DNA of 64,000 nt from Planctomycetota bacterium (GTDB lineage: Bacteria > Planctomycetota > Phycisphaerae > Phycisphaerales > Phycisphaeraceae). The notes beneath the pieces were generated by a model. That model had not been told where the DNA came from. It saw nothing but the letters and a program-made list of their open reading frames with translations, and did not search any database. Each line of letters begins with the position of its first letter. Position 1 is the first letter of the stretch. The stretch is taken from positions 2,542,001 through 2,606,000 of the forward strand of contig CP066225.1 in assembly GCA_016350165.1 (NCBI GenBank). The letters run 5' to 3'. The position numbers and the translations under genes were made by a program. Positions 1 to 64,000 of this stretch are shown here, in pieces.

Positions 1-116
1 GTATCGGTTATCCCTTTCGCAAAACACGATCTATGTGTGTGTGACTAATGGACTTATCGGAATCCACGGTTCGTGCACATGTTGTTCATTATAAGTTATT
101 TTAATAGTAGCTTTTT

Positions 117-144
117 TTGACATTAACATTTCTAATGATATACT
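117..144 (+). promoter_or_regulatory. Sigma-70-type promoter of the LysR gene
   Basis: A perfect -35 box TTGACA (117-122) and a good -10 box TATACT (139-144) are separated by 16 bp. The next start codon is at 152, seven bases after the -10 box, so the expected transcription start falls at or within a base or two of the ATG. No Shine-Dalgarno sequence lies between. This predicts a leaderless mRNA. Confidence 0.6.
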
Positions 145-151
145 TCCCCTC

Positions 152-1096
152 ATGCAGACGTTGCGCTTGTTCTATGATGTTGCGCGTTGCCATAGCTTTT
201 CGCAGGCAGCGTCGATGCACAGCATCACCCAGTCTGCGGCCAGCCAGCGGATAAGCCAGCTGGAGAAGCGACTGGGCGTTGTGCTGATAGACCGCTCAGT
301 TAGGCCTTTGGCTTTGACTGAGGCGGGGCAATCCTTTTTAAGAGGTTGTGAGGGGATTTTGGACAAGTATGACAAGTTGGCTGCAGAGGTTGCTCTGATT
401 AAGGAAGATCCGGTCGGGACTGTGAGGGTCGCGGCGATTTACTCAGCGGGTATTGACTTGCTGGGTCAGATTGTGGATCGGTTTCATGATGAGCATCAAC
501 GGATCAATGTTGAGATCCAGTATACGAAGCCTGATGATGTGTACCGTCTAGTCAAGGACGGAGAGGCGGATTTTGGGATTCTGGCGTACCCACAAAGTTG
601 GCGTAAGCTTGGGATCATTCCGCTACGCGAGGAGATCATGGCGGTTGTGTGTAGTCCGCGGCATCCTTTGGCTCAATTGAGTGAAGTGACTGCTGAGGTG
701 CTGACTGCGTACAACATGGTGACATTCGATACTAATTTGCCCGTTGGTAAGGTGCTGCAAAGGTTCCTTCGCGAGCATGGTTCGAGTCCTAAAATTGTTT
801 CGACTTTTGACAACATAGATACGATTAAGAATGCTGTCGCGGTTACAGATAGTATTTCGATCTTGCCGGGCCGAACGGTGTTGCAGGAAGCAAGGGTTGG
901 GATTTTGTCGATGGTTCGACTGCTTCCACAGATGGTTCGTCCGATGGGTGTTGTTTATCGTCGAAAGCATAAGAGCCAAGGTGCTTCGTTTGCTCCAGCG
1001 GTTCAGCAGTTCGTTGATTATTTGTTAGCGAATGCTGGTCCGAGCAGTGAAGCGGAGCGTGAATGGATAGTTGGGCATGAGCCTAGTGTTGTTTAG
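152..1096 (+). CDS. LysR-family transcriptional regulator
   Basis: A 314-residue protein of normal LysR length. The N-terminal winged helix-turn-helix (residues about 1-60) has the family pattern LRLFYDVARCHSFSQAA...SAASQRISQLEKRLGVVL. The effector-binding domain follows (about 85-295), with DFGILAYP and a C-terminal ending typical of CysB/CbbR-like members. It would act in the cytoplasm as a DNA-binding regulator. It lies 304 bp upstream of gltB in the same direction, so by analogy with Bacillus GltC it could control glutamate synthase; that is inference. The start is placed at the first Met because it begins the helix-turn-helix directly; no ribosome-binding site precedes it and the promoter is immediately adjacent. 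Confidence 0.9.
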   Translation: MQTLRLFYDVARCHSFSQAASMHSITQSAASQRISQLEKRLGVVLIDRSVRPLALTEAGQSFLRGCEGILDKYDKLAAEVALIKEDPVGTVRVAAIYSAGIDLLGQIVDRFHDEHQRINVEIQYTKPDDVYRLVKDGEADFGILAYPQSWRKLGIIPLREEIMAVVCSPRHPLAQLSEVTAEVLTAYNMVTFDTNLPVGKVLQRFLREHGSSPKIVSTFDNIDTIKNAVAVTDSISILPGRTVLQEARVGILSMVRLLPQMVRPMGVVYRRKHKSQGASFAPAVQQFVDYLLANAGPSSEAEREWIVGHEPSVV

Positions 1097-1400
1097 AGCG
1101 ATTCACGGATTAAGAAAACGAAATAGAAGTCTTCGCTGGGTTGAGTATTGCTCGGTGAAGATCGGATTAATAACCAGCCTCGCCGCTCGTTGTGATCCGT
1201 GTGCTCGAGGAGAGAAGGCCTAACCGTAGGTTGGACTAGTTGTGTGGAAGCATGGCGGTCGGAAAGATGAATTAATGTATTTTGTGAGATTGCGAAGGCG
1301 TTGCCTTGTGATTGAGCAAGATGCAGGCATTGTGTGAATCAGATGTGTCGCCTGAATGGGAGTCACACAATCTGCTGATTTAAATTGCAGGGATGGAACG
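1097..1400 (+). other. Upstream region of gltB
   Basis: A gap of 304 bp between the LysR gene and gltB. It holds a degenerate copy of the window's 15-bp palindrome (1220-1234, CTAACCGTAGGTTGG). I see no clear terminator and no known riboswitch. The gltB control region is presumably here, but I cannot name a convincing promoter. Confidence 0.4.
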
Positions 1401-4400
1401 ATGAAGAAGGAATGGGACATAGACATGATTGAACAACGGCCGATTGGCTTCCCAGAGAAGCAGGGCTTGTATGATCCCGCCAACGAGCAAGATTCGTGTG
1501 GTGTGGGCTTTATTGCTCAACTGAAGGGCAAGGGGTCACATGATATTGTGACTGATGCGCTTGAGATGCTTCACCGTATGGATCACCGTGGTGCGTGTGG
1601 TTGTGAACCTAATACGGGTGATGGTGCAGGTATTCTGACATCGATCCCGCATGAGCTATTTAATCGTGAGTACAAGGAAGTGACTGGTCAGGATTTGCCT
1701 GAGCGTGGTCATTATGCTGTAGGTATGTTCTTCCTGCCACAGGATGAGCAGAAGCGAGCAGCTTGTAAACAGTCGGTTGAAAAGTATGTTAACGAACATG
1801 GTCAGAAGTTATTGGGATGGCGTGTTGTACCGGTGAGTGCGGACAATGCGGATATTGGTCCTAGTGCGAGGAAGACTGAGCCGTTTGTTGAGCAGGTGTT
1901 TATTGGTGCTGCGACTGGCGAGTTTGGTGCTGACTGTGATCACGATCAAAATGCATTTGAACGCGAGTTGTTTACGATTCGTAAGCAGGCGTTCCATGAA
2001 ATTAAAAGCAATGGTGTTGATGAAGGCATGTTCTATGTATGCTCGCTTTCATCGAAGATCATTACTTATAAGGGTCAGTTGACCAGCTATCAGGTGCCGC
2101 AGTTCTATGCGGATTTGCGAGATAAAGATTATAAGTCTCACTTGGCGATGGTTCACTCACGCTTTTCGACGAACACGTTCCCTTCATGGGATCGCGCTCA
2201 GCCGATGCGTTGGATGAGTCATAATGGTGAGATCAATACGCTACGTGGTAACACGAACTGGACGAAGGCTCGTCAGGGTTTGATGAAGTCAGAGTTGTTT
2301 GGCGAGAACCTTGATCTGTTGATGCCAGTGATTGATCCGACGACGTCAGACTCGGGTACGTTTGATAATGTGCTTGAGTTGTTGATTTTGTCTGGTCGTA
2401 CATTGCCTGAAGCGATGATGATGATGATTCCTGAAGCTTGGGAGAATCATGAATCAATGTCGCCTTCAAAGAGAGCGTTTTATGAGTTTCATGCAAACTT
2501 GATGGAAGCGTGGGATGGTCCCGCTTCTGTTGTGTTTACTGATGGTACTTACATTGGTGCGACACTTGACCGTAACGGTTTGCGTCCATCACGTTATTAC
2601 GTGACGAAGGATGACCGTGTTGTGATGGCTTCGGAAGTTGGTGTCGTGCCTGACATTCCAACGAGTGAGGTTGTTGCGAAGGGTCGTTTGCAGCCGGGCA
2701 AGATGTTCCTGGTGAACTTTGATGAAGGCCGCATTATTGCGGATGAAGAGTTGAAGTCACAGATCGCTGGTACACGTCCTTATGGTCAGTGGTTGCAGAG
2801 TCAGCGAGTTGAGCTTGGTTCTGTGCCGGGTACTGATCGTGGTTTGGATGTGAATCGCGTTGAGAAGGATGAAGTGCTTGAGAAGTTGCAAGCGTTTGGT
2901 TACACAACTGAACACTTGAACATGTTGCTTCGCCCGATGTGTTTGGATGGTAAAGACCCGATTGGTTCAATGGGTAATGATACGGCGTTGGCGGTTTTGT
3001 CTGACAAGCCACGTCTATCTTATGAATACTTCAAGCAGTTGTTTGCTCAGGTGACGAATCCTCCGATCGACTCGATTCGTGAAGAGATCATTATGTCGTT
3101 GCAGACATTTGTTGGCCCTGAAGGCAACGTGCTTGAGACGACTGAAGAGCAGTGTCATAGGATTCACTTGCCGCAACCAATTTTGTCTAATGCAGAGTTA
3201 GATGCACTGAAGAACATGGATTACAGTGGCTTCAAAGCGAAGACGATTGATATCACGTTCATTACAGGTGAAACAGAAGAAGAAAATACTGCAAATATGG
3301 TTGCTGCGTTGGACCGTATTTGTGAAGAAGCAAGAACAGCGATTGCTGAAGGTTATCAGTTGATCGTTCTTTCTGACCGTGCGACGGGTCAAGACCGTAT
3401 TGCGATCAGTTCTCTTGTAGCCGGCGGCGCGGTGCATCATCACTTGGTGAATCACCAGCAGCGTACACAGGTTGGCATTGTGCTTGAATCAGGTGAAGCT
3501 CGCGAAGTGCATCACTTCTGTTTGCTGATCGGTTACGGCGTTGATGCGATCAACCCATACATGGCTTTCGAAGCGATCTATAAGATGCGTGATGAAGGCT
3601 TGATTGATCCTGATGCGTTGCGTCCTGAAAAAGCAGTTGCAAACTACGTTAAGGCTGTGGGCACTGGTATTTTGAAGGTCATGTCGAAGATGGGTATCTC
3701 GACGGTTGCGTCTTATAAGGGTGCGCAGATCTTTGAAGCGATCGGTTTGCATGATGATGTGATTAACAGATGTTTTGCAGGTACCGCGTCACGTTTGCAG
3801 GGCGCAGGCTTTGATGTGATTGCGAGTGAATCGAAGCGTCGTCATGAACTTGGTTATCCGAGAAAGAAAACTGTGAAGCTGCCGACGCTGTCGAATCCTG
3901 GTGATTATCACTGGCGTAGCGGTGGTGAGAAGCACTTGTTTAATCCGCAATCGATTGCGAATCTTCAAGCTGCTGGTCGTACGAACTCACGTAAAGCATA
4001 CGATGATTATGCTGCGATGATGAACGATGATGCCAAGACCCGTTCAACGTTACGCGGGTTGTTTAAGTTTAAATTTGAAGAATGCAACGAAATTCCAATC
4101 GAAGAAGTTCAGTCAGCACAGGAGATCGTCAAACGATTCCGTACTGGTGCAATGTCGATGGGCTCCTTGTCGAAAGAAGCGCACGAAACTTTGGCTGTTG
4201 CGATGAACCGTATTGGCGCACGCTCAAACTCTGGTGAAGGCGGTGAGGATATTGCTCGCTTTAAGCCTTCGCCGGATGGTGATCTTCGTCGTTCAGCAAT
4301 TAAACAAATTGCTTCGGGCCGTTTTGGTGTGACATCACACTACCTGAGCAATGCTGATGTCTTGCAGATTAAGATCGCACAAGGCGCGAAGCCTGGTGAA

Positions 4401-6056
4401 GGTGGACAGCTGCCAGGTTTTAAGGTTGATCAAGCGATTGCGACGTTGCGTTATTCGACGCCGGGCGTTGGTCTGATTTCGCCTCCTCCTCACCACGATA
4501 TTTATTCGATCGAGGACTTGGCTCAGTTGATTTATGACCTAAAGAATTCAAACCCATACGCAGATGTTTCCGTGAAGTTGGTTTCTGAGGTTGGTGTCGG
4601 CACGATTGCAGCAGGTGTTTCTAAAGCACATGCTGACCACATCCTGATCTCTGGTCACGATGGTGGTACTGGTGCTTCGCCGCTGACTTCAATCAAGCAC
4701 GCTGGTTTACCTTGGGAACTTGGTCTTGCTGAAACGCATCAGACTTTGGTGCTTAACGATCTTCGTTCACGTGTTCGTTTGGAAACAGATGGTGGCTTGA
4801 AGACAGGTCGCGATGTGATCATTGCTGCAATGCTTGGTGCTGAAGAATATGGTTTCTCAACTGCACCGCTTGTGACGATGGGCTGTATCATGATGCGTAA
4901 GTGTCACTTGAATACTTGCCCTGTTGGTATTTGTACACAGGACAAGACGCTTCGTAAGAAGTTCAAGGGGACACCTGAAAACGTGATCAACTTCCTGTTC
5001 CTCGTTGCTGAGGAAGCACGTGGGATCATGGCAAAGTTGGGTATTCGAACTATCGATGAGTTAGTCGGCAAAACACAGATGCTTGATACGCGTGATGCAG
5101 TTGATCACTGGAAGGCTGATGGTCTTGACCTGACGCCGATCCTGATGCCAGCGAACAAGCCGCATGAGAATGTTGGTGTGCGTAAGTTGGTTGAACAAGA
5201 TCATGCTTTGGAAGCAGTGCTTGACCGCACTTTGATCAAAGAAGCGAAGCCTGCACTGAAGAAGGCTGAGAAGGTTGTGATTGATCTACCGATTGAGAAC
5301 ATCAACCGTACAGCTGGTGCGATGCTTTCGAACCAAGTTTCACGTAAGTATGAAGCTGCTGGTTTGCCAACCGATACGATCACTGTGAACTTCAAAGGTT
5401 CAGCGGGTCAGTCATTTGGCGCATTCCTTGCACCGGGTATCACCTTTAATCTTGAAGGTGATGCGAACGACTATGTTGGCAAGGGTTTGTCGGGCGGTCG
5501 TATTGCGATTCGTCCTCCGATGGATGCACCGTTTGATGCTGAAGAGAACATCATTGCTGGCAACGTTTGCCTCTATGGTGCGACTTCTGGTGAAGCTTAC
5601 TTCCGTGGCGTTGCTGCTGAACGATTCTGTGTTCGTAACTCCGGTGCGAAGACAGTTATCGAAGGCGTTGGCGATCATGGTTGTGAGTACATGACTGGTG
5701 GCCGCACAGTGATTCTTGGTCCGACAGGCCGCAACTTTGCTGCGGGTATGTCAGGCGGGATTGCTTATATCTTTGATCCCGAAAATAATTTCCTGCACAA
5801 CTGCAACCTCGGCATGGTTGAGCTTGAAAAGCTTGACAATGAAGCGGATCAGGCAGAGTTGAGGGAATTGATTGAAAATCACTTGAAGTACACAGGTTCT
5901 ACTGTTGCTGAGAAGATTTTGGCGAACTGGAGTGAGAGTATCGCGGAGTTCGTGAAAGTCATGCCGATTGATTACAAGCGTGTTCTTAAGGAACAAAAGC
6001 TTGCAGCAGTTGCAGCGGCAGCACGTGAAGATATGCCAGGTGTCGGGCAGGGCTAA
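1401..6056 (+). CDS. gltB: Glutamate synthase large subunit
   Basis: A 1551-residue large chain of NADPH-dependent glutamate synthase, which makes two glutamates from glutamine and 2-oxoglutarate in ammonium assimilation. The N-terminal class II glutamine amidotransferase starts after a short propeptide at Cys33 (CGVGFIAQLKG), the predicted nucleophile. The central and FMN-binding synthase domains follow, with GHDGGTGASPLTSIKHAG and the cysteine cluster CHLNTCPVGIC for the 3Fe-4S centre. A C-terminal beta-helix domain contains GGRTVILGPTGRNFAAGMSGG. The ATG at 1401 is chosen because AGGGA lies seven bases upstream; an in-frame ATG at 1356 has no such site. It forms an operon with gltD 111 bp downstream. 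The stop codon TAA is part of a 15-bp palindrome (6053). Confidence 0.98.
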   Translation: MKKEWDIDMIEQRPIGFPEKQGLYDPANEQDSCGVGFIAQLKGKGSHDIVTDALEMLHRMDHRGACGCEPNTGDGAGILTSIPHELFNREYKEVTGQDLPERGHYAVGMFFLPQDEQKRAACKQSVEKYVNEHGQKLLGWRVVPVSADNADIGPSARKTEPFVEQVFIGAATGEFGADCDHDQNAFERELFTIRKQAFHEIKSNGVDEGMFYVCSLSSKIITYKGQLTSYQVPQFYADLRDKDYKSHLAMVHSRFSTNTFPSWDRAQPMRWMSHNGEINTLRGNTNWTKARQGLMKSELFGENLDLLMPVIDPTTSDSGTFDNVLELLILSGRTLPEAMMMMIPEAWENHESMSPSKRAFYEFHANLMEAWDGPASVVFTDGTYIGATLDRNGLRPSRYYVTKDDRVVMASEVGVVPDIPTSEVVAKGRLQPGKMFLVNFDEGRIIADEELKSQIAGTRPYGQWLQSQRVELGSVPGTDRGLDVNRVEKDEVLEKLQAFGYTTEHLNMLLRPMCLDGKDPIGSMGNDTALAVLSDKPRLSYEYFKQLFAQVTNPPIDSIREEIIMSLQTFVGPEGNVLETTEEQCHRIHLPQPILSNAELDALKNMDYSGFKAKTIDITFITGETEEENTANMVAALDRICEEARTAIAEGYQLIVLSDRATGQDRIAISSLVAGGAVHHHLVNHQQRTQVGIVLESGEAREVHHFCLLIGYGVDAINPYMAFEAIYKMRDEGLIDPDALRPEKAVANYVKAVGTGILKVMSKMGISTVASYKGAQIFEAIGLHDDVINRCFAGTASRLQGAGFDVIASESKRRHELGYPRKKTVKLPTLSNPGDYHWRSGGEKHLFNPQSIANLQAAGRTNSRKAYDDYAAMMNDDAKTRSTLRGLFKFKFEECNEIPIEEVQSAQEIVKRFRTGAMSMGSLSKEAHETLAVAMNRIGARSNSGEGGEDIARFKPSPDGDLRRSAIKQIASGRFGVTSHYLSNADVLQIKIAQGAKPGEGGQLPGFKVDQAIATLRYSTPGVGLISPPPHHDIYSIEDLAQLIYDLKNSNPYADVSVKLVSEVGVGTIAAGVSKAHADHILISGHDGGTGASPLTSIKHAGLPWELGLAETHQTLVLNDLRSRVRLETDGGLKTGRDVIIAAMLGAEEYGFSTAPLVTMGCIMMRKCHLNTCPVGICTQDKTLRKKFKGTPENVINFLFLVAEEARGIMAKLGIRTIDELVGKTQMLDTRDAVDHWKADGLDLTPILMPANKPHENVGVRKLVEQDHALEAVLDRTLIKEAKPALKKAEKVVIDLPIENINRTAGAMLSNQVSRKYEAAGLPTDTITVNFKGSAGQSFGAFLAPGITFNLEGDANDYVGKGLSGGRIAIRPPMDAPFDAEENIIAGNVCLYGATSGEAYFRGVAAERFCVRNSGAKTVIEGVGDHGCEYMTGGRTVILGPTGRNFAAGMSGGIAYIFDPENNFLHNCNLGMVELEKLDNEADQAELRELIENHLKYTGSTVAEKILANWSESIAEFVKVMPIDYKRVLKEQKLAAVAAAAREDMPGVGQG
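3187..3201 (+). repeat. 15-bp palindrome inside gltB
   Basis: CTAATG-CAG-AGTTAG, a member of the window-wide CTAAYC-N3-RRTTAG family. Within gltB it is read CT-AAT-GCA-GAG-TTA-G (Asn-Ala-Glu-Leu), the only stop-free frame for this motif. Confidence 0.4.
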
Positions 6057-6067
6057 TCGTTGATTAG
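6053..6067 (+). repeat. 15-bp palindrome at the gltB stop codon
   Basis: CTAATC-GTT-GATTAG has perfect 6-bp arms around a 3-base centre. Its TAA is the gltB stop codon. Two more members lie in the gltB-gltD gap: CTAAGC-ATT-GAATAG at 6130-6144, and a degenerate one at 6105-6119. Confidence 0.6.
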
Positions 6068-6167
6068 TTGTGCAGGCGACAATGGAAAGCAATCAAGAAA
6101 CTGACTAACCAGAAAATAGAATGCTCCACCTAAGCATTGAATAGGTGAAATGATAAAGAGGTGAACA

Positions 6168-7718
6168 ATGGGTAAGCCGACAGGATTCATGGAATACAAG
6201 CGTAAGCCGATGCCGAATCGAGTACCGGAAGAGCGTGTGAAGGATTTTGATGAGATCCATGAGCATGCGAATACGGATAAGCTGAAGATTCAAGGTGCTC
6301 GCTGTATGGATTGTGGTGTGCCGTTCTGTCAGTCTGATACGGGCTGTCCGATCGATAACCTGATTCCTGAGTGGAATGATTTGGTGTATCGCGAAGAGTG
6401 GCAGGAAGCGTTGACACGTTTGCACAAGACGAATAATTTCCCTGAATTTACAGGGCGAGTTTGTCCTGCACCTTGTGAAGGTTCATGCTGTCTTGGTGTG
6501 ATTGAACCGCCGGTGACGATTAAGTCGATCGAATGTGCGATCGTTGATCGAGGCTACGAAGAGGGCTGGATCAAACCACAGCCGCCAGTAGCACGTACTG
6601 GTAAAAAAGTTGCGATCATCGGTTCAGGCCCTGCAGGTCTTGCTGCTGCTGATCAACTGAATAAAGCTGGTCATGAAGTGACTGTATATGAACGTCATGA
6701 CCGTGTTGGCGGTTTGCTGATGTACGGCATCCCTAACATGAAGTTAGACAAGAACTACGTGCAGCGTCGTGTGGACATCATGATTGAAGAGGGCGTGACT
6801 TTTATCACCAATGCTTTCGTCGGCGGCGCTCCTGAGCTTAAAGCAGGCGCAGTCGATAATGCTGCTGACACACAGTACGTCGATATTAATGAATTACGTA
6901 ATGATTTTGATGCAGTATTGCTTGCAACTGGTTCAACAAAGCCGCGTGATCTGCCTGTTCAAGGCCGTGAACTTAAAGGCGTACACTTTGCAATGGAATT
7001 CCTGCATGAGAATACTAAGTCATTGTTAGACTCGAAGCTTGAGGATGGTAACTACATTTCAGCTAAGGGTAAAGATGTGATCGTGATCGGTGGTGGTGAT
7101 ACAGGTACAGACTGTATTGGTACATCAATCCGACATGGTGCGACATCAGTTGTAAACTTTGAACTTTTGCCGAAGCCTCCAAAGGAACGTGCTGATGATA
7201 ATCCTTGGCCGGAGTGGCCGCGTATTCTTCGTACTGATTATGGTCATGAAGAAGCGATCGACAAGTTCGGCGATGATCCGCGTGAATACCAGATTTTGAC
7301 CAAAGAATTTGTTGGCGATGAAGATGGTAACCTGACAGGTGTTAAAACTGTTCGCGTATATTGGCGCAAAGATCAGAACGGTCAGTGGCAAATGACTGAA
7401 GTTACCGGTTCCGAGCAGGTTTATAAAGCTGATCTGTGTTTCCTCGCGATGGGCTTTGTTGGTCCGGAGCAGATTCTTGCTGAGAAGCTTGGCATGGATA
7501 CTGACGCACGTTCAAACTTCAAGGCTGAGCATGGTGAGTATGCGACGAGCATTGAAGGTGTGTTTGCAGCTGGTGACTGCCGTCGAGGTCAGTCATTGGT
7601 TGTCTGGGCGATCAATGAAGGTCGTGGTGCTGCTCGAAAGATTGATGAGTACTTGACCGGCTCATCAGAACTTCCAGCTCCCGGTATTGCAACGCAGTTT
7701 GCATCCACTGCAGGCTAA
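6168..7718 (+). CDS. gltD: Glutamate synthase small subunit
   Basis: A 516-residue small chain that transfers electrons from NADPH through FAD and 4Fe-4S clusters to GltB. N-terminal iron-sulfur cysteines appear as CMDCGVPFC...GCP and [13 protein letters not shown] (about residues 48-110). An FAD-binding Rossmann motif, [17 protein letters not shown], is at about 147. A second dinucleotide motif, [13 protein letters not shown], is at about 305. The C-terminal FAD signature [19 protein letters not shown] is at about 464. The start is supported by GAGGTG seven bases upstream. The TAA stop is part of a 15-bp palindrome (7715), and an intrinsic terminator follows at 7756. Confidence 0.97.
6733..6747 (+). 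repeat. 15-bp palindrome inside gltD
   Basis: CTAACA-TGA-AGTTAG, read CT-AAC-ATG-AAG-TTA-G (Asn-Met-Lys-Leu). A looser relative, CTAAGT-CAT-TGTTAG, is at 7015-7029 in the same reading frame position. Confidence 0.4.
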
Positions 7719-7729
7719 TCTTCAGTTAG
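7715..7729 (+). repeat. 15-bp palindrome at the gltD stop codon
   Basis: CTAATC-TTC-AGTTAG; its TAA is the gltD stop codon, as in gltB. Confidence 0.55.
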
Positions 7730-7755
7730 TTCCAATAAAAACAGTAAAATGATTT

Positions 7756-7782
7756 AAACCCATGCGTAAGTATGGGTTTTTT
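7756..7782 (+). terminator. Intrinsic terminator of gltBD
   Basis: AAACCCAT and ATGGGTTT form an 8-bp stem with an 8-base loop, followed by a run of T. The next gene's earliest in-frame ATG (7772) lies inside this hairpin, which argues for a later start of that gene. Confidence 0.8.
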
Positions 7783-7822
7783 CATGGCTAGAAATACCAC
7801 TATTCAATGCTTAGTATTATTC

Positions 7823-8779
7823 ATGCACCGCATTTCACAAAAGTTTACAGCTCGTTTGCATGCTTCGTTCACAGTGATGATTTTGTTATCTGCATTGTTT
7901 GGTTATTTTTTATTGCCGACGGAGGCGTATCAGTTTAGCCGTTCATATATTCCGCAAGCTTTGGCATTAGTCATGCTTGGAATGGGTTTAACGATTTCGA
8001 TTTCACAATTGAAAACATTGAGAACAGCTGGTTTTTTATTGGTTTTAGGTGTGATATTGCAATATACCATTATGCCATTGACTGCGTTTTCATTGGGGAG
8101 GATATTGAATCTCGCACCGATGTTGGTGGTTGGTATTATTCTGGTTGGCGCGTCACCAGGAGGAACAGCTTCAAATGTGATTACATTTTTAGCCAAAGGT
8201 GACGTTGCGTTGTCCGTAGCAATGACGACTGTATCGACCTTACTATCGCCATTGCTTACGCCACTTTGGATTTACTTGCTTGCATCACAATGGATACCGA
8301 TTGAACCACTACCTTTGTTTTATACGATCATAAAAATTATATTATTGCCAGTAGTCGTGGGGATATTGATTCGTTCATTCTGGACACCATCGCAGAGATT
8401 TCTTGAGCAAATATTACCAACGTTTTCAATGTTGGTTATAGCAGCACTTGTCACAATTGTTGTTGGCTTGAACCGTGATCATATCCTGTCATCATCAGTT
8501 CTTTTTATTGCTGTTGCCATTCAGTTTGCTGTAGGTCTTTCAGCAGGTTATCTCGGAGCAAATTGCTTACAGAGGAAGCAAAGTAGATTGAAGAACAAAC
8601 CTCGTTCACGTGCAATCGCGATCGAGGTTGCGATGCAAAATTCAGGTTTGGCTGTAACACTTGCTATTGCGCACTTTGAACCTATTGCAGCTGTTCCCGG
8701 CGCGATCTATTCAATTTTTCATAATGTTGCTGGTGTTGCACTAGCTTCGTATTGGCATAATCACTCTGAAAAACGTTAA
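7823..8779 (+). CDS. Bile acid:sodium symporter (BASS) family transporter
   Basis: A 318-residue inner-membrane protein with about nine to ten hydrophobic segments. The family signature GASPGGTASNVITFLAKGDVALS is followed by VSTLLSPLLTPLW, and a late segment reads AMQNSGLAVTLAIAHF. Members move organic anions such as pantoate, pyruvate or bile acids with sodium; the substrate here cannot be told from sequence. I use the ATG at 7823 because the in-frame ATG at 7772 falls inside the gltD terminator and family members start just before the first membrane helix. ATG 7784 is the alternative. No Shine-Dalgarno sequence is obvious. The stop is three bases from the convergent gene's end. Confidence 0.88.
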   Translation: MHRISQKFTARLHASFTVMILLSALFGYFLLPTEAYQFSRSYIPQALALVMLGMGLTISISQLKTLRTAGFLLVLGVILQYTIMPLTAFSLGRILNLAPMLVVGIILVGASPGGTASNVITFLAKGDVALSVAMTTVSTLLSPLLTPLWIYLLASQWIPIEPLPLFYTIIKIILLPVVVGILIRSFWTPSQRFLEQILPTFSMLVIAALVTIVVGLNRDHILSSSVLFIAVAIQFAVGLSAGYLGANCLQRKQSRLKNKPRSRAIAIEVAMQNSGLAVTLAIAHFEPIAAVPGAIYSIFHNVAGVALASYWHNHSEKR

Positions 8780-8782
8780 TGA

Positions 8783-10159
8783 TTAATCATTACGCTTAAT
8801 GACTTGGCGATTATCATGTGCGGATTCACTGATTCTATTCGACTCATCGATTTCTCTTTGCTCATTCTCTAGTTGTGTTAATAAGGATCTTGCATCGCGT
8901 GCTTGCATTGAACTGCCATAATATTTGATGAGTGATTTAAGTTCGACAATAGCTGCATTACGATTGCCTTTTGCCAAATAACGTTTTGCATTTTTATATA
9001 AACGCTGTTTGTCTTCATCTGATAATAATTTGCCGACGATTGGGCCATATGATTTACTTTTGCGAATTGCTTCAATGCGTTTTAAAGCTGTTTGTCCTTC
9101 TGGTTGTAGTCGCGCATATTCCACGATCCATGAGTAAATGTTATAGGCTTTGATTACATCTGATTTTTCGTACTCTTTTGCCTCTGCTAACTTCTTTTCC
9201 AATAATCTATGATTTGTATTTCGGTTACTCCGCACACGGATATTTTTTAGATCTCGCATGGATGCTTTGTTGGGTTCTTCACGACCGACAAGCTTGCCGA
9301 TATTGGACAAACGCTGCATGAAAATATGATCTTCAAGAAAATGCTTGGCAACATCTGGCTGAGATAAAATGTACCGATGCACTTTCTCTCCAAGATCCAG
9401 CATACGATCAGAAAGATCTTTGTCGTAGATTGCTTGCAGCGGAATTTTCTTGATTGTTTTTTCCAGTAATTCCAAGTCATGCATTTGAGCTGCACGCTTT
9501 GCAATAACGATATTTCTTTGAACTTCTCTGAGCTCATCAGGATTCAGACGATAATCTTTGATTTGCCGCTTCATCGCCATTTCACCGACAAGATCAAGTT
9601 CGCCAGACGTTAGTTTTTCATTGATGCTCGGATCATCTTGAAGAAGATTCTCCAAGACATGATCAATATTTATTGGATGACCTACCCAAAGCAGAACACC
9701 GCTTTTTGAGATGATGCAGATCCTTGGAAAGTCAATAATATTCATACGGTCAGCAAGTACGCGAGCTGATTTTTTACGTGAAAAATAGACAGGCCAATCA
9801 ACTTTTTCTTTAGCGATGACATTGCGGACTTTATATAAAGATTGATCCAATGAAATGCTGATGAGCTTGATGTTGTTTTCTTTAAAATCAGGCCAAACTG
9901 TTTTCAAATAACGAATGCTTTCCGTACTACCTCTGTTCCAACTTGCCCAAAAGTGCATGACCACGTATTTACCACGCATGATTTCTGGCGTAAATAAATC
10001 ACCTGTCATGCATTGGAGTCGATACGTTGGTTTATTGCCAACTTTCCATTTCAACTTATTAGGCGTTTTAGCAGACGCAATGCCACAGATAACTGAAAAT
10101 GCGAGTATAAACAGCATGCATCTCATGAAAATCAGTTTATGTGTGATGTTTTGCCTCAT
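8783..10159 (-). CDS. Exported thioredoxin-fold protein lacking CXXC, with helical-repeat tail
   Basis: A 458-residue protein with an N-terminal signal peptide ending near GIASA (residue 30). Residues about 40-175 follow the TlpA/redoxin pattern (GKYVVMHFWASW, KLISISLDQ, FPRICIISKSGVLLWVGHP), but the active-site CGPC position reads NRGS, so both catalytic cysteines are gone. The C-terminal 270 residues are charged and helical, resembling tetratricopeptide-type repeats (GNRNAAIVELKSLIKYYGSS). It is therefore unlikely to be a thiol oxidoreductase; a binding or scaffold role outside the membrane is plausible. The gene upstream (10314-11558) is a paralogue with the same layout. GGAG seven bases upstream supports the start. 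Confidence 0.8.
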   Translation of the reverse strand: MRQNITHKLIFMRCMLFILAFSVICGIASAKTPNKLKWKVGNKPTYRLQCMTGDLFTPEIMRGKYVVMHFWASWNRGSTESIRYLKTVWPDFKENNIKLISISLDQSLYKVRNVIAKEKVDWPVYFSRKKSARVLADRMNIIDFPRICIISKSGVLLWVGHPINIDHVLENLLQDDPSINEKLTSGELDLVGEMAMKRQIKDYRLNPDELREVQRNIVIAKRAAQMHDLELLEKTIKKIPLQAIYDKDLSDRMLDLGEKVHRYILSQPDVAKHFLEDHIFMQRLSNIGKLVGREEPNKASMRDLKNIRVRSNRNTNHRLLEKKLAEAKEYEKSDVIKAYNIYSWIVEYARLQPEGQTALKRIEAIRKSKSYGPIVGKLLSDEDKQRLYKNAKRYLAKGNRNAAIVELKSLIKYYGSSMQARDARSLLTQLENEQREIDESNRISESAHDNRQVIKRND

Positions 10160-10313
10160 TGATCTACTCCAGAAAAGGTGCGCGTACCTACGTCACTCAA
10201 CCCCCTCTATATATAAAGACGTACTGAGACGCACTTTCTTTCACCATGTTATTCAAGGTCATTGCGAAAGAAAAATGAGCAGGATGCGTGAGCTATAAAT
10301 GCATGTGGAATAG

Positions 10314-11558
10314 TTAATTGTGATTTTCTTTAAGTTTCAGAGTCGCTATTTCTTTAGCTTCCACAGCTTCAGGGCATTCAATCAGAATGATGCGGTAATT
10401 ATTCATTGCAGCTTTTATTTCACCAGCAGTCTCCATACTCTTAGCTGCTCGCAATAAAAGATCCGCACGTTTTTCATGTAAATAAATCGTGTATTGTTCG
10501 GCAAAATGATCACGTGATTTCAATTCTATAATCCGTCTTGCAGCCTCTTTGCCGATTGGGCTTTCAGGCGATTGATTAACAATCCATTCATACTGTTCAC
10601 AAGCAGCAAAAATTTTCTGAGCTTCTTCATATTTCTCTGCTGCCTCAAGCTTTGAACGCAAGACATTCGCGTTGATTGATTCAGTTACCTTCTTTTTCTT
10701 TTTTTGAACAGTATTCTTGCTTGCTTCGATTTCATATGCTTGTTGTGTGCTTTTTCCTAAATTGACGATCTTTTGAACTAACTTGCGATTAGACATTGCA
10801 ATATCACGCGCTTTTGCATCAATAAGGATATGAGTTTTATATTCTCCAAGCGTGTTTTTTAAGCCAATAAATATTGAATCATCCAATGCTGCAGCGGGAG
10901 TTAGATTAGCAAGTGTTTCTAAATACTCTTGATACTTCTTTTCATTTAATAATGCGCGTGCGATGGTCAATTGATCTTTTGCTAATTGCTTTAACTTTTC
11001 ATCGAGCATTAGCTGGGAATTTTCACGAATCATCCGTCTTTTATGCTTGCGGAAGATTTTTTGAAGTATGGGGTTCAATTCTTTTTGAGAGCCAGACCAA
11101 ACCAACACTCCATCCGGATCAATGATATAAAATGCTGGCAGTTTATCGACATTGAAATCTTTTGCTGCTTTGGATTTTTTACCACGTCCATCATAAATCT
11201 GAAGCCATCGAATATTTTCAGCTTTTAAATAACGCTGCAGTTCATTACGCTTGTTATCCAGATTGACGCCGACTAAAACCACATTGTTTTTTTTAGCTTG
11301 CCCGTTGATTTCTTTCATTTGAGTCATGGTTTGTTTGCATAACTCACTATTGTGCGACCAGAATTCTAGTACCAGTATTTTGCCTCGGTATTTTTCATGC
11401 GTCAAATTCTTGCCAGAGAGTAATTTGTAAGAATACTCAGGCACGTCGCCAAGCTTGAATTGCGCATAAATTGGTGTGCATATACCGGATAGCATTGCAA
11501 TCATCAGAACAATGCGTGATATAAAACTGATCTTAATATTGTTTATCTGCATGGCCAT
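10314..11558 (-). CDS. Exported thioredoxin-fold protein with degenerate active site (paralogue)
   Basis: A 414-residue protein with a signal peptide ending near CTPIYA. The redoxin domain (KILVLEFWSHNSELCKQ, VVLVGVNLD, LPAFYIIDPDGVLVWSG) keeps only the second cysteine: the CGPC position reads SELC. The C-terminal half is lysine- and glutamate-rich and predicted helical, ending in repeat-like AGEIKAAMNNYRIILIECPEA. It lies 154 bp upstream of its paralogue on the same strand, so co-transcription is likely. The start at 11558 has GGGAG eight bases upstream and directly precedes the signal peptide. An earlier in-frame ATG at 11624 also has AGGAG but only three bases away, and would put about 20 residues before the signal. 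Confidence 0.78.
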   Translation of the reverse strand: MAMQINNIKISFISRIVLMIAMLSGICTPIYAQFKLGDVPEYSYKLLSGKNLTHEKYRGKILVLEFWSHNSELCKQTMTQMKEINGQAKKNNVVLVGVNLDNKRNELQRYLKAENIRWLQIYDGRGKKSKAAKDFNVDKLPAFYIIDPDGVLVWSGSQKELNPILQKIFRKHKRRMIRENSQLMLDEKLKQLAKDQLTIARALLNEKKYQEYLETLANLTPAAALDDSIFIGLKNTLGEYKTHILIDAKARDIAMSNRKLVQKIVNLGKSTQQAYEIEASKNTVQKKKKKVTESINANVLRSKLEAAEKYEEAQKIFAACEQYEWIVNQSPESPIGKEAARRIIELKSRDHFAEQYTIYLHEKRADLLLRAAKSMETAGEIKAAMNNYRIILIECPEAVEAKEIATLKLKENHN

Positions 11559-11652
11559 CGATTTTGCTCCCGTTGTAACGAACTGATGATTACCAGCTAT
11601 ATCCCAGAAATATAATTTTGCCATTTTCTCCTGTAGTTCAATTCTACAATAC

Positions 11653-12123
11653 TTACTTGTTTGCTTTCATCAGACGATTCACTGCATCACGCATTGCCGC
11701 TGCAGTGACCACTTCTTCGACCACAACCTCATTGGCACCGGCCTCACCAGCCATCAGACCACGACTCAAAAAATTTGTGCGAGCGACGATAAGCAAATCG
11801 TCCCGCATATTTCTTGCTAATCGACAAGCTTCAATGGCCGCAGCTTCATCAGGTATCGCAATTACCAACACATCGGCTTTCATGATTCCTGCAGTGCGCA
11901 ATACACTCTCTTCAAGTATGTTGCCATACTTTGCATCTTTATTACGTTCCAGTCGTTGCAAAACTGTATCCGCATTTGTATCCACGACCGTTACCACATA
12001 GCCACTCTCTTCGAGATGTTCCCCTGCAATGCGGCCTGCTGGTCCATATCCTGCGACAATCGCATAACGTTCACCATCACCGTTATGATCCTTAAAATTC
12101 TGGTCTGCTTCCATATCCATCAT
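11653..12123 (-). CDS. Stand-alone TrkA-N (RCK_N) nucleotide-binding protein
   Basis: A 156-residue cytoplasmic protein that is essentially one Rossmann fold: YAIVAGYGPAGRIAGEHL is the GxGxxG motif near residue 20, and VVTVVDTN ends the second strand with the acidic ribose-binding residue. KYGNILEESVLRTAGI and ADVLVIAIPDE are typical of RCK_N domains of potassium channels and KefB/TrkA systems. No ion channel or RCK_C domain is attached or adjacent, so it may regulate a channel encoded elsewhere. GGAG lies 11 bases before the start. Confidence 0.82.
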   Translation of the reverse strand: MMDMEADQNFKDHNGDGERYAIVAGYGPAGRIAGEHLEESGYVVTVVDTNADTVLQRLERNKDAKYGNILEESVLRTAGIMKADVLVIAIPDEAAAIEACRLARNMRDDLLIVARTNFLSRGLMAGEAGANEVVVEEVVTAAAMRDAVNRLMKANK

Positions 12124-12305
12124 CGATCAAAAATCTCCTTATCCGACCATCATTTTCGCCTTCCCTACGCACATGTCTACAAAAATCTCAAACAGCCCAT
12201 ACATCTCCCATTTACGCCCATAATTACCCCATCTCGAAGCTATCATTTAATTGCTGTGATACAATCAATCACCCAATGCATGCATATTTTCATGAAAGGC
12301 TCATC

Positions 12306-13184
12306 ATGAATCCCACTAATGTGCCACTTTTCCAAGTCGATGCTTTTTCAGACAAGCCCTTTGCTGGCAATCCTGCTGGTGTGTGCCTACTTCCAGCAAT
12401 ACGATTTACCGCACCCTGCGATGCTCGGCCACCAATCTCCGATACTTGGATGCAACACATTGCTTCCGAAATGAACCTAGCCGAGACAGCGTTTCTACAA
12501 GCATTGCCAGATGATCCGGATCATGATTATCTGCTCCGTTGGTTCACACCTGCAGCCGAGGTTGAACTTTGTGGCCACGCAACGCTCGCCTCCGCTCATA
12601 TCCTTTATGAGCATCAACATCAAACGCGCAACCTACCTATTCGCTTCAAAACCATCTACTCAGGCACACTCACCTGTTCATATACATCCAACGGCGCGAT
12701 CACCATGGACTTTCCCGCTGACACCCCTAAATTCATTTCACTCGATCAGATTTCACCCGATGTGATCAAACACTTGAACATTTCTGCTTCCGATATCACT
12801 GCCGCATTTGCTAACCCATGGGACATCATTCTCGAACTCAAATCCGAATCACTAGTTTGTAACCTTAATCCAAATTTTCAAGCACTCATCCCCTTCTCCG
12901 AACGTGGTATCGCTGTGACCGCACAAGCTAGCGACAACTCACCCTATGATTTTGTTTCACGTTTCTTTGCTCCCAAGTTGCGCATCAATGAAGATCCAGT
13001 GACAGGATCATTACATTGTGTCCTCACACCATATTGGGCAGCCAAACTCAATAAAACCAATCTCACCGCTTACCAAGCCTCTCCACGTGGTGGCACACTT
13101 GATCTACTTCTTCAATCACCACGCGTTTCAATCCTCGGCCACGCATGCACCATTTTTAAAGCAACACTACATCCACATGAATAA
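12306..13184 (+). CDS. PhzF-family isomerase/epimerase
   Basis: A 292-residue protein of the diaminopimelate-epimerase-fold PhzF family. VDAFSDKPFAGNPAGVCLL opens the N-terminal half. EMNLAETAFL contains the glutamate that corresponds to the catalytic acid of PhzF. LCGHATLASAHIL and, in the second half, DPVTGSLHCVLTPYWAAKL and SPRGGTLDLLL are family signatures. Substrates of most PhzF-like proteins are unknown; no phenazine pathway is present here. The start is set at 12306, with AAAGG upstream, because residues before it are not conserved in the family. Confidence 0.9.
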   Translation: MNPTNVPLFQVDAFSDKPFAGNPAGVCLLPAIRFTAPCDARPPISDTWMQHIASEMNLAETAFLQALPDDPDHDYLLRWFTPAAEVELCGHATLASAHILYEHQHQTRNLPIRFKTIYSGTLTCSYTSNGAITMDFPADTPKFISLDQISPDVIKHLNISASDITAAFANPWDIILELKSESLVCNLNPNFQALIPFSERGIAVTAQASDNSPYDFVSRFFAPKLRINEDPVTGSLHCVLTPYWAAKLNKTNLTAYQASPRGGTLDLLLQSPRVSILGHACTIFKATLHPHE

Positions 13185-13246
13185 AACCATATTTAAAATC
13201 CAGATGCACAAGATCGTGAATAATATATTTTTAAAAGCAGTCTAAC

Positions 13247-13261
13247 CTAATCATCTATTAG
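13247..13261 (+). repeat. 15-bp palindrome downstream of the PhzF gene
   Basis: CTAATC-ATC-TATTAG, in the convergent gap between the PhzF gene and the cysteine-rich gene. Confidence 0.5.
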
Positions 13262-13277
13262 CTCTATTTAGGTACAT

Positions 13278-13314
13278 AAAAAAAGCGCTTTGCTAACCTA
13301 AGCCAACAAAGCGC
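13278..13314 (-). terminator. Intrinsic terminator, minus strand
   Basis: GCGCTTTG and CAAAGCGC form a perfect 8-bp stem, followed on the minus strand by a run of seven T. It lies 147 bp past the stop of the cysteine-rich exported protein. A further hairpin (CCTAC...AATGAG-TACT-CTCATT...GTAGG) lies at about 13343-13374. Confidence 0.7.
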
Positions 13315-13460
13315 CTTCCGGGGGCAAAATACTGTTATTCTCCTACCTCAATGAGTACTCTCATTTTCAGTAGGTCTATTTTCCTATAAAACGCATCTTT
13401 ATGCAATCAGAAGTTACCTGCTTTTTACTCAGTATTTTTCTTAGATTCTGATGCGTTCTC

Positions 13461-14465
13461 TTACTTACTAACTTTTGTTACTAGCAAACTATTCCCAGGC
13501 AGTCTAATTCCTTCGACTTTTATTTTTTTACCGTGCGTTCCCTTCTGACCTTTAATCAGATCATAAGACTTCGCCGTCGGAATATAGTTGAATATGCGGC
13601 CCTTTTCGTCTTGCATGTGATGTAAGTGACCCAACTTGCAGCTATGTGGTAACTCACCAACATCCAACTGGCACTGACAACCATTTACACCTTCGAGTAC
13701 AACCTTTTGACCTTTAGCACTGCTAAACTGTTTCGCATTCAGTTTAACCTTAGATGCTTCTTTTTTATCCAGAACCTTTACACCATCAAGGTAAACCAGA
13801 CCACCATGATTGTAAGCCTTACCCTTCGCATGAACCTTCTGGCCATTTTCAATACTTGAGAGTGCTTCACGATTCGCAGGCGTTTCGATGAAATGATAAA
13901 CACCCTTATTTGTGACAAGCACCAAGTCTGTCAAGCTATCTAACTTGCCGTTAGATTTCTTTTCTTTCTTCGCAGCATCAAAGAAACCGGTTAATTTTCT
14001 GACTTCACCAACCTGATCAAACCCGCTCACCTTTGGCATACATTTTGTACATGTCGCGCCGCTGCAACTCTTACCGCATTCACTCTTTTCTTTCTTCTCC
14101 GCTTTCAGTGCCGCTTCTAACGGGCAACTATCACCACCGCAATCTTCATCTTTTGCTTTCGCAGCTTTTTTCGCTTCACATTTTTCACATGTACAGTCAG
14201 CTTTGCATTCGCCCTTTTCTTTCTTTACATGTTCTGCATGATCGTGATCTTTGTGCTCATCAGCCTTCGCTTCGCAGCTGCCACAATCACCTTTATCTTC
14301 ACACGCTTTACCTGATTCGCAACTAGCTGCCGACTCATGTTGCTCTTGATCACCCGGACAGCTTCCGCAGTGCGCCATCACCTCACCCGCACCAAACAAC
14401 ATCGCTAACGCAATCAGCATACAGCCGAATACCGACCCAACGCTCAGCCTCGTAACACACAACAT
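13461..14465 (-). CDS. Cysteine-rich exported protein, probable metal binding
   Basis: A 334-residue protein with a signal peptide ending near GEVMA. Residues about 30-145 hold 16 cysteines with many His, Asp, Glu and Lys (HCGSCPGD, CGSCEAKADEHKDHDHAEH, CKADCTCEKC, CGKSCSGATCTKC), a composition typical of metal-binding segments. The remainder looks globular: KLTGFFDAA, GVYHFIETPANREALSSI, and GVNGCQCQLD followed by SCKLGHLHHMQD, another likely metal site. No family is recognised. The start at 14465 has AGGAG seven bases upstream; the longer open frame lacks a leader. It is transcribed away from the zinc-ribbon cluster. Confidence 0.75.
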   Translation of the reverse strand: MLCVTRLSVGSVFGCMLIALAMLFGAGEVMAHCGSCPGDQEQHESAASCESGKACEDKGDCGSCEAKADEHKDHDHAEHVKKEKGECKADCTCEKCEAKKAAKAKDEDCGGDSCPLEAALKAEKKEKSECGKSCSGATCTKCMPKVSGFDQVGEVRKLTGFFDAAKKEKKSNGKLDSLTDLVLVTNKGVYHFIETPANREALSSIENGQKVHAKGKAYNHGGLVYLDGVKVLDKKEASKVKLNAKQFSSAKGQKVVLEGVNGCQCQLDVGELPHSCKLGHLHHMQDEKGRIFNYIPTAKSYDLIKGQKGTHGKKIKVEGIRLPGNSLLVTKVSK

Positions 14466-14660
14466 AAATATCTCCTGGTTTTTTATTTTCGATCGTTCAC
14501 ACGACCCATGAAATGGACAACACAAACATCAGATTCAATTGACTGAAAATTCAACCCATGACCTCAATCCATTATTTCATTTCCACAAATTTTCTTGATT
14601 TGCTTATTTCTTGCTACCTTCTAACTTCCCATCCCAAAACATCTTATGCATAATATACTC

Positions 14661-15065
14661 ATGCCGGAAGCAAACCCTCCAAACCCCGTCTCTTCACTCA
14701 ATCCTCCCGCTTATTGCCAGAAATGTCACTATCCCATCGCTCATCTTAGGACCTATAACTGTCCCGAATGTGGCCACTTCTTCGATCCCACCGATCCACA
14801 CACTTACCACAAATTTAAAGCAACGACCCATCCACTCACAACCTTCTTCCTTCTCGCGATCGCTTTTTCATTGCCCACCTTCTGCATCCCAATATTCGGG
14901 CTTTTCATCAACCTTTTCATTATTGCGATCACCATCCCCATTTCAATCATTGCTGTAAATGATCCCTATTACAAAAACAACGCGCTCGCAATCGCCACGC
15001 CAATCATTACACTTTTCTTCACCCTCGTACCTTTTCTTTTTATTTACTTTCTCATCTCTATCTAG
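14661..15065 (+). CDS. Small zinc-ribbon membrane protein (cluster 1, copy 1)
   Basis: A 134-residue protein. The N-terminal zinc ribbon is C-x2-C (YCQKCHYPIAHL) paired 17 residues on with NCPECGHFFDPTDPHTY. Hydrophobic segments follow (TFFLLAIAFSLPTFCIPIFGLFI; LFIIAITIPISIIAV; ITLFFTLVPFLFIYFLISI). It is the first of five tandem paralogues. The start is placed at 14661 (MPEANPP) by analogy with copy 2; 14646 is an in-frame alternative. No Shine-Dalgarno sequence is visible. The function is unknown. Confidence 0.72.
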   Translation: MPEANPPNPVSSLNPPAYCQKCHYPIAHLRTYNCPECGHFFDPTDPHTYHKFKATTHPLTTFFLLAIAFSLPTFCIPIFGLFINLFIIAITIPISIIAVNDPYYKNNALAIATPIITLFFTLVPFLFIYFLISI

Positions 15066-15097
15066 CTAGATCATCGTTTATCAGTCACAATACGTTT

Positions 15098-15508
15098 ATG
15101 CCGGATGCAAAACTCGAACCTTTACCACAACTCAAGCTCAAGCCGCTTAAGCCGCCCGCTTTTTGCTTATCCTGCAAATACAACATCGCATACTTGAGCG
15201 AATTCCGTTGTCCTGAATGTGGCCGCTCCTTCGATCCAACCGACTATCGCACATACCTTGATGAAGACCCCGAAGTCTTACGCTACAACACCATTCTTCT
15301 CAACTGTACCGTTATCTCATTTTTCGCATTCCTCTTTCCCATCATCGGTACCCTAATCAACCTCCTCTTGCTCTCCATAACAATCAAAGTTGCAGCCAAA
15401 GCAATATCCGACAAAAACTATAAACACAAATATCTCGCAATCACCGTCCCAACACTCATCGCCATCTTCTCAACTCGCGATATCTTCCTCATCATTTTCT
15501 ATCTATAA
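15098..15508 (+). CDS. Small zinc-ribbon membrane protein (cluster 1, copy 2)
   Basis: A 136-residue protein: LKPPAFCLSCKYNIAYL, then RCPECGRSFDPTDYRTYL, then a membrane segment (ILLNCTVISFFAFLFPIIGTLINLLL) and a final hydrophobic stretch (LAITVPTLIAIFSTRDIFLII). The closest relative in the window is the gene at 23444, which shares the FxxTRD ending and the same nucleotide block around CPECGRSFDPTDY. No ribosome-binding site is evident. Confidence 0.75.
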   Translation: MPDAKLEPLPQLKLKPLKPPAFCLSCKYNIAYLSEFRCPECGRSFDPTDYRTYLDEDPEVLRYNTILLNCTVISFFAFLFPIIGTLINLLLLSITIKVAAKAISDKNYKHKYLAITVPTLIAIFSTRDIFLIIFYL

Positions 15509-15525
15509 CCAAGCATTATTTCATC

Positions 15526-15897
15526 ATGGATAAACCCAAACTCCATCAAAACTCACTCAAACCACCAGCCTATTGCATGCACTGTGAATACAACATCGCT
15601 TATCTCACAGATCACCGTTGTCCTGAATGTGGCCGCTCTTTCGACCCCAGCGACCCAACCACTTACTTCGGCCCATACCAAGAAAGAACAAAACCTCCCT
15701 ACACAACATTCTTCATCAGTATTTGTATCGTCTCAACCATTTGCGTTTTCTTCCCCATCCTCAACATTCTTTGGTTCCTCATCACCTGCATCGTTACCTA
15801 CATCATTTGGAAAGACAAAGACGAACCTTACCGCGTCACAGCTTGCTTCACTCTTTTCTACGTCATCGTGATGAACATGCTCAGCTTTCTCGCATAA
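15526..15897 (+). CDS. Small zinc-ribbon membrane protein (cluster 1, copy 3)
   Basis: A 123-residue protein: LKPPAYCMHCEYNIAYL, RCPECGRSFDPSDPTTYF, then FFISICIVSTICVFFPILNILWFLITCIV as a membrane pair and a hydrophobic C-terminus. It begins 17 bp after copy 2 ends, so the cluster is probably co-transcribed. Copies 3 and 4 share the ICxFFPILNILWFL-type helix and are the most alike pair. Confidence 0.75.
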   Translation: MDKPKLHQNSLKPPAYCMHCEYNIAYLTDHRCPECGRSFDPSDPTTYFGPYQERTKPPYTTFFISICIVSTICVFFPILNILWFLITCIVTYIIWKDKDEPYRVTACFTLFYVIVMNMLSFLA

Positions 15898-15917
15898 ACT
15901 AAATCAACCACCTTATC

Positions 15918-16298
15918 ATGACCGAACCATCAAAAACACAATCCAACCAACTATCATCAAACGCAAGATGCATAGACTGTGAATACAACCTGGCCTTCTT
16001 AACAGAAAATCGTTGTCCTGAATGTGGCCGCCCCTTCGATCCAGACAATAGAATCACCTATATTCATTATTATCCTCATGAAAACAAGCTACCAACCCCA
16101 CTCTTCATTTTCTTCGTTCTCATTTCAACCATCTGCATCATCTTCCCCCTCATCAATATCCTCTGGTTCCTCGCCATCACCACTGTCACAATCAGCTATT
16201 TTCACGATAAAAAATACAAAAACGCATTCGCATCCTTATTCGTAACGCTATATATTCTCTTCCTGGTCATAATGCAGATTTACTTTTACCTTCAATGA
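15918..16298 (+). CDS. Small zinc-ribbon membrane protein (cluster 1, copy 4)
   Basis: A 126-residue protein: ARCIDCEYNLAFL, RCPECGRPFDPDNRITY, then LFIFFVLISTICIIFPLINILWFLAI and a C-terminal hydrophobic segment (LYILFLVIMQIYFYL). The DNA around the second CxxC is nearly identical to copies 2 and 3, indicating recent tandem duplication. Confidence 0.75.
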   Translation: MTEPSKTQSNQLSSNARCIDCEYNLAFLTENRCPECGRPFDPDNRITYIHYYPHENKLPTPLFIFFVLISTICIIFPLINILWFLAITTVTISYFHDKKYKNAFASLFVTLYILFLVIMQIYFYLQ

Positions 16299-16305
16299 TT
16301 TCGGC

Positions 16306-16701
16306 ATGAGCAAGCAAAAAATCAAATCACTTAAACCGCCCGCTTTCTGTTGGGATTGCCAATACAACATCGCATACCTCACAGATAATCGCTGCCCAGA
16401 ATGTGGCAGAGTTTTCGACCCCAATCGAAAAACATCATATTTAACTAATTTAATCAACCCCAAACACCCCTCCTTTAATATCCTCTTCATCGTATTCTGT
16501 ACCATCGCTACTTTGGTCGTAATGGTCCCCTACCTCAACGTTCTCAATATAGTCTTGTTGTTCGCAACCATCATCGCTACTGTCGCTGCATTTATGGATG
16601 ACGACCACTCATACAGAACAACTTCAATCTTCGCGCTCATCTATAACTTGATGCTCACAATTCTAGCGTTATTTATTCTCTATAAATTGTCTAGTCTTTA
16701 A
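16306..16701 (+). CDS. Small zinc-ribbon membrane protein (cluster 1, copy 5)
   Basis: A 131-residue protein: LKPPAFCWDCQYNIAYL, RCPECGRVFDPNRKTSYL, then FNILFIVFCTIATLVVMVPYLNVLNIVLLFATIIATVAAF and a hydrophobic C-terminus. It starts 7 bp after copy 4. Its last four bases overlap the end of the convergent marC gene. Confidence 0.75.
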   Translation: MSKQKIKSLKPPAFCWDCQYNIAYLTDNRCPECGRVFDPNRKTSYLTNLINPKHPSFNILFIVFCTIATLVVMVPYLNVLNIVLLFATIIATVAAFMDDDHSYRTTSIFALIYNLMLTILALFILYKLSSL

Positions 16702-17339
16702 CCACCCAAACCATAAAACTCACGTATCCCAACCAGCATTAACTGAGCAGCAAGCACACAGAAAACCAAACCAGTTAACTTACTGAAAATCGTTAAGCCT
16801 CGCTGTCCAATTACACGTTCGACACCACTCGCAGTTAATAGCAAAACGCCGATCGTAATAATCGCGCCAAGCAAACCACCATAACCAGCAACACGCGCAT
16901 GCGCCGACTGCAACTCTGAACCAATCACCAGCATCGCACCAATCGTTGCAGGCCCAACAATAATCGGGATCGCCAACGGCACCACCCACTCCCCTTCATC
17001 AACCTTTCCCTTCCCTTCTTCTTCAATGCCAACCGTTCCAGCCTGATGACTGCTCTTCACCAGCTCAATCCCTGACAAAAACAGCAATACCCCCGCGCCA
17101 ACACGGAACGCATTGATCGTAATCCCAAACAAACTGAAGATCCATGTTCCAAAGAAAAACAGCACCGTTGCAATCACAACCACCGCACCCGTCACTTTAA
17201 ACGCCATCTTTCTCCGACCACCAACACCCAAATCTTTCGTCATCGCCAAAAAAATCGATATCCCCGCAAACGGCGTCAACAAAAAGAAATACTTCACATA
17301 ATTCGTGACAAACATGCTCAAAAAATCAGTAACACTCAT
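16698..17339 (-). CDS. MarC-family integral membrane protein
   Basis: A 213-residue protein with six predicted membrane helices. Family features include FFLLTPFAGISIFLAMT near the N-terminus (usually NPxG in MarC; here TPFAG), RVGAGVLLFLSGIELV and VVPLAIPIIVGPATIGAMLV. The central loop is acidic. MarC proteins (formerly UPF0056) have no firmly established transport role; the original link to multiple antibiotic resistance was not upheld. AAAGGAG lies eight bases before the start. Confidence 0.88.
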   Translation of the reverse strand: MSVTDFLSMFVTNYVKYFFLLTPFAGISIFLAMTKDLGVGGRRKMAFKVTGAVVVIATVLFFFGTWIFSLFGITINAFRVGAGVLLFLSGIELVKSSHQAGTVGIEEEGKGKVDEGEWVVPLAIPIIVGPATIGAMLVIGSELQSAHARVAGYGGLLGAIITIGVLLLTASGVERVIGQRGLTIFSKLTGLVFCVLAAQLMLVGIREFYGLGG

Positions 17340-17529
17340 CGGTGTAACTCCTTTATCCCGCCATCATCCCCAGCTACTCGTCCCGATAACGCCCACACCC
17401 ATCTTTCGACATCACTAATAACCGATTAAATGACCGCCATCTCCCCCCATATTAATATCATCTTCCCACAACCGCGACCTATGCAATATTATCGCCATCA
17501 ATACGTTCTTCTCTTCAAGGAGAACAAAC

Positions 17530-19050
17530 ATGCTTAAACAGACCATCACACTCTCGCTCTGCCTTTTCACACTCTCCCCCCTTCTTGCGCAATCGCAACC
17601 CAAATCCTCCTCCTCACTCACATACCCCATCGTCGATACCAACCAGATACGTACCTATAACAACACCTCTCGTATCAAATACCCCTCCAAAACCAGCTCT
17701 TTCTTTGGCCAGGACGCTCAATACCAAGGCCTCCAACCCAGCTACAAAGACAACAGCAACGGTACCATTACCGACCTCAATACCGGACTCATGTGGCAAA
17801 AAAGTTACCAACGGGCAACATATCAACAAGCCGTCACAGGCGCAGAAAAATGTCGCACCGCAGGTCACACCGACTGGCGCCTCCCCACCATCAAAGAACT
17901 CTACTCACTCATGGATTTCTCAGGCTACGACCCCGACCCACGCGCCTCCTCATCCTCAGCCCCCCCGTTCATCGACATTGATGTATTCGACTTCACCTTC
18001 GGTGACACCAAACGCGGCGAGCGAATCATCGACGCACAATACTGGACCTCTACCATCTACACCTCCACAACCATGAACGGCAACAAGACCGCCTTCGGTG
18101 TCAACTTCGCCGACGGTCGCATCAAAGGATACCCAACCTCAACCAGACGCAATCGCACACAACAACGCTTCGTTCGTTACGTACGACTCAACCCCGACTA
18201 CGGCAAGAACGATTTTATCGATAACAGCAACGGCTCCATCACCGACAAAGCTACCGGCTTAACATGGGCGCAAAACGATTCAGGTAAACCCATGTCATGG
18301 CAGCAAGCTCTCAAATATTGCGAAAAACTTAATCTCGCAGGTCACTCCGATTGGCGCCTCCCCAACGCAAAAGAACTACAGTCCATTGTCGACTACTCAC
18401 GTTCACCCGATGCAACCAACTCACCAGCCATTAACCCAATCTTCAACACAACAACCATCAAAAACGAAGGTAATCAAAAAGACTACCCACAGTTCTGGAC
18501 TTCAACCACACACCAATCACAACGTGGTGGAACCAACGCCGTCTACATCACATTCGGCCGCGCCCTCGGTTTCATGACCTTCGGCTCACCCAATGAGAAC
18601 CGACGTTCTACTAAATCATCCAATGCAAAACTCATGGACGTCCACGGTGCAGGCGCGCAACGTTCAGACAGAAAATCAGGCAACCCAGATGACTACCCAC
18701 AAGGCCACGGCCCACAAGGTGACGTCGTCCGTATCTACAACTACGTTCGCCCAGTCCGCGGCGGAACCGCAACCCTCAACACAACAGAACCACCACTCAC
18801 AGCTACTGAAAAACAAACACAAAACACACAACCACAATCCCCAGCCGACCTATTCATCAAACGCCTCGATCGTAACGGCGACAACAAAATATCCAAATCA
18901 GAATTCGACGGCCCCTCACAACATTTCTCACACATCGACCGCAACAACGATAACTATATCACCGCAGACGAAGCACCCTCCGGCCCTCCAGAACACATGC
19001 AAAATCAAGGTAATCAACAACACCCACCCCAACGTCGTGGCCGCAGATAA
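17530..19050 (+). CDS. Exported protein with two DUF1566 (Lcl) domains and EF hands
   Basis: A 506-residue protein with a signal peptide ending near LLAQS. Two DUF1566 modules are visible. The first (about 75-225) has NGTITDLNTGLMWQKS and GHTDWRLPTIKELYSLMDFS; the second (about 235-420) has NGSITDKATGLTWAQN and GHSDWRLPNAKELQSIVDYS. The C-terminus carries two EF-hand loops, DRNGDNKISKSEF and DRNNDNYITADEA, with the spacing of calcium sites, then a Gln/Pro/Arg-rich tail. DUF1566 is related to a C-type-lectin-like domain of surface proteins. A calcium-dependent surface or carbohydrate-binding role is inference. AAGGAG seven bases before the ATG supports the start. Confidence 0.85.
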   Translation: MLKQTITLSLCLFTLSPLLAQSQPKSSSSLTYPIVDTNQIRTYNNTSRIKYPSKTSSFFGQDAQYQGLQPSYKDNSNGTITDLNTGLMWQKSYQRATYQQAVTGAEKCRTAGHTDWRLPTIKELYSLMDFSGYDPDPRASSSSAPPFIDIDVFDFTFGDTKRGERIIDAQYWTSTIYTSTTMNGNKTAFGVNFADGRIKGYPTSTRRNRTQQRFVRYVRLNPDYGKNDFIDNSNGSITDKATGLTWAQNDSGKPMSWQQALKYCEKLNLAGHSDWRLPNAKELQSIVDYSRSPDATNSPAINPIFNTTTIKNEGNQKDYPQFWTSTTHQSQRGGTNAVYITFGRALGFMTFGSPNENRRSTKSSNAKLMDVHGAGAQRSDRKSGNPDDYPQGHGPQGDVVRIYNYVRPVRGGTATLNTTEPPLTATEKQTQNTQPQSPADLFIKRLDRNGDNKISKSEFDGPSQHFSHIDRNNDNYITADEAPSGPPEHMQNQGNQQHPPQRRGRR

Positions 19051-19058
19051 CCCAACCC

Positions 19059-19520
19059 TCAATCACGTCCCTTCGTGTACATCACCTTGTACACACCACT
19101 ATGCTCATCATGATATCGCTTCTCTCTCATCCACCCATGCGATTCGTAAAACCGATTCGCATTCTCATTCAACTCAAAACTTTCAAGTTTGATCTGACCA
19201 TACTTTTTAAATAACTGCCCTTCACAATGCGCGAGCAAACGACTACCCAGCCCCAGTCGATGCCGCGCATTATCTATCATTAACAAGTCAATCAGATTCA
19301 CCTTGCAAACACAAAATCCCGCCATCACTTCATCAACCACAATCACACATGTTTGCCCAAGATGTTCTTTCGTATACCCACGTATCGCCTCACCTCCAGT
19401 AAACATCTTCACCGCATTCTCACCCAAAAAACCTATATAACAAGCACGAATCGTGCGCTTTGATATCTTCACAATGTCATCGACATCGCACGCCGCCGCG
19501 CTCCTGATCTCAATTTTCAT
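19059..19520 (-). CDS. GNAT-family N-acetyltransferase
   Basis: A 153-residue protein of normal GNAT length. The acetyl-CoA-binding motif A is RHRLGLGSRLLAHCE (about residue 88), preceded by the strand VDEVMAGFCVCKVNLIDLLMID and followed by KLESFELNENANRFYESHGW, the usual motif B. The substrate is unknown. GGAAG lies six bases before the start. It converges on the DUF1566 gene with an 8-bp gap. Confidence 0.85.
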   Translation of the reverse strand: MKIEIRSAAACDVDDIVKISKRTIRACYIGFLGENAVKMFTGGEAIRGYTKEHLGQTCVIVVDEVMAGFCVCKVNLIDLLMIDNARHRLGLGSRLLAHCEGQLFKKYGQIKLESFELNENANRFYESHGWMREKRYHDEHSGVYKVMYTKGRD

Positions 19521-19639
19521 AACACACTTCCATTTTGCTCATGATCATTGATCAACATGATCATATATTTCACACCATGATATACCGATCGCCGAAACCC
19601 TTCCATCCAGCTATCAAAATCATGAGCATATAGACTGTG

Positions 19640-20449
19640 CTATCTATCTCGTCTTCGCATCAAACAACCCAACATCCCCATCAACAATAACCCACTCGTC
19701 GGCTCAGGTATCAACGCATTCGCACGATCAATCAACTCACCCCAGGGAAACATCGGCCCAGGATCTGCTCTATTCCACGGCTGCACCTGCCCATGTGCCA
19801 CCAACCCCGGCATGTTATAATCAACATCTCTCACAACATCACCATTCTCTTTATGCCATATCGCCTCACCACTAGGATGCACCAACGGTATGTCATACCT
19901 CATCGAATAATAAGCCACAATCGCCGCCAACGTATCCAAATTCGGACGATACCCATCACCAGGCGTCGGATCATGCGCATCTGGCAACTCTCCTTCTTCA
20001 TACCGCCACGTATCTATCTTGTCATCATCCGGAAAAACATGACCACGCGACCATCCCGACATCTCAATCCCAATCGATCGGCTATTGTAGTACGTCGCAT
20101 GCCACGCCTTCCGAGACGAATCAACCATCTGCGTAATCCGACCATCACGCGCAATCACAAAATGTGCCGAGTTTGAATTATTCCCCGAATTTCTGAACCA
20201 CCCAATCGTGTTCTCATACACACCCGACCCCTCAGTCGTATGCATCACAATCGTATCAATCTTCCTGCCACCACGACTGCTCGCATTCTTCGCGCCCTTA
20301 AACTCAAACGCTTGCCACCCTTCATTCAAAATCAACATCAAATCATCATAATCACTCCCCGCACTCTCGAACCCACTCACTCTCTCAACACCACTCAACA
20401 TAACCACCAGCCCACACACAATAACCCACATGCCTTTGGCCATGCTCAT
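19640..20449 (-). CDS. N-acetylmuramoyl-L-alanine amidase with PEP-CTERM-type tail
   Basis: A 269-residue exported protein. The signal peptide ends near VERVSG. The amidase_2/PGRP domain spans about 40-230: IDTIVMHTTEGSG supplies a zinc histidine, SAHFVIARDGRITQMV is the family core, and VAHGQVQPWNRADPGPMFPW carries the second histidine and the DPG motif. It cleaves the amide between muramic acid and the stem peptide. The end reads PEPTSGLLL...RRRDR, a PEP-CTERM sorting signal that an exosortase would process. GGGAG six bases upstream supports 20449; the longer frame adds a non-conserved stretch. An exosortase-associated glycosyltransferase lies at 45580. Confidence 0.9.
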   Translation of the reverse strand: MSMAKGMWVIVCGLVVMLSGVERVSGFESAGSDYDDLMLILNEGWQAFEFKGAKNASSRGGRKIDTIVMHTTEGSGVYENTIGWFRNSGNNSNSAHFVIARDGRITQMVDSSRKAWHATYYNSRSIGIEMSGWSRGHVFPDDDKIDTWRYEEGELPDAHDPTPGDGYRPNLDTLAAIVAYYSMRYDIPLVHPSGEAIWHKENGDVVRDVDYNMPGLVAHGQVQPWNRADPGPMFPWGELIDRANALIPEPTSGLLLMGMLGCLMRRRDR

Positions 20450-20607
20450 AACAATCTCCCTGCGATTTATGCAATAAAAGTCTCTCGTCTCTGATCCAAA
20501 CAAACAATAACACATATTTTCAAATAATTGCACAGGGAAATCCATATCTCAATTTTTGGACCTCTGCTATGCTATATCCAGTATAAAACCACACAATCGA
20601 GGGCAAT

Positions 20608-21399
20608 ATGGACAATATTTTTTCTAGATCAATTTTTCATAAACACATCCGCTATTGGATCAGACAACAATCAGCAGATCTCCGCAAACACATCGGTGCC
20701 ATTTTCTCAGGCAACCTATGCGAAAACTTTCACAACCTCTCGCGCACACGACTCTTCATCCTCCACATCACACACCTCCTCCTTGGCGTCGCTCACTTCA
20801 CATTATTCGCTTTTATAGTGTCCATGAAAAATAACTTTTTTTCAGTAAACATCACATTTGTTGCTTTGATTCTCTTCTTCGGCTTCATCATCAACTACGT
20901 CGTCCGAGCCAATACCACCGCCAAAATTAAATGCGACACCATTGCACGCATACTCAACCAGCGTAATATCCAACCTGAATTTTGTCCTTGTTGTGGCTAC
21001 GATCTCCAACAACTCACCAATCCAGTATGCCCCGAATGTGGCCAGCAATACTCACACCCTATCACCAACAAACAACACCTCAGTCTAATCAATGACTGTA
21101 TCGCTCAGGAAAAAACATTATTTATCGAGATCTATAAGCGAAAGAATTTCGTTTTCTCACTCTTAAGAATTCCTTACGTAATAAGTCTCTTCTCACTAGC
21201 AGTCTTCTTTGATTTTATCCTATTACACTGTCCGCTCTGGGTCGCAATACTCCCATTCTTCTATGCCTTACCTTATTACCATCTCACCTACTACACCGAA
21301 AGACAAAACGCCAACCTCTTCCGCAAACACTACAACGAAATTTGGCAAGACCTCGAAGTCGCCATGCAGCAAGAACAACAACTAACCAAGGCCACATAA
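20608..21399 (+). CDS. Zinc-ribbon membrane protein (cluster 2, copy 1)
   Basis: A 263-residue protein. Two N-terminal helices (LFILHITHLLLGVAHFTLFAFIV; ITFVALILFFGFIINYVV) precede a zinc ribbon, FCPCCGYDLQQL...VCPECGQQY (about 128-150). A second hydrophobic pair and a charged C-terminus follow. The layout differs from cluster 1 by having helices on both sides of the ribbon. It pairs with the next gene, which has the same architecture. The function is unknown. Confidence 0.75.
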   Translation: MDNIFSRSIFHKHIRYWIRQQSADLRKHIGAIFSGNLCENFHNLSRTRLFILHITHLLLGVAHFTLFAFIVSMKNNFFSVNITFVALILFFGFIINYVVRANTTAKIKCDTIARILNQRNIQPEFCPCCGYDLQQLTNPVCPECGQQYSHPITNKQHLSLINDCIAQEKTLFIEIYKRKNFVFSLLRIPYVISLFSLAVFFDFILLHCPLWVAILPFFYALPYYHLTYYTERQNANLFRKHYNEIWQDLEVAMQQEQQLTKAT

Positions 21400-22143
21400 T
21401 TGTTTTACCAATCCATCAAAAACAAACACACCCGACATTGGCTCAAATCACTCCCCAAAGACGAAGCCAAAGCTATCAAATACATCTTCAATGCACGCAT
21501 CATCGACAAAAGCTTCTCTCACGCGCGCCTTCGTAAATTCCTCACAAGCTTCTCAGTTTATCTTTTCAGCATCGTCATCCTTGCCACACTCACCACCGCT
21601 ATGCAGCAAATCATTACGGTCCCACAAGCAATTTTCGTCATGATCTTATCACTCTTCATCCTCATCGTTGTACTCTATCTGCTCAATCACGAACACAGCG
21701 ATCAACTTCATGCACAAACCATCAGCAGCATACTCAATCAGCGTCGATATCCGCTCACCACATGCCCAATCTGTGGCTACGATATCCATCATCTCACTCA
21801 AGGCTCATGCCCCGAGTGCGGAACCTACTATCGTGGTATAACCAACGATCCAGAATTACAAAAGCAAATCAGCCTCAACATCGCTCACGAAAACAACGCA
21901 ATTAAAGCAAACACTAAAGCCACACTCATCTATTTCAATATCCTCAACATCACCGCATCTATGACCTTCGGGCTCACCTTCGCATCAACCATGATCTTTA
22001 AATCAACCCTCTTCAACATCGCTTTTATTTTCATAGCCCCCACATTGTTTTTGATAGCACCCATGGTTCTCAAACATCAGGCAAAAAAGTTTCATCACTA
22101 CTCAACCGAACGTTGGGAAAACCACGATAAGCAATTTCGTTAA
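21400..22143 (+). CDS. Zinc-ribbon membrane protein (cluster 2, copy 2)
   Basis: A 247-residue paralogue of the preceding gene: a membrane helix pair, then ISSILNQRRYPLTTCPICGYD with SCPECGTYY, then a second helix pair and a basic C-terminus. Both share an (A/S)RILNQR-like run before the ribbon. The frame opens with TTG directly after the previous stop (no gap), so translational coupling is likely. A later start cannot be excluded, since no Shine-Dalgarno sequence or early ATG is present. Confidence 0.72.
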   Translation: MFYQSIKNKHTRHWLKSLPKDEAKAIKYIFNARIIDKSFSHARLRKFLTSFSVYLFSIVILATLTTAMQQIITVPQAIFVMILSLFILIVVLYLLNHEHSDQLHAQTISSILNQRRYPLTTCPICGYDIHHLTQGSCPECGTYYRGITNDPELQKQISLNIAHENNAIKANTKATLIYFNILNITASMTFGLTFASTMIFKSTLFNIAFIFIAPTLFLIAPMVLKHQAKKFHHYSTERWENHDKQFR

Positions 22144-22181
22144 ATCATCACCAACACGCAAGCTAAACGTGAATCATAATT

Positions 22182-22577
22182 ATGACCCAGGCAAACCCAT
22201 CAACCAAACACCGTAAAATCTATTGCATGCATTGTTACTACAATCTCAATGCTCTCTCGACCTGCTTCTGTCCTGAATGTGGCCACCACTTCGATACACA
22301 AAACCCTGAAACATACACCACCCTCTCTTCACCCATCAGCACAAGTAAATTCCTCTTTACAAGTGCAATCGCCCCCTTCTTTGTCTCACTCCTGACCGTC
22401 GGCACGCAACAAAATTTCCTCTGGTTTCACGTCCTGCTCATCCCATTAAACATCGCGATCATTAACACAATCCTCAACGATAAACGCTGCAAAACAAGCC
22501 ATTTTGCATACCTCAGCATCCCACTCTATATCGTTTCAACCGTCTTCCCATTCATCGTTGTAAACACGCTCAACTAA
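22182..22577 (+). CDS. Small zinc-ribbon membrane protein (cluster 2, copy 3)
   Basis: A 131-residue protein of cluster-1 type: KIYCMHCYYNLNAL and FCPECGHHFDTQNPETY, then hydrophobic stretches (FLFTSAIAPFFVSLLTVG; FLWFHVLLIPLNIAI; FAYLSIPLYIVSTVFPFIVV). It starts 39 bp after copy 2. Its stop adjoins the convergent lipoprotein gene. Confidence 0.74.
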   Translation: MTQANPSTKHRKIYCMHCYYNLNALSTCFCPECGHHFDTQNPETYTTLSSPISTSKFLFTSAIAPFFVSLLTVGTQQNFLWFHVLLIPLNIAIINTILNDKRCKTSHFAYLSIPLYIVSTVFPFIVVNTLN

Positions 22578-22578
22578 T

Positions 22579-23367
22579 TCAATATCCTTCACGCCGATAA
22601 ACCTCCCACGCTTCCGCATTCTCAAAATCCAAAACCATATCCACCGACTTAACTTCATTTTCAATCGTACGGTACCACACCCTCACAGTCTCACCATTAA
22701 GCCAGGCATATTGCTGAACAAGATCAATCTCAACAGGTCTCGTCTTTGCAAGTACGCGTCCATCCCGAACATCTGCAATCATCACATAACCATCATCAGC
22801 CGCCAACGTTGGATAAATCACAACATACAATCCCGATTCATCCAGCTCCGCGCCACTTGTCGCCCCTGCCCATAACACCTCACCCTCAACATTAAATACA
22901 CTCCAAAACGCAGTATTCGTACCCGCACCAAACTTGTGAAAAATCAAATCACCCGCTGCCCACTTCATGCTCCCACCAGCGCCCGGCTCAATCATCTTCT
23001 TCAGCACGCCCAAATCCAAATCATAAATACTCAATTTCCGAGGCGTGTAATCCATATGCCAAACAAACAAATACTTCCCGCTTGGCGATACCTTCGCGTC
23101 ATAAATATGATGCGCATTTCCAAACTGCGTAATATTCACCCCATCAACAAAAACATCTTTAACCTTCCCACCACTCTCTTTCACCTCAACCTTTTTCCAA
23201 CTATCTTTCAACCACTCAGGAGGCAAACTATGATTCACCTCACCAACCATCAGCTCATTATCTACCACTAAAATAGGTATTTCCGCCCCACCTTCATGCT
23301 TCACATCACCACCATCACACCCCAAAATAAGCCCCACAAAAACCATCATCAATATCATCTTTTTCAT
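22579..23367 (-). CDS. Predicted lipoprotein, beta-propeller-like
   Basis: A 262-residue protein with a lipoprotein signal (VGLILGC, lipidated Cys at residue 17). The mature part has strand-rich segments of the kind seen in WD/YVTN-type propellers: HHIYDAKVSPSGKYLFVWHMDY, RKLSIYDLDLGVLKKMI and GYVMIADVRDGRVLAKTRP. No enzyme motif is seen. It would sit in the periplasm or on the outer membrane. The start lacks a good ribosome-binding site but is fixed by the signal sequence. Confidence 0.75.
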   Translation of the reverse strand: MKKMILMMVFVGLILGCDGGDVKHEGGAEIPILVVDNELMVGEVNHSLPPEWLKDSWKKVEVKESGGKVKDVFVDGVNITQFGNAHHIYDAKVSPSGKYLFVWHMDYTPRKLSIYDLDLGVLKKMIEPGAGGSMKWAAGDLIFHKFGAGTNTAFWSVFNVEGEVLWAGATSGAELDESGLYVVIYPTLAADDGYVMIADVRDGRVLAKTRPVEIDLVQQYAWLNGETVRVWYRTIENEVKSVDMVLDFENAEAWEVYRREGY

Positions 23368-23443
23368 ACAAGCAATCTATCACTCAAACTCCCTTCAAAC
23401 AATATCATTCCAACACCATCTCCATTAAAATATCAGCAAGCAA

Positions 23444-23863
23444 ATGGACCAACACGAAGAACAACCATTACCTCCTCCCACATTAAAGCCGCCCGCCTAT
23501 TGTCTTGGCTGCAACTACAACCTCGCGCATCTCTCAACCACAACCTGCCCTGAATGTGGCCGCTCCTTCGATCCAACCGACTACCAAACCTACAACGAAT
23601 ACAACCCCCATCGCGATACGCATTACAACCGCCAATTCTTCTTTATCCTATCCATCAGCATTTTCTTTTTCATCCTCCCATACCCCGGCCTCAACACTCT
23701 CATTCAATTCCTCATCTATCCCACCGCCCACACCCTAGCAAAAAAAGCTTACAAAGATCCAACCTGCAAACTTAAATACTTTGCCTTCCTCCCGCCTATC
23801 CTCATAGCACTCTTCGCCACCCGCGATTTCATTTGGCTCTACCAATACCTCATGAGTAATTAA
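23444..23863 (+). CDS. Small zinc-ribbon membrane protein (cluster 2, copy 4)
   Basis: A 139-residue protein: LKPPAYCLGCNYNLAHL, TCPECGRSFDPTDYQTY, then FFFILSISIFFFILPYPGLNTLIQFL and FLPPILIALFATRDFIWL. It is most like copy 2 of cluster 1 (15098), sharing the SFDPTDY and xxTRD segments, and is separated from cluster 2 by the lipoprotein gene on the other strand. Confidence 0.75.
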   Translation: MDQHEEQPLPPPTLKPPAYCLGCNYNLAHLSTTTCPECGRSFDPTDYQTYNEYNPHRDTHYNRQFFFILSISIFFFILPYPGLNTLIQFLIYPTAHTLAKKAYKDPTCKLKYFAFLPPILIALFATRDFIWLYQYLMSN

Positions 23864-23939
23864 CACCATACAACAAACTATCTAAACAAACACCAGTTCA
23901 CCCAAAACTACAAATTTACCCAAACCAAGCATCGCTATA

Positions 23940-23968
23940 GATAGTTTAACTATCTAATGATTAGTTCG
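23940..23968. repeat. 29-bp repeat, copy A (nested palindromes)
   Basis: A 29-bp block that recurs at 24206-24234 with two mismatches. It contains GATAGT-TTA-ACTATC and, overlapping it, CTATCTAATGATTAG, the reverse orientation of the window's 15-bp palindrome. Copies A and B flank the thrS terminator. Confidence 0.6.
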
Positions 23969-24087
23969 TTGCTATGCCTATCGGGCAATCATTTATTTCG
24001 CAATCCCTGCCATTAGTTTCATGATGAATCCATCTCAAAAGTGCCGTAATAGGCTCAACTTCACAACATCAGCAGGCATACAAAATC

Positions 24088-24120
24088 AAAAAACCCGCTG
24101 ACTTATGCCAGCGGGTTTGT
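24088..24120 (-). terminator. Intrinsic terminator of thrS
   Basis: AACCCGCTG and CAGCGGGTT form a 9-bp stem with an 8-base loop; on the minus strand a run of T follows (TTTTTTG). It lies about 110 bp past the thrS stop. Confidence 0.8.
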
Positions 24121-24205
24121 ATATCTAATATATGAGTCCATCCACGCTTACTTTAAACCACATGGACACACCCTCCCCACGATCAACCATCAAATATCAC
24201 GATTA

Positions 24206-24234
24206 GATAGTCGAACTATCTAATGATTAGTTCG
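24206..24234. repeat. 29-bp repeat, copy B, overlapping the thrS stop
   Basis: This block matches copy A at 27 of 29 positions. On the minus strand the motif is CTAATC-ATT-AGATAG and its TAA is the thrS stop codon. Confidence 0.6.
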
Positions 24235-26356
24235 ACGCTTTGACTAATGGTGCAATCGCTTTGGTCTTGATCTCATCCATCAGTGTCGCGATGAACTCGT
24301 CCTTAGGCACCGCACCGAGATCACCCTCACTACGATGGCGAACACTCACAGTGCCAGCTTCCTTATCCTTACCGCCAACAACCAGCATGTAAGGGATCTT
24401 CTCTTCCTGGGCGACCTTGATCTTACCATTCAAACGATCATTACCCTTGTCAATCGTCACACGCACGCCTTCAGCAAACAGTTTGTCCTTAATCTCTTCA
24501 GCATAGTCAACAAACTTATCACTAATCGGCAACACGCGAACTTGCTCAGGCGACAACCACAACGGGAACGAACCATTAAAGTGTTCAATCAGCACGCCAA
24601 CAAAGCGTTCCATCGAACCAAACGGTGCGCGGTGGATCATCACAGGTACATGCTCAGCGTTGTCACTACCAACGTAAGACAACTCAAATCGTTGTGGCAA
24701 CTGATAATCAACCTGCACAGTACCCAACTGCCATTCGCGGCCAATCACATCCTTCACCACAAAGTCAATCTTAGGACCATAGAACGCAGCTTCACCAGCC
24801 TCCGAACTAAACGGAACACCCAAACTTTCAGCCGCCTTCAAACACGCAGCCTCAGCATGATCCCAGTCCTTCGGATCGCCAACATACTTACTGCTATCCG
24901 GGTCACGTAGACCAACACGCACACGGAAATCTTCCATGCCCAGTTTGTCGAAAATGATCTTCACCAGATCCAAACAACCCTGCACCTCTTCATCAAGTTG
25001 TTCAGGCATCACGAACAAGTGAGCATCGTCTTGAGTGAAACCGCGCACGCGGGTCATGCCGTTCAGTTCACCCGACTGTTCCCAGCGATAAACCGTGCCG
25101 AATTCAGCCAAACGGATCGGCAGATCGCGGTATGAACGCTTCTCAGAAGCGAAAATGCGGATGTGGTGCGGGCAGTTCATCGGCTTCAGCAAGTAGCCTT
25201 CGATTTCCCCTTCTTCAGTCATATTCGCGAGTTGCGAACATGAGCAACCTTCATCAGCGAGGTTTTTGATCTGCTCGCGGCTAATGATCGGCGGATACTG
25301 CGAATCCTGGTAGTACGGGAAGTGGCCCGAGGTGCGGTACAGGTCCAATTTGCCAATATGTGGCGTGAAGACCTGGAAATAGCCCTGTTTGGTCAGGTGC
25401 TCAGCGATGAAACGCTGGAGTTCATCACGGATGATGCCGCCCTTTGGTTTCCATAACACGAGTCCTTGACCGACTTTATCGTCGATTGCGAAGAGGCCGA
25501 GTTTTTGGCCGATGACGCGGTGGTCACGAGCTTTGGCTTGTTCCATTTTCTCGAGATAGTTTTCGAGATCTTTTTCTGAGAAGAAGGCGGTGCCGTAAAC
25601 ACGTTGGAAGCGGTCGGACTCGATGTCGCCGTGCCAGTTTGAGCTGGCGATGGACATAACCTTGTAAGCACCTATCAATGAAGTATTTGGAACGTGAGGC
25701 CCCTGGCAGAGGTCTTCCCAGAATTTACCATCAGCGTTCGCTTCTTCGAGCGCACAAGATGAATCGACGGTTGGATCGCCTGTCACATACCATGACAAAG
25801 TTTGCGCGCCGCCTGCGACTGCGCGTTCGGCGTTGTCGAGTTTGTACTTGTTGTCTTCGGCTTTGAGTTTGTCCATGCCTTCGGCGACGGGGAGGTCGTA
25901 ACGCTTGAATGGACGGTTACTTGCGATGATTTTCTTCATCTCGGCTTCGATTTTTGCGAAGTCGTCGGATGAGATTGGGGTGTCGAGTTTGATGTCGTAG
26001 TAGAAGCCGGTTTCGAGTGGGGGGCCGTAGGCGAGTTCTGTGTCTGGCCAAAGGTTTTCGATGGCTTCAGCCATGACGTGTGCGGTTGAGTGACGCAGGA
26101 GATAAAGTGCATCGTCCATGTGCTGCGAGTCACGGAACTTGGAGTTACCCTTTTTGTCCTGACGCGGTGCGGTGACGATGGAGATATCGCAATCTTCTGT
26201 GATTGGGGCAGTTACGTCGACGAGGGTTCCGTTGACGCGAGCGCCGATGGAGGCTTTTGCGAGACCTTCGCCGATGGATGCAGCGACGTCGTATGGTGTT
26301 GAGCCTGAAGGCAGCTCAACGGAGTTGCCGTCGGGGAGGGTAATTTTGACGTTCAT
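24227..26356 (-). CDS. thrS: Threonyl-tRNA synthetase
   Basis: A 709-residue class II synthetase that charges tRNA-Thr. In order: a TGS domain (about 1-62, VELPSGSTPYDVAASIGEG); the editing domain with its HxxxH (LRHSTAHVMAEAI); motif 2 region YRWEQSGELNGMTRVRGFTQDDAHLF; MNCPHHIRIF with the zinc-binding cysteine; motif 3 HRAPFGSMERFVGVLIEH; and an anticodon-binding domain. It is longer than the 642-residue E. coli enzyme, partly through an insertion around SREQIKNLADEGCSCSQLANM just before MNCPHH. The ATG at 26356 has GGAG nine bases upstream. Codon choice shifts within the gene: C-ending in the N-terminal half, G/T-ending in the C-terminal half. The leader upstream is described separately. 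Confidence 0.97.
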   Translation of the reverse strand: MNVKITLPDGNSVELPSGSTPYDVAASIGEGLAKASIGARVNGTLVDVTAPITEDCDISIVTAPRQDKKGNSKFRDSQHMDDALYLLRHSTAHVMAEAIENLWPDTELAYGPPLETGFYYDIKLDTPISSDDFAKIEAEMKKIIASNRPFKRYDLPVAEGMDKLKAEDNKYKLDNAERAVAGGAQTLSWYVTGDPTVDSSCALEEANADGKFWEDLCQGPHVPNTSLIGAYKVMSIASSNWHGDIESDRFQRVYGTAFFSEKDLENYLEKMEQAKARDHRVIGQKLGLFAIDDKVGQGLVLWKPKGGIIRDELQRFIAEHLTKQGYFQVFTPHIGKLDLYRTSGHFPYYQDSQYPPIISREQIKNLADEGCSCSQLANMTEEGEIEGYLLKPMNCPHHIRIFASEKRSYRDLPIRLAEFGTVYRWEQSGELNGMTRVRGFTQDDAHLFVMPEQLDEEVQGCLDLVKIIFDKLGMEDFRVRVGLRDPDSSKYVGDPKDWDHAEAACLKAAESLGVPFSSEAGEAAFYGPKIDFVVKDVIGREWQLGTVQVDYQLPQRFELSYVGSDNAEHVPVMIHRAPFGSMERFVGVLIEHFNGSFPLWLSPEQVRVLPISDKFVDYAEEIKDKLFAEGVRVTIDKGNDRLNGKIKVAQEEKIPYMLVVGGKDKEAGTVSVRHRSEGDLGAVPKDEFIATLMDEIKTKAIAPLVKASN

Positions 26357-26389
26357 GATTACGTTCTCCGTGTGTTGAAACAGCGTCAA

Positions 26390-26440
26390 TTTTGTGCGCA
26401 CAAGTTGGAGGCGTGTTTGCGCGTGCTTAGGCGCACAAAA
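26390..26440 (-). promoter_or_regulatory. Inverted repeat next to the thrS ribosome-binding site
   Basis: On the minus strand TTTTGTGCGC and GCGCACAAAA are perfect 10-base complements, separated by 31 bases. The structure ends about 34 bases before the thrS start. E. coli thrS is repressed by its own protein binding tRNA-like hairpins just upstream of the ribosome-binding site; whether this hairpin does the same is inference. Confidence 0.4.
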
Positions 26441-26901
26441 GTGACGTTTTAGCCCATTATTGTAGGGTTTTGGGCTTTAAGTGTTTGGATTTCAAGATTT
26501 TAACGCAAAGTTCGCGTTTTCGCCCATTATGGGCTGGTTTTGGTCTGAAACAGGCGGGTTTCGATGGGGTTTGGTGAGGTTTTGAGCAGTTTTGATAAGG
26601 AATCGAGCGGTTTTGAAATTTCGTGTGCGCTTTTGTGTTGATGAGCGTTGTTGATCGTGTGCGCGTTTCTGAGCGATTGTGGTGCAAAATGGTGGGGGTA
26701 AGTTGTTGTGGGATTGAGGGTTGCGAAGTTTGCGATGATGAAAAGTGAGGTGCTGCGGGGTTTGGGGGGTGTGTGATTTTGGGGTGTTGTGAGTGCGACG
26801 ATGGGTGGTGAGTGTCTACTGTTGGCACAGTCGGTGTGGGGGTGAGGCTTCCGCGACCCGTAGGTCCGCGGCTACTTGAGTTGGGGATGAGTTATCAAAA
26901 G
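26441..26901. other. Non-coding part of the thrS upstream region
   Basis: A gap between the attenuator-like terminator and the thrS hairpin. It contains an imperfect direct repeat, GTTTTMGCCCATTAT followed by a GGGTTTTGG/GGCTGGTTTTGG-type sequence (about 26446-26475 and 26517-26545), and one copy of the dispersed hairpin repeat at 26841-26890. A 123-codon open frame on the minus strand here has biased composition and no ribosome-binding site, so I do not call it. A promoter nearer thrS could exist but is not evident. Confidence 0.4.
26841..26890 (-). repeat. Dispersed hairpin repeat, copy 1
   Basis: On the minus strand: CTCAAGTAGCCGCGGACC, a short TAC loop, then GGGTCGCGG, an imperfect 9-bp stem, then AAGCCTCACCCCC. 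Related copies are at 28015-28070 (degenerate) and 47180-47232 (opposite orientation). Confidence 0.6.
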
Positions 26902-26903
26902 CA

Positions 26904-26933
26904 AAACGCCTCGCTGTGGTGGGCGAGGCGTTT
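26904..26933 (-). terminator. Attenuator terminator between the threonine leader and thrS
   Basis: AAACGCCTCGC and GCGAGGCGTTT form a perfect 11-bp stem with an 8-base loop; on the minus strand the sequence continues TGCTTTTG. The only minus-strand open frame just upstream is the 24-codon threonine leader. A segment inside that leader (26978-26972, GCGAGGC) matches the 3' arm and can pair with the 5' arm, giving a competing antiterminator. Confidence 0.75.
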
Positions 26934-26965
26934 GGGATTTCTGAGAGTTTGAATCAATCAGTGGA

Positions 26966-27040
26966 TCACTGGCCTCGCACCGTGGTTGTGGTGGTGGTAG
27001 TTGTTGTGGTCGTGGTTGTCGTTTCACGCGTAGTGATCAT
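26966..27040 (-). CDS. Threonine-rich leader peptide upstream of thrS
   Basis: A 24-codon open frame: MITTRE, then 14 consecutive threonines, then VRGQ and TGA. Sixteen of 24 residues are Thr, using all four Thr codons, so this is not a simple nucleotide repeat. TAAGG lies nine bases before the ATG. The codons GTG CGA GGC after the Thr run contain GCGAGGC, which can pair with the 5' arm of the terminator 30-odd bases on. Stalling on Thr codons would leave this segment free to block the terminator; reaching the stop would cover it. This is the design of the thr and his operon leaders of enterobacteria. The terminator-to-thrS distance (about 546 bases) is unusually long. Confidence 0.72.
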   Translation of the reverse strand: MITTRETTTTTTTTTTTTTTVRGQ

Positions 27041-27175
27041 GATTGGTTGCCTTATCTATATATAAAGGTATCGGTTTGTGGGGTGGGGTGCAAATAGGGG
27101 TGATGGTACAAAAGTCATTTTGTTGTAGTATTGCTAGCAGTAAGTCTTAGATCGCATATAAATCCGGAGAGCATG

Positions 27176-27937
27176 ATGCCTACATATGCAAAAACTACGC
27201 GTGAACTGATGTATGAGTATATTGAGGTCAAAGGTATTCAGAAGGGCGATGTTATTCTACGCAGCGATATTGTTGCTTGGTTTAATACAAATTATCCAAA
27301 GACTAAGCCGGGCACGATTACTGGGCATCTTACGAGGATGACAACAAATGCACCTTCACGTTTGCATCATAGTCTGATGAATGGTGATTCCCTGTTCTAT
27401 CAAATTGATAAAGGTCGTTATGTTCTATATGAAGCCTCTGTTCATCCTGAGCCAATTACACCAGAGAACGAAAAGAATGCGCAGGAGTTGGAAGAGGAAA
27501 AGATTGTAGAACGAGAGGAACAGCGACATTCAGAGTTTGCATACGAGAGGGATTTACAAAGTTTTTTAGCAAAGAATTTGAGCGTGATTGAGCCGGGCTT
27601 AATTCTTTATGAAGATGAGGGGATTAATGGTATTGAATATGATGCGGGTGGACGAAGGATAGATATATTGGCGGTTGATCGAGACAATCATTTGGTTGTT
27701 ATCGAGTTGAAAGTGTCGCGTGGTTATGATCGTGTAATTGGGCAGCTTCTTCGTTATGTGAACTGGGTTAAAAAGAACGTTGCTGAAGCAGGGCAGAACG
27801 TAAGAGGTGTGATAATATCTCGAGAGATATCGAATGATTTACTCATAGCTTGTGAAGAATTAAATCATATATCTCTTTATGAATACGAGATGTCGGTTCG
27901 ATTGAAATGCGTTAACCATGAGCTAGCTACTGTGTAG
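27176..27937 (+). CDS. NucS-like PD-(D/E)XK nuclease with N-terminal winged helix
   Basis: A 253-residue protein. The N-terminal 90 residues (TTRELMYEYIEVKGIQKGDVILRSDIVAWF...GTITGHLTRMT...YQIDKGRYVLYE) look like a winged-helix module. After a charged linker (about 100-125) comes the NucS/DUF91-type nuclease: ERDLQSFLAKNLSVIEPGL, GGRRIDILAVDRDNHLVVIELK (catalytic Asp and E-x-K), and QLLRYVNWVKKNV with the family's QxxRY. NucS nucleases cut mismatched or branched DNA; this N-terminal domain differs from archaeal and actinobacterial NucS. No methylase or other defence gene adjoins. GGAG six bases before the ATG at 27176 sets the start; 27173 is possible. Confidence 0.82.
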   Translation: MPTYAKTTRELMYEYIEVKGIQKGDVILRSDIVAWFNTNYPKTKPGTITGHLTRMTTNAPSRLHHSLMNGDSLFYQIDKGRYVLYEASVHPEPITPENEKNAQELEEEKIVEREEQRHSEFAYERDLQSFLAKNLSVIEPGLILYEDEGINGIEYDAGGRRIDILAVDRDNHLVVIELKVSRGYDRVIGQLLRYVNWVKKNVAEAGQNVRGVIISREISNDLLIACEELNHISLYEYEMSVRLKCVNHELATV

Positions 27938-28272
27938 TTGATCTTGCTGTATCCTTAATGAGGCCGGATGGGCCTTTGGGGTGGTGGGCGAATGAAATGG
28001 TTAAGGAGGGGTTGAGGGGTGGGGCTTGCGCGATCGGTTTGATTGTGGCAGTTTGAGTTGCGGGGATGGGATGGATTTGTGGGTGAATTGTTTCACTACA
28101 GCGTATCGTCAAATGAACAACGTTTTAAAAGAGAGTTTTGTTACTCGAACGTATCGTTTGTTGGTTTACTAAAATTGAATTGAGATAGAGAGGTGTGGGG
28201 TTGTTGCACTGTAGTGTATCGTGGGTTGTAAGTTGTTGGGTTATGTGAATCGCTGAAATGTCTAACTGATGC
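27938..28272. other. Intergenic region with a degenerate dispersed repeat
   Basis: A convergent gap. It holds the degenerate copy 2 of the dispersed repeat (28015-28070, GGGGCTT-GCGCGATCGG ... CAGTTTGAGTTGCGGGGATG). Two similar stretches around GTATCGT lie at 28094-28108 and 28148-28157. No terminator or gene is recognised. Confidence 0.4.
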
Positions 28273-28276
28273 TTAG
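28262..28276 (-). repeat. Degenerate 15-bp palindrome at a stop codon
   Basis: CTAACT-GAT-GCTTAG overlaps the TAA stop of the zinc-ribbon gene on the minus strand. Confidence 0.3.
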
Positions 28277-29907
28277 GTGTTGGCGGGGCGGGATTTGTGG
28301 AGGATGTAGAGGGTGATGGTGAGGATGTAGAGGAAGGCGAGGGAGCCGATGGCGAGGGAGAAGAAGCCGGCGAAGGATTGGTTGTCTTGAATGAGGGTGG
28401 GGAGGGATGAGATGAAGTTGGAGGTGAAGGCGTGGTAGATGTTGGTGAGGAAAAGGTGGATGAGGAAGACGAGGAAGGCGATGAAGATGCATGCAGGGGT
28501 GATGGTGTTGGCGAGTTTGAGAGCGAAGTGTGGGTTGGGTTTGCGATAAATGATGGAGCGGGTCAAAGCGCTGATTAGAGCGATGATTTGGATGGCTGGG
28601 TATGCGCAGAGGATGATGATGATTGCGACGATGTAGGTATCGAAGAAGAAGTCGTTGTAGAAGCCGTGATGTGGGATGTAGTAGCCGTATTTGATCATGC
28701 CATATTTGCCGGGGGTTGTGAGGAAGGACAAGGAAAGCTCGTCGGCGAGGTAGTAGAGGAATGAACAAAAGAGGGTGAGGGGTAGGATGGCGAAGAGTGT
28801 AAGGCGAGCGAGTTGGTGGTGTTTGGGATTGGGTGATTGGGTTTTGATTTGAAGTGCGAGGGTTTTGGGTTTTAAAAGGAAAAGGTAGATGAGGATGAAG
28901 GGGGCGATGAGTTTTTGTTTGAGGGTTGTGGCGCGGGTGTAGGGATCGTCTAATCGTCGATTAGGTGAAAGTGAGTTGAGGGTGAGGTGCCCACATTCGG
29001 GGCAGTTGACTTCGAGGTTTTGGTCGTCAATGGATTTTTCTGGTGTGAAGATTGGGTAGTTACAGTTTTCACAGGTGGCGGGCCAATATGATTGAGGCTT
29101 GAAATAAAGGGATTTTTGTGTTGCGAAGGCGCGGAGTAGGGTGAGTGAGAGAAAGGTGAGGAGGATGCAGAAGTTCATGCCGAGGATGTTGCCGAGGGAG
29201 TTGTAGAAGTGATATTCGGATGTGCTGATGTAAGCACGTCTTTGGTTGGTTTCTTTTCTGTACCATAAGCTTTGAGAATATGAGTCATAATCTTTGCCTG
29301 AAATGCCGTCGCCGAAAGCATTGGCTTTGACGACATCGTATGGTGAGGGATTTTGTTGCCGCCATTGTTGCATGTGTTGTTTGCTTGCGTAGTCGGAGAA
29401 GGTGTCAGTGAGGAACATGCCAACGGGGAAGAGGGATGTGAAGAGGAAAAGAAGTGGGGTGAGAAGACAGAGACGACGGAGTGAGGTGACGTATGCAGAG
29501 CGGAAGGTTTGATGGAGTGATGCGGCGCGCGGGGTGAGTAAGAATGAGAGGATGAGAAGGACGGGGAGGTAGGCGATGGCAATGACGAAGATTGGGGGGA
29601 TGAGCGTTGTTGCGTGTGGTGTGAAGTACCAATTTGTGATCTGTGAGAAGTTGGTTTGTGCTGTATTAAAGTCGGTTAGATTGCTGTTGTCGCTGAGGAG
29701 TGTGATGAGTGGGAAGGTGGGGAGGACGAAGAGGAGCGCGAAGGGGATGGCGAGGTAAAGGGGGAGGTTGCGCGAGCGAGTGAAGATGAGGAAAGGGAAG
29801 AGTGGCGCGAGCAGGAGGGTGAAGAGATGGGGTAGCTGACGCGGATTCTTTGGGGGTGTGAATGACGCGGTGGTGGATGATGATTGTGTGGGTGTTTGTG
29901 TGGTCAT
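28273..29907 (-). CDS. Large zinc-ribbon multi-pass membrane protein
   Basis: A 544-residue protein with about ten hydrophobic segments. After an N-terminal Ser/Thr/Pro-rich stretch come helix pairs, then in mid-protein a zinc ribbon, WPATCENCNYPIF...NCPECGHLTLNSLSP (about 277-310), then NRRLDDPYTRA, and further helices (FILIYLFLLKPKTLALQI; ARLTLFAILPLTLF; PHFALKLANTITPACIFIAFLVFLI). It is a paralogue of the gene immediately upstream. No transport or enzyme motif is recognised. A member of the 15-bp palindrome family (28950) sits exactly in the NRRLDD codons. No clear Shine-Dalgarno sequence. Confidence 0.78.
   Translation of the reverse strand: MTTQTPTQSSSTTASFTPPKNPRQLPHLFTLLLAPLFPFLIFTRSRNLPLYLAIPFALLFVLPTFPLITLLSDNSNLTDFNTAQTNFSQITNWYFTPHATTLIPPIFVIAIAYLPVLLILSFLLTPRAASLHQTFRSAYVTSLRRLCLLTPLLFLFTSLFPVGMFLTDTFSDYASKQHMQQWRQQNPSPYDVVKANAFGDGISGKDYDSYSQSLWYRKETNQRRAYISTSEYHFYNSLGNILGMNFCILLTFLSLTLLRAFATQKSLYFKPQSYWPATCENCNYPIFTPEKSIDDQNLEVNCPECGHLTLNSLSPNRRLDDPYTRATTLKQKLIAPFILIYLFLLKPKTLALQIKTQSPNPKHHQLARLTLFAILPLTLFCSFLYYLADELSLSFLTTPGKYGMIKYGYYIPHHGFYNDFFFDTYIVAIIIILCAYPAIQIIALISALTRSIIYRKPNPHFALKLANTITPACIFIAFLVFLIHLFLTNIYHAFTSNFISSLPTLIQDNQSFAGFFSLAIGSLAFLYILTITLYILHKSRPANT
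28950..28964. repeat. 15-bp palindrome inside a zinc-ribbon gene
   Basis: CTAATC-GTC-GATTAG with perfect 6-bp arms, read in the gene as CT-AAT-CGA-CGA-TTA-G. The paralogue carries CTATTC-GAT-GAATAG at the matching codons (30563-30577). Confidence 0.5.
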
Positions 29908-29930
29908 ATTGAGGTGAGTCGAGTTGATGG

Positions 29931-31412
29931 TTAGGCGTTAGAGAATCGTGATTGTTTTAGGATGAGGTGTGTGTTGGAGATGAGCCAGGCTGGGAGGATG
30001 ATGCCGAGGACGATGGCGGTGGTTGCGTTGAAGGAATAGTTGCCGACGTATTCGCTTGGGAAGAGTGAGATGAAGGCTTGGCCGAGGGAAGTGGCGTAGA
30101 AGAAGGTGAGTGAGATGAGGAGGGTGAGGTAGAGGTTGATGATGGTGAAGATTGGGAATGCGGCGAGGTTGGCGAGCTTCATGGCAAAATGAAGGTTGGG
30201 TTTGCGGTAGAAGAAAAGCAGGAGTGAGTTGAAGAAGGCGAGGAGTTGGATGGTGAGGTAGGTGACACAGATAAAGAAGGGGGCGAAGAAGAGATAGGGT
30301 TCGGGGTCTATGATTGGATTGGGTAAAGAGGGTGTATTGGGATCGAGTATTTGAATGAGAGAAAAAAGTAAGATGGTTGTGATGATGGATAGGGGGAGAA
30401 TAAGGGCGAGGGCTAGGCGAGCGTGTGCGTGGTGAGATGAGGAAGGATCGTTGATGCGAAGACGTTTGGCGAGTGTGGTGGGTTTGAAGAGGAAGAGGGA
30501 TGTGAGGGTGATGAGTGCGAGGATTTTTTGGGGTAGGGAGGATGCGTTTGAGATTGGGTCGTCTATTCGATGAATAGGTGGGATGGATAAGATGATTTCG
30601 GAGCCACATTCGGTGCAGTGGGTTTGGTGTTCTTGTGAGGTGGGGGCATCGGTGGATGGTGGGGGCGTGAAGATGTTGTAGTTGCATTGTTCGCAGGTGG
30701 CGGGCCAATGTGATTTGAGGATGTATGGTCGGTTGTATGTGGCGAGGCGGAGGAGGGTGAGGAAGAGGAGGATGGCGAGGTAGGCGCCGCCTGCGGTGAT
30801 GAATTGTCCGATTCTGTTGATACGCTCGATCTCAGGTAATCTGTAGATGTTAATGTTGTACTTGCTGTATTCGGCTTGCCAAGCGGTTATTTTGCCGTTG
30901 AGGTTTGATGTTGGGCGTGGGTTTTGCTGAAGCCATTGATTTTCGAGGCGGTCTCTGGTGTTTTGAGTGAGTATGTTGGGTAAGACGAGTGAGAAGAGGA
31001 AAATGGCGATGATGATGTAAAAGGGGAATGTGATGAGGAGGGTGCGCTTGAAGGATGCGAGGTAGGTTGTGAAGAAGGAGGTGTAGGGTGCGGCGATGCG
31101 CGGGGTGAGGATGAGGGCAAAGATGGGGAGGAGGATTGCGAAGAGGATGACGAAGTAGATGATGGGTGGGATGTTGAATGCAACAGGTTCGAAGAAGAAG
31201 CTGTAGATCTCGCTGAGATCGCGCATTATTCTTGATGCGGAGAATGGTTGACCTGCGTAGAGGCCGACGAATGAGATTGGGGGGAGCAAGATGAAGAAGG
31301 TGAGGAGGGTGATGAGGTAAAAAATGGAGAGTGAAATGATTGTGGCGATGAGGGATGAGCTTTGTGTTTGCGTGGTGTGTGGTGTGATGTTTTGTGTTGT
31401 TGCGGTGGTCAT
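29931..31412 (-). CDS. Large zinc-ribbon multi-pass membrane protein (paralogue)
   Basis: A 493-residue protein with the same order of parts as its neighbour: N-terminal helix pairs (LIATIISLSIFYLITLLTFFILLPP; IIYFVILFAILLPIFALIL), a mid-protein zinc ribbon (WPATCEQCNYNIF...HCTECGSEIILSIPP), the linker HRIDDPISNASSLPQKI, and C-terminal helices. Shared strings such as SxWPATCExCNYxIF and HFAMKLAN show a tandem duplication. It ends 23 bp before the downstream copy, so both are probably one transcript. Confidence 0.78.
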   Translation of the reverse strand: MTTATTQNITPHTTQTQSSSLIATIISLSIFYLITLLTFFILLPPISFVGLYAGQPFSASRIMRDLSEIYSFFFEPVAFNIPPIIYFVILFAILLPIFALILTPRIAAPYTSFFTTYLASFKRTLLITFPFYIIIAIFLFSLVLPNILTQNTRDRLENQWLQQNPRPTSNLNGKITAWQAEYSKYNINIYRLPEIERINRIGQFITAGGAYLAILLFLTLLRLATYNRPYILKSHWPATCEQCNYNIFTPPPSTDAPTSQEHQTHCTECGSEIILSIPPIHRIDDPISNASSLPQKILALITLTSLFLFKPTTLAKRLRINDPSSSHHAHARLALALILPLSIITTILLFSLIQILDPNTPSLPNPIIDPEPYLFFAPFFICVTYLTIQLLAFFNSLLLFFYRKPNLHFAMKLANLAAFPIFTIINLYLTLLISLTFFYATSLGQAFISLFPSEYVGNYSFNATTAIVLGIILPAWLISNTHLILKQSRFSNA

Positions 31413-31514
31413 GTGCGATCCCGGTATTGGCGGATTGGTTATTCTTACTATATAGACGTAGCTAGGTTCTATTGGTTGCAGGTTATTTTAGTAAGTTTGG
31501 TTGAATGGCGGCAT

Positions 31515-31538
31515 GAAAAAAGACCTCGCGGGGAGGCC
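31515..31538 (-). terminator. Intrinsic terminator of the sulfatase gene
   Basis: On the minus strand AGGCCTC-CCCGC-GAGGTCT is followed by a run of T, 30 bp past the sulfatase stop. Confidence 0.7.
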
Positions 31539-31567
31539 TTGTGTAGGGGAGACGTTAAATTTTGTGG

Positions 31568-33064
31568 TTATTGTTTGCGATTGCGTTTGGAGCGTGAGTT
31601 GTTGTTGTTCTTTGAAGCGCGATCGACTGGTGCGTTGGGATCGAAGGCGGGGTTGAGTTTTGAAGGGATGGGCGCGTTGGTTTGGGCGAGCCAGTTGTTG
31701 AGGAGAGTGAGGAGTTGGTCGTGTTTGGTGGGGTTTGATGAGGAGAGGTCGATTGTTTCGCTGATGTCGGTTTTGAGGTTGTAGAGTTTGGTGGAGTTAT
31801 CTTCGAAGTAGCGGATGAGTTTGTAGTCGTCGAAGCGAATAGCGGCGGCGGGGACGCCTCGCCAATAGATTTTGTCGGTGGAGTAGACGGGAAGGTTTCG
31901 GATTTTGGCACTGCCGGAGAGGTATAACGGGTAGTGCCAGAAGATAGGTCTGTCAGGGATGGATTGATTATTGAGTAGTGGGAGGATGGAGATGCCGTCT
32001 ATTGTATGGTTAGATGGGATGGATGTGTTTGCGATGTCGGCGAAGGTTGGGAGGAAATCGACGGAGTTGATGGGGGTGTCACATGTGGAGTTGGGCTTGG
32101 TGATGTTTGGGTAGTGGATGATGGTGGGGACGCGGACACCGCCTTCGAAGAGTGAGCCTTTGGCGGAGCGTAGTGGTTCCATGCTGGTGACTTTGGGGAC
32201 GCCGCCGTTGTCGGATGAGAAGATGATGATGGTGTTGTCATCGAGGTTTAGTTTTTCGAGTTCAGTGCGAATGCGGCCGACGGATTGGTCAACGGCATGG
32301 ATCATGGCTGCGTAGGTGGTGTCGTAGTTTGTGTTGTTTTTTTTCTGTTTATTGTCGAAGTATTCGATGACTTCGGGTTTTGCTTTGATGGGTGTGTGAA
32401 CGTCGAAGTGTGAGAGGAAGAGAAAGAATGGGTCGTCTTTGTGGTTGTTGATGAATTGGATTGAGCGGTCGGTGAGTTTTTCGGCGATGTTGATTTCACC
32501 GTAGTGTTTGGCGGTGTCGTCGGGTTGATCGCTGGTTGAGGAAATGTCGAAGTCGAGTGTGTGTGGGCCGAGATGCCATTTGCCGAAGCGTGCGGTGGTG
32601 TAACCGGCGGAGTTGAGGATCGTTGCGATGGATTGAGTGTCTTGGGGGAGTTCGGTTTGTGCGATGACTGTATTGTAGTTTGATGATTTATCTTCGCGGT
32701 TTGGTACGGCGAGGCGCATGTATTCGAGCTGGCCTTTGGAGCGAGCGGATGGTGTGTAGATTTGGTGACGTGGTGTGTATGTGCCTGTGATGAAGGAGGC
32801 GCGTGTTGGTGCGGAGTTTGGGCCGCAGGAGTATGCGTCGGTGAAGATCATGCCGTCGGAGGCGAGTTTGTCGATGTTTGGTGTTTCAAAGAATGGGTGA
32901 CCATTGTAGGCGGGGTCCATGTAGCCCATGTCATCAGCGAGGATGAAGATGATGTTTGGCTTGTCGGAGTTTTGGGTTTGGGTAGGCGGAGCGGCGGAGA
33001 GTGAGTGAGGGAGTAGGGTGAGTGAGGAAACGAGAAGTGGTGTGGTCAGGTGTTTGATGCGCAT
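31568..33064 (-). CDS. Exported sulfatase, serine type
   Basis: A 498-residue alkaline-phosphatase-superfamily sulfatase with a signal peptide ending near SLSAA. The metal-binding start KPNIIFILADDMGY contains the paired Asp. The formylglycine site reads SAPTRASFITG, i.e. S-x-P-x-R rather than C-x-P-x-R, so the residue to be oxidised is serine. FGKWHLG and the late metal site IFSSDNGG are present. Serine-type sulfatases need an anaerobic radical-SAM maturase, which is not in this window. Likely substrates are sulfated polysaccharides. The C-terminus is Asn/Ser/Arg/Lys-rich. AAGGA six bases before the ATG supports the start. Confidence 0.92.
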   Translation of the reverse strand: MRIKHLTTPLLVSSLTLLPHSLSAAPPTQTQNSDKPNIIFILADDMGYMDPAYNGHPFFETPNIDKLASDGMIFTDAYSCGPNSAPTRASFITGTYTPRHQIYTPSARSKGQLEYMRLAVPNREDKSSNYNTVIAQTELPQDTQSIATILNSAGYTTARFGKWHLGPHTLDFDISSTSDQPDDTAKHYGEINIAEKLTDRSIQFINNHKDDPFFLFLSHFDVHTPIKAKPEVIEYFDNKQKKNNTNYDTTYAAMIHAVDQSVGRIRTELEKLNLDDNTIIIFSSDNGGVPKVTSMEPLRSAKGSLFEGGVRVPTIIHYPNITKPNSTCDTPINSVDFLPTFADIANTSIPSNHTIDGISILPLLNNQSIPDRPIFWHYPLYLSGSAKIRNLPVYSTDKIYWRGVPAAAIRFDDYKLIRYFEDNSTKLYNLKTDISETIDLSSSNPTKHDQLLTLLNNWLAQTNAPIPSKLNPAFDPNAPVDRASKNNNNSRSKRNRKQ

Positions 33065-33132
33065 GCGTTGTCCTTCGAAAATGATGATGTTACAAGGATA
33101 ACGAATGAGTGAGCGGTTGATTGCATTGCAAT

Positions 33133-33160
33133 AAAAAAGACCTCACGGGGAGGTCTTATT
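33133..33160 (-). terminator. Intrinsic terminator of the redoxin-domain gene
   Basis: AAGACCTC and GAGGTCTT form an 8-bp stem followed on the minus strand by a run of T. It resembles the terminator at 31515 in sequence. Confidence 0.75.
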
Positions 33161-33184
33161 GGCGTTTATGTTGTTTGGTGTGAG

Positions 33185-34975
33185 TTACTTGGCGGGGATG
33201 AGTTTTTCCATTGTTTTGGCGATGTTGGGGCCGAACATGTCGTTGTCTTTGGCGATGATTTGACCGTCTGGTGAAATGAGGAAGACGGCTTCAAATTCGG
33301 ATGCGCCGAAGGCTTTGGTGGCTGCGTCGTCGGCTGCGTTGTCGAGCATTGCGACGGGCCATTTGGCTTTGTTGTTGTAGCTTGAAGGATCGGTCATGTC
33401 GAAGTCGTCTGTGTTTTTGAAGACGAATGAGAAGAAGGCGACATCATCGCGATCTTTGAAGATTTTGTATGCTTTATTGACGTCAGCGATTTGTGAGAAC
33501 ATGAAGCCTGAATATGCAGGTGAGAAGTCAACGACGACGTACTTGCCACGGTAGTCGGAGAGTTTGAAGCTTGAGTTATCGCTGAGGATTTTTGCGGTGA
33601 AGTCAGAAGCTGTGTTGCCGGTGGAAACTTCTTGGATTGGTTTATTGATTGGAACGTTGCCAAGGTCGAGAACGAGTGGTGGTGTGCCTTTGAGAAGGTT
33701 GATGGTTTTGCGAAGCGTGAGGTTTTTGACGGTTTGTGTATCGAAGCTGCGATGGTCTGCGAGAGAGAAGTCAGCAGCGAGTGAGAGTTCAGCGGGTGTG
33801 ACTTGATCGAATGAAAAAGTGTTATCTGGGTTGATGGATGCTTTGTAGTCTTTGAGTGGTGTTTTGGAAGTGAGTGAGATAACGCCTGAGTGGTATGAGG
33901 GTAGTGGTGAGCCATCATGGTTGACAATTTTGCCTACGATCATGGATTTTTCGAACTTAAAGTTAAGTTCTGGGTATTTGTCGCTTTGAACTTTAACAAG
34001 AGAAGACTTAACACGGAGCAGGTTGCCTGTGGTTGGGTCTTTGTGTACGAGAACGATGTTAACGAATTGGAATGGGATGTAGTCGAATTTGAATGTGCCG
34101 TCGGGGAGGGTTTTGGTTGTGTACCTCATATCGACGTTGAGTGGTTTGAACGCGTCTTCGATTGCGCCTGGTGCGAAGAGTGTGTAGTTGGCTTGAACGA
34201 GTTGGCCTTTGATAGGCTTATCTTTGTATGTGATGCTGCCTGTGAGTGTGGTCCAGTCGCCGAGTTTGATGATGTTTTCTTCGCCGGGCTTGATGTCATT
34301 GTGTTCAATGAGTTGATAGCCTTCTGGAGAGAGTGCGACGATACGGTAGTCTTCGTTTTGAGGTGGGATGAGGAATGTGCCATCGATATCTGATTTATAG
34401 ATGTTCAATGGTTTGAGTGTGTCGTGATACACTTTTTGTGTTGCTGTGGGATTGAATTCTTCGAAGCTTGGGCCTGAGATTTTGATCTTGTTGTTTGCGA
34501 GTACGATGATGAGCTGTGCGTCGTAAACGGTGTTGCCGTCGGAGGCGACGACTTTGCCGGTGATGTTCTTTGCTGGTTTGAGCTTGATGTTCCACAGTGA
34601 TTTATCAGTGTCGAGATTCCATTCGTGAGAGTATTGAGGCTCGTAGCCTGGTGCGGCGATGTGGAAGACATATTTTTTCAGCGAAGCTTTGGTTGAGATG
34701 CTGAAGGCGTTGTCGTTTTTGAGGATGTTGAATGGAGCGAATGAGTGCAGGGGGTACCAGTTGATTGGTTCGGGGGGTATGTGCTCACCGATGGTGATTT
34801 TGTAGTTGTTAACAGGTTGGCCAGTTTCAGCGTCGGTAATGACTGCGGAGACATTGGTTTTCTGCGAAATGTTGTATGTGAAGAGTGGGTTTTGAGGTTC
34901 AACATCTGCGGCGTATGAGGCCGAGCAGAGCATTGGAATGGCGAGCAAGAAGGGAAAGGCGGATCGGATGGACAT
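33185..34975 (-). CDS. Exported multi-domain protein with C-terminal CXXC-less redoxin domain
   Basis: A 596-residue protein with a signal peptide ending near SASYA. The first two thirds are strand-rich carboxypeptidase-regulatory-like or Ig-like modules (SAVITDAETGQPVNNYKITIG; KNITGKVVASDGNTVYDAQLIIV; LTGSITYKDKPIKGQLVQA). Residues about 455-596 are a redoxin domain (FTAKILSDNSSFKLSDYRGK, VVVDFSPAYSGFMFSQIADV, FEAVFLISPDGQIIAKD). At the CGPC position it reads SGFM, so there is no active cysteine pair. It is the third such degenerate domain in the window. GGAG nine bases before 34975 and the signal peptide set the start. Confidence 0.82.
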   Translation of the reverse strand: MSIRSAFPFLLAIPMLCSASYAADVEPQNPLFTYNISQKTNVSAVITDAETGQPVNNYKITIGEHIPPEPINWYPLHSFAPFNILKNDNAFSISTKASLKKYVFHIAAPGYEPQYSHEWNLDTDKSLWNIKLKPAKNITGKVVASDGNTVYDAQLIIVLANNKIKISGPSFEEFNPTATQKVYHDTLKPLNIYKSDIDGTFLIPPQNEDYRIVALSPEGYQLIEHNDIKPGEENIIKLGDWTTLTGSITYKDKPIKGQLVQANYTLFAPGAIEDAFKPLNVDMRYTTKTLPDGTFKFDYIPFQFVNIVLVHKDPTTGNLLRVKSSLVKVQSDKYPELNFKFEKSMIVGKIVNHDGSPLPSYHSGVISLTSKTPLKDYKASINPDNTFSFDQVTPAELSLAADFSLADHRSFDTQTVKNLTLRKTINLLKGTPPLVLDLGNVPINKPIQEVSTGNTASDFTAKILSDNSSFKLSDYRGKYVVVDFSPAYSGFMFSQIADVNKAYKIFKDRDDVAFFSFVFKNTDDFDMTDPSSYNNKAKWPVAMLDNAADDAATKAFGASEFEAVFLISPDGQIIAKDNDMFGPNIAKTMEKLIPAK

Positions 34976-35301
34976 CGAAGCAATCTCCGGCAATGAAACG
35001 TCACGATAGTGAACGTAGGCGTCAGTTCCTCGAAGGATTCGGCGCACGCTATGGCCGAAATTCGGTAAATCATGATTATATAACGAGATAAAGAGGTAAC
35101 GATTTCTCAGATAAGCTCGTTGTATTCTTGACGCAAACTACTCAGTTAAAGAATGTTACATCATAAAAGAGGAGTATGGTCTATCGCAAGATTGGTACGC
35201 TGAGTTTGATGTGATAGTTCGTGATTTAAGGCGAGGAAAATGGTGTTTTAATGGGGATGCGATGGTGTGGGGGTGCGAGAAAGTCGTTTGGGAGGTGGTT
35301 T
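34976..35301. other. Divergent intergenic region
   Basis: This region separates the minus-strand redoxin gene from the MarR gene. Apart from the MarR promoter just beyond it, I see no gene, strong hairpin or repeat here. Confidence 0.4.
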
Positions 35302-35335
35302 TTGACTTAGAATTACGAATAGTTAGAATATCTAA
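35302..35335 (+). promoter_or_regulatory. Promoter and candidate MarR operator
   Basis: A -35 box TTGACT (35302-35307) and a -10 box TAGAAT (35324-35329) are 16 bp apart. The -10 box lies inside a perfect inverted repeat, TTAGA-ATA-TCTAA (35323-35335), the size and AT-rich type that MarR dimers bind. Autorepression of the MarR-MATE operon by blocking the -10 box is inferred. Confidence 0.55.
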
Positions 35336-35357
35336 ATAAAATGGGAGTCATGAGCAA

Positions 35358-35822
35358 ATGAAAAAACAGATGCAAGAAATCATGAAGGCACATGATCTAC
35401 TGGGCGACTTGCTTGTGTTTAAAGCGATCCATCGTGCGGATAAGGCAGGGCTTGATGTGTTGTCTGATCTGACGGGGCGACAGATTCATGTGATGGTGGG
35501 TTTGTCGCGGGTTGAGCCTTGCAGTTTGAAGCAGGCGGCGAAGCGGATGGGTGTGAGTCAGGCGTCGGCGTGTGTGATGGTGGATACGTTGGTTGGGAAG
35601 GGGATGTTAGAAAGGGTGCAGGACGAGGAGGATCGTCGGCGTGTGCTGATTAGTCTGACGGATAAGGTAAGAAAAAGTCTCGCGGTGGTGGATGATGAGA
35701 TCCTGAAGAACTATTTGAAGTTTGCAGGGATGTTGGGTGAAGAAGTGGTTGAGCGGTGGCATGGGGTCATGAAAGAATTGAGTGAGGTCATTAATGAGCA
35801 ACGAGACGAATTTGAGTCATAA
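35358..35822 (+). CDS. MarR-family transcriptional regulator
   Basis: A 154-residue winged-helix regulator. The recognition region CSLKQAAKRMGVSQASACVMVDTLVGKGML is followed by the wing VQDEEDRRRVLISLTDK, the classical MarR DxRxxxIxLT pattern. It would be a dimeric repressor that releases DNA on binding small phenolic or toxic compounds. Its end overlaps the start of the MATE gene, so it very likely controls that pump. GGGAG lies ten bases before the ATG. Confidence 0.92.
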   Translation: MKKQMQEIMKAHDLLGDLLVFKAIHRADKAGLDVLSDLTGRQIHVMVGLSRVEPCSLKQAAKRMGVSQASACVMVDTLVGKGMLERVQDEEDRRRVLISLTDKVRKSLAVVDDEILKNYLKFAGMLGEEVVERWHGVMKELSEVINEQRDEFES

Positions 35823-37191
35823 TGAAGAGATGGCTTATTTGGGGGAGAAGCCTGTGTGGAAGTTGTTGTGGCAATTTTTTGCGCCCGCGATGGTGGGGAT
35901 GGTTGCGCACACGTTATACAACTTGGTGGACAAGATTTATGTGGGGCAAGGTGTTGGGCAAATTGGCTTGGGCGCGTTAACGGTTGTGTTTCCGATCATG
36001 ATGGTTGGGTTTGGTGTCACGCTTTTATATGGCGGTGGCGGAGCTGCGCTGATTTCGTTACGCATGGGTGAAGGTAAGAAAAAAGCTGCGGAAACGTTTT
36101 TAAGTACTTCGGTTGGGATGTCGTTTGCAACGGGTTTGGTTGTGATGGCATTGGGGTTGATATTTGATGATGAATTGCTTCGATTGTTTGGTGCGAATGA
36201 TGAATTGATGGCATCGGCGAAATCGTATTTGTTCTGGATTTTACTTGGTTTTCCGATGCTTTCGTGCGGTTTTGTGATGAATTTTACGATACGCGCAGAG
36301 GGAAGGCCGCGCACGTCGGTGTTGATTGCACTGATCTCAACGATCTTTAATATCATTCTCGATCCGATTTTGATTTTTGGTTTTGATATGGGTGTTGCAG
36401 GTGCTGCACTTGCGACGGCGATCTCGCAGGCATTAACCTTTATATTGAGTATTGCTTACTATTTGAGTGGTCGAAGTGTATTGCAAATACATGCGAAATA
36501 TCTGTTCGCTAAGTTAAGTGTAATGAGATCGATTTTTGTGTTGGGTTTGCCTGCATGTATTGCGGATATGTTGTTTGGTGCGCAGCAATTATTTGTAAAT
36601 TTGAAATTGGTTGAGCATGGCGGGACAGTTGCGGTTGCAGCGATGGGTGTTGTGTTTGGTGTGATGGCGTTGGCAGTGATGCCGGTGTTTGCGGTGGCTG
36701 ATGGATTGCAGCCGATTGTTGGTTTTAATTTTGGTGCGAAGTTGTATGGACGTGTAAAAGAAACATTGGTGATGACGAGCATATTAGTTGTGTTGTTATC
36801 AGCGATCGTGATATCGCCAACGTTTATATGGCCCAAGCTTTTTGTGAGCATGTTTAATAATGGCGACGATACTTTGCTTGCTGTCGCGAGTCGAGGTTTG
36901 CAGATTTATTGTTGGGGTGTGCCGATGTTTGGGTTCTGCTTTGTGATGACGAGGTACTACCAAGCGATCGGTCGTGGGGGGAAGGCGATCGTGATATCGA
37001 CGTTGAAGCCGTTTGTGCTGTTTGTGCCACCGCTGTACATCCTGGCAGCGATTTGGGGCCTCGATGGTGTTTGGGCGAGCGAGCCTGCAAGTGGCTTGCT
37101 GAGTGGTATTGTTGTGGGTTTGATCTTGATTGCTGAGCTGCGTGTGGTGCGTGAGGAGCATGAAGTGGCGGTTGAGAGAGTGGGTGTGTGA
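35794..37191 (+). CDS. MATE-family efflux transporter
   Basis: A 465-residue membrane protein with twelve predicted helices in two homologous halves (PVWKLLWQFFAPAMVGMVAHTLYNLVDKIYVG opens the first). ALTVVFPIMMVGFGV, GAALISLRMGEG and GFNFGAKLYGRVKETL are MATE-type. It exports drugs or metabolites by sodium or proton antiport. The start at 35794 has GAGGT upstream and overlaps the MarR stop by 29 bp, indicating translational coupling; an in-frame ATG at 35782 is less well placed. Confidence 0.93.
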   Translation: MSNETNLSHNEEMAYLGEKPVWKLLWQFFAPAMVGMVAHTLYNLVDKIYVGQGVGQIGLGALTVVFPIMMVGFGVTLLYGGGGAALISLRMGEGKKKAAETFLSTSVGMSFATGLVVMALGLIFDDELLRLFGANDELMASAKSYLFWILLGFPMLSCGFVMNFTIRAEGRPRTSVLIALISTIFNIILDPILIFGFDMGVAGAALATAISQALTFILSIAYYLSGRSVLQIHAKYLFAKLSVMRSIFVLGLPACIADMLFGAQQLFVNLKLVEHGGTVAVAAMGVVFGVMALAVMPVFAVADGLQPIVGFNFGAKLYGRVKETLVMTSILVVLLSAIVISPTFIWPKLFVSMFNNGDDTLLAVASRGLQIYCWGVPMFGFCFVMTRYYQAIGRGGKAIVISTLKPFVLFVPPLYILAAIWGLDGVWASEPASGLLSGIVVGLILIAELRVVREEHEVAVERVGV

Positions 37192-37357
37192 GAACAGTCG
37201 GGGTAAGCACGAAGGGGTACAGTTGGTGGAAAAATGATATCAGGGGGAGCAGTCGCTTAGGTGGCGATGCTGATTGTTTTGCATAAATAGATTAGATGTA
37301 TGTACTTATAGTGAAATAAAGCGGTTGTTTGGTGTCTAGAATGTGGTGTGATTATTT

Positions 37358-37386
37358 TTGTTTGCGTCACAATTCGGGGGTATGAT
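37358..37386 (+). promoter_or_regulatory. Promoter of the aminotransferase gene
   Basis: TTGTTT (37358-37363) and TATGAT (37381-37386) with a 17-bp spacer. This would give a leader RNA of about 125 bases before the start at 37518. The rest of the gap from 37192 holds nothing recognisable. Confidence 0.45.
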
Positions 37387-37392
37387 GGTAGG

Positions 37393-37517
37393 ACTAGGTA
37401 AGCCTAGACAGTGTGGGTCTGCGCAGCGATGTTCCTGCGTGAGAATGGAAAGAAATAGGCAGCAGCCTGATGCGGATCAGGTTCGTGCTGTTTTGTATCA
37501 ATAACGGAAGGTCGTGG
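37393..37517 (+). promoter_or_regulatory. Structured leader of the aminotransferase gene
   Basis: The leader contains a small hairpin, CTAGG-TAAG-CCTAG (about 37395-37410). A larger one (37460-37490) has CAGCA, CCTGAT, a GCGG loop, ATCAGG and TGCTG, followed by TTTT, so it looks like an intrinsic terminator 23 bases before the gene. This layout suggests regulated read-through. I do not recognise a known riboswitch class. Confidence 0.4.
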
Positions 37518-38831
37518 ATGATGAGCGAGTCGTCAGTGAAGTTTGGATTTTCAAAGCGTGGACGTCGAAGTGTAGACCAGCCGATTAGCTATCTGATCGC
37601 CAAGGCTGTCGAAAATCCTGAGCTGATTTCACTTGCTGCGGGTCTGGTGGACTACGAAACTTTACCAGGCGAAGAGAGCCTCGACATTCTCAAAGATATT
37701 CTCACTGACAAGAAACGTAGCGAAGCAGCTTTGCAGTACGGCATGACCGAGGGTTCAAGTGAACTCCGTGAAGAGTTGTACAAACACTTTTGTGAACTTG
37801 AAGGCAAGAGTGATGACGAGTTTGCTGGTAGCTCAAACGACATTGTTGTGAGTACTGGTTCACAGCAGTTGCTTCACATGCTTGCTGACCTTGTGCTTGA
37901 TGAGGAAGATATTGTTATCTCAAGTTGGCCTAGCTACTTTGTCTTCACCGGCGTGCTTTCTGCGATGGGTGCGACTGTTCGTTCAGTTGATATTGATGAA
38001 GGTGGCATGAAGCCTGAAGAGCTCGATCAACTGCTTGCTGGCTATGAAGCTATCGGTCAGTTAGACCGTGTGAAGATGGTTTATTTGGTTAGCTATCACC
38101 AGAACCCAACGGGCATCACGCTTGCTGAAGAACGTAAGCCAGAGATTCTTGAGATCGTGAAGAAATATTCGAAGAATCACAAAATCCTGATCGTTGAAGA
38201 TGCTGCTTATCGCGAGTTGACTTACTCAGGGGATGCACCAGCTTCGATGAAGGTTTGGGATACAGATAACGAGTATGTTGCGTTACTACAAACATTCAGT
38301 AAACCGTTCGCACCGGGTTATAAAACGGGCTATGGTTTGATTCCGAGCGACCTTGTTTCTGCGTTGATTTTGAATAAGGGTGGCCGCGATTTTGGTTCGA
38401 GTAATTTGGCGCAACACGTGTTGGCAGAAGCCATGAAGCGTGGTGTTTTCAAGAAGCATGTGAATAAGCTTTGCGATAAATATGCTGAAAAACGTGATGC
38501 AATGCTTGAAGCGCTTGAAAAATATGTTGGACCGCTCGCACCGGATGAGATTGAATGGACCAACCCAAGTGGCGGTTTGTATGTTTGGCTGACTTTGCCA
38601 GAAGGAATCGACACCGGCAAGGATGGCAAGCTCTTTGCGAAGAAACTTGAGAAGGGTGTCATCGGCGTCCCCGGTGTTTACTGTTACCCAGATGATCCTG
38701 CACGTAAGATCCCGACGAATAAGATTCGCCTTTCCTTCGGTACACCAACCAAGGAACAGGTTGTTGAAGGTATCAAGCGTCTTGGCGAAGCGATTGCCCA
38801 TGTTCTCGAAGAAGAGAAAGTCGGCAGCTAA
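37518..38831 (+). CDS. Fold-type I PLP-dependent aminotransferase
   Basis: A 437-residue class I/II aminotransferase of the 2-aminoadipate/LysN-like type. LQYGMTEGSSELREEL is the N-terminal signature, VVSTGSQQLLHMLADL starts the large domain, SYHQNPTGITL holds the Asn-Pro-x-Gly PLP contact, VEDAAYRELTY carries the Asp that pairs with the pyridine nitrogen, and QTFSKPFAPGYKTGYG contains the Schiff-base lysine. Donor and acceptor cannot be told from sequence. GAAGG six bases before the ATG at 37518 sets the start. A terminator follows. Confidence 0.92.
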   Translation: MMSESSVKFGFSKRGRRSVDQPISYLIAKAVENPELISLAAGLVDYETLPGEESLDILKDILTDKKRSEAALQYGMTEGSSELREELYKHFCELEGKSDDEFAGSSNDIVVSTGSQQLLHMLADLVLDEEDIVISSWPSYFVFTGVLSAMGATVRSVDIDEGGMKPEELDQLLAGYEAIGQLDRVKMVYLVSYHQNPTGITLAEERKPEILEIVKKYSKNHKILIVEDAAYRELTYSGDAPASMKVWDTDNEYVALLQTFSKPFAPGYKTGYGLIPSDLVSALILNKGGRDFGSSNLAQHVLAEAMKRGVFKKHVNKLCDKYAEKRDAMLEALEKYVGPLAPDEIEWTNPSGGLYVWLTLPEGIDTGKDGKLFAKKLEKGVIGVPGVYCYPDDPARKIPTNKIRLSFGTPTKEQVVEGIKRLGEAIAHVLEEEKVGS

Positions 38832-38856
38832 TCCGATAAATGTTAAAGAAACACAA

Positions 38857-38886
38857 AAACGCTGGTCATCACGATCAGCGTTTTTT
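38857..38886 (+). terminator. Intrinsic terminator of the aminotransferase gene
   Basis: AAACGCTG and CAGCGTTT form an 8-bp stem, with T after the 3' arm. Confidence 0.8.
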
Positions 38887-38890
38887 ATGG

Positions 38891-38918
38891 TTCAAACCAG
38901 CCTCATTCACGTTACAAT
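38891..38918 (+). promoter_or_regulatory. Candidate promoter of dgt, possibly leaderless
   Basis: TTCAAA (38891-38896), a 16-bp spacer and TACAAT (38913-38918). The ATG at 38925 is six bases further, where transcription would be expected to begin. No Shine-Dalgarno sequence exists. Confidence 0.4.
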
Positions 38919-38924
38919 GTGCAC

Positions 38925-40340
38925 ATGATGGATTGGAAACAACTACTTAGTAGCGAACGTTTTTATAAAGCATCTAAAGGGGCTAGTGATGTTCGTTCAG
39001 AATTGCAACGTGATTATGACCGAGCATTGTTCTCCAGTGCTGTGCGCCGCTTGCAGCATAAAGCTCAGGTCTTTCCACTTGAGCCCAATGATAAAGTTCG
39101 TAACAGACTCACACATTCACACGAAGTAAGCTGCATTGCGCGCAGTCTTGCAGATCGTTGGGTGTCTGAATATAAAACTAATCATCAGTTAGATGAATTA
39201 GCTTGCACTGGTATACCGGTTGTTTGCGCGACAGTTGGTTTATTGCATGATTTGGGTAATCCTCCCTTTGGACATGCAGGTGAAATGGCGATCGCAGAGT
39301 GGTTTGAGCGGCAAGGCAATGCGGTTTTTGCTAAAACGTTAATTGGTGAAAAAGAAAATGAAAAATGGATTCGCACTGACTTTCTGAAATTTGAAGGTAA
39401 TGCTCAAACGATGCGCATTGCTCTTAAATTGCAGAGTATTTTGGGTGATAGCGGTTTGAATCTTACCTTTGGCACGCTAAGTGCTGCACGTAAATATGTT
39501 GGTAGATCAATTGATGTTGATAAGAGTAACCAGAGTTTCAAGAAGCCCGGTTACTTTCATAGTGAAGCCAAACGCATTAGAACAATTGAAGAAAACACTG
39601 GTTGCATCAATCAAGATGGACACCCAATTCGTCATCCTCTGACCTATCTCGTCGAAGCTGCAGACGACATTGTTTATAGCACAGTTGATCTGGAAGATGC
39701 ACTCAGTAAGGGTGTGGTTCACTGGGATATGCTGAAAAACGAATTCAGTAAGCGTGTAAAAGATCCGAAGCAACTCGCAACGATTACCACAATCATCAAA
39801 GATATTGATAGCCAAATCAGTAAGCACTTGATTGTCGATACACTTTCCGAACGAGATACAGTCGCTGGCCAATTACTGCGAACACGTTTAATTGGTACAT
39901 TTATTGATGCAATGGTTATCACCTTTGATGAGCATTATAAGCAGATCATGGTTGGCACATTTTCCGACGAGCTGGTTGCGATCAGTGAGGTCAGTGAAAT
40001 CGTTGCAGCTTGTAAAAGCATAGGTTATGACCATGTTTATACTGTAACTTCTAACTCAAAGTTAGAAGTACTTGGGCGTACCGTAATTCATGATTTGCTC
40101 TCACTCTTTTGGGATGCTGTTGATCGCTATGAAGGTAAAGATTCACTGAAAAATAAGGGCTACGCAGAAAAAGTATGGCGTATTATTTCTGCGAACTATC
40201 GAGGCTTATTTGAAAAATGGTATGCAGAATCTGATGATGAAAATACACGTCAGGAACTCAAGTTACATCTGATTACCGATTACGTTTGCGGCATGACCGA
40301 TCACTATGCTCTCCAATTACACCGTGAACTGCTTGGCTAA
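38925..40340 (+). CDS. dgt: Deoxyguanosinetriphosphate triphosphohydrolase-like protein
   Basis: A 471-residue HD-superfamily dNTPase that releases tripolyphosphate from dGTP or other dNTPs. RRLQHKAQVFPLEPNDKVRNRLTHSHEV carries the N-terminal family motif and first metal histidine, and GLLHDLGNPPFGHAGE holds the HD pair. YLVEAADDIVYSTVDLEDAL is the later Asp motif. Length fits the dGTPase family. Start options are GTG 38919, ATG 38925 and ATG 38928; I take 38925. Two 15-bp palindromes lie within the gene. Confidence 0.93.
   Translation: MMDWKQLLSSERFYKASKGASDVRSELQRDYDRALFSSAVRRLQHKAQVFPLEPNDKVRNRLTHSHEVSCIARSLADRWVSEYKTNHQLDELACTGIPVVCATVGLLHDLGNPPFGHAGEMAIAEWFERQGNAVFAKTLIGEKENEKWIRTDFLKFEGNAQTMRIALKLQSILGDSGLNLTFGTLSAARKYVGRSIDVDKSNQSFKKPGYFHSEAKRIRTIEENTGCINQDGHPIRHPLTYLVEAADDIVYSTVDLEDALSKGVVHWDMLKNEFSKRVKDPKQLATITTIIKDIDSQISKHLIVDTLSERDTVAGQLLRTRLIGTFIDAMVITFDEHYKQIMVGTFSDELVAISEVSEIVAACKSIGYDHVYTVTSNSKLEVLGRTVIHDLLSLFWDAVDRYEGKDSLKNKGYAEKVWRIISANYRGLFEKWYAESDDENTRQELKLHLITDYVCGMTDHYALQLHRELLG
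39178..39192. repeat. 15-bp palindrome inside dgt
   Basis: CTAATC-ATC-AGTTAG, read CT-AAT-CAT-CAG-TTA-G. Another in the same gene (40051-40065, CTAACT-CAA-AGTTAG) is extended to a perfect 10-bp stem by flanking ACTT and AAGT. Confidence 0.5.
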
Positions 40341-40369
40341 AAAGAACCACAATCTATCAGATTATTAGA

Positions 40370-40402
40370 ACACTCTTTCTTGACGATGAAAGAGTGTTTT
40401 TA
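40370..40402 (+). terminator. Intrinsic terminator of dgt
   Basis: ACACTCTTTC and GAAAGAGTGT form a 10-bp perfect stem with an 8-base loop, followed by T. Confidence 0.85.
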
Positions 40403-40800
40403 TTGGTGTGATGGTATGAATGTCGTGTTATTGAAAGTACTTAATGACGTATTTTCGCGCACTGAACGAATATTTCTGAGAGTACATGATAATGCTGATC
40501 ATTTTGTGGCTGTTTGTCGAGTCAACCGTGATTTTAGGCGTAGGGACGGTATAACCAAGGAAGGGCACCACGCATATGCGGTATACATCCTCTTGGTACA
40601 TACACCTTGTTTGCGATGTTGAATTAAGTTGTTTACCTGATTCGAAATAAAAAAGTCTTGAAAACAAGGGGGTTTATACGATTTCTGCGAATGGTGGGTG
40701 GAAAGTATGTGTGTTGTGGATCAAAAATTCAACGTGGCAGGCAGGAAGCCGAGCGTGTGTCTTCGGTGTCTGTTCGGAGCTACTGTGAAAGGTGATTGAA
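40403..40800 (+). other. Intergenic region upstream of the DUF378 gene
   Basis: About 400 bp between the dgt terminator and the small membrane gene. Open frames on both strands here lack start signals and family features. I see no convincing promoter or repeat. Confidence 0.4.
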
Positions 40801-41025
40801 ATGAAAATTTTGGATGTTATTGCAGCAATTTTATTAGTCGTTGGTGGTCTTAACTGGGCGCTTGTTGGCTTGTTCCAGTTTGACCTTGTCGCAGCCATCT
40901 TTGGTGGCGTCGACACATTCCTCGCTCGTTTGGTTTACATCCTTGTTGGTGCAGCAGCAGTCTGGCAGATCGCGCAATTCAAAGCGATCCAGATTCGCTG
41001 GAGCCAACCGATGAAGTCCATGTAA
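40801..41025 (+). CDS. DUF378-family small membrane protein
   Basis: A 74-residue protein: MKILDVIAAILLVVGGLNWALVG, the DUF378 signature, then VDTFLARLVYILVGAAAVWQI. It has two membrane helices. The family has no known function. AAGGTG six bases before the ATG at 40801 sets the start. A terminator follows at 41065. Confidence 0.85.
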   Translation: MKILDVIAAILLVVGGLNWALVGLFQFDLVAAIFGGVDTFLARLVYILVGAAAVWQIAQFKAIQIRWSQPMKSM

Positions 41026-41064
41026 TCCAGTAAGAGTAACGGATTGAACAACAGAAAACGGAAT

Positions 41065-41098
41065 AAGCTGGCGCGTACGAAAGTGCTCGTCAGCTTTT
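41065..41098 (+). terminator. Intrinsic terminator of the DUF378 gene
   Basis: AAGCTGGCG and CGTCAGCTT form a stem with one mismatch, followed by TT and an AT-rich tail. Confidence 0.6.
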
Positions 41099-41172
41099 AT
41101 AACTTCACACAGCAGGTAAACATTGATCCGCACCTTCAAAGATAGATCCAAAGACTTAGAGAAAGATCATGC

Positions 41173-41844
41173 ATGTATAAATATAAAATCAATGACGATT
41201 ATTGCGAACACGCAAAGAATAAATATTTTTGGACCATCATCACAATGATGCTACTGGTATTACTTAGCTTTGGCATTGTGGCTTATTTTGCAGACAAAGC
41301 TTTCGGTCAATCTGTCTATGAAGAGGATGGCCCATTTCTTGTGCGCGAACCAGGCAGTGTCTGGGAAATTATTAATGAGCAAGATGATTTTGCAACATTG
41401 AAGCAAGCAATTATTGCTGCGGATTTGGTTGAGACATTACAAGGCGATGGGCCATTCACTGTTTTTGCTCCAACTAACCAAGCTTTTGAGAAACTCCCTG
41501 AAGGTGCATTAGCATCTTTACTTAAAGAAGATAACAAGGAGAAACTCATCAAGGTGCTTACATATCATGTAACGCCGGGTTTATATTTGGCTGCTGACGT
41601 AGTTAACAATGAGGAGTTGCCCACACTTGAAGGACAAGAAATCCAGATCAACGTAAAGGGTGATGAAGTCATTGTTGATAGTGCACATATTGTTGGCACT
41701 GACATGCTTGCTGGGAATGGTACGGTCCACGCCATAGATAAAGTACTCTTTCCCGATCAGGTCATGCTAATGGACCTAGAACAAAGAAGCCCCGATACAA
41801 CCGACATGCCAGTACTAAGCCAGTCAAGGATGTTTAAAGAGTAA
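41173..41844 (+). CDS. Membrane-anchored fasciclin-domain protein
   Basis: A 223-residue protein. One N-terminal membrane helix (WTIITMMLLVLLSFGIVAYFA) anchors a single fasciclin (FAS1) domain outside the cell: FATLKQAIIAADLVETLQGDGPFTVFAPTNQAFEKLP is the H1 region, and VIVDSAHIVGTDMLAGNGTVHAIDKVLFP the H2 region. FAS1 domains mediate adhesion or ligand binding. The next gene is a lipoprotein with the same domain. Confidence 0.88.
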   Translation: MYKYKINDDYCEHAKNKYFWTIITMMLLVLLSFGIVAYFADKAFGQSVYEEDGPFLVREPGSVWEIINEQDDFATLKQAIIAADLVETLQGDGPFTVFAPTNQAFEKLPEGALASLLKEDNKEKLIKVLTYHVTPGLYLAADVVNNEELPTLEGQEIQINVKGDEVIVDSAHIVGTDMLAGNGTVHAIDKVLFPDQVMLMDLEQRSPDTTDMPVLSQSRMFKE

Positions 41845-41938
41845 ATAGATCATACGTGTAATCACATGTATGTAATGATAAAGTTAGTCAAAACGATAAA
41901 GATATTACTATTAATTAGTGGTTAAAAAGGAGTTTGCT

Positions 41939-42544
41939 ATGTCGACACTCAAATCAATTCGCCTGCTAGGTCTGTTGGCAGTCATGAGTATCGGTGTCAC
42001 ATTACTAGGCTGCAGCGGTGGGCAGAATGACACAAACAGTCAGTCCATGAATGATGATTCAAACTCAATGCAAGATTCCAGCAGTAATGCTGCAATGGAT
42101 GTTGGTGAACAAGCAAACATCGTCAACACAGTCGTAGAACGCCCGCAGTTTGGCACATTCGCAACCGCACTCTCAGAAGCTGACCTCAAGCCCGTACTCG
42201 AAGGACATGGCCCATTCACACTCTTCGCACCGACCAATGATGCTTTCAGCGCTTTGCCTCCCGGTGTACTCGATAAACTCCTTAAGCCAGTGAACCGGGA
42301 CAAGCTACAAATGATCCTCCGCTTCCACGTCGTTCGTGGCTACTACCCTGCTGACAAACTCGTCAAAACGAACCGAATGCTCACTCTTGAAGGCCAGTCG
42401 CTTAATGTCGATGTACGTGGCGGCGAAGCATACGTCGATGGTGCTCGCGTTTCACAAGCTGACCTCGATGCACGCAACGGCGTCGTACACCAGATCGACA
42501 AAGTCCTCCTCCCAGCTGGCTTCGATGCGAGCGCTTTGAAGTAA
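41939..42544 (+). CDS. Fasciclin-domain lipoprotein
   Basis: A 201-residue protein with a lipobox (VTLLGC, Cys at about residue 24), a Ser/Asn/Asp-rich linker, and one FAS1 domain: FGTFATALSEADLKPVLEGHGPFTLFAPTNDAFSALP to VDGARVSQADLDARNGVVHQIDKVLLP. It uses a different anchor from the previous gene for the same domain. AAGGAG six bases before the ATG at 41939 sets the start. Its codons are C-ending, unlike the gene before it. Confidence 0.9.
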   Translation: MSTLKSIRLLGLLAVMSIGVTLLGCSGGQNDTNSQSMNDDSNSMQDSSSNAAMDVGEQANIVNTVVERPQFGTFATALSEADLKPVLEGHGPFTLFAPTNDAFSALPPGVLDKLLKPVNRDKLQMILRFHVVRGYYPADKLVKTNRMLTLEGQSLNVDVRGGEAYVDGARVSQADLDARNGVVHQIDKVLLPAGFDASALK

Positions 42545-42586
42545 CGACACATACACGCAACATTCATTCATCCCAGATATCTATAT

Positions 42587-42616
42587 AACCCACGTCACAT
42601 CGGCGTGGGTTTTTTC
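42587..42616 (+). terminator. Intrinsic terminator of the fasciclin lipoprotein gene
   Basis: AACCCACG and CGTGGGTT form an 8-bp stem followed by T and C-T runs. Confidence 0.85.
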
Positions 42617-42647
42617 TTTCACCCCGCTCTCTGCTATCCTTTCCATC

Positions 42648-43307
42648 ATGAGCAGTAATATGACCTCCAGCCACAAACTCAACGTCGGGAACCACGGCTT
42701 CGAAGCCGCTAATCTGCCTCCTTTCGATCAGGGTACGCTCGATTTGTCGACATATTTCGGTTTCGTCGACACGTCCTTGCCTCTCGAAATCGAAATCGGG
42801 TCAGGCAAAGGTACCTTTCTTATTCAGCAGTCCCCTCAGACGTTGGGCATCAACTACATCGGCATCGAATACGCCAAAGCCTACTGGCGTCACGCCGCCG
42901 ACCGCATGCGCCGTCACAACATCCCAAATGTCCGCATGCTCCACGCTGAAGCCGCATTTTTCCTACGCAATTACGTCCCAGAGCAATCCGTCACACAGGT
43001 CCACATCTACTTCCCAGACCCTTGGCCAAAAGCCAGACACAACAAACGCCGTCTCGTCCAAGAGCCATTCCTCCGTGAAGTACACCGCATCCTCACCCCC
43101 ACAGGCCACATCCGTCTTGCTACCGACCACCTCGATTACTTTGCATGGATGGAAGAGCATGCCGCTAAGGTCACCGATATCTTCACCCGGCTCCCATTCG
43201 AGTCCCCAGAATCCGCAGGCAAGGGTGAGCTGGTAGGCACAAACTTTGAACGCAAGTACCGCAAAGAGGGCCGCCAATTCAATGGTATGGTTCTCAAGAA
43301 ACTCTAA
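42648..43307 (+). CDS. trmB: tRNA (guanine-N7-)-methyltransferase
   Basis: A 219-residue SAM-dependent enzyme that makes 7-methylguanosine at position 46 of tRNA. LEIEIGSGKGTFLI is the SAM-binding motif and IGIEYAKAYW the second strand. HIYFPDPWPKARHNKRRL is the TrmB signature with catalytic Asp. IRLATDHLDYFAWMEEH and the C-terminal NFERKYRKEGRQ complete the family pattern. No Shine-Dalgarno sequence is clear. Confidence 0.95.
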   Translation: MSSNMTSSHKLNVGNHGFEAANLPPFDQGTLDLSTYFGFVDTSLPLEIEIGSGKGTFLIQQSPQTLGINYIGIEYAKAYWRHAADRMRRHNIPNVRMLHAEAAFFLRNYVPEQSVTQVHIYFPDPWPKARHNKRRLVQEPFLREVHRILTPTGHIRLATDHLDYFAWMEEHAAKVTDIFTRLPFESPESAGKGELVGTNFERKYRKEGRQFNGMVLKKL

Positions 43308-43526
43308 GAGGTGTTTAACTCCCTACAATACCGTACTTTATACAGGTATATACTGGAGTTATTCAGACCCCGCAGCCGATATACAGTTCACACAACGCGC
43401 TCACATTCCCTGAATCTTAATATTTACCTTTCAGGGCCACTTGGAGTATCATGTGGGCACGCCTGTAAACGGTTTTCTTTTAACAAAAAACAGACGCAGT
43501 CTATTTAGATATCTGGAGAATTCATC

Positions 43527-44012
43527 ATGTTGAAACGATTTGCGAGTGTGCTGGTTGTAGCAGTATTGGCAGGCGGCTTCGTAGCCGGTTGCGCTAACAA
43601 CCAAAAGGCTGTTAAGGGTCCTGAGCACAGCATGTCTGAACCTGTCGCAATCAAAAAAGCACAAGCCGGCTCTGATGCAGCTCTCACTTCTGCTGGCGTT
43701 CAGGTCGTGAACAGCGACGTCGAAATGAACGAACTTGGTGCTGATCTTGCCGCGCTCAAGCCTAACTTTGACGAAGAATCTGTCGTCATCCTTTCACTCG
43801 GCGAAAAGAACACCGGCGGCTACTGGGTCGAAATCACCGGCGTTCAACAAGTTGGCGAAACACTCTACGTTCAGGGTCGCGCTAATCAGCCAGGTGAAAA
43901 CGAAATCGTCACCGAAGCTATCGAATACCCATACGCTGCTGTCGTCATCGAAAAAGTCGAACCAGCATCCGTAATCCCTGACCTCGACCAAGTCGAAGGC
44001 CAGTCAAAATAA
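43527..44012 (+). CDS. Lipoprotein with PrcB-like C-terminal domain
   Basis: A 161-residue protein with a lipobox (GGFVAGC, Cys at residue 22). The second half, VVILSLGEKNTGGYWVEITGVQQVGETLYVQGRANQPGENEIV, matches the PrcB C-terminal domain pattern (GxKxTGGYxVEI). Treponema PrcB is an accessory lipoprotein of a surface protease; no such protease adjoins here. GGAG eight bases before the ATG sets the start. The region just upstream (43308-43526) has only a weak CCCTGA/TCAGGG hairpin. Confidence 0.82.
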   Translation: MLKRFASVLVVAVLAGGFVAGCANNQKAVKGPEHSMSEPVAIKKAQAGSDAALTSAGVQVVNSDVEMNELGADLAALKPNFDEESVVILSLGEKNTGGYWVEITGVQQVGETLYVQGRANQPGENEIVTEAIEYPYAAVVIEKVEPASVIPDLDQVEGQSK

Positions 44013-44014
44013 GT

Positions 44015-44029
44015 CTAACCACAAGTTAG
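44015..44029 (+). repeat. 15-bp palindrome after the PrcB-like gene
   Basis: CTAACC-ACA-AGTTAG, three bases past the stop codon. Confidence 0.5.
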
Positions 44030-44051
44030 CTTAAACAGACAAATGAAAAAC

Positions 44052-44078
44052 GCTGCTCTTCATTGGGCAGCATTTTCT
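44052..44078 (+). terminator. Intrinsic terminator of the PrcB-like gene
   Basis: GCTGCTC and GGGCAGC pair (one wobble) around a 6-base loop, followed by ATTTTCTTTT. Confidence 0.7.
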
Positions 44079-44097
44079 TTTGGTTTATTTCATATTA

Positions 44098-45282
44098 CTA
44101 CCACTTTTGCGCATTGATCGCTCCAACCACCCCGCAAACAATACCCATTCTCTTCGTTTGATTGGTTGCTTGCTCATAAATCGCTTTGATTTTCTTTTGG
44201 TTCTGATATGCCCCTCTCCCCCACATCTCAATCATTCCTTTGCTATACGCGTGCCAGAACCGAAAATCCTCATGTCCCACACGTTCTTTGATCTTTTCAA
44301 TAAGTAGTTCATGCCCAAACCTCACTCCCATCCGTGTCAGTACCGGCGTTGTAAATAATCCAACCATCTCACTGATCAGCTCATTCTCCTCAAGCTGCTT
44401 CTCAACAATCCCATTCACCTCATCAAGCATCATCTTCGCCCGCTCTTTATCCATCTTTTCCCCACCAATCTGCAGCAAAATCAACATCCCACAAACACGC
44501 TCCATCTCACCCAACGACTTCAAATCAACCATCGCCCGATCAATCAGCTTCCCACTTATCTTCTTTTGCTCATCAAACGCATCAAACGCCCACCATGGCA
44601 AATTTACCGTCTCAAAAAACATACTCATCGTTACGATAAACTGACTCACATCATCTTCCATCTCCAAATACTGCCCAACATCAACCCCAGCATACCGCCT
44701 CACCAATCGTTCAATCATCTGTTTTCGCTTCTGCTCATCTTGAATCTTCTCATACCATTCCCTCGCCCGCGCATCTCGCCCAGCAAAACGTAGCTGCGTC
44801 GCAAGCACCGATATCGCACGATCACTTTCACGCACGTCTTTTATCTCACCAACCAACTTCCCCGCCTTATCAAACGCCTTCGCATGCGCAAGCCCAATCA
44901 CGCGCACCGCTCTCGCATGATCCCTCATCTCCTCAGGCAAATACGATATCAACCGCTCACAAACATCATCACGTTTCGCAACACGAGGCTCCAACATCAA
45001 AACAATCAATGCATCCTTCTTCCGCTCTTCTTCCTCAGCATATACCCGCTCATATAACGTAATCACCGCCTCCACCTCACCACTCTTCGCAATCACCTGC
45101 CCCACACTCATCGCCATCTCCCGCTCCACTTCCTCCGACTCACCCACACCCTCAACCATCTTCATCATCTCACTTCGCCAGTAAAACCCAATCTCTTCTA
45201 TGCTCTGATCCGCCCCAACAGCACCACACACCAGCAAACCAGCCATCATCACAAGCAGCCCGCGAAATAGATCTCGTTGCAT
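44098..45282 (-). CDS. Exported helical-repeat protein of unknown function
   Basis: A 394-residue protein with a signal peptide ending near VCGAVGA. The rest is charged and alpha-helical, with segments resembling tetratricopeptide or Sel1-like repeats (GEVEAVITLYERVYAEEEERKKDALIVLML; RFAGRDARAREWYEKIQDEQKR). No enzyme motif is seen. It reads against its neighbours. GGAG six bases before the ATG at 45282 sets the start. Confidence 0.72.
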   Translation of the reverse strand: MQRDLFRGLLVMMAGLLVCGAVGADQSIEEIGFYWRSEMMKMVEGVGESEEVEREMAMSVGQVIAKSGEVEAVITLYERVYAEEEERKKDALIVLMLEPRVAKRDDVCERLISYLPEEMRDHARAVRVIGLAHAKAFDKAGKLVGEIKDVRESDRAISVLATQLRFAGRDARAREWYEKIQDEQKRKQMIERLVRRYAGVDVGQYLEMEDDVSQFIVTMSMFFETVNLPWWAFDAFDEQKKISGKLIDRAMVDLKSLGEMERVCGMLILLQIGGEKMDKERAKMMLDEVNGIVEKQLEENELISEMVGLFTTPVLTRMGVRFGHELLIEKIKERVGHEDFRFWHAYSKGMIEMWGRGAYQNQKKIKAIYEQATNQTKRMGIVCGVVGAINAQKW

Positions 45283-45579
45283 GATCATCTCCAAAGAATG
45301 CGATTGTCTTCATGCATTCTACTACCGCAGCACCTTTTTCAGAATCATTTTTACAATTCTCATCATTGCATCGCCCTCAACTCCGTAAGACGCTTTCTCA
45401 CGCAAGCAACCAACAATCTTCTCTATAGCAAAGTCTCTCAAACTTTACAGGAGGATGGGGACCAATAATATTATCACGACGCGCTCCAACCCCCTTATCA
45501 GTATCATCAGCCCCGCTGCGTCCAATAACCTTTCCCTCCAAACACTGATAACCCTTTTCATGTCGATATTTCCAGTGTT

Positions 45580-47103
45580 ATGAGCACCCCTACCTCAACA
45601 CATGCCGCCAAGCTTTCCATCCCTCATCTCTCCGCGCCTAATCCGCACGCTACGCTCCCCAACACCCGCAAGCCAAACCTCCTCCTCCTCACCCACCGCC
45701 TCCCCTATCCACCCGATAGAGGCGATCGCATCCGCTCATACAACCTCCTCAAACATCTCTCCAAACACTTCCAGGTCTCCCTCGCTTCATACACCGAAGA
45801 GCCCCCAACCCCCGATCAGGAAAACAACCTCCGCAAACTCACTCGCCGTCTCGCCATTTGTCCTCTCACCAAATCGCAAAAATACGCACGCGCAGCACGC
45901 AGCCTCCTCACAAAATCCCCCATCACAACTTCCGTTTTCTATGACCCTAAACTCGCACAACAGATCATTCATTGGCATACAGAGGTACGGTTCGATGCGG
46001 TCATCACATTCTGTTCCGGCATGGTCCAGCATGCCCGTGATATCGTCGGGACCAAAGGTAAAGTTGGTAATCTAGAAATCGCTCATGCTCCCCATGCGTC
46101 TCGGGGAGCAGGGCATACCTTCCAACATCCAACCCCTATTCACCTATTAGACTTAGTCGATGTCGACTCCATCAAATGGGCCAACTTCGCACGTCAGTCC
46201 AGTCTAATCAAACGCTGTATCTATAAACGCGAATCCAAACTCCTCCGCCAAATCGAACTCGGGCAGCATGACAACATCGATGCGCTTACCGTCGTCTCAC
46301 CTGCCGAACTTGAAACATATCAGCAACTCAAGCAAAACCACATCGCCACATCACCCACCCACAACAGCATCACTGCAACCCACATGTCAGGTTTTCACTC
46401 CAAAGGCCTTCGCGCATTCTCCGTAACCAACGGCGTCGACCTCGACTTCTTCAAACCTACCCCAGACCCCGGGCCCAACAACTTCAATATCGCCTTCACA
46501 GGCGTCCTCGATTACAAACCAAACATCGATGCGGTCATCTGGTTCGCCACCCAGGTCATGCCCACTCTCCGTTCGCGCATCCCGCAAGCCTCCTTCACTG
46601 TCATCGGTAAACGCCCAACTCAAGCCGTCCTTGATCTTCACGAATACCAAAACACCCAAGTCCTCGGCGAAGTCCCCGACATCCGACCTCATCTCCAATC
46701 CGCAGCCGTCATCGTCGCGCCACTCAAGATTGCACCCGGCGTTCAAAACAAAATCCTCGAAGCCATGGCCACCCAGCGTACCGTCGTCTGTACCCCTGCT
46801 GCCGCAAAAGGTATCGACGCCATGATCGGCCGCGACCTCCACACCGCCAAAACCGCAATGGAGTACGTCGATCTCATCCAACGTCTCCTCACCTACCCCG
46901 AAGAACGCATCGCTATCAGCAAATCTGCCCGTCATTGTGTCGAGCAAACCTACGATTGGTCCGCAGTCCTCACGCCCCTCACCCACTTCCTTCTTCGAAA
47001 CCTGCGCACCAATTCCGTCAAGCCAATCCATCTACCAAAATCATCTCGCCCACTCACCCAACCAACCACCTCATCTCAAAACTCCAATACCCTCGCCGCC
47101 TAA
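45580..47103 (+). CDS. Glycosyltransferase, PEP-CTERM/exosortase-associated type
   Basis: A 507-residue GT-B glycosyltransferase. The N-terminus, NLLLLTHRLPYPPDRGDRIRSYNLLKHL, is the signature of the sugar transferases found with PEP-CTERM/EpsH exosortase systems (TIGR03087-like). The C-terminal half has the donor-binding region VTNGVDLDFFKP, FTGVLDYKPNIDAVIWF and APLKIAPGVQNKILEAMA, with the final Glu of the EX7E-type motif. It likely adds a sugar to an exopolysaccharide precursor at the membrane. No other exopolysaccharide gene adjoins. No Shine-Dalgarno sequence is clear. Confidence 0.9.
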   Translation: MSTPTSTHAAKLSIPHLSAPNPHATLPNTRKPNLLLLTHRLPYPPDRGDRIRSYNLLKHLSKHFQVSLASYTEEPPTPDQENNLRKLTRRLAICPLTKSQKYARAARSLLTKSPITTSVFYDPKLAQQIIHWHTEVRFDAVITFCSGMVQHARDIVGTKGKVGNLEIAHAPHASRGAGHTFQHPTPIHLLDLVDVDSIKWANFARQSSLIKRCIYKRESKLLRQIELGQHDNIDALTVVSPAELETYQQLKQNHIATSPTHNSITATHMSGFHSKGLRAFSVTNGVDLDFFKPTPDPGPNNFNIAFTGVLDYKPNIDAVIWFATQVMPTLRSRIPQASFTVIGKRPTQAVLDLHEYQNTQVLGEVPDIRPHLQSAAVIVAPLKIAPGVQNKILEAMATQRTVVCTPAAAKGIDAMIGRDLHTAKTAMEYVDLIQRLLTYPEERIAISKSARHCVEQTYDWSAVLTPLTHFLLRNLRTNSVKPIHLPKSSRPLTQPTTSSQNSNTLAA

Positions 47104-47829
47104 CCCATCTATCTAATACCAACCCACAATATGCTCAAGTGAAACAACCCCTCCAATCACCCAAGCCTCCAATCAACACATATCCTGCAACTCAAGTAGC
47201 CGCGACCTGGCAGGTCGCCAGTCCTTACATGCCTCCAACCATCGATACGTTTAAGTGAAGCAAATCCCCAACAGCCAGCGAGCCATGCTCGCCGTGCCCA
47301 TGCCATACCCCGCCCCACTTCCCCATTCCTACTACATCCAGCCAAGCCTCATCCACCTGCCAACCCACCAAAACCCTTCCTTCCATCCAGTACCAGATTC
47401 CAGAATCCGCACGTCCCACTCCCTCCATTTCCCTTCACAAATCTCCGAAAAACCAAAAAAAATCTTCGTCTGTGGAAAATGCCCCAATCCTTACAATCCT
47501 TACACACCTGATCACAAAAAATCCAAATTGATCTTTATATAGAACTGAACGCTATTCAATTAGCCACTTTCTACTATTAAAAGTACTAATTTAGCTCTTT
47601 ATCATTCTTAAAACCCGCCGCTCCGTTCGAAAAACATCCTTTTAGTGCCGCATTAGTCAGAATTTCGTACGCTTCTCGCGCGCACATTTCCGAAACAATC
47701 CGAACAAAATTTGTCACAATATCACAGATATATTGCTCTAAATGCTTATATAACCAGATGAAACAGTGATTTTTCATTTCCGCCCACTTGCCTGTGGAAA
47801 CTCACCCCGTTTCATGAAAATCCCGTTAG
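47104..47829. other. Intergenic region with repeats, upstream of pyk
   Basis: A gap of 726 bp. It holds copy 3 of the dispersed hairpin repeat and an imperfect direct repeat: ATGCTCAAGTGAAACAACCCC at about 47132, and TACGTTTAAGTGAAGCAAATC at about 47249. Frames on either strand, including a 63-codon one at 47586-47777 minus, have no start signal or family features. Confidence 0.45.
47180..47232 (+). repeat. Dispersed hairpin repeat, copy 3
   Basis: AACTCAAGTAGCCGCGACCT-GGC-AGGTCGC: the GCGACCT and AGGTCGC arms are a perfect 7-bp stem. The first 13 bases match copy 1 (26841-26890, minus strand) exactly, and the flank GCCAGTCC...GCCTCC corresponds loosely. Confidence 0.6.
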
Positions 47830-49500
47830 ATGGAACCCCATTCGCTAGAACGAAATTTGAAAGTCATTACAATCCCACTCATGCATTGGCGCGAGAACCC
47901 ATTTTTACTGACCAAAATACTGGCGACCGTCGGTCCTGCCTGTAATACGCCCGAAACCTTTGCCGAAATGATCAAGGCAGGAGTCCGTGTCGCGCGTATC
48001 AACTTCTCACATGGCACCTTTGATGACTTCAAGCAAGCCTTGGACATCGTCAGGGAAGCCTCGGAACAGACAGGCATCGCCGTCGGCATCCTCGGCGACC
48101 TCTGCGGCCCCAAAATCCGCACCAAAGAATTCGCTCACGGCGGGATCTCGCTCAACACCGACGATAACGTCCGTATCGTCGCTGATGAATCTCTCATTGG
48201 ATACCAGGACGAGGAGACCGGAACTTCATACATATCAACCAATTACGGATTGATGGTTGATGAAGTCCAACCAAACGAACGCATCTTCATCAATGATGGA
48301 GCTGTACGACTCCGCGTCAACGGCAAAGGTGGCGAAGGTAAATCACGTTACCTCGATTGCCAGTGCATCGTCGGCGGACTCGTTTCAAACAAAAAGGGGA
48401 TCAACCTCCCCGACTCAGAAATCTCAACTCCCTCAGTCACCGACTGGGATAAAGAGTGTGTTAAGTGGTCTGTCGAAAACGACTTGGAATATCTCGCACT
48501 CAGCTTCGTCCGCACTGCTGACGATATCAGCACACTCAACAACCTGCTCAAAGAGCACGGCTGCGACAATAACGGCCGCGGCGGCCTCAAACACCTACCC
48601 ATCATCGCTAAGATCGAAAAACCCCAAGCCATCGACGACCTCGACCGCATTTGCGAAAAAGCAAACGCCATCATGGTCGCCCGCGGCGATCTCGGCGTCG
48701 AAATGGACATGGCCACCGTCCCCGTCATCCAAAAGAAAATCATCGCCAACGCTCACGATTGGGGTAAACCAGTCATCGTTGCGACACAGATGCTTCAGAG
48801 CATGATTAACGAAGCAACACCCACTCGCGCTGAAGTGAGTGACGTTGCCGGCGCGATCATGGAAGGTGCAGACGCTGTGATGCTCAGTGGCGAGACAGCT
48901 GTTGGCCGCTATCCACTGGAAGCAGCGACGGTTATGGCGCGTACCGCACGGGTGACTGAAAAAGAAGTCAGCAAAGAACGTCGCAAGAAACGTTCTTCAC
49001 CGCCGAAGCGTTTGCAGCAGAACAAACGTCGCACGCCCGCACTGGCGCACGGCGTTGGTGTGATCGTTCGCGACCTGCAAGCGAAGTATGTTGTTGTGTG
49101 GACGGAACTTGGCGGTACTGCGCAGTACATGTCGCAGAATCGTTTATGTGTTCCGATCATCGCGCTGAGCGCTGATAAACGCACACTGAGACAGATGTCA
49201 CTCTTCTTCGGCGTCTTCCCCATGCACATGGATCGACCCAAAGACAGTCTGGAACTGACTGCCGCTTTGGATCGGCTGTTCCAGCTTTATAACTGGGCAG
49301 ATCCCGGCGAACCAGTTGTGGTTTGCCAAGGTGAGCCGCTTGGCACGCCGGGGATTACGAACACGATCCGCATTCATTATGTTGGCGATGTGCAACGGAT
49401 GGATTGGCATGACGAATCGGAAAAAGCAGCGGGTGATAACGCCGATGTGGCGGCCAGTGTTGCGGAGAAGATTTTAACTGAGGGCGATAAATCGTCTTAG
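47830..49500 (+). CDS. pyk: Pyruvate kinase
   Basis: A 556-residue enzyme that transfers phosphate from phosphoenolpyruvate to ADP in glycolysis. LLTKILATVGPACNTPETFAEMIKAGVRVARINFSHG is the N-terminal signature. IIAKIEKPQAIDDLDRICEKANAIMVARGDLGVEM contains the catalytic Lys and metal-binding Glu/Asp, and NEATPTRAEVSDVAGAIMEGADAVMLSGETAVGRYPLEA completes the active site. The C-terminal domain includes a basic linker (KERRKKRSSPPKRLQQNKRR) that makes it longer than the usual 470 or so. The start is uncertain: ATG 47881 also fits, and neither has a Shine-Dalgarno sequence. Codon choice switches from C-ending to G/T-ending near 48.8 kb. Confidence 0.95.
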   Translation: MEPHSLERNLKVITIPLMHWRENPFLLTKILATVGPACNTPETFAEMIKAGVRVARINFSHGTFDDFKQALDIVREASEQTGIAVGILGDLCGPKIRTKEFAHGGISLNTDDNVRIVADESLIGYQDEETGTSYISTNYGLMVDEVQPNERIFINDGAVRLRVNGKGGEGKSRYLDCQCIVGGLVSNKKGINLPDSEISTPSVTDWDKECVKWSVENDLEYLALSFVRTADDISTLNNLLKEHGCDNNGRGGLKHLPIIAKIEKPQAIDDLDRICEKANAIMVARGDLGVEMDMATVPVIQKKIIANAHDWGKPVIVATQMLQSMINEATPTRAEVSDVAGAIMEGADAVMLSGETAVGRYPLEAATVMARTARVTEKEVSKERRKKRSSPPKRLQQNKRRTPALAHGVGVIVRDLQAKYVVVWTELGGTAQYMSQNRLCVPIIALSADKRTLRQMSLFFGVFPMHMDRPKDSLELTAALDRLFQLYNWADPGEPVVVCQGEPLGTPGITNTIRIHYVGDVQRMDWHDESEKAAGDNADVAASVAEKILTEGDKSS

Positions 49501-49644
49501 CTAATCAGTAGCGTTCAGCTTCTATTTTGTGATTAGATGAAGTTGAATTAAAAATAGACAAAATTAAATATGAGACATCGGGCAATCCAGGAGATTGCTA
49601 CAAAAGCTCGGCAGCTGGTGTGGGATCACTGTCGACAACGCGAG

Positions 49645-49670
49645 CTCGCCAGCCCTCTGGCGAGTTTTTT
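49645..49670 (+). terminator. Intrinsic terminator, probably of pyk
   Basis: CTCGCCAG-CCCT-CTGGCGAG is a perfect 8-bp stem followed by six T. It lies 145 bp past the pyk stop, so it could instead end a short separate transcript. Confidence 0.85.
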
Positions 49671-49699
49671 ATGCGCATACAATGACTATCAATCAATAA

Positions 49700-49714
49700 C
49701 TAATCATTGATTAG
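49700..49714. repeat. 15-bp palindrome downstream of pyk
   Basis: CTAATC-ATT-GATTAG with perfect 6-bp arms. Confidence 0.55.
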
Positions 49715-50325
49715 ATTATCAGATTTATTTACGTTTGTCGTTGTTTTGATGGATGGGGTTTGTTTAAAGATGTTTCGTTCTTGTGCGCGCGGTAAAGGAG
49801 GGACGATTGTTTTATAAGTATTTTAGGATGTCAATTACTGGCTGATTTTTGGAATTCTTTGACTGTTTTGAACCAAAGTTTGTTTGTTTTGAATCAAAGC
49901 GCGCTGTTTTGAAATTAAAATTGTTTCATGTTTTTGAAGGTTTGGTTGTGCGTTATAGAAGATGCAGGTTTTGTTAGGCGCGCACGAAAGAGAATGATGT
50001 TGTGCATGTGGAGTTCGCGATATGGATGATAATGTTGGGGTATTGGTACGAGAAACGAAGTTGGTTTAGAAGTTAGAGGGCAAGTGCGAGATGCTATGAT
50101 TGGTGAAATATATAATTTAATCGGATCGCTCCGAGTTGTAAAATATTCAGATAATTCAATGTGAGTTGAAAATGGTGATTAGTGGTGATGAGAGTGAAGT
50201 TTAATATCGTTTAGCATGAGGTTGGCGGATTGCTGAGGGTTATGTTTTGGCGCATATGGTGAGTGTGATGGTGTTGGGTTTGTATTTGTGATTGAGACGA
50301 TGGTTTATTGATGGAGTGATATCTG

Positions 50326-51750
50326 ATGCGAGTATTAAGTTTGATTTTGACGTTTGTGGTGGCTTGTTTGCAGGTGGTGAGTTATGTGTGGGCGAAGCCG
50401 AATGTTGTGGTGATCATGTCGGATGATATGGGATGGGGGCAGTTGGGTTGTGAAGATATTGACGAGGTGGTTCCGACTCCGAATATTGATCGGATTGCGG
50501 AGGAGGGGGTGATGCTTCGTAATTATTATGTGCAGTCGGTGAGTTCGCCGACGCGGGCAGCGTTTTTAACGGGGCGATATCCGTTTCGTTGTGGGATGGA
50601 AGAGCGGACGCATGGTAATGATGATGTGGGGATGTTGAAGGATGAACGGACGGTTGCGCAGGCGATGAAGGAATCGGGGTATAGTACTGCGCTTTTTGGG
50701 AAGTGGCATTTAGGTCAATGGCAAAAAGAACACTTGCCGATGCAACGAGGTTTTGATCATCAGTATGGACACTATTCAGCACTTATAGGTTCGTTTGATC
50801 ACTCGCGTGGTCAGAAGTATTACGATTGGCATCGTAATGAGAAGCCTATATATGAAGAGGGTTATAGTAGTTATTTGATTGCTGAAGAGTTTGGTCGTGT
50901 GTTGAAGGGAAGGGAGAGGGAGAAACCGTTCTTTTATTATGTTGCCTACAATGCTGTGCATGATCCGTATGAGGCACCTGATGAATTGATTGCGAAGTAT
51001 AAAGATCACAAGTTAGGTAAGCAGCTAGCGATGTTGGAGGGGATGGATATTTCGGTGGGGAGGATTTTGAAATCGTTAGAAAATGAGGGCGTTTTGGATG
51101 ATACGCTTATTGTGTTCTTTAATGATAATGGTGGAACGAGAGCTGTTGGGAATGAGCCGTTGCGTGGACATAAGGGGAACTTTTATGAAGGTGGTGTGAG
51201 AGTTGTTTGTATGGCACGTTATCCGAAGGCGATCAAGGCAGGGAGTGAGTATGACGGATTAACATATGTTGCGGATTGGTATCCGACGTTGATTAACTTG
51301 GGTGGCGGAAGTTTAGAGCAAACGTTTGCGATTGATGGTTTTGATATTTGGGAGGGAATTGCAAGGGGTAAAGCGTCGGAGAGAGAGGAGATTGTGCATT
51401 GTGTGCCGGGCTCGCATCGTAAGGGCGCGAAGCGTGCGATACGATTGGGGGATTACAAGTTGGTTGATGATGAGTTGTACGATGTGGTGAATGATGTTTA
51501 TGAGACGAAGGATTTAGCGAAGGAGAAGCCGGAGATTTTTGCGAAGCTTGAGGCGAGGTTGGAAGTGTTGGTGAGTGAACGAAGGAAGCCTGAGGTGCAT
51601 AATCTGATTTTCCCAGCACCGATGGTTTACGGAAAATTAGAGTGTGAGAGTGTTCCGGAATGGCTGGTGAAGTTGGATCAAGATTCGGGTCGGTATGCGA
51701 AGCGTGTTGAGAGGGAGAAAGAAGATAAGAAGGCAATGGGGACGCACTGA
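50326..51750 (+). CDS. Exported sulfatase, serine type
   Basis: A 474-residue sulfatase with a signal peptide ending near SYVWA. KPNVVVIMSDDMGWGQLG gives the metal-binding Asp pair. The modification site is SSPTRAAFLTGRYP, again S-x-P-x-R with serine. FGKWHLGQW and VFFNDNGGTR follow. It is a different subfamily from the sulfatase at 31568, judging by the inserted segments. A serine-type maturase would be needed and is not in the window. GGAG nine bases before the ATG supports the start. Confidence 0.92.
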   Translation: MRVLSLILTFVVACLQVVSYVWAKPNVVVIMSDDMGWGQLGCEDIDEVVPTPNIDRIAEEGVMLRNYYVQSVSSPTRAAFLTGRYPFRCGMEERTHGNDDVGMLKDERTVAQAMKESGYSTALFGKWHLGQWQKEHLPMQRGFDHQYGHYSALIGSFDHSRGQKYYDWHRNEKPIYEEGYSSYLIAEEFGRVLKGREREKPFFYYVAYNAVHDPYEAPDELIAKYKDHKLGKQLAMLEGMDISVGRILKSLENEGVLDDTLIVFFNDNGGTRAVGNEPLRGHKGNFYEGGVRVVCMARYPKAIKAGSEYDGLTYVADWYPTLINLGGGSLEQTFAIDGFDIWEGIARGKASEREEIVHCVPGSHRKGAKRAIRLGDYKLVDDELYDVVNDVYETKDLAKEKPEIFAKLEARLEVLVSERRKPEVHNLIFPAPMVYGKLECESVPEWLVKLDQDSGRYAKRVEREKEDKKAMGTH

Positions 51751-51822
51751 TTGAATGAGAAAGTAAATGAAACGGGTGTTGAGCTTTTAGTTTAATACTC
51801 GTTTTTATGTATGTGATGAGTT

Positions 51823-53376
51823 TTATTCTAAGTCGGGGTCGGAGTCGGGGCCGCGGAGGCCGTAGGCTTTGATTTTGCGATAGATGGTAGCTTCGGAGAT
51901 GCCGAGATGTTTTGCGGCTTTGCCGGGGGAACCTTGGCAGAGTTGTATTGCATGTTCGATGGCGCGTTTTTCGAGTTCGGCCATGGGGACGATTTCATCT
52001 GGTTTTGAAGGGGCGATGGGGTCGTAGGGTAGTGTGGGGGTGTTGGGTCCGGGGACTGCAGGGGTGTGGTTGTTGTGATTATTTGCATGACCATTTTGAG
52101 GTTGAGGTATGTTTGGATTGGAGCTGTTATTAGCGAAATTGTCGAGTGAGTCGGGGGTTGGGGCGTTGGGTGAGAGGATTTCGTGCGGGAGCATGTCTAA
52201 CTCAAGGATAGATGAATCGTTGAGAACGACTGCGCGTTCGATTGTGTTGAGCAGTTCGCGGACGTTGCCGGGCCAGTGATGTTGATTGAGCGCGGAGAGT
52301 GCGGCGGAGGAGATTTCATTGAACGGTTTTTGATATTTTTCTGCGTAATCATAGAGTGCATGGAGTGCGATGAGGGGGATGTCGCCGACGCGGTCACGTA
52401 GTGGTGGGACGTGGATTGGTATGACGGAGAGACGGTAGTAGAGGTCTTCGCGGAATCGATGATTGCGAACTTCTTCGAGTGGATGACGGTTGGTTGCTGA
52501 GATGAGTCGAACGTCGGCGGTGTGTACGAGTGTTGAACCGAGTCGATTGAATTTGTGTTCTTGGGCGAAGCGGAGGATTTTGGGTTGGAGTTCCAGAGGC
52601 ATTTCGGTGACTTCATCGAGGAAGAGTGTGCCTGAGTCGGCGTCTTCACATGCTCCGGTGCGCATACGGTCGGCGCCGGTGAATGCGCCTTTTTCGTGGC
52701 CGAAGAGCATGGATTCGATGAGTGTTGCGGGTAGAGCTGCGGTGTTGAGGGCTATTAATGAGTTAGATGCTCTTTTTGATCGATTGTGTATTGCATGTGC
52801 GATGAGTTCTTTACCTGTTCCGGACTCGCCGTGAACGAGAACTGCGACATCGGTGGGCGCGACTTTTGCGATGGTTTGAAAGAGGGTTTGCATTTGAGGT
52901 GATCGGCCGAGGATACCTTCGAAGCGTGCGTTAGAGGTTGAAGGTGATGTGGGTGTTGGGTGAGGGTGATCGGGATCTTTGACGGTTTGAATAAGTTCGT
53001 AGTATTCGATTGCGCGGTTGACGGTTTCGATGAGGTTTGGTTCGGTGATGGGTTTTGAAAGGAAATCAAAGGCTCCGGTGCGCATTGCACTGACGATGAG
53101 GTTGGGTGAGTCGTGTGCAGTGAGGAGGATGACAGGCGCGTTGGGATGAGCGGCGTGAAGTGGTGCGATAAAGTCGAGTGAGGTTTCATCGCCGAGCTTG
53201 TAGTCGAGGAGGATGACTTGAGCTGGCGGGTTATTGGGAGGGAAGGTTTGCTGAGCTTGCTGATAGGAGTCGGTGCATGTGATGTTAATGGGGAGTTTGC
53301 GCAACATAAATCGGACGAGGCTGTGCATGTTGACGTCGTCGTCGATGAGGAGGATGTTATAGGGTTGTGTGGTCAT
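51823..53376 (-). CDS. Sigma-54-dependent response regulator (NtrC type)
   Basis: A 517-residue three-domain regulator. The receiver domain (about 1-120) has LIDDD, the phospho-acceptor Asp in VILLDYKLGDE, and LTAHD/SKP. The AAA+ domain (about 150-385) has Walker A GESGTGKE, the sigma-54-contacting GAFTGA, Walker B GTLFLDEV and WPGNVRELLN. A Pro/Asn-rich linker leads to a Fis-type helix-turn-helix (ELEKRAIEHAIQLCQGSPGKAAKHLGISEATIYRKIKAYGL). No histidine kinase adjoins, so its partner and targets are unknown. The ATG at 53376 starts at the receiver domain; the longer frame adds non-conserved residues. Confidence 0.94.
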   Translation of the reverse strand: MTTQPYNILLIDDDVNMHSLVRFMLRKLPINITCTDSYQQAQQTFPPNNPPAQVILLDYKLGDETSLDFIAPLHAAHPNAPVILLTAHDSPNLIVSAMRTGAFDFLSKPITEPNLIETVNRAIEYYELIQTVKDPDHPHPTPTSPSTSNARFEGILGRSPQMQTLFQTIAKVAPTDVAVLVHGESGTGKELIAHAIHNRSKRASNSLIALNTAALPATLIESMLFGHEKGAFTGADRMRTGACEDADSGTLFLDEVTEMPLELQPKILRFAQEHKFNRLGSTLVHTADVRLISATNRHPLEEVRNHRFREDLYYRLSVIPIHVPPLRDRVGDIPLIALHALYDYAEKYQKPFNEISSAALSALNQHHWPGNVRELLNTIERAVVLNDSSILELDMLPHEILSPNAPTPDSLDNFANNSSNPNIPQPQNGHANNHNNHTPAVPGPNTPTLPYDPIAPSKPDEIVPMAELEKRAIEHAIQLCQGSPGKAAKHLGISEATIYRKIKAYGLRGPDSDPDLE

Positions 53377-53539
53377 GGCTGAAACAATGGTAGCGCATGG
53401 TGTTGGGTAGGTATGTATTAAAGGTATCGGTTTGAAAGAAGTGTCTCTCAATATGCGCGAATGACATAATGGGAGTGGACGTTGTATTGTGAGTTAAATG
53501 TGGTTGATAACGTGTGAAGTGTTGGATTGTAAGGAATAG

Positions 53540-53575
53540 ATGTGTATGCTTGTTTGTTGGATGATCGGGGTTTGA
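53540..53575 (+). CDS. Candidate leader peptide upstream of the MATE gene
   Basis: An 11-codon open frame, MCMLVCWMIGV, with AAGGA four bases before its ATG. It is followed 30 bases on by an intrinsic terminator and then by the MATE transporter start. Short leader peptides plus terminators control several drug-resistance and efflux genes. Here the case rests only on arrangement, so it is tentative. Confidence 0.35.
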   Translation: MCMLVCWMIGV

Positions 53576-53604
53576 GGCAAGTAAAGATAAAGCGATGTGT
53601 TTGA

Positions 53605-53627
53605 GCTCTGTATACGTACAGAGTTTT
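53605..53627 (+). terminator. Terminator in the MATE leader
   Basis: CTCTGTA-TACG-TACAGAG is a perfect 7-bp stem followed by TTTTTG on the plus strand. The only plus-strand gene upstream ends almost 1.9 kb away and the divergent gene is on the minus strand, so the hairpin appears to lie in the leader of the MATE gene at 53678. Confidence 0.6.
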
Positions 53628-53651
53628 TGTTCGTTTATGCAGTCTGAATGG

Positions 53652-53666
53652 CTAATCATTAGATAG
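53652..53666. repeat. 15-bp palindrome just before the MATE start
   Basis: CTAATC-ATT-AGATAG, identical to the reverse complement of those near thrS. It ends 11 bases before the ATG, where a ribosome-binding site would be. Confidence 0.5.
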
Positions 53667-53677
53667 ATGAAATAGAT

Positions 53678-55108
53678 ATGAGTTTGGAAGAAGATAAACA
53701 ATCGACAAGTGGCGAGCAGATTGGCTTGTATGAACCTAAGGGGTTAACGGTTCCTTGGCAGCTGATCGTATTGGGTTTACCCATTATTGCGTCCATGATT
53801 TCACGGACAGCGATGGGCTTTGTTGATTTTATTATGGTGTCGCAGTTGGGGACGGACGCGCAGGCAGCGATCATGCCAGCGGGTATTTTGCTATTTTGCG
53901 CGCTGTCGTTTGGGATGGGTGTTGTGAGTGTTGTGAATACTTATGTTGCGCAGAATCTGGGTAAGGGCGAGAAGCAAGAATGTAGTGCTTATGCGTGGCA
54001 GGGGATTTATATTGCTATGTTTATAGGAGTTTTGGGGTTGCCTGGGTGGTGGCTGGCGGGTCCGTTTTTTGAATGGGTTGGACATGAGCCTCACGTTGCG
54101 GAGATGGAGGCGGTGTATGTGCAGATTGGGGTTTTGGGATTTGGGCCAGCGATAGGGGGTATTGCGTTGTCGAACTTCTTTAATGGCATCCATAAGCCGG
54201 TGATTGGTTTGTGGGCGATGTTGATTGGAAACGCGTTTAATATTGCAGCGAACTATGCGTTGATATTTGGTAAGTGGGGATTTCCGGAGATGGGTATTGC
54301 GGGTGCAGCGTGGGGGACGTTGTTTGCGGGGATATTGCAGCTAATAGTGTTGTTTATTTGCTTCATGTTGCCTTGGGTGAGAATGGAGTTTGGAAGTGCG
54401 AAGCGATGGATGTTTAGCTGGCGACGCGTGAAGGAAGTAGTGATTGTCGGGGCGCCTGCGGGTGTTCAGTTCATGATGGATATCATTGCATTTACAGTGT
54501 TTATTCTATTTTTGGTGGGTCGATTTGGTACGGAGCAGTTAGCTGCGAGTAACTTGACGTTTAAATGTTTGGAAGTGAGTTTCATGCCAGTGGTTGGTAT
54601 GGGTGTTGCGCTAACGGCTGCGATTGGAAAATCGATTGGTGAAGGAAGAAAGCATTTGGCGAGAGTGCAGGCGCGATGGGTTTGTGGGATGAGTGTGTGT
54701 TATATGAGCTTGATTGCAGTGATGCTAATGCTGTTTAATGAGCAGTTTGCGGGGTTGTTGTCGGATGACTCGGAGGTGATTTTCTGGGCGAGCCGTATGT
54801 TGATTATTTGCGCGATCTTCCAAGTGTTTGATGCTGTGGGTATTACATATAGTAGTGCGCTAAGAGGGGCAGGCGATACGTTTGTACCTGCAGTGATGAT
54901 GGTTATTGCTGCGGGTGGAATTTTTATGGGCGGTGGATTTATGATGGTGAATTGGGTGCCTGAGTTGCAGAGTTTGGGGCCTTGGTATGCGGCGACGGCT
55001 TACATCATGGTGCTTGGCGCGATGTTTGCGATTCGATTTGCTTGGGGATCGTGGGAGCGAATCGATCTGGTTGGGAATGAGGATGAGGAAGTGGTGGGTC
55101 AGGATTGA
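53678..55108 (+). CDS. MATE-family efflux transporter (NorM-like)
   Basis: A 476-residue protein with twelve predicted helices. LIVLGLPIIASMISRTAMGFVDFIMVSQLG opens the first half, and VGAPAGVQFMMDIIAFTVFILFLVGRFGTEQLAASN opens the second. GMGVALTAAIGKSIGEG and SSALRGAGDTFVPAV are typical of the NorM/DinF branch. It belongs to a different MATE branch from 35794. No Shine-Dalgarno sequence is clear. Its end overlaps the convergent gene by 10 bp. Confidence 0.93.
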   Translation: MSLEEDKQSTSGEQIGLYEPKGLTVPWQLIVLGLPIIASMISRTAMGFVDFIMVSQLGTDAQAAIMPAGILLFCALSFGMGVVSVVNTYVAQNLGKGEKQECSAYAWQGIYIAMFIGVLGLPGWWLAGPFFEWVGHEPHVAEMEAVYVQIGVLGFGPAIGGIALSNFFNGIHKPVIGLWAMLIGNAFNIAANYALIFGKWGFPEMGIAGAAWGTLFAGILQLIVLFICFMLPWVRMEFGSAKRWMFSWRRVKEVVIVGAPAGVQFMMDIIAFTVFILFLVGRFGTEQLAASNLTFKCLEVSFMPVVGMGVALTAAIGKSIGEGRKHLARVQARWVCGMSVCYMSLIAVMLMLFNEQFAGLLSDDSEVIFWASRMLIICAIFQVFDAVGITYSSALRGAGDTFVPAVMMVIAAGGIFMGGGFMMVNWVPELQSLGPWYAATAYIMVLGAMFAIRFAWGSWERIDLVGNEDEEVVGQD

Positions 55109-55401
55109 GTTGGGTCTGGGGGGAGTTCGACGATGAGCGAGGGGCGATCGTCGTCGTCGATATCGGTGTTGTTGATTTGAGCGAGGCGTTTGAGGAGTAG
55201 TTCAGCGACGTCAGGTGCGATTTCGGAAGGGATTTGGCCGAGGATGATCTGTTGGACGACCCGGTCCTGAACGCAGAACCATGTGAGTACACGTGAGACG
55301 AGTTCTTTCTGAGTCATGCCGTTCCAGTCGCGTAGCTTTTCGAGGCGTTCTTTGTTGCCAAATGCGAGTTCGATGTTGAGGTTTTGACGTGGTTCGGCCA
55401 T
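55099..55401 (-). CDS. Small conserved protein, probable ribbon-helix-helix type (copy 1)
   Basis: A 100-residue protein. RQNLNIELAFGNKERLEKLRDWNGMTQKELVSRVLTWFCVQD has the strand-helix-helix order of ribbon-helix-helix DNA-binding proteins. The following VVQQIILGQIPSEIAPDVAELLL is shared almost word for word with the gene at 56932. No named family is recognised. AAGG lies nine bases before the ATG. The two copies flank the unknown gene at 55663, all on the minus strand. Confidence 0.75.
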   Translation of the reverse strand: MAEPRQNLNIELAFGNKERLEKLRDWNGMTQKELVSRVLTWFCVQDRVVQQIILGQIPSEIAPDVAELLLKRLAQINNTDIDDDDRPSLIVELPPDPTQS

Positions 55402-55579
55402 GGTTATGTGCCTTATATATGGTTTTATGTGTAAGCTAATACTATATGTAGTGTAGTATGGTTGCGCTCATATTCAATTGCGTATTAGTGCTTATGATAA
55501 ACGAGAAGTGTGTGGGAGTGCAGATGAAAAATGGAGATTGTAGAGAAATGTATATGTGCTGCGTGTTTTTGGGGGTATG

Positions 55580-55610
55580 AAAAAGGCTCTGGCAGGTGGG
55601 CGCCAGAGCC
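55580..55610 (-). terminator. Intrinsic terminator after the unknown gene at 55663
   Basis: GGCTCTGGC and GCCAGAGCC form a 9-bp stem; on the minus strand a run of T follows. Confidence 0.75.
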
Positions 55611-55662
55611 GGGAGAGGGAGGATAATATGCAGATTGTTTTGCGGGGGAAGGAGATGAGGGG

Positions 55663-56526
55663 TCAGGTTTGCGTGGGTGACTTGCAGATGCGAAGTGTGG
55701 TGAGGTTGGTTGAAGTTTTTGGTTTTGGGATCTGGTGAAGAGGAGTTAGGGTGGCGATGAGGTGGGTGATGGTGGAGAGGAGGTAGATGGTGGAAGTGTT
55801 GAAGTTGAGGGGGGAGTTGGATGTGAGGAGGAGGCGGCCTCGCGTTAGCGGGATGTGGGAGTCGGGTGTTGGGACGGTGGATGCGATGAGCATGAGGTGG
55901 GAGCAGGGTGGGTGTGAAGAGAGTGGTGAAGTGTGATGCGAAGGGTTGGATGGGCTAATGTAATATAACTCATGATTAGATAGATTCTGTGAGATAGATT
56001 TGAAGTGCGTGAGTTCATCGGTGGTGATAGGTTCACTGTTAGTGAGAGCTGGTGTGTGTTTGTGGTCGAGGTAGATGAGGTGTTGAAGGTCGAGATTTTT
56101 CGAGATGCGGCTGAGGATTCTCTGGAGTGTATGCAAAAGATTTTGATCGTTGGTGCGCATGAGCTGTTGAGTCATCCACTTGGCGAATGGTGTATGGTTG
56201 GTAGTTTCGGTTGAAAGTAATGAGATATCAGTTGGCGGGCTGAAGGGAGGAGAAGAGATGTAGCGGCTTGAAGGGAGAGGGAGCGGGCGATGGAAAATGA
56301 GTGGGGTCATGATCATGCGATATGAGGCGGGGGAATGTGGAAGATGGTAGATGCTGCACGCGAGATGGGTGAGGATCTGGCGGTATAGCTGATTTGGGGT
56401 GATGGGTGAAATGAAAATGCGTTTAAGGTCGTGACGACAGATTGAAAAGACTTCACGTTTGTTGAAGTAGAGACGTTCGTGCGAGAAATGCAGTTGGTAG
56501 GATAGCGTTCCAATACGTACTTTCAT
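55663..56526 (-). CDS. Hypothetical protein
   Basis: A 287-residue protein with no signal peptide or clear membrane helix at the N-terminus. It begins MKVRIGTLSYQLHFSHERLYFNKREVFSICRHD. The C-terminal third (SHLMLIAST, RGRLLLTSNSPLNF, TIYLLSTITHLIATL) could form a GAF-like or PAS-like fold, but this is weak. Ser, His and Thr are overrepresented because the minus strand is C/A-rich. GGAG six bases before the ATG at 56526 sets the start. It lies between two paralogous small proteins. Confidence 0.6.
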   Translation of the reverse strand: MKVRIGTLSYQLHFSHERLYFNKREVFSICRHDLKRIFISPITPNQLYRQILTHLACSIYHLPHSPASYRMIMTPLIFHRPLPLPSSRYISSPPFSPPTDISLLSTETTNHTPFAKWMTQQLMRTNDQNLLHTLQRILSRISKNLDLQHLIYLDHKHTPALTNSEPITTDELTHFKSISQNLSNHELYYISPSNPSHHTSPLSSHPPCSHLMLIASTVPTPDSHIPLTRGRLLLTSNSPLNFNTSTIYLLSTITHLIATLTPLHQIPKPKTSTNLTTLRICKSPTQT

Positions 56527-56931
56527 CATCAACTCCAGCCATCATGGCGACGCGCGGCTGATCCTTCAGTCGACGTAGCGGCTGCTAACTCGATACAGTC
56601 CTGGTATCAAGGCAGTTAAGAATCGAACGAGTTTATAAAACGTATGACTCGATAAGATGAATAATTAAATGATTGCTGTTGATGGGAATCGTGGCTATGA
56701 CGCCAAAGTATGATGATATAGGTAGCCCGCCTAGGATGATGTACGTGCATTTAGATGAGATGCCGAGGTGGTGTGTTTTGAAAAACTAACGCACGTGAAT
56801 GTTAAATATATAAAGTGATTAGTTGTGAAACAAGGGGATATTGCCCTGATAGGAGGGTTGTTTAGGGTATACAACAGTAGGGGAGAGGTTGTGATGTTAG
56901 AAGGTTGGAAGTCTATTGGCCTAACCGTTAG
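56527..56931. other. Intergenic region
   Basis: A gap of 405 bp on the minus-strand run. The only element I can name is the 15-bp palindrome at 56921. No gene is recognised. Confidence 0.4.
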
Positions 56932-56935
56932 TTAG
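56921..56935. repeat. 15-bp palindrome at a gene end
   Basis: CTAACC-GTT-AGTTAG, overlapping the stop codon region of the minus-strand gene at 56932. Confidence 0.5.
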
Positions 56936-57348
56936 ATATTTGTGAGTTGATAGAAGTTTTTATGGGAAAAATTAGTGCTTTTTGTGTTATTGGGTATTTT
57001 AATTTGAATGTTGGCGGGCTGTGAAAGATTGGGGTGATCTGGAGATGTAATGTGGCTGCTGGGAGTATGGTGGTGGCTGCTTGCTGTGTTTGGGGATGAG
57101 GTTGTGGGAGCAGGTTGCTGGGTTTGGTTTCTGCGAAGATGGAGGATGTCGATCAGATCGGGGGCTATTTCGGAGGGGATTTGTCCGAGGATGATGGATT
57201 GGATGACGCGGTCTTGGTTGATGAACCAGTCGATAAGGCGGGTGACGAGTTCTTTGCGGGTCATGCCGTTCCAGTTCCTGATTTCCTGAAGCAGATTGAT
57301 GCTTTCGGTGGTCAGTTCGATGTTAATATTTGCACGATTCATACTCAT
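56932..57348 (-). CDS. Small conserved protein, probable ribbon-helix-helix type (copy 2)
   Basis: A 138-residue paralogue of the gene at 55099. NINIELTTESINLLQEIRNWNGMTRKELVTRLIDWFINQDRVIQSIILGQIPSEIAPDLIDIL aligns through the whole conserved region (WNGMTxKELVxR, QDRVxQxIILGQIPSEIAPD). It adds a 60-residue Ser/Thr/Pro/His-rich tail. A DNA-binding dimer is likely if the ribbon-helix-helix assignment is right. GGAAG eight bases before 57348 sets the start. Confidence 0.75.
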   Translation of the reverse strand: MSMNRANINIELTTESINLLQEIRNWNGMTRKELVTRLIDWFINQDRVIQSIILGQIPSEIAPDLIDILHLRRNQTQQPAPTTSSPNTASSHHHTPSSHITSPDHPNLSQPANIQIKIPNNTKSTNFSHKNFYQLTNI

Positions 57349-57753
57349 GGTTTGGTCTTCCAAGTGGTTGAAATGGTAGTGAATCGATCCGGTTCAAGTG
57401 TATATAAATGTATATTCATTGCAAGGGATTCATTGCCACTTTATTGTACGTGCAAGTAGGTTAACTCGATCATGAGATGTTAGTATCTGTTATTTAATGA
57501 TTTGCGGTCTATATATAAAATATGAAAAAAAATACAAAAGTATTGAAATGAATATATTCTCATGTTAGTTTAAATATAGAGCCGATAAATTTTAGGTTGT
57601 CGGTTGCAAGGGGGGAGTTTGAAAATTGCAGAGATTCAGATCACAGGGAGCATTGGGTGATATTGGTTAGGTGATAGGAGAATGCGACTCATCCGGAAGC
57701 AAGAACGTTGCGCGAAGCATAATAAAATCGATCAATGAGATGAGCTTCGCAGC
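57349..57753. other. Divergent intergenic region
   Basis: A gap of 405 bp between the minus-strand small gene and a plus-strand unknown gene. It is AT-rich around 57490-57600. I see no clear hairpin, repeat or promoter. Confidence 0.4.
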
Positions 57754-58449
57754 ATGACTTGGATCATGATGAGCAACGAGCTGGAATGCGGTGTGATGGG
57801 ATTGAAGCGAAACATATCAGGTAGAGGTTTTGATGTAGCAAGCACGAATAATGTATTGAATAACAAAATTCATTGCTACACAAAACATTGTTATTATGCT
57901 AATCATCATTTTGAAGATAAAGCAGAATATTCATCCTTAAATTTTGACCATTTGTCATGGACGATATCATTTGCTGATAGTCGCTGTCGAGATACTTCGA
58001 TTGCTTTCGATGATATATATTCGACGAGCGCAAGGCGATTGCAATTATGCATGGTATTGGATGAGTTATGGCAGTTGATGGAAGAGTGGTTACTGTTTGG
58101 AAGAAGAATTGAAATCGGCGAGATGCTTTGGCACGGGCCAAGGTGGCTACGCAGTGGGTTTGCGGATGTTTACGATTGGGATGTGTTTGGTGATGTCTTA
58201 ATGGATGGGAAGGAATCAGCCCGGCGTCGGCTTGCGGTATATCAGGTGTTGGAGGGGGGGAGTCATGAATATATCTATTTACGTTTTGGAACAGGTCGTG
58301 AGATATGTTGTGGCAAGGTTGTAGCGATGTTGTTGCGCGAACGATTGCATCAAGGGCAGGTATCTGAAGTTAAACGTGTCATTGGTTTTATATGGCGTGT
58401 TTCTGAAAAGGATAGCGCGGCGCTGATTGAACTTCTCAAGGAAGGGTAA
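57754..58449 (+). CDS. Hypothetical protein
   Basis: A 231-residue protein without signal peptide or membrane segment. The first 60 residues look poorly structured. The remainder is mixed: RRLQLCMVLDELWQLMEEWLLFGRR, LWHGPRWLRSGFADVYDWDVFGDVLMDGKESARRRLAVYQVL, and a C-terminal helical part ending KDSAALIELLKEG. No family is recognised. The start is uncertain; Met 5 or 6 could be used. It precedes the carbohydrate-binding-like gene by 54 bp. Confidence 0.55.
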   Translation: MTWIMMSNELECGVMGLKRNISGRGFDVASTNNVLNNKIHCYTKHCYYANHHFEDKAEYSSLNFDHLSWTISFADSRCRDTSIAFDDIYSTSARRLQLCMVLDELWQLMEEWLLFGRRIEIGEMLWHGPRWLRSGFADVYDWDVFGDVLMDGKESARRRLAVYQVLEGGSHEYIYLRFGTGREICCGKVVAMLLRERLHQGQVSEVKRVIGFIWRVSEKDSAALIELLKEG

Positions 58450-58480
58450 TGAGTTTGGCCAGGGATGGCCTTTGCGTCGC

Positions 58481-58495
58481 CTATTTGATGGTTAG
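58481..58495. repeat. Degenerate 15-bp palindrome between two genes
   Basis: CTATTT-GAT-GGTTAG. A better member, CTAATC-ATA-AGTTAG, lies inside the following gene at 58709-58723 in the usual stop-free frame. Confidence 0.35.
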
Positions 58496-58503
58496 ATTAT
58501 GGT

Positions 58504-59079
58504 GTGGGCTATAGAAAGAGAGAAAAGAACGTGGATACAAGGATGCGAATTGCTAGTGGATCGGGAAGGCGGCCGTTTGTTGTGGAAGATGCATTGATTG
58601 AAAAACAAGTGGATCAGGATTATGTGTTTAAGAATGATTGGGAATCAGATGATGTTTCTAGTCGCAGGTACAGGCGATTTTGTAAACATAGAAATGAAGA
58701 AATTCAGTCTAATCATAAGTTAGCGATTCGTTATGATGTCGAAGCAGATGATATTCTAACGAATTTGTTGGGTGAAGATGATGTACGAATTCGTGTGTTT
58801 TATGGTGCGAGTTCGATTGGTGGTGGAATTCTGTTGATGCAGCCTTATATGTATGAACGTGAGGTATGTGTGGCAGGTAATTTTAATAACTGGTCCATGA
58901 AAAATAGCACTTTTTCTTATCATGAACGGTTGAACGTCTGGTATTGGTTTGGTGAATTGAGATCGGGGCGATATCAGTATCGACTCGTGATTGATGGGCA
59001 ATGGTCAGAGGACTTGTTTAACCGGAATAAAGTGTTGAATGAGTTTGGTGACTGTAACCATGAGGTATGGTGCATGTGA
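58504..59079 (+). CDS. Protein with C-terminal glycogen-binding (CBM48/AMPK-beta-like) domain
   Basis: A 191-residue cytoplasmic protein. The last 80 residues, YEREVCVAGNFNNWSMKNSTFSYHERLNVWYWFGELRSGRYQYRLVIDGQW, carry the AMPK-beta/isoamylase N-domain pattern (V-x-G-x-F-N-x-W ... Y-x-Y-x-x-x-x-D-G-x-W). Such domains bind glycogen or related glucans. The N-terminal 110 residues are basic and unrecognised. There is no catalytic domain. The start is uncertain: the frame opens with GTG at 58504, and GTG 58531 or ATG 58543 may be the real one. Confidence 0.7.
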   Translation: MGYRKREKNVDTRMRIASGSGRRPFVVEDALIEKQVDQDYVFKNDWESDDVSSRRYRRFCKHRNEEIQSNHKLAIRYDVEADDILTNLLGEDDVRIRVFYGASSIGGGILLMQPYMYEREVCVAGNFNNWSMKNSTFSYHERLNVWYWFGELRSGRYQYRLVIDGQWSEDLFNRNKVLNEFGDCNHEVWCM

Positions 59080-59140
59080 TTATGTGAAGGTGTGATAATC
59101 AAACAGGATGCGGGTTGATAAAGTGGATTTGCCAACGCAG

Positions 59141-59196
59141 CCTCCCGGTGGGATCTGTCATCGACCCACCCCAGCGACACACCATCGGGAGGTTTT
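59141..59196 (+). terminator. Branched hairpin terminator
   Basis: CCTCCCG (59141-59147) pairs with CGGGAGG (59186-59192), followed by TTTT. An inner stem GTGGG/CCCAC (59148-59152 and 59165-59169) makes it branched. It lies about 60 bp past the stop of the CBM48-like gene. Confidence 0.6.
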
Positions 59197-59566
59197 ATAC
59201 TTTTTGCGTGTGATAATCATTGTAAAATGTAGGAAAGAAAACGAAAAATGAAGTTCTTTTCAGATGTATGACGAAGTTGTTTTTGTGCTTGTGAATAAGA
59301 AGTATGCAAGCAGGTAATGGTTGTTAAGTTATCGCACGATGTTTCGCGATAGTTAGATGAAGTGTGAAGTGATTTTGTGATTTAATTTATTAAATCAATA
59401 ATCATTGTCCGAATGAGTTTATAGTCAGATTTTAATTTTACTTTATCTAAGATTTCTGATTATTGATTGCGGTTGAAAAGTTAATTCGTACGGGGTCTCG
59501 AGTCACATATTCAAAATCTTGTTCAAGGATAGTACCTCTATAGCATCAGCAAAGGAGTGCATAGTT
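59197..59566. other. Upstream region of the envelope operon
   Basis: About 370 AT-rich bases before the lipoprotein gene. The promoter of the downstream run of genes is presumably here but I cannot single one out. Confidence 0.35.
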
Positions 59567-60013
59567 ATGAATTGGCAGGGAATGCGTCATTTGTTCCGCA
59601 GTATTAAAGGTGGTGGTTTGGTAGCTATTATATGCGTATGCATGATAATGGCTGGCTGCAGCATGCTTACATCAACTAAGAAAGCAAAGGTTGATAGTGG
59701 CAGCAAAGCATTCCACCAGAGTATGATTGCCTGTACACAGGCGATTCAACGTGGGAATCTTGAGAAGGCAGAGATGCATCTGTCAGATGCTCGTCCATCT
59801 GCTAAGAGTTCGAAGCAGCGCATGAAGATTCGAAGCTTACAAGCTTTGATTGAAGGTGCAGAAGCTTTGATGAATGGCAATGGCGAGTTGGCAGAGACAC
59901 ACTTTTCAAGAATTGAAGATCCATATCTGCGTCGTGAAGTCCGAGTGAAGGCACGCCAGGTTGATCTGAAGGTTCCAATTACGCCGTTGGCAGCGTATGG
60001 GGGTGGCAGATGA
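59567..60013 (+). CDS. Lipoprotein with helical repeat, first gene of the envelope operon
   Basis: A 148-residue protein with a lipobox (CMIMAGC, Cys at about residue 31). The mature part is helical and tetratricopeptide-like: AFHQSMIACTQAIQRGNLEKAEMHLSDARPS, and ALIEGAEALMNGNGELAETHFSRI. It is likely periplasmic and lipid-anchored, perhaps a scaffold for the complex encoded downstream. AAGGAG nine bases before the ATG at 59567 sets the start. The stop overlaps the next start (ATGA). Confidence 0.75.
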   Translation: MNWQGMRHLFRSIKGGGLVAIICVCMIMAGCSMLTSTKKAKVDSGSKAFHQSMIACTQAIQRGNLEKAEMHLSDARPSAKSSKQRMKIRSLQALIEGAEALMNGNGELAETHFSRIEDPYLRREVRVKARQVDLKVPITPLAAYGGGR

Positions 60014-61068
60014 GATATGTAAGCAAAGGTGCTGGCCGTGGGAAGGTTGCATTGATGGCGATTGCTGGTGTGATCGGTGGATTGACACTTGTAAGCGCAG
60101 TCGATGCGGCTGAGGTGATTGATGTTCGTTCGAAGAAGAGTAAGAGCACACTTGACCTTGAAGGTTACGACTTTGGTCATGTGGTTGATAAGCTTGCAAC
60201 TTCGATCGATCCGCTTGAACGTGAAATGGAAACCAGCTTTACGATATTCGTTGAAGCAGTAAATGATGCTGAGCAGCTATTGGCTGAAGGCAAGACACGT
60301 AATGCACTTGAAAAGTGTGAAGTTGCGGTCGAAAGTGTGTTAAAAGCTCGCGAAAACGTGTTAAATCCGATGTGGGATGGTCAGACATATTTGACTGAAC
60401 AGATCGGTTGGGTGCGTATGCGTTTGGCTAGAGCACTTGAAGCTGAAGGTAAAGCAAGCAACCTGAATCCAGATGCTCGCTCAGAAAAACTGCTCGATAA
60501 CATTGCAAAGCGTATTCCTGAAGAAAAAGATCCAGTGCGTAAAAAATGGCTTATTGCTCACTATCGCACGGTTAGGGATCTTGCAAAGATCAAGCGAATG
60601 ACAGATCGCCTTTCACCTGATCAACGTAAACTTTGGGTGAACGTATTGAGCGTTCTTGATGAAGCATCGTTGGCGCATCAGCAGGTGTTGATGGGAACAG
60701 AGGTTCTCTTCGCACAGTTTGAGTCAACTGCAGTGCGTCTTGATGAGTATCTAACGCTTCTGGACACAGTGGATGGTGCATCTGAGTTGTTGGATATGGT
60801 TCGTGGTATTGGCGGTTCATCAGGTGAGATGAGCGCGTTTACTTCGAGCATGACCCAGTTACAAGATCAATTAAGCGGCTTTAATACCGCTGTTGAAAAT
60901 GCACTACAAGAAAGCATGTTCGAGCTTGAGTCTACGATCGATTCGATCCAGCCAAGTGAAGACGGCATGTTTTCCCAGAACGGTTCTCGGACCGGTTTTG
61001 GTAGCAACAGTGAAGATGAAGAGCTATCTGCACGTATTATGAAGTTGCAGGAAGCCGAGGGACGTTAA
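60010..61068 (+). CDS. Exported coiled-coil-like protein of the envelope operon
   Basis: A 352-residue protein with a signal peptide ending near SAVDAA. The mature part is almost wholly helical with long charged stretches (LEREMETSFTIFVEAVNDAEQLLAEGKTRNALEKCEVAVESVLKAREN; MTQLQDQLSGFNTAVENALQESMFELESTID). No family is recognised. Its ATG overlaps the lipoprotein stop by four bases, so the two are translationally coupled and probably act together in the periplasm. A hairpin resembling a terminator follows it. Confidence 0.75.
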   Translation: MRYVSKGAGRGKVALMAIAGVIGGLTLVSAVDAAEVIDVRSKKSKSTLDLEGYDFGHVVDKLATSIDPLEREMETSFTIFVEAVNDAEQLLAEGKTRNALEKCEVAVESVLKARENVLNPMWDGQTYLTEQIGWVRMRLARALEAEGKASNLNPDARSEKLLDNIAKRIPEEKDPVRKKWLIAHYRTVRDLAKIKRMTDRLSPDQRKLWVNVLSVLDEASLAHQQVLMGTEVLFAQFESTAVRLDEYLTLLDTVDGASELLDMVRGIGGSSGEMSAFTSSMTQLQDQLSGFNTAVENALQESMFELESTIDSIQPSEDGMFSQNGSRTGFGSNSEDEELSARIMKLQEAEGR

Positions 61069-61083
61069 GGGATAAGAGGGCGC

Positions 61084-61119
61084 AGGCCGGCCGCCCCCGA
61101 GGGGCTGGCTGGTCTTTTT
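61084..61119 (+). terminator. Terminator-like hairpin inside the envelope operon
   Basis: GGCCGGCCGCCCC-CGA-GGGGCTGGCTGGTC pairs with some mismatches and is followed by TTTTT. It could lower expression of the downstream genes relative to the first two. Confidence 0.55.
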
Positions 61120-61156
61120 CCCACTTTATACAACAAAGAACCTAAGGATTGATGTG

Positions 61157-61669
61157 ATGAATAGCCTTAAAGAAATGAATATAACACGGTGGGGATGGAT
61201 GATAGGCATGTTGGTCATCACACTGATGCTAACATTGACGACAAATGTACAAGCTGCTCCTAAGGATGTCGCGAAAGAAAGAGCGACATACTATAAGCTC
61301 CTGAATGAACGTCAGGTAATTAGGCAGCGTTTGGCACAATTAGATCGTCGTGCAGCACAGTTGATGCAGCAAGGCCAGGACCCCGTTGTTCTGCATGCAG
61401 AGCAGGTTGGTTTACAGGATAAGTTGGATCTGATTGAACTTCGTTTGGAAATTGTCGCAGCACGTTTGGGCTTTGACGTACCACTGAATGATCCAGTTCC
61501 AGAGGTTAATACACCTGCAGATGATCCGATACGAGCAAAAGCAAATCGAGCTTTTGAACGTGGACGTGACCGTACGATGACACGTTTACGCACAGATGCA
61601 AAGCGTTTGCTTTCTTCAATAAACTTCACGCGTTTCCTTGCAGAGCCGGTTGTTGGGCATTCCGAATAA
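61157..61669 (+). CDS. Exported small helical protein of the envelope operon
   Basis: A 170-residue protein with an N-terminal signal or anchor (MIGMLVITLMLTLTTNVQAA) and a predicted coiled coil (ERATYYKLLNERQVIRQRLAQLDRRAAQLMQQ...LQDKLDLIELRLEIVAARLG). The C-terminus is basic. No family is recognised. AAGGA eight bases before the ATG at 61157 sets the start. Downstream (61685-61716) a 10-bp hairpin, TGCCACAGAT/ATCTGTGGCA, lies before the ExbB-like gene. Confidence 0.72.
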   Translation: MNSLKEMNITRWGWMIGMLVITLMLTLTTNVQAAPKDVAKERATYYKLLNERQVIRQRLAQLDRRAAQLMQQGQDPVVLHAEQVGLQDKLDLIELRLEIVAARLGFDVPLNDPVPEVNTPADDPIRAKANRAFERGRDRTMTRLRTDAKRLLSSINFTRFLAEPVVGHSE

Positions 61670-61794
61670 TGACGGAGCCGGTGTTGCCACAGATTGTAGG
61701 AATATGATCTGTGGCATTGATTCAAATTTGTAATGATTCGTGGTTTGAATGAGAGAAAGATGCCCTCGAAAGGGTATTACGAGAATACTTCAAG

Positions 61795-61809
61795 CTAATC
61801 GTTGAATAG
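61795..61809. repeat. 15-bp palindrome before the ExbB-like gene
   Basis: CTAATC-GTT-GAATAG, 29 bases before the ATG. Confidence 0.5.
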
Positions 61810-61838
61810 ACGAAAGCCTGATATGGAAAGGGCGGCTA

Positions 61839-62261
61839 ATGGTTCGGATCTGGGATTATTTTGAGTTGGGTGGTTTCATGATGTGGCCATTGCTTGTCTG
61901 TTCGATTCTCTTGGGAGCAGTTTTGATTGAGCGTTCAATTGTCGTTGGTTTGTGGGGCGTTATATTTAAACGGCGCCTGACAAAACGAGTTTGGCAAGGG
62001 CATGGTCATATATTGCGATTCTTTGAAGAAGTTCCTCCGGGGCTTGGGCTTTTGGGGACGATCATCGGTATTGTGCAGAGTTTTCACCTTGCTGATGGTC
62101 AGATCGCTGGCGGCGGTGAAGTTGGAGCTGGGCTTGCGGTTGCATGTATGACAACCATTTTTGGTTTGTCGATAGCGATTGTCGCAACGGTGGTTCGGTA
62201 CATGCTGGATGCAGCGGCAAATCGTGCGATTCATTTTGGTCAGGTGAAAGCAGTAAGCTAA
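61839..62261 (+). CDS. ExbB/TolQ/MotA-family proton channel protein
   Basis: A 140-residue membrane protein, shorter than typical ExbB (about 240). One N-terminal helix (FMMWPLLVCSILLGAVLIERSIVVGLW) is followed by a short cytoplasmic loop. The conserved core PPGLGLLGTIIGIVQSFHLA and GLAVACMTTIFGLSIAIVATVV gives helices 2 and 3, which line the proton path in ExbB/TolQ. The large cytoplasmic loop is much reduced. With the two following genes it makes an ExbB-ExbD-TonB-like set. Confidence 0.85.
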   Translation: MVRIWDYFELGGFMMWPLLVCSILLGAVLIERSIVVGLWGVIFKRRLTKRVWQGHGHILRFFEEVPPGLGLLGTIIGIVQSFHLADGQIAGGGEVGAGLAVACMTTIFGLSIAIVATVVRYMLDAAANRAIHFGQVKAVS

Positions 62262-62311
62262 CGGAGCTGTAGGCTTAGCGGCGTATGGCTCTCAATAAGT
62301 GAGATGATTCA

Positions 62312-62737
62312 ATGCTTCAAAAAGGCTTCATCGACATGTTGTTTATTCTGCTGTGTGCAACGATTGTACTCTTGAGTGAATCGATACGCATCGGAACAGT
62401 GGAAGCAAAGCCAGCAGAAGTTGGTGGTGGTGCAGTTTCAGAGATCAGCATAAACCAGGTTCGACTTGTGATTGTGCAGCCAGAAGGTTTGATCTTTGAA
62501 GAGAAACCATACACACAGTTTGCTGAGTTGGTGAGGGCTAATCGATGGTTAGGGGACGAATGTGCTGTGTTGGTACCTGAAGCAGAAGATGTGTCACATC
62601 ATCGAATGATGAAGGTGTGGTCAGATTTTCAGGAAGCTGGGTATCAGGTGAAATTTGGTGCAAAAGCTGTTACGACAGATGAAGACTCGACTGAAAAGAT
62701 GAAGGTCGCATCGTCGGACGGCCAAGGACAGTTGTGA
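62312..62737 (+). CDS. ExbD/TolR-like protein
   Basis: A 141-residue protein. The N-terminal helix [17 protein letters not shown] carries an Asp at residue 8, matching the essential proton-carrying Asp of ExbD/TolR. The periplasmic part ([63 protein letters not shown]) follows the ExbD fold pattern of strands and helices. It would form the stator with the ExbB-like protein. It contains a 15-bp palindrome at 62538-62552. Confidence 0.78.
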
Positions 62738-62750
62738 TTGGGGGTGTGGC

Positions 62751-63617
62751 TTGTCTCGTAGTTTGTTGTTTATGGCATTAATCGCATCGTTTGTTGTGCA
62801 TGTCATTGTCGTGGAATTACCTCTGTTCCGGAAACAGAACAAGGTTGACATGCAGCAGCTGGCGGCTGTGGTTGAACTTGCAAAGATCATGAAACAGATT
62901 GAGCAAGTTGAGGAGCAGCCAATTGAAGAGCAGGTTCCAGAACCTGAGCCCAAGCCTGAACCGGAACCGGTTACGGAGCCTGAGCCAGAACCTGAACCCG
63001 AGCCAATGGAACCGGAGCCGTTACCTGAGCTGGAACCAGTCATTGAACCAGAGCCAGAACCGGAACCCGAGCCAGTTTCAGAGCCAGAGCCACCTGCTCA
63101 GATGGATAAGATGTTTGAGACTGAAAAGGTTGAAGCATCAGAGAAACAAGGTGATTTTGGTTCAAGTGGTGAAGGTAAGCGTAATCCTGAGTTGCGTATT
63201 GCTTGGGGTAATGAAGCGACTGCTTTGAATATTATCAAGAGTGGTGGCATGCGATTAGTCGTCTATTCGGGCGCTGCAAGGCCGATAGATTATGAGTATG
63301 TGAATCGTAATGGTCAATGGCGTAAACAGCGTTTGAGTGTAAATCGAAGAGTACGTTTTTCCAATCGTTTGAGAATCGTTCAGGACGTGCCAGCTTTTCG
63401 ACAAATCGTAACCTCAGATGATTGGCAGGACGGCGATCGATTAGCGGTGATGGTACCACGTGAAATAGAACAAATGCTCGAAAGCGAGCAAATGAATGCA
63501 GCTTCAAAGAGAGGGTTGACGATGAAGGAGATTCATAGTTTCGCAGGCAGATTTCTTTTGAATAACAGCAGTAGGCTGAATTTTGAAGTGACAGCAATTC
63601 GTGTACGCATGCAGTAA
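62751..63617 (+). CDS. TonB-like periplasm-spanning protein
   Basis: A 288-residue protein with one N-terminal helix ([20 protein letters not shown]). A Pro-Glu repeat of about 50 residues follows ([11 protein letters not shown] type, about 62-118), as in TonB and other spacers that cross the periplasm. The C-terminal 165 residues are not recognisable as the TonB C-terminal domain (no YP motif): [27 protein letters not shown] and [14 protein letters not shown]. The partner it contacts is therefore unknown. The frame opens with TTG at 62751, preceded by GGGGTG; ATG 62772 is an alternative. It starts 13 bp after the ExbD-like gene. Confidence 0.78.
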
Positions 63618-63637
63618 GCGTGGGAAAGGCAAGGAAC

Positions 63638-64000
63638 ATGAGCGCCAAACAAGATGATAAGAAACTGAATCAAACTCTTTTTGGAGTCAATATCGTGCTA
63701 TTGACTCTGCTGGTCATCGGGATGGTTGTGTACTTTAATATAAGACACAAGCGTAAAGTTGAAATTGAACAGCAGATTACAGCTAATCAACAGTTAGACA
63801 ATGCAAGTAAAGCGACAGACAAAGAACTTGCTGCGGCTGATACTGCAGATTTGAAGCTGCCAAGTCGTGATGTCAATGCGACTGACACTGCTGAAGCAGA
63901 TACAAAGGCGGACGAAGCGGTCATGGCTGATGTTGATAGTTCTAAAGATGACGCTGGTAAAGTAAAAGTCACTATGGCGGAAGACATCAAAGATATTCTT
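63638..64000 (+). CDS. Single-pass membrane protein, cut by the window end
   Basis: The first 121 codons are present and the gene runs off the window. After KKLNQTLFGVN comes one membrane helix (IVLLTLLVIGMVVYFNI), then a long acidic, Ala/Asp-rich stretch (ADTADLKLPSRDVNATDTAEADTKADEAVMADVD). It could be a periplasmic linker protein. It belongs to the same operon, 20 bp after the TonB-like gene, with AAGGA before the ATG. It includes a 15-bp palindrome (63783-63797). Confidence 0.7.
   Translation, partial: MSAKQDDKKLNQTLFGVNIVLLTLLVIGMVVYFNIRHKRKVEIEQQITANQQLDNASKATDKELAAADTADLKLPSRDVNATDTAEADTKADEAVMADVDSSKDDAGKVKVTMAEDIKDIL
63783..63797. repeat. 15-bp palindrome in the last gene
   Basis: CTAATC-AAC-AGTTAG, read CT-AAT-CAA-CAG-TTA-G, again the stop-free frame. 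Confidence 0.45.

Follow-up and report, generated by a model that had tools for sequence, protein, structure and literature searches.

What does a 24-codon reading frame with 14 consecutive threonine codons do upstream of thrS, the gene for threonine--tRNA ligase, in a marine planctomycete? Within the window (the whole 64,000-nucleotide stretch analyzed here), the frame stands among the elements below, given in the order in which the minus strand reads, and as judged from their sequence and from folding models the thrS leader is very probably a ribosome-mediated transcription attenuator tuned to threonyl-tRNA supply.

27088 to 27093, minus strand: putative −35-like hexamer TTGCAC, 17 nt ahead of the −10-like hexamer, in a long block conserved with the same-genus genome G001
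27065 to 27070, minus strand: putative −10-like hexamer TACCTT, 24 nt ahead of the leader ATG
27050 to 27054, minus strand: Shine-Dalgarno-like TAAGG, 9 nt ahead of the leader ATG
26966 to 27040, minus strand: thrS leader peptide ORF of 24 codons, MITTRE-T14-VRGQ (MITTRETTTTTTTTTTTTTTVRGQ, then stop), read from the sequence
26981 to 27022, minus strand: 14 consecutive Thr codons, the proposed sensing codons, read from the sequence
26972 to 26978, minus strand: candidate antiterminator 5′ segment GCGAGGC, in the ORF after the Thr run, complementary to the terminator 5′ arm
26959 to 26971, minus strand: hairpin CAGTG-ATC-CACTG containing the stop codon, predicted by folding to nest within the antiterminator loop
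26904 to 26933, minus strand: predicted intrinsic terminator, 11 perfect pairs and an 8-nt loop, then the tail TGCTTTTGA
26357 to 26903, minus strand: spacer of 547 nt from terminator to thrS, weakly conserved with G001 and of similar length there
24227 to 26356, minus strand: thrS, threonine--tRNA ligase, the downstream gene (TIGR00418, 629 bits vs. a cut-off of 384)

The leader ORF runs from the ATG at 27040 to a TGA ending at 26966, and includes 16 Thr codons in its entire length (ACC 6, ACG 4, ACA 4, ACT 2). Its GCGAGGC segment has a second copy at 26908–26914, which is the terminator 3′ arm, and a complement, GCCTCGC, at 26923–26929, which is the 5′ arm. A preliminary description of this DNA had pointed to the ORF with its TAAGG, to the Thr run (27022–26981) with all four Thr codons, to the identity of GCGAGGC with part of the terminator 3′ arm and its complementarity to the 5′ arm, to the stop codon inside its small hairpin and to the 11-bp perfect stem; on re-reading the minus strand each was found exactly as described, the U-tract of the terminator tail (TGCTTTTGA) being interrupted. 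The long gap between terminator and thrS, put there at roughly 546 nt, is also present, with an exact length of 547 nt. This spacer is partly C-rich and carries two similar ATAATGGGC motifs.

The leader-terminator arrangement is not due to chance. A search for eight successive ACN codons on both strands of the whole 5.23-Mb genome (a single contig of 5,234,020 bp) returned seven matches, all of them overlapping registers of the one leader run, which is the sole run of at least eight Thr codons in the genome. Among 1,059 ATG-started ORFs of 10–35 aa in the window (nested starts counted separately), 40 had at least six of one residue per 12 codons and 5 had a perfect-stem terminator no more than 90 nt away, while a single ORF, the thrS leader, combined the two.

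The sole same-genus genome in our searches (G001, 4,291,168 bp) has a Thr-rich leader at the same place. When the 800 nt before thrS were aligned, the best-kept parts by eye were a promoter-like block (CTATTTGCACCC...ACAAACCGATACCTT), much of the leader, CGAGGC, the stop region CACTGATTGATT and the terminator 5′ arm; the spacer was poorly kept. The stop hairpin is retained in G001, again by eye and with one bulge, as is CGAGGC against GCCTCG, and one terminator pair is changed on both sides between the two genomes (C-G vs. A-T).

How far beyond the genus the element extends was assessed by seeking thrS in 41 relatives and in 300 genomes of the order, 297 of the class, 148 of the phylum and 35 of family f15 (overlapping sets). 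A thrS match was found in 296 of the 300 order genomes, and 121 order loci were picked by us among the matches listed (later f3 places and split-match f2 places being left out). An ATG-started ORF with at least six Thr in 12 codons occurred within 400 nt in 38 of these 121 upstream regions; the same scan yielded 5 for Arg and 2 each for Ala, Ser and Pro, no Thr-rich ORF on the reverse strand, and 0, 0 and 1 Thr-rich ORFs in three shuffles. Widening it to 800 nt, three start codons and at least five Thr in 12 codons raised the number to 50 of 121, with a terminator beyond the leader in 48 (by family, f1 15/32, f2 27/48, f3 1/31, f4 1/1, f5 3/4 and f6 1/5).

With 45 class loci added among the matches listed (44 from other families, one from f1), leader plus strict terminator was found in 55 of 166 regions, a count made without a tree over species that are not independent. 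Of the families reached through the class search, f11 had the pair in 5 of 14 loci and f15 in 2 of 11; it was absent from f9 (nine loci), f23 (four), f13 (two) and f14, f21, f24 and f25 (one each), and five leaders of f15 and f25 fell short on the terminator rule alone. The 111 regions lacking the pair are mostly true absences at this threshold, some of the upstreams being shortened by contig ends (L116 to 25 nt, L206 to 68 nt, L122 to 219 nt). Absence can occur within a genus, since one genome (G083, locus L118) has no Thr leader before thrS and two of its congeners (G008, G127) have one. Outside the class, 20 thrS upstreams sampled elsewhere in the phylum contained no leader with terminator and one weak Thr ORF (L286; the gene start is an estimate there and in L285). 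The trait is thus patchy across the class, and we infer, using no tree, that repeated loss is the simpler account, because the same-genus genome and many other genera carry the leader.

Where present, the element is built to a nearly constant measure: 54 of the 55 terminators begin 25–45 nt past the leader stop and the remaining one 59 nt past it, and the distance from leader stop to thrS match is 84–246 nt in 53 of 55, the two congeners standing apart with 606 and 610 nt. The long gap of the window is unlike that of the other relatives; of the 55 leader loci, G001 alone shares a similar length. It counts against the proposed function. The preliminary description had looked to Phycisphaerae for a conserved Thr run with covarying terminator and antiterminator; run and terminator do recur, in the 55 of 166 regions, and antiterminator covariation was not evident beyond the genus of the window. 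It had also named relatives with an intact thrS and no leader as evidence against the element, and such relatives are many, alongside the same-genus genome and the many genera that do have a leader. A wider contig search, reaching mostly distant taxa, gave five Thr-rich ORFs among 75 upstreams scanned of the 80 matches listed. One of these five resembles the element (L037, with Thr leader MSQPTTTTTPTSRRG and a terminator-like hairpin before thrS); its contig is labelled Cyanobacteria, possibly wrongly, and its thrS is 56% identical to that of the window.

Among the synthetase genes scanned, the signal appears specific to thrS. Upstreams of pheS (10 loci) and hisS (10 loci, three of them with hisS matches below the family cut-off) in leader-bearing genomes had no Phe-rich or His-rich leader, and nine leuS upstreams included one Leu-rich GTG-started ORF (L332, in G008), in scans that covered pheS, leuS and hisS and that shorter or differently built leaders could escape. 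The L332 ORF (5 Leu in 12 codons) resembles part of a membrane protein.

The start signals differ between the window genus and other relatives. In 25 of the 55 loci with leader and terminator, a TANNNT box (at least four of six consensus matches) ends 5–9 nt ahead of the leader start, vs. 24 boxes altogether at the remaining ~115 of 120 scanned positions. Such a spacing fits a leaderless mRNA, and it suggests that leader mRNAs may be leaderless in many relatives. Boxes of this kind, which often read TATACT, precede the leaders of L017, L018, L020, L145, L151, L162 and L174, among others. The window genome, by contrast, has TACCTT 24 nt before the ATG together with TAAGG, and G001 has AGGA before its ATG; a sigma-70 consensus scan of 26300–27250 reported no promoter, which counts against the attenuator, as does the interrupted U-tract. 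A CCGAT motif upstream of leaders was mildly enriched and is not counted as evidence. A divergent gene at 27131–27937 on the plus strand, NucS endonuclease-like at a score below the family cut-off, adjoins the putative leader promoter.

We next turn to whether the leader RNA could switch between two folds. In the window, the terminator segment is more stable than its shuffles (z = −5.0), as is the segment left free in the stalled state (z = −3.7), which without the terminator 3′ arm is predicted to fold as an antiterminator, with GG.GCGAGGC paired to GCCTCGC.CC and the stop hairpin nested inside. This nesting suggests a role for the hairpin, which would shorten the antiterminator loop and which a ribosome arriving at the stop codon would melt. 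The full-length fold prefers the terminator, so that antitermination would have to be kinetic, as it is in classical attenuators. The minimum-energy fold of the entire leader also contains a long helix from start to stop; this was dropped because the G001 sequence, by eye, does not have it.

For the set of 55 loci, the ribosome was modelled with its front 15 nt beyond the start of either the stop codon or the earliest clustered Thr codon. Upstream pairing of the terminator 5′ arm had a mean probability of 0.75 with the ribosome at the first Thr codons vs. 0.32 at the stop, a mean difference of 0.43 compared to 0.09 for shuffled linkers, and the native linker ranked in the top 6 of 60 shuffles at 33 of 55 loci and in the top 3 at 24. 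The window locus (0.65 vs. 0.01, rank 0 of 60) and G001 (0.55 vs. 0.06, rank 2 of 60) are clear cases; the effect is absent or reversed in L117, L137, L156, L200, L239 and L248. An earlier duplex test sought the antiterminator after the last Thr of the peptide, a starting point that misses CGAGGC in G001; its median z was −1.25, and against 200 shuffles 17 of 48 loci reached the best 10. When linkers were instead paired with the arms of other loci, the mean rank of the own arm over the 55 loci was 0.466 (chance 0.5). The own arm came first of all at 2 loci and within the best tenth at 8, with no general own-arm advantage, while it was favored in the window (0.04) and in G001 (0.02). This swap test is a weak one because terminator arms resemble one another. 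The models therefore support a predicted switch that is clear for the window genome and its congener and holds on average across the set against shuffles; a matching of antiterminator to arm at each locus was not borne out across the 55 loci by this weak test.

Three features would be expected of such an attenuator: a short ORF with clustered cognate codons, an intrinsic terminator between leader and gene, and an antiterminator that a ribosome at the stop codon can block. The window has 14 Thr codons before thrS, a predicted terminator at 26904–26933 and a predicted antiterminator of this kind, for which the wider set gives a positive answer in the switch test and a negative one in the swap test. 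The proposed sequence of events is as follows. RNA polymerase would transcribe the leader with a ribosome following on the 24-codon ORF. When charged Thr-tRNA is plentiful, this ribosome would reach the stop, melt the stop hairpin and cover GCGAGGC, leaving the terminator 5′ arm free, so that the 11-bp terminator could form and transcription would end near 26900. When charged Thr-tRNA is scarce, whether from low threonine or from low synthetase, the ribosome would stall in the Thr run; GCGAGGC would then capture the terminator 5′ arm, enclosing the stop hairpin in the antiterminator loop, and with no terminator able to form the polymerase would read through to thrS. As all four Thr codons occur, more than one isoacceptor could be sensed. 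We infer from this arrangement that the leader is both transcribed and translated, with a functional terminator behind it and Thr-tRNA charging as the signal sensed.

A second way of building the element is suggested by families f15 and f25. The majority of leader-bearing families would have an antiterminator close to the leader stop that competes with a terminator beyond it, on a leader mRNA that often appears leaderless. Among 26 f15 loci from 35 genomes, 13 have a leader whose start region forms 14–24 pairs with the final 34 nt ahead of the T-run, which places the whole leader inside the predicted terminator; the other 13 have no leader, no T-run or no such pairing. The best Thr count per 12 codons in the 13 enclosed leaders is 3 to 8, and the f25 locus L249 resembles them. 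Enclosed leaders include L297/L243, L292, L300, L302, L304, L308 and others in f15, and L249 in f25. They are short (9–12 codons, e.g., MNTTTTTTTTC followed by the stop). These 14 f15/f25 loci include two very similar ones from a single genus (L292 and L301). Own pairing was superior to every swap in 8 of the 14 and to all but one in 10; among 200 shuffles, it was reached by 0–3 in nine loci and by 6, 12, 21, 60 and 84 in the other five. Here the 5′ end of the leader itself, as far as the start codon or past it, would serve as the terminator 5′ arm and pair with a 3′ arm adjoining the U-run; stalling at the first Thr codons would place the ribosome on the terminator and block it by occupancy, with no antiterminator involved, and a terminator once formed would also hide the start codon. 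The evidence for this enclosed-leader architecture in f15 is suggestive, and we lean towards the wider view that Phycisphaerae have a thrS attenuator specific to their clade, in which one Thr leader is built into two or more architectures, including an antiterminator-free enclosed type in f15 and f25.

Could the same observations be explained in another way? One rival accepts a translated Thr leader but places control mainly at the translation of that leader or at Rho-type termination; the hairpin would then be no more than a constitutive attenuating terminator. It draws on the swap test, which gave no locus-specific antiterminator over the set, and on the loci without a predicted switch. We consider it unlikely, however, given that the terminator lies at an almost constant distance from the leader stop, that the folding switch falls in the top 6 of 60 shuffles at 33 of 55 loci, and that CGAGGC and GCCTCG are kept in the window and in G001.

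Control of thrS by a T-box, or by ThrRS binding its own leader as in E. coli, would have precedent, as these are the known bacterial thrS controls. Neither model accounts for the Thr-codon run, and a search of 26000–27600 against Rfam at E up to 1 gave a sole match, to mir-153 and below its gathering score, while ten loci matched no family at gathering score except a tRNA in L245. The lack of a T-box match in either search argues that there is no T-box, and we judge both forms of control very improbable here. Autoregulation by the E. coli enzyme is mentioned in the accessible text of one survey (PMC2965389). As for a low-complexity ACN repeat arisen by chance within a short ORF before the terminator of an unrelated transcript, the low complexity of the run and the long gap to thrS would suit it; yet the run is unique in the genome, mixes Thr codons rather than repeating one unit, and has counterparts upstream of thrS in many genera that follow a start codon in frame and lie solely on the sense strand (400 nt tested), which makes coincidence scarcely credible. 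Ribosome-mediated attenuation of thrS, the central proposal of the preliminary description, is the reading supported by the anatomy of the window, the recurrence in the class (55/166) and the behavior of the switch against shuffles.

As far as our searches show, leader-peptide attenuation of thrS is new for Planctomycetota: a literature search, made largely without subscription papers and in part on best matches only, found no planctomycete thrS leader. The element would extend this mode of control to the phylum and provide a synthetase gene with a clear sensor made of Thr codons. Since transcription attenuation works only if a ribosome follows RNA polymerase closely, it would imply coupled transcription and translation in planctomycetes, whose cell plan has long been argued to separate the two, so that the question of coupling becomes testable at a single locus. 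Two architectures within one class would furthermore make it possible to compare, in a natural setting, different wirings of one sensor to a terminator.

Among known systems, the E. coli thr operon leader (thrL; Rfam RF00506, Thr_leader) is similar in pairing a Thr-rich leader peptide with a mutually exclusive antiterminator and terminator; it differs in controlling biosynthesis genes, rather than thrS, through mixed Thr/Ile codons. Thr_leader is listed among Rfam families in the accessible text of PMC3766115. This model (RF00506) had no match at E up to 1 in 26000–27600, nor at gathering score in the ten loci. The E. coli pheST attenuator likewise places an aminoacyl-tRNA synthetase operon under leader-peptide attenuation (PMC1262725, in its accessible text). 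Its leader is pheM, and it differs in its Phe codons and in belonging to gammaproteobacteria. Synthetase or paralogous genes also lie behind cognate-codon leaders in the Streptomyces leuS and trpS attenuators and the Bacillus hisS/hisZ leaders, which involve other amino acids and other phyla than the window's (PMC1262725 and PMC2965389, accessible text). In the same portions of these surveys, the one from 2005 reports no conserved structure upstream of threonine operons in Actinobacteria (PMC1262725), and the one from 2010 has leader peptides shown until then only in Proteobacteria and Actinobacteria and adds a His leader in bacilli (PMC2965389). Another such system is thrL of Streptomyces lividans, a short ORF on a leaderless transcript before thrS and a proposed attenuator (PMC8079986, accessible text); the earlier suggestion that no poly-Thr thrS leader was described in a planctomycete agrees with our searches, and is qualified by the thrS leader peptide already proposed in that species. 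According to the accessible text of the same paper, S. lividans thrL has two Thr codons only and termination was not clear to its authors, whereas the planctomycete leader has 14 Thr codons in a row and a strong predicted terminator.
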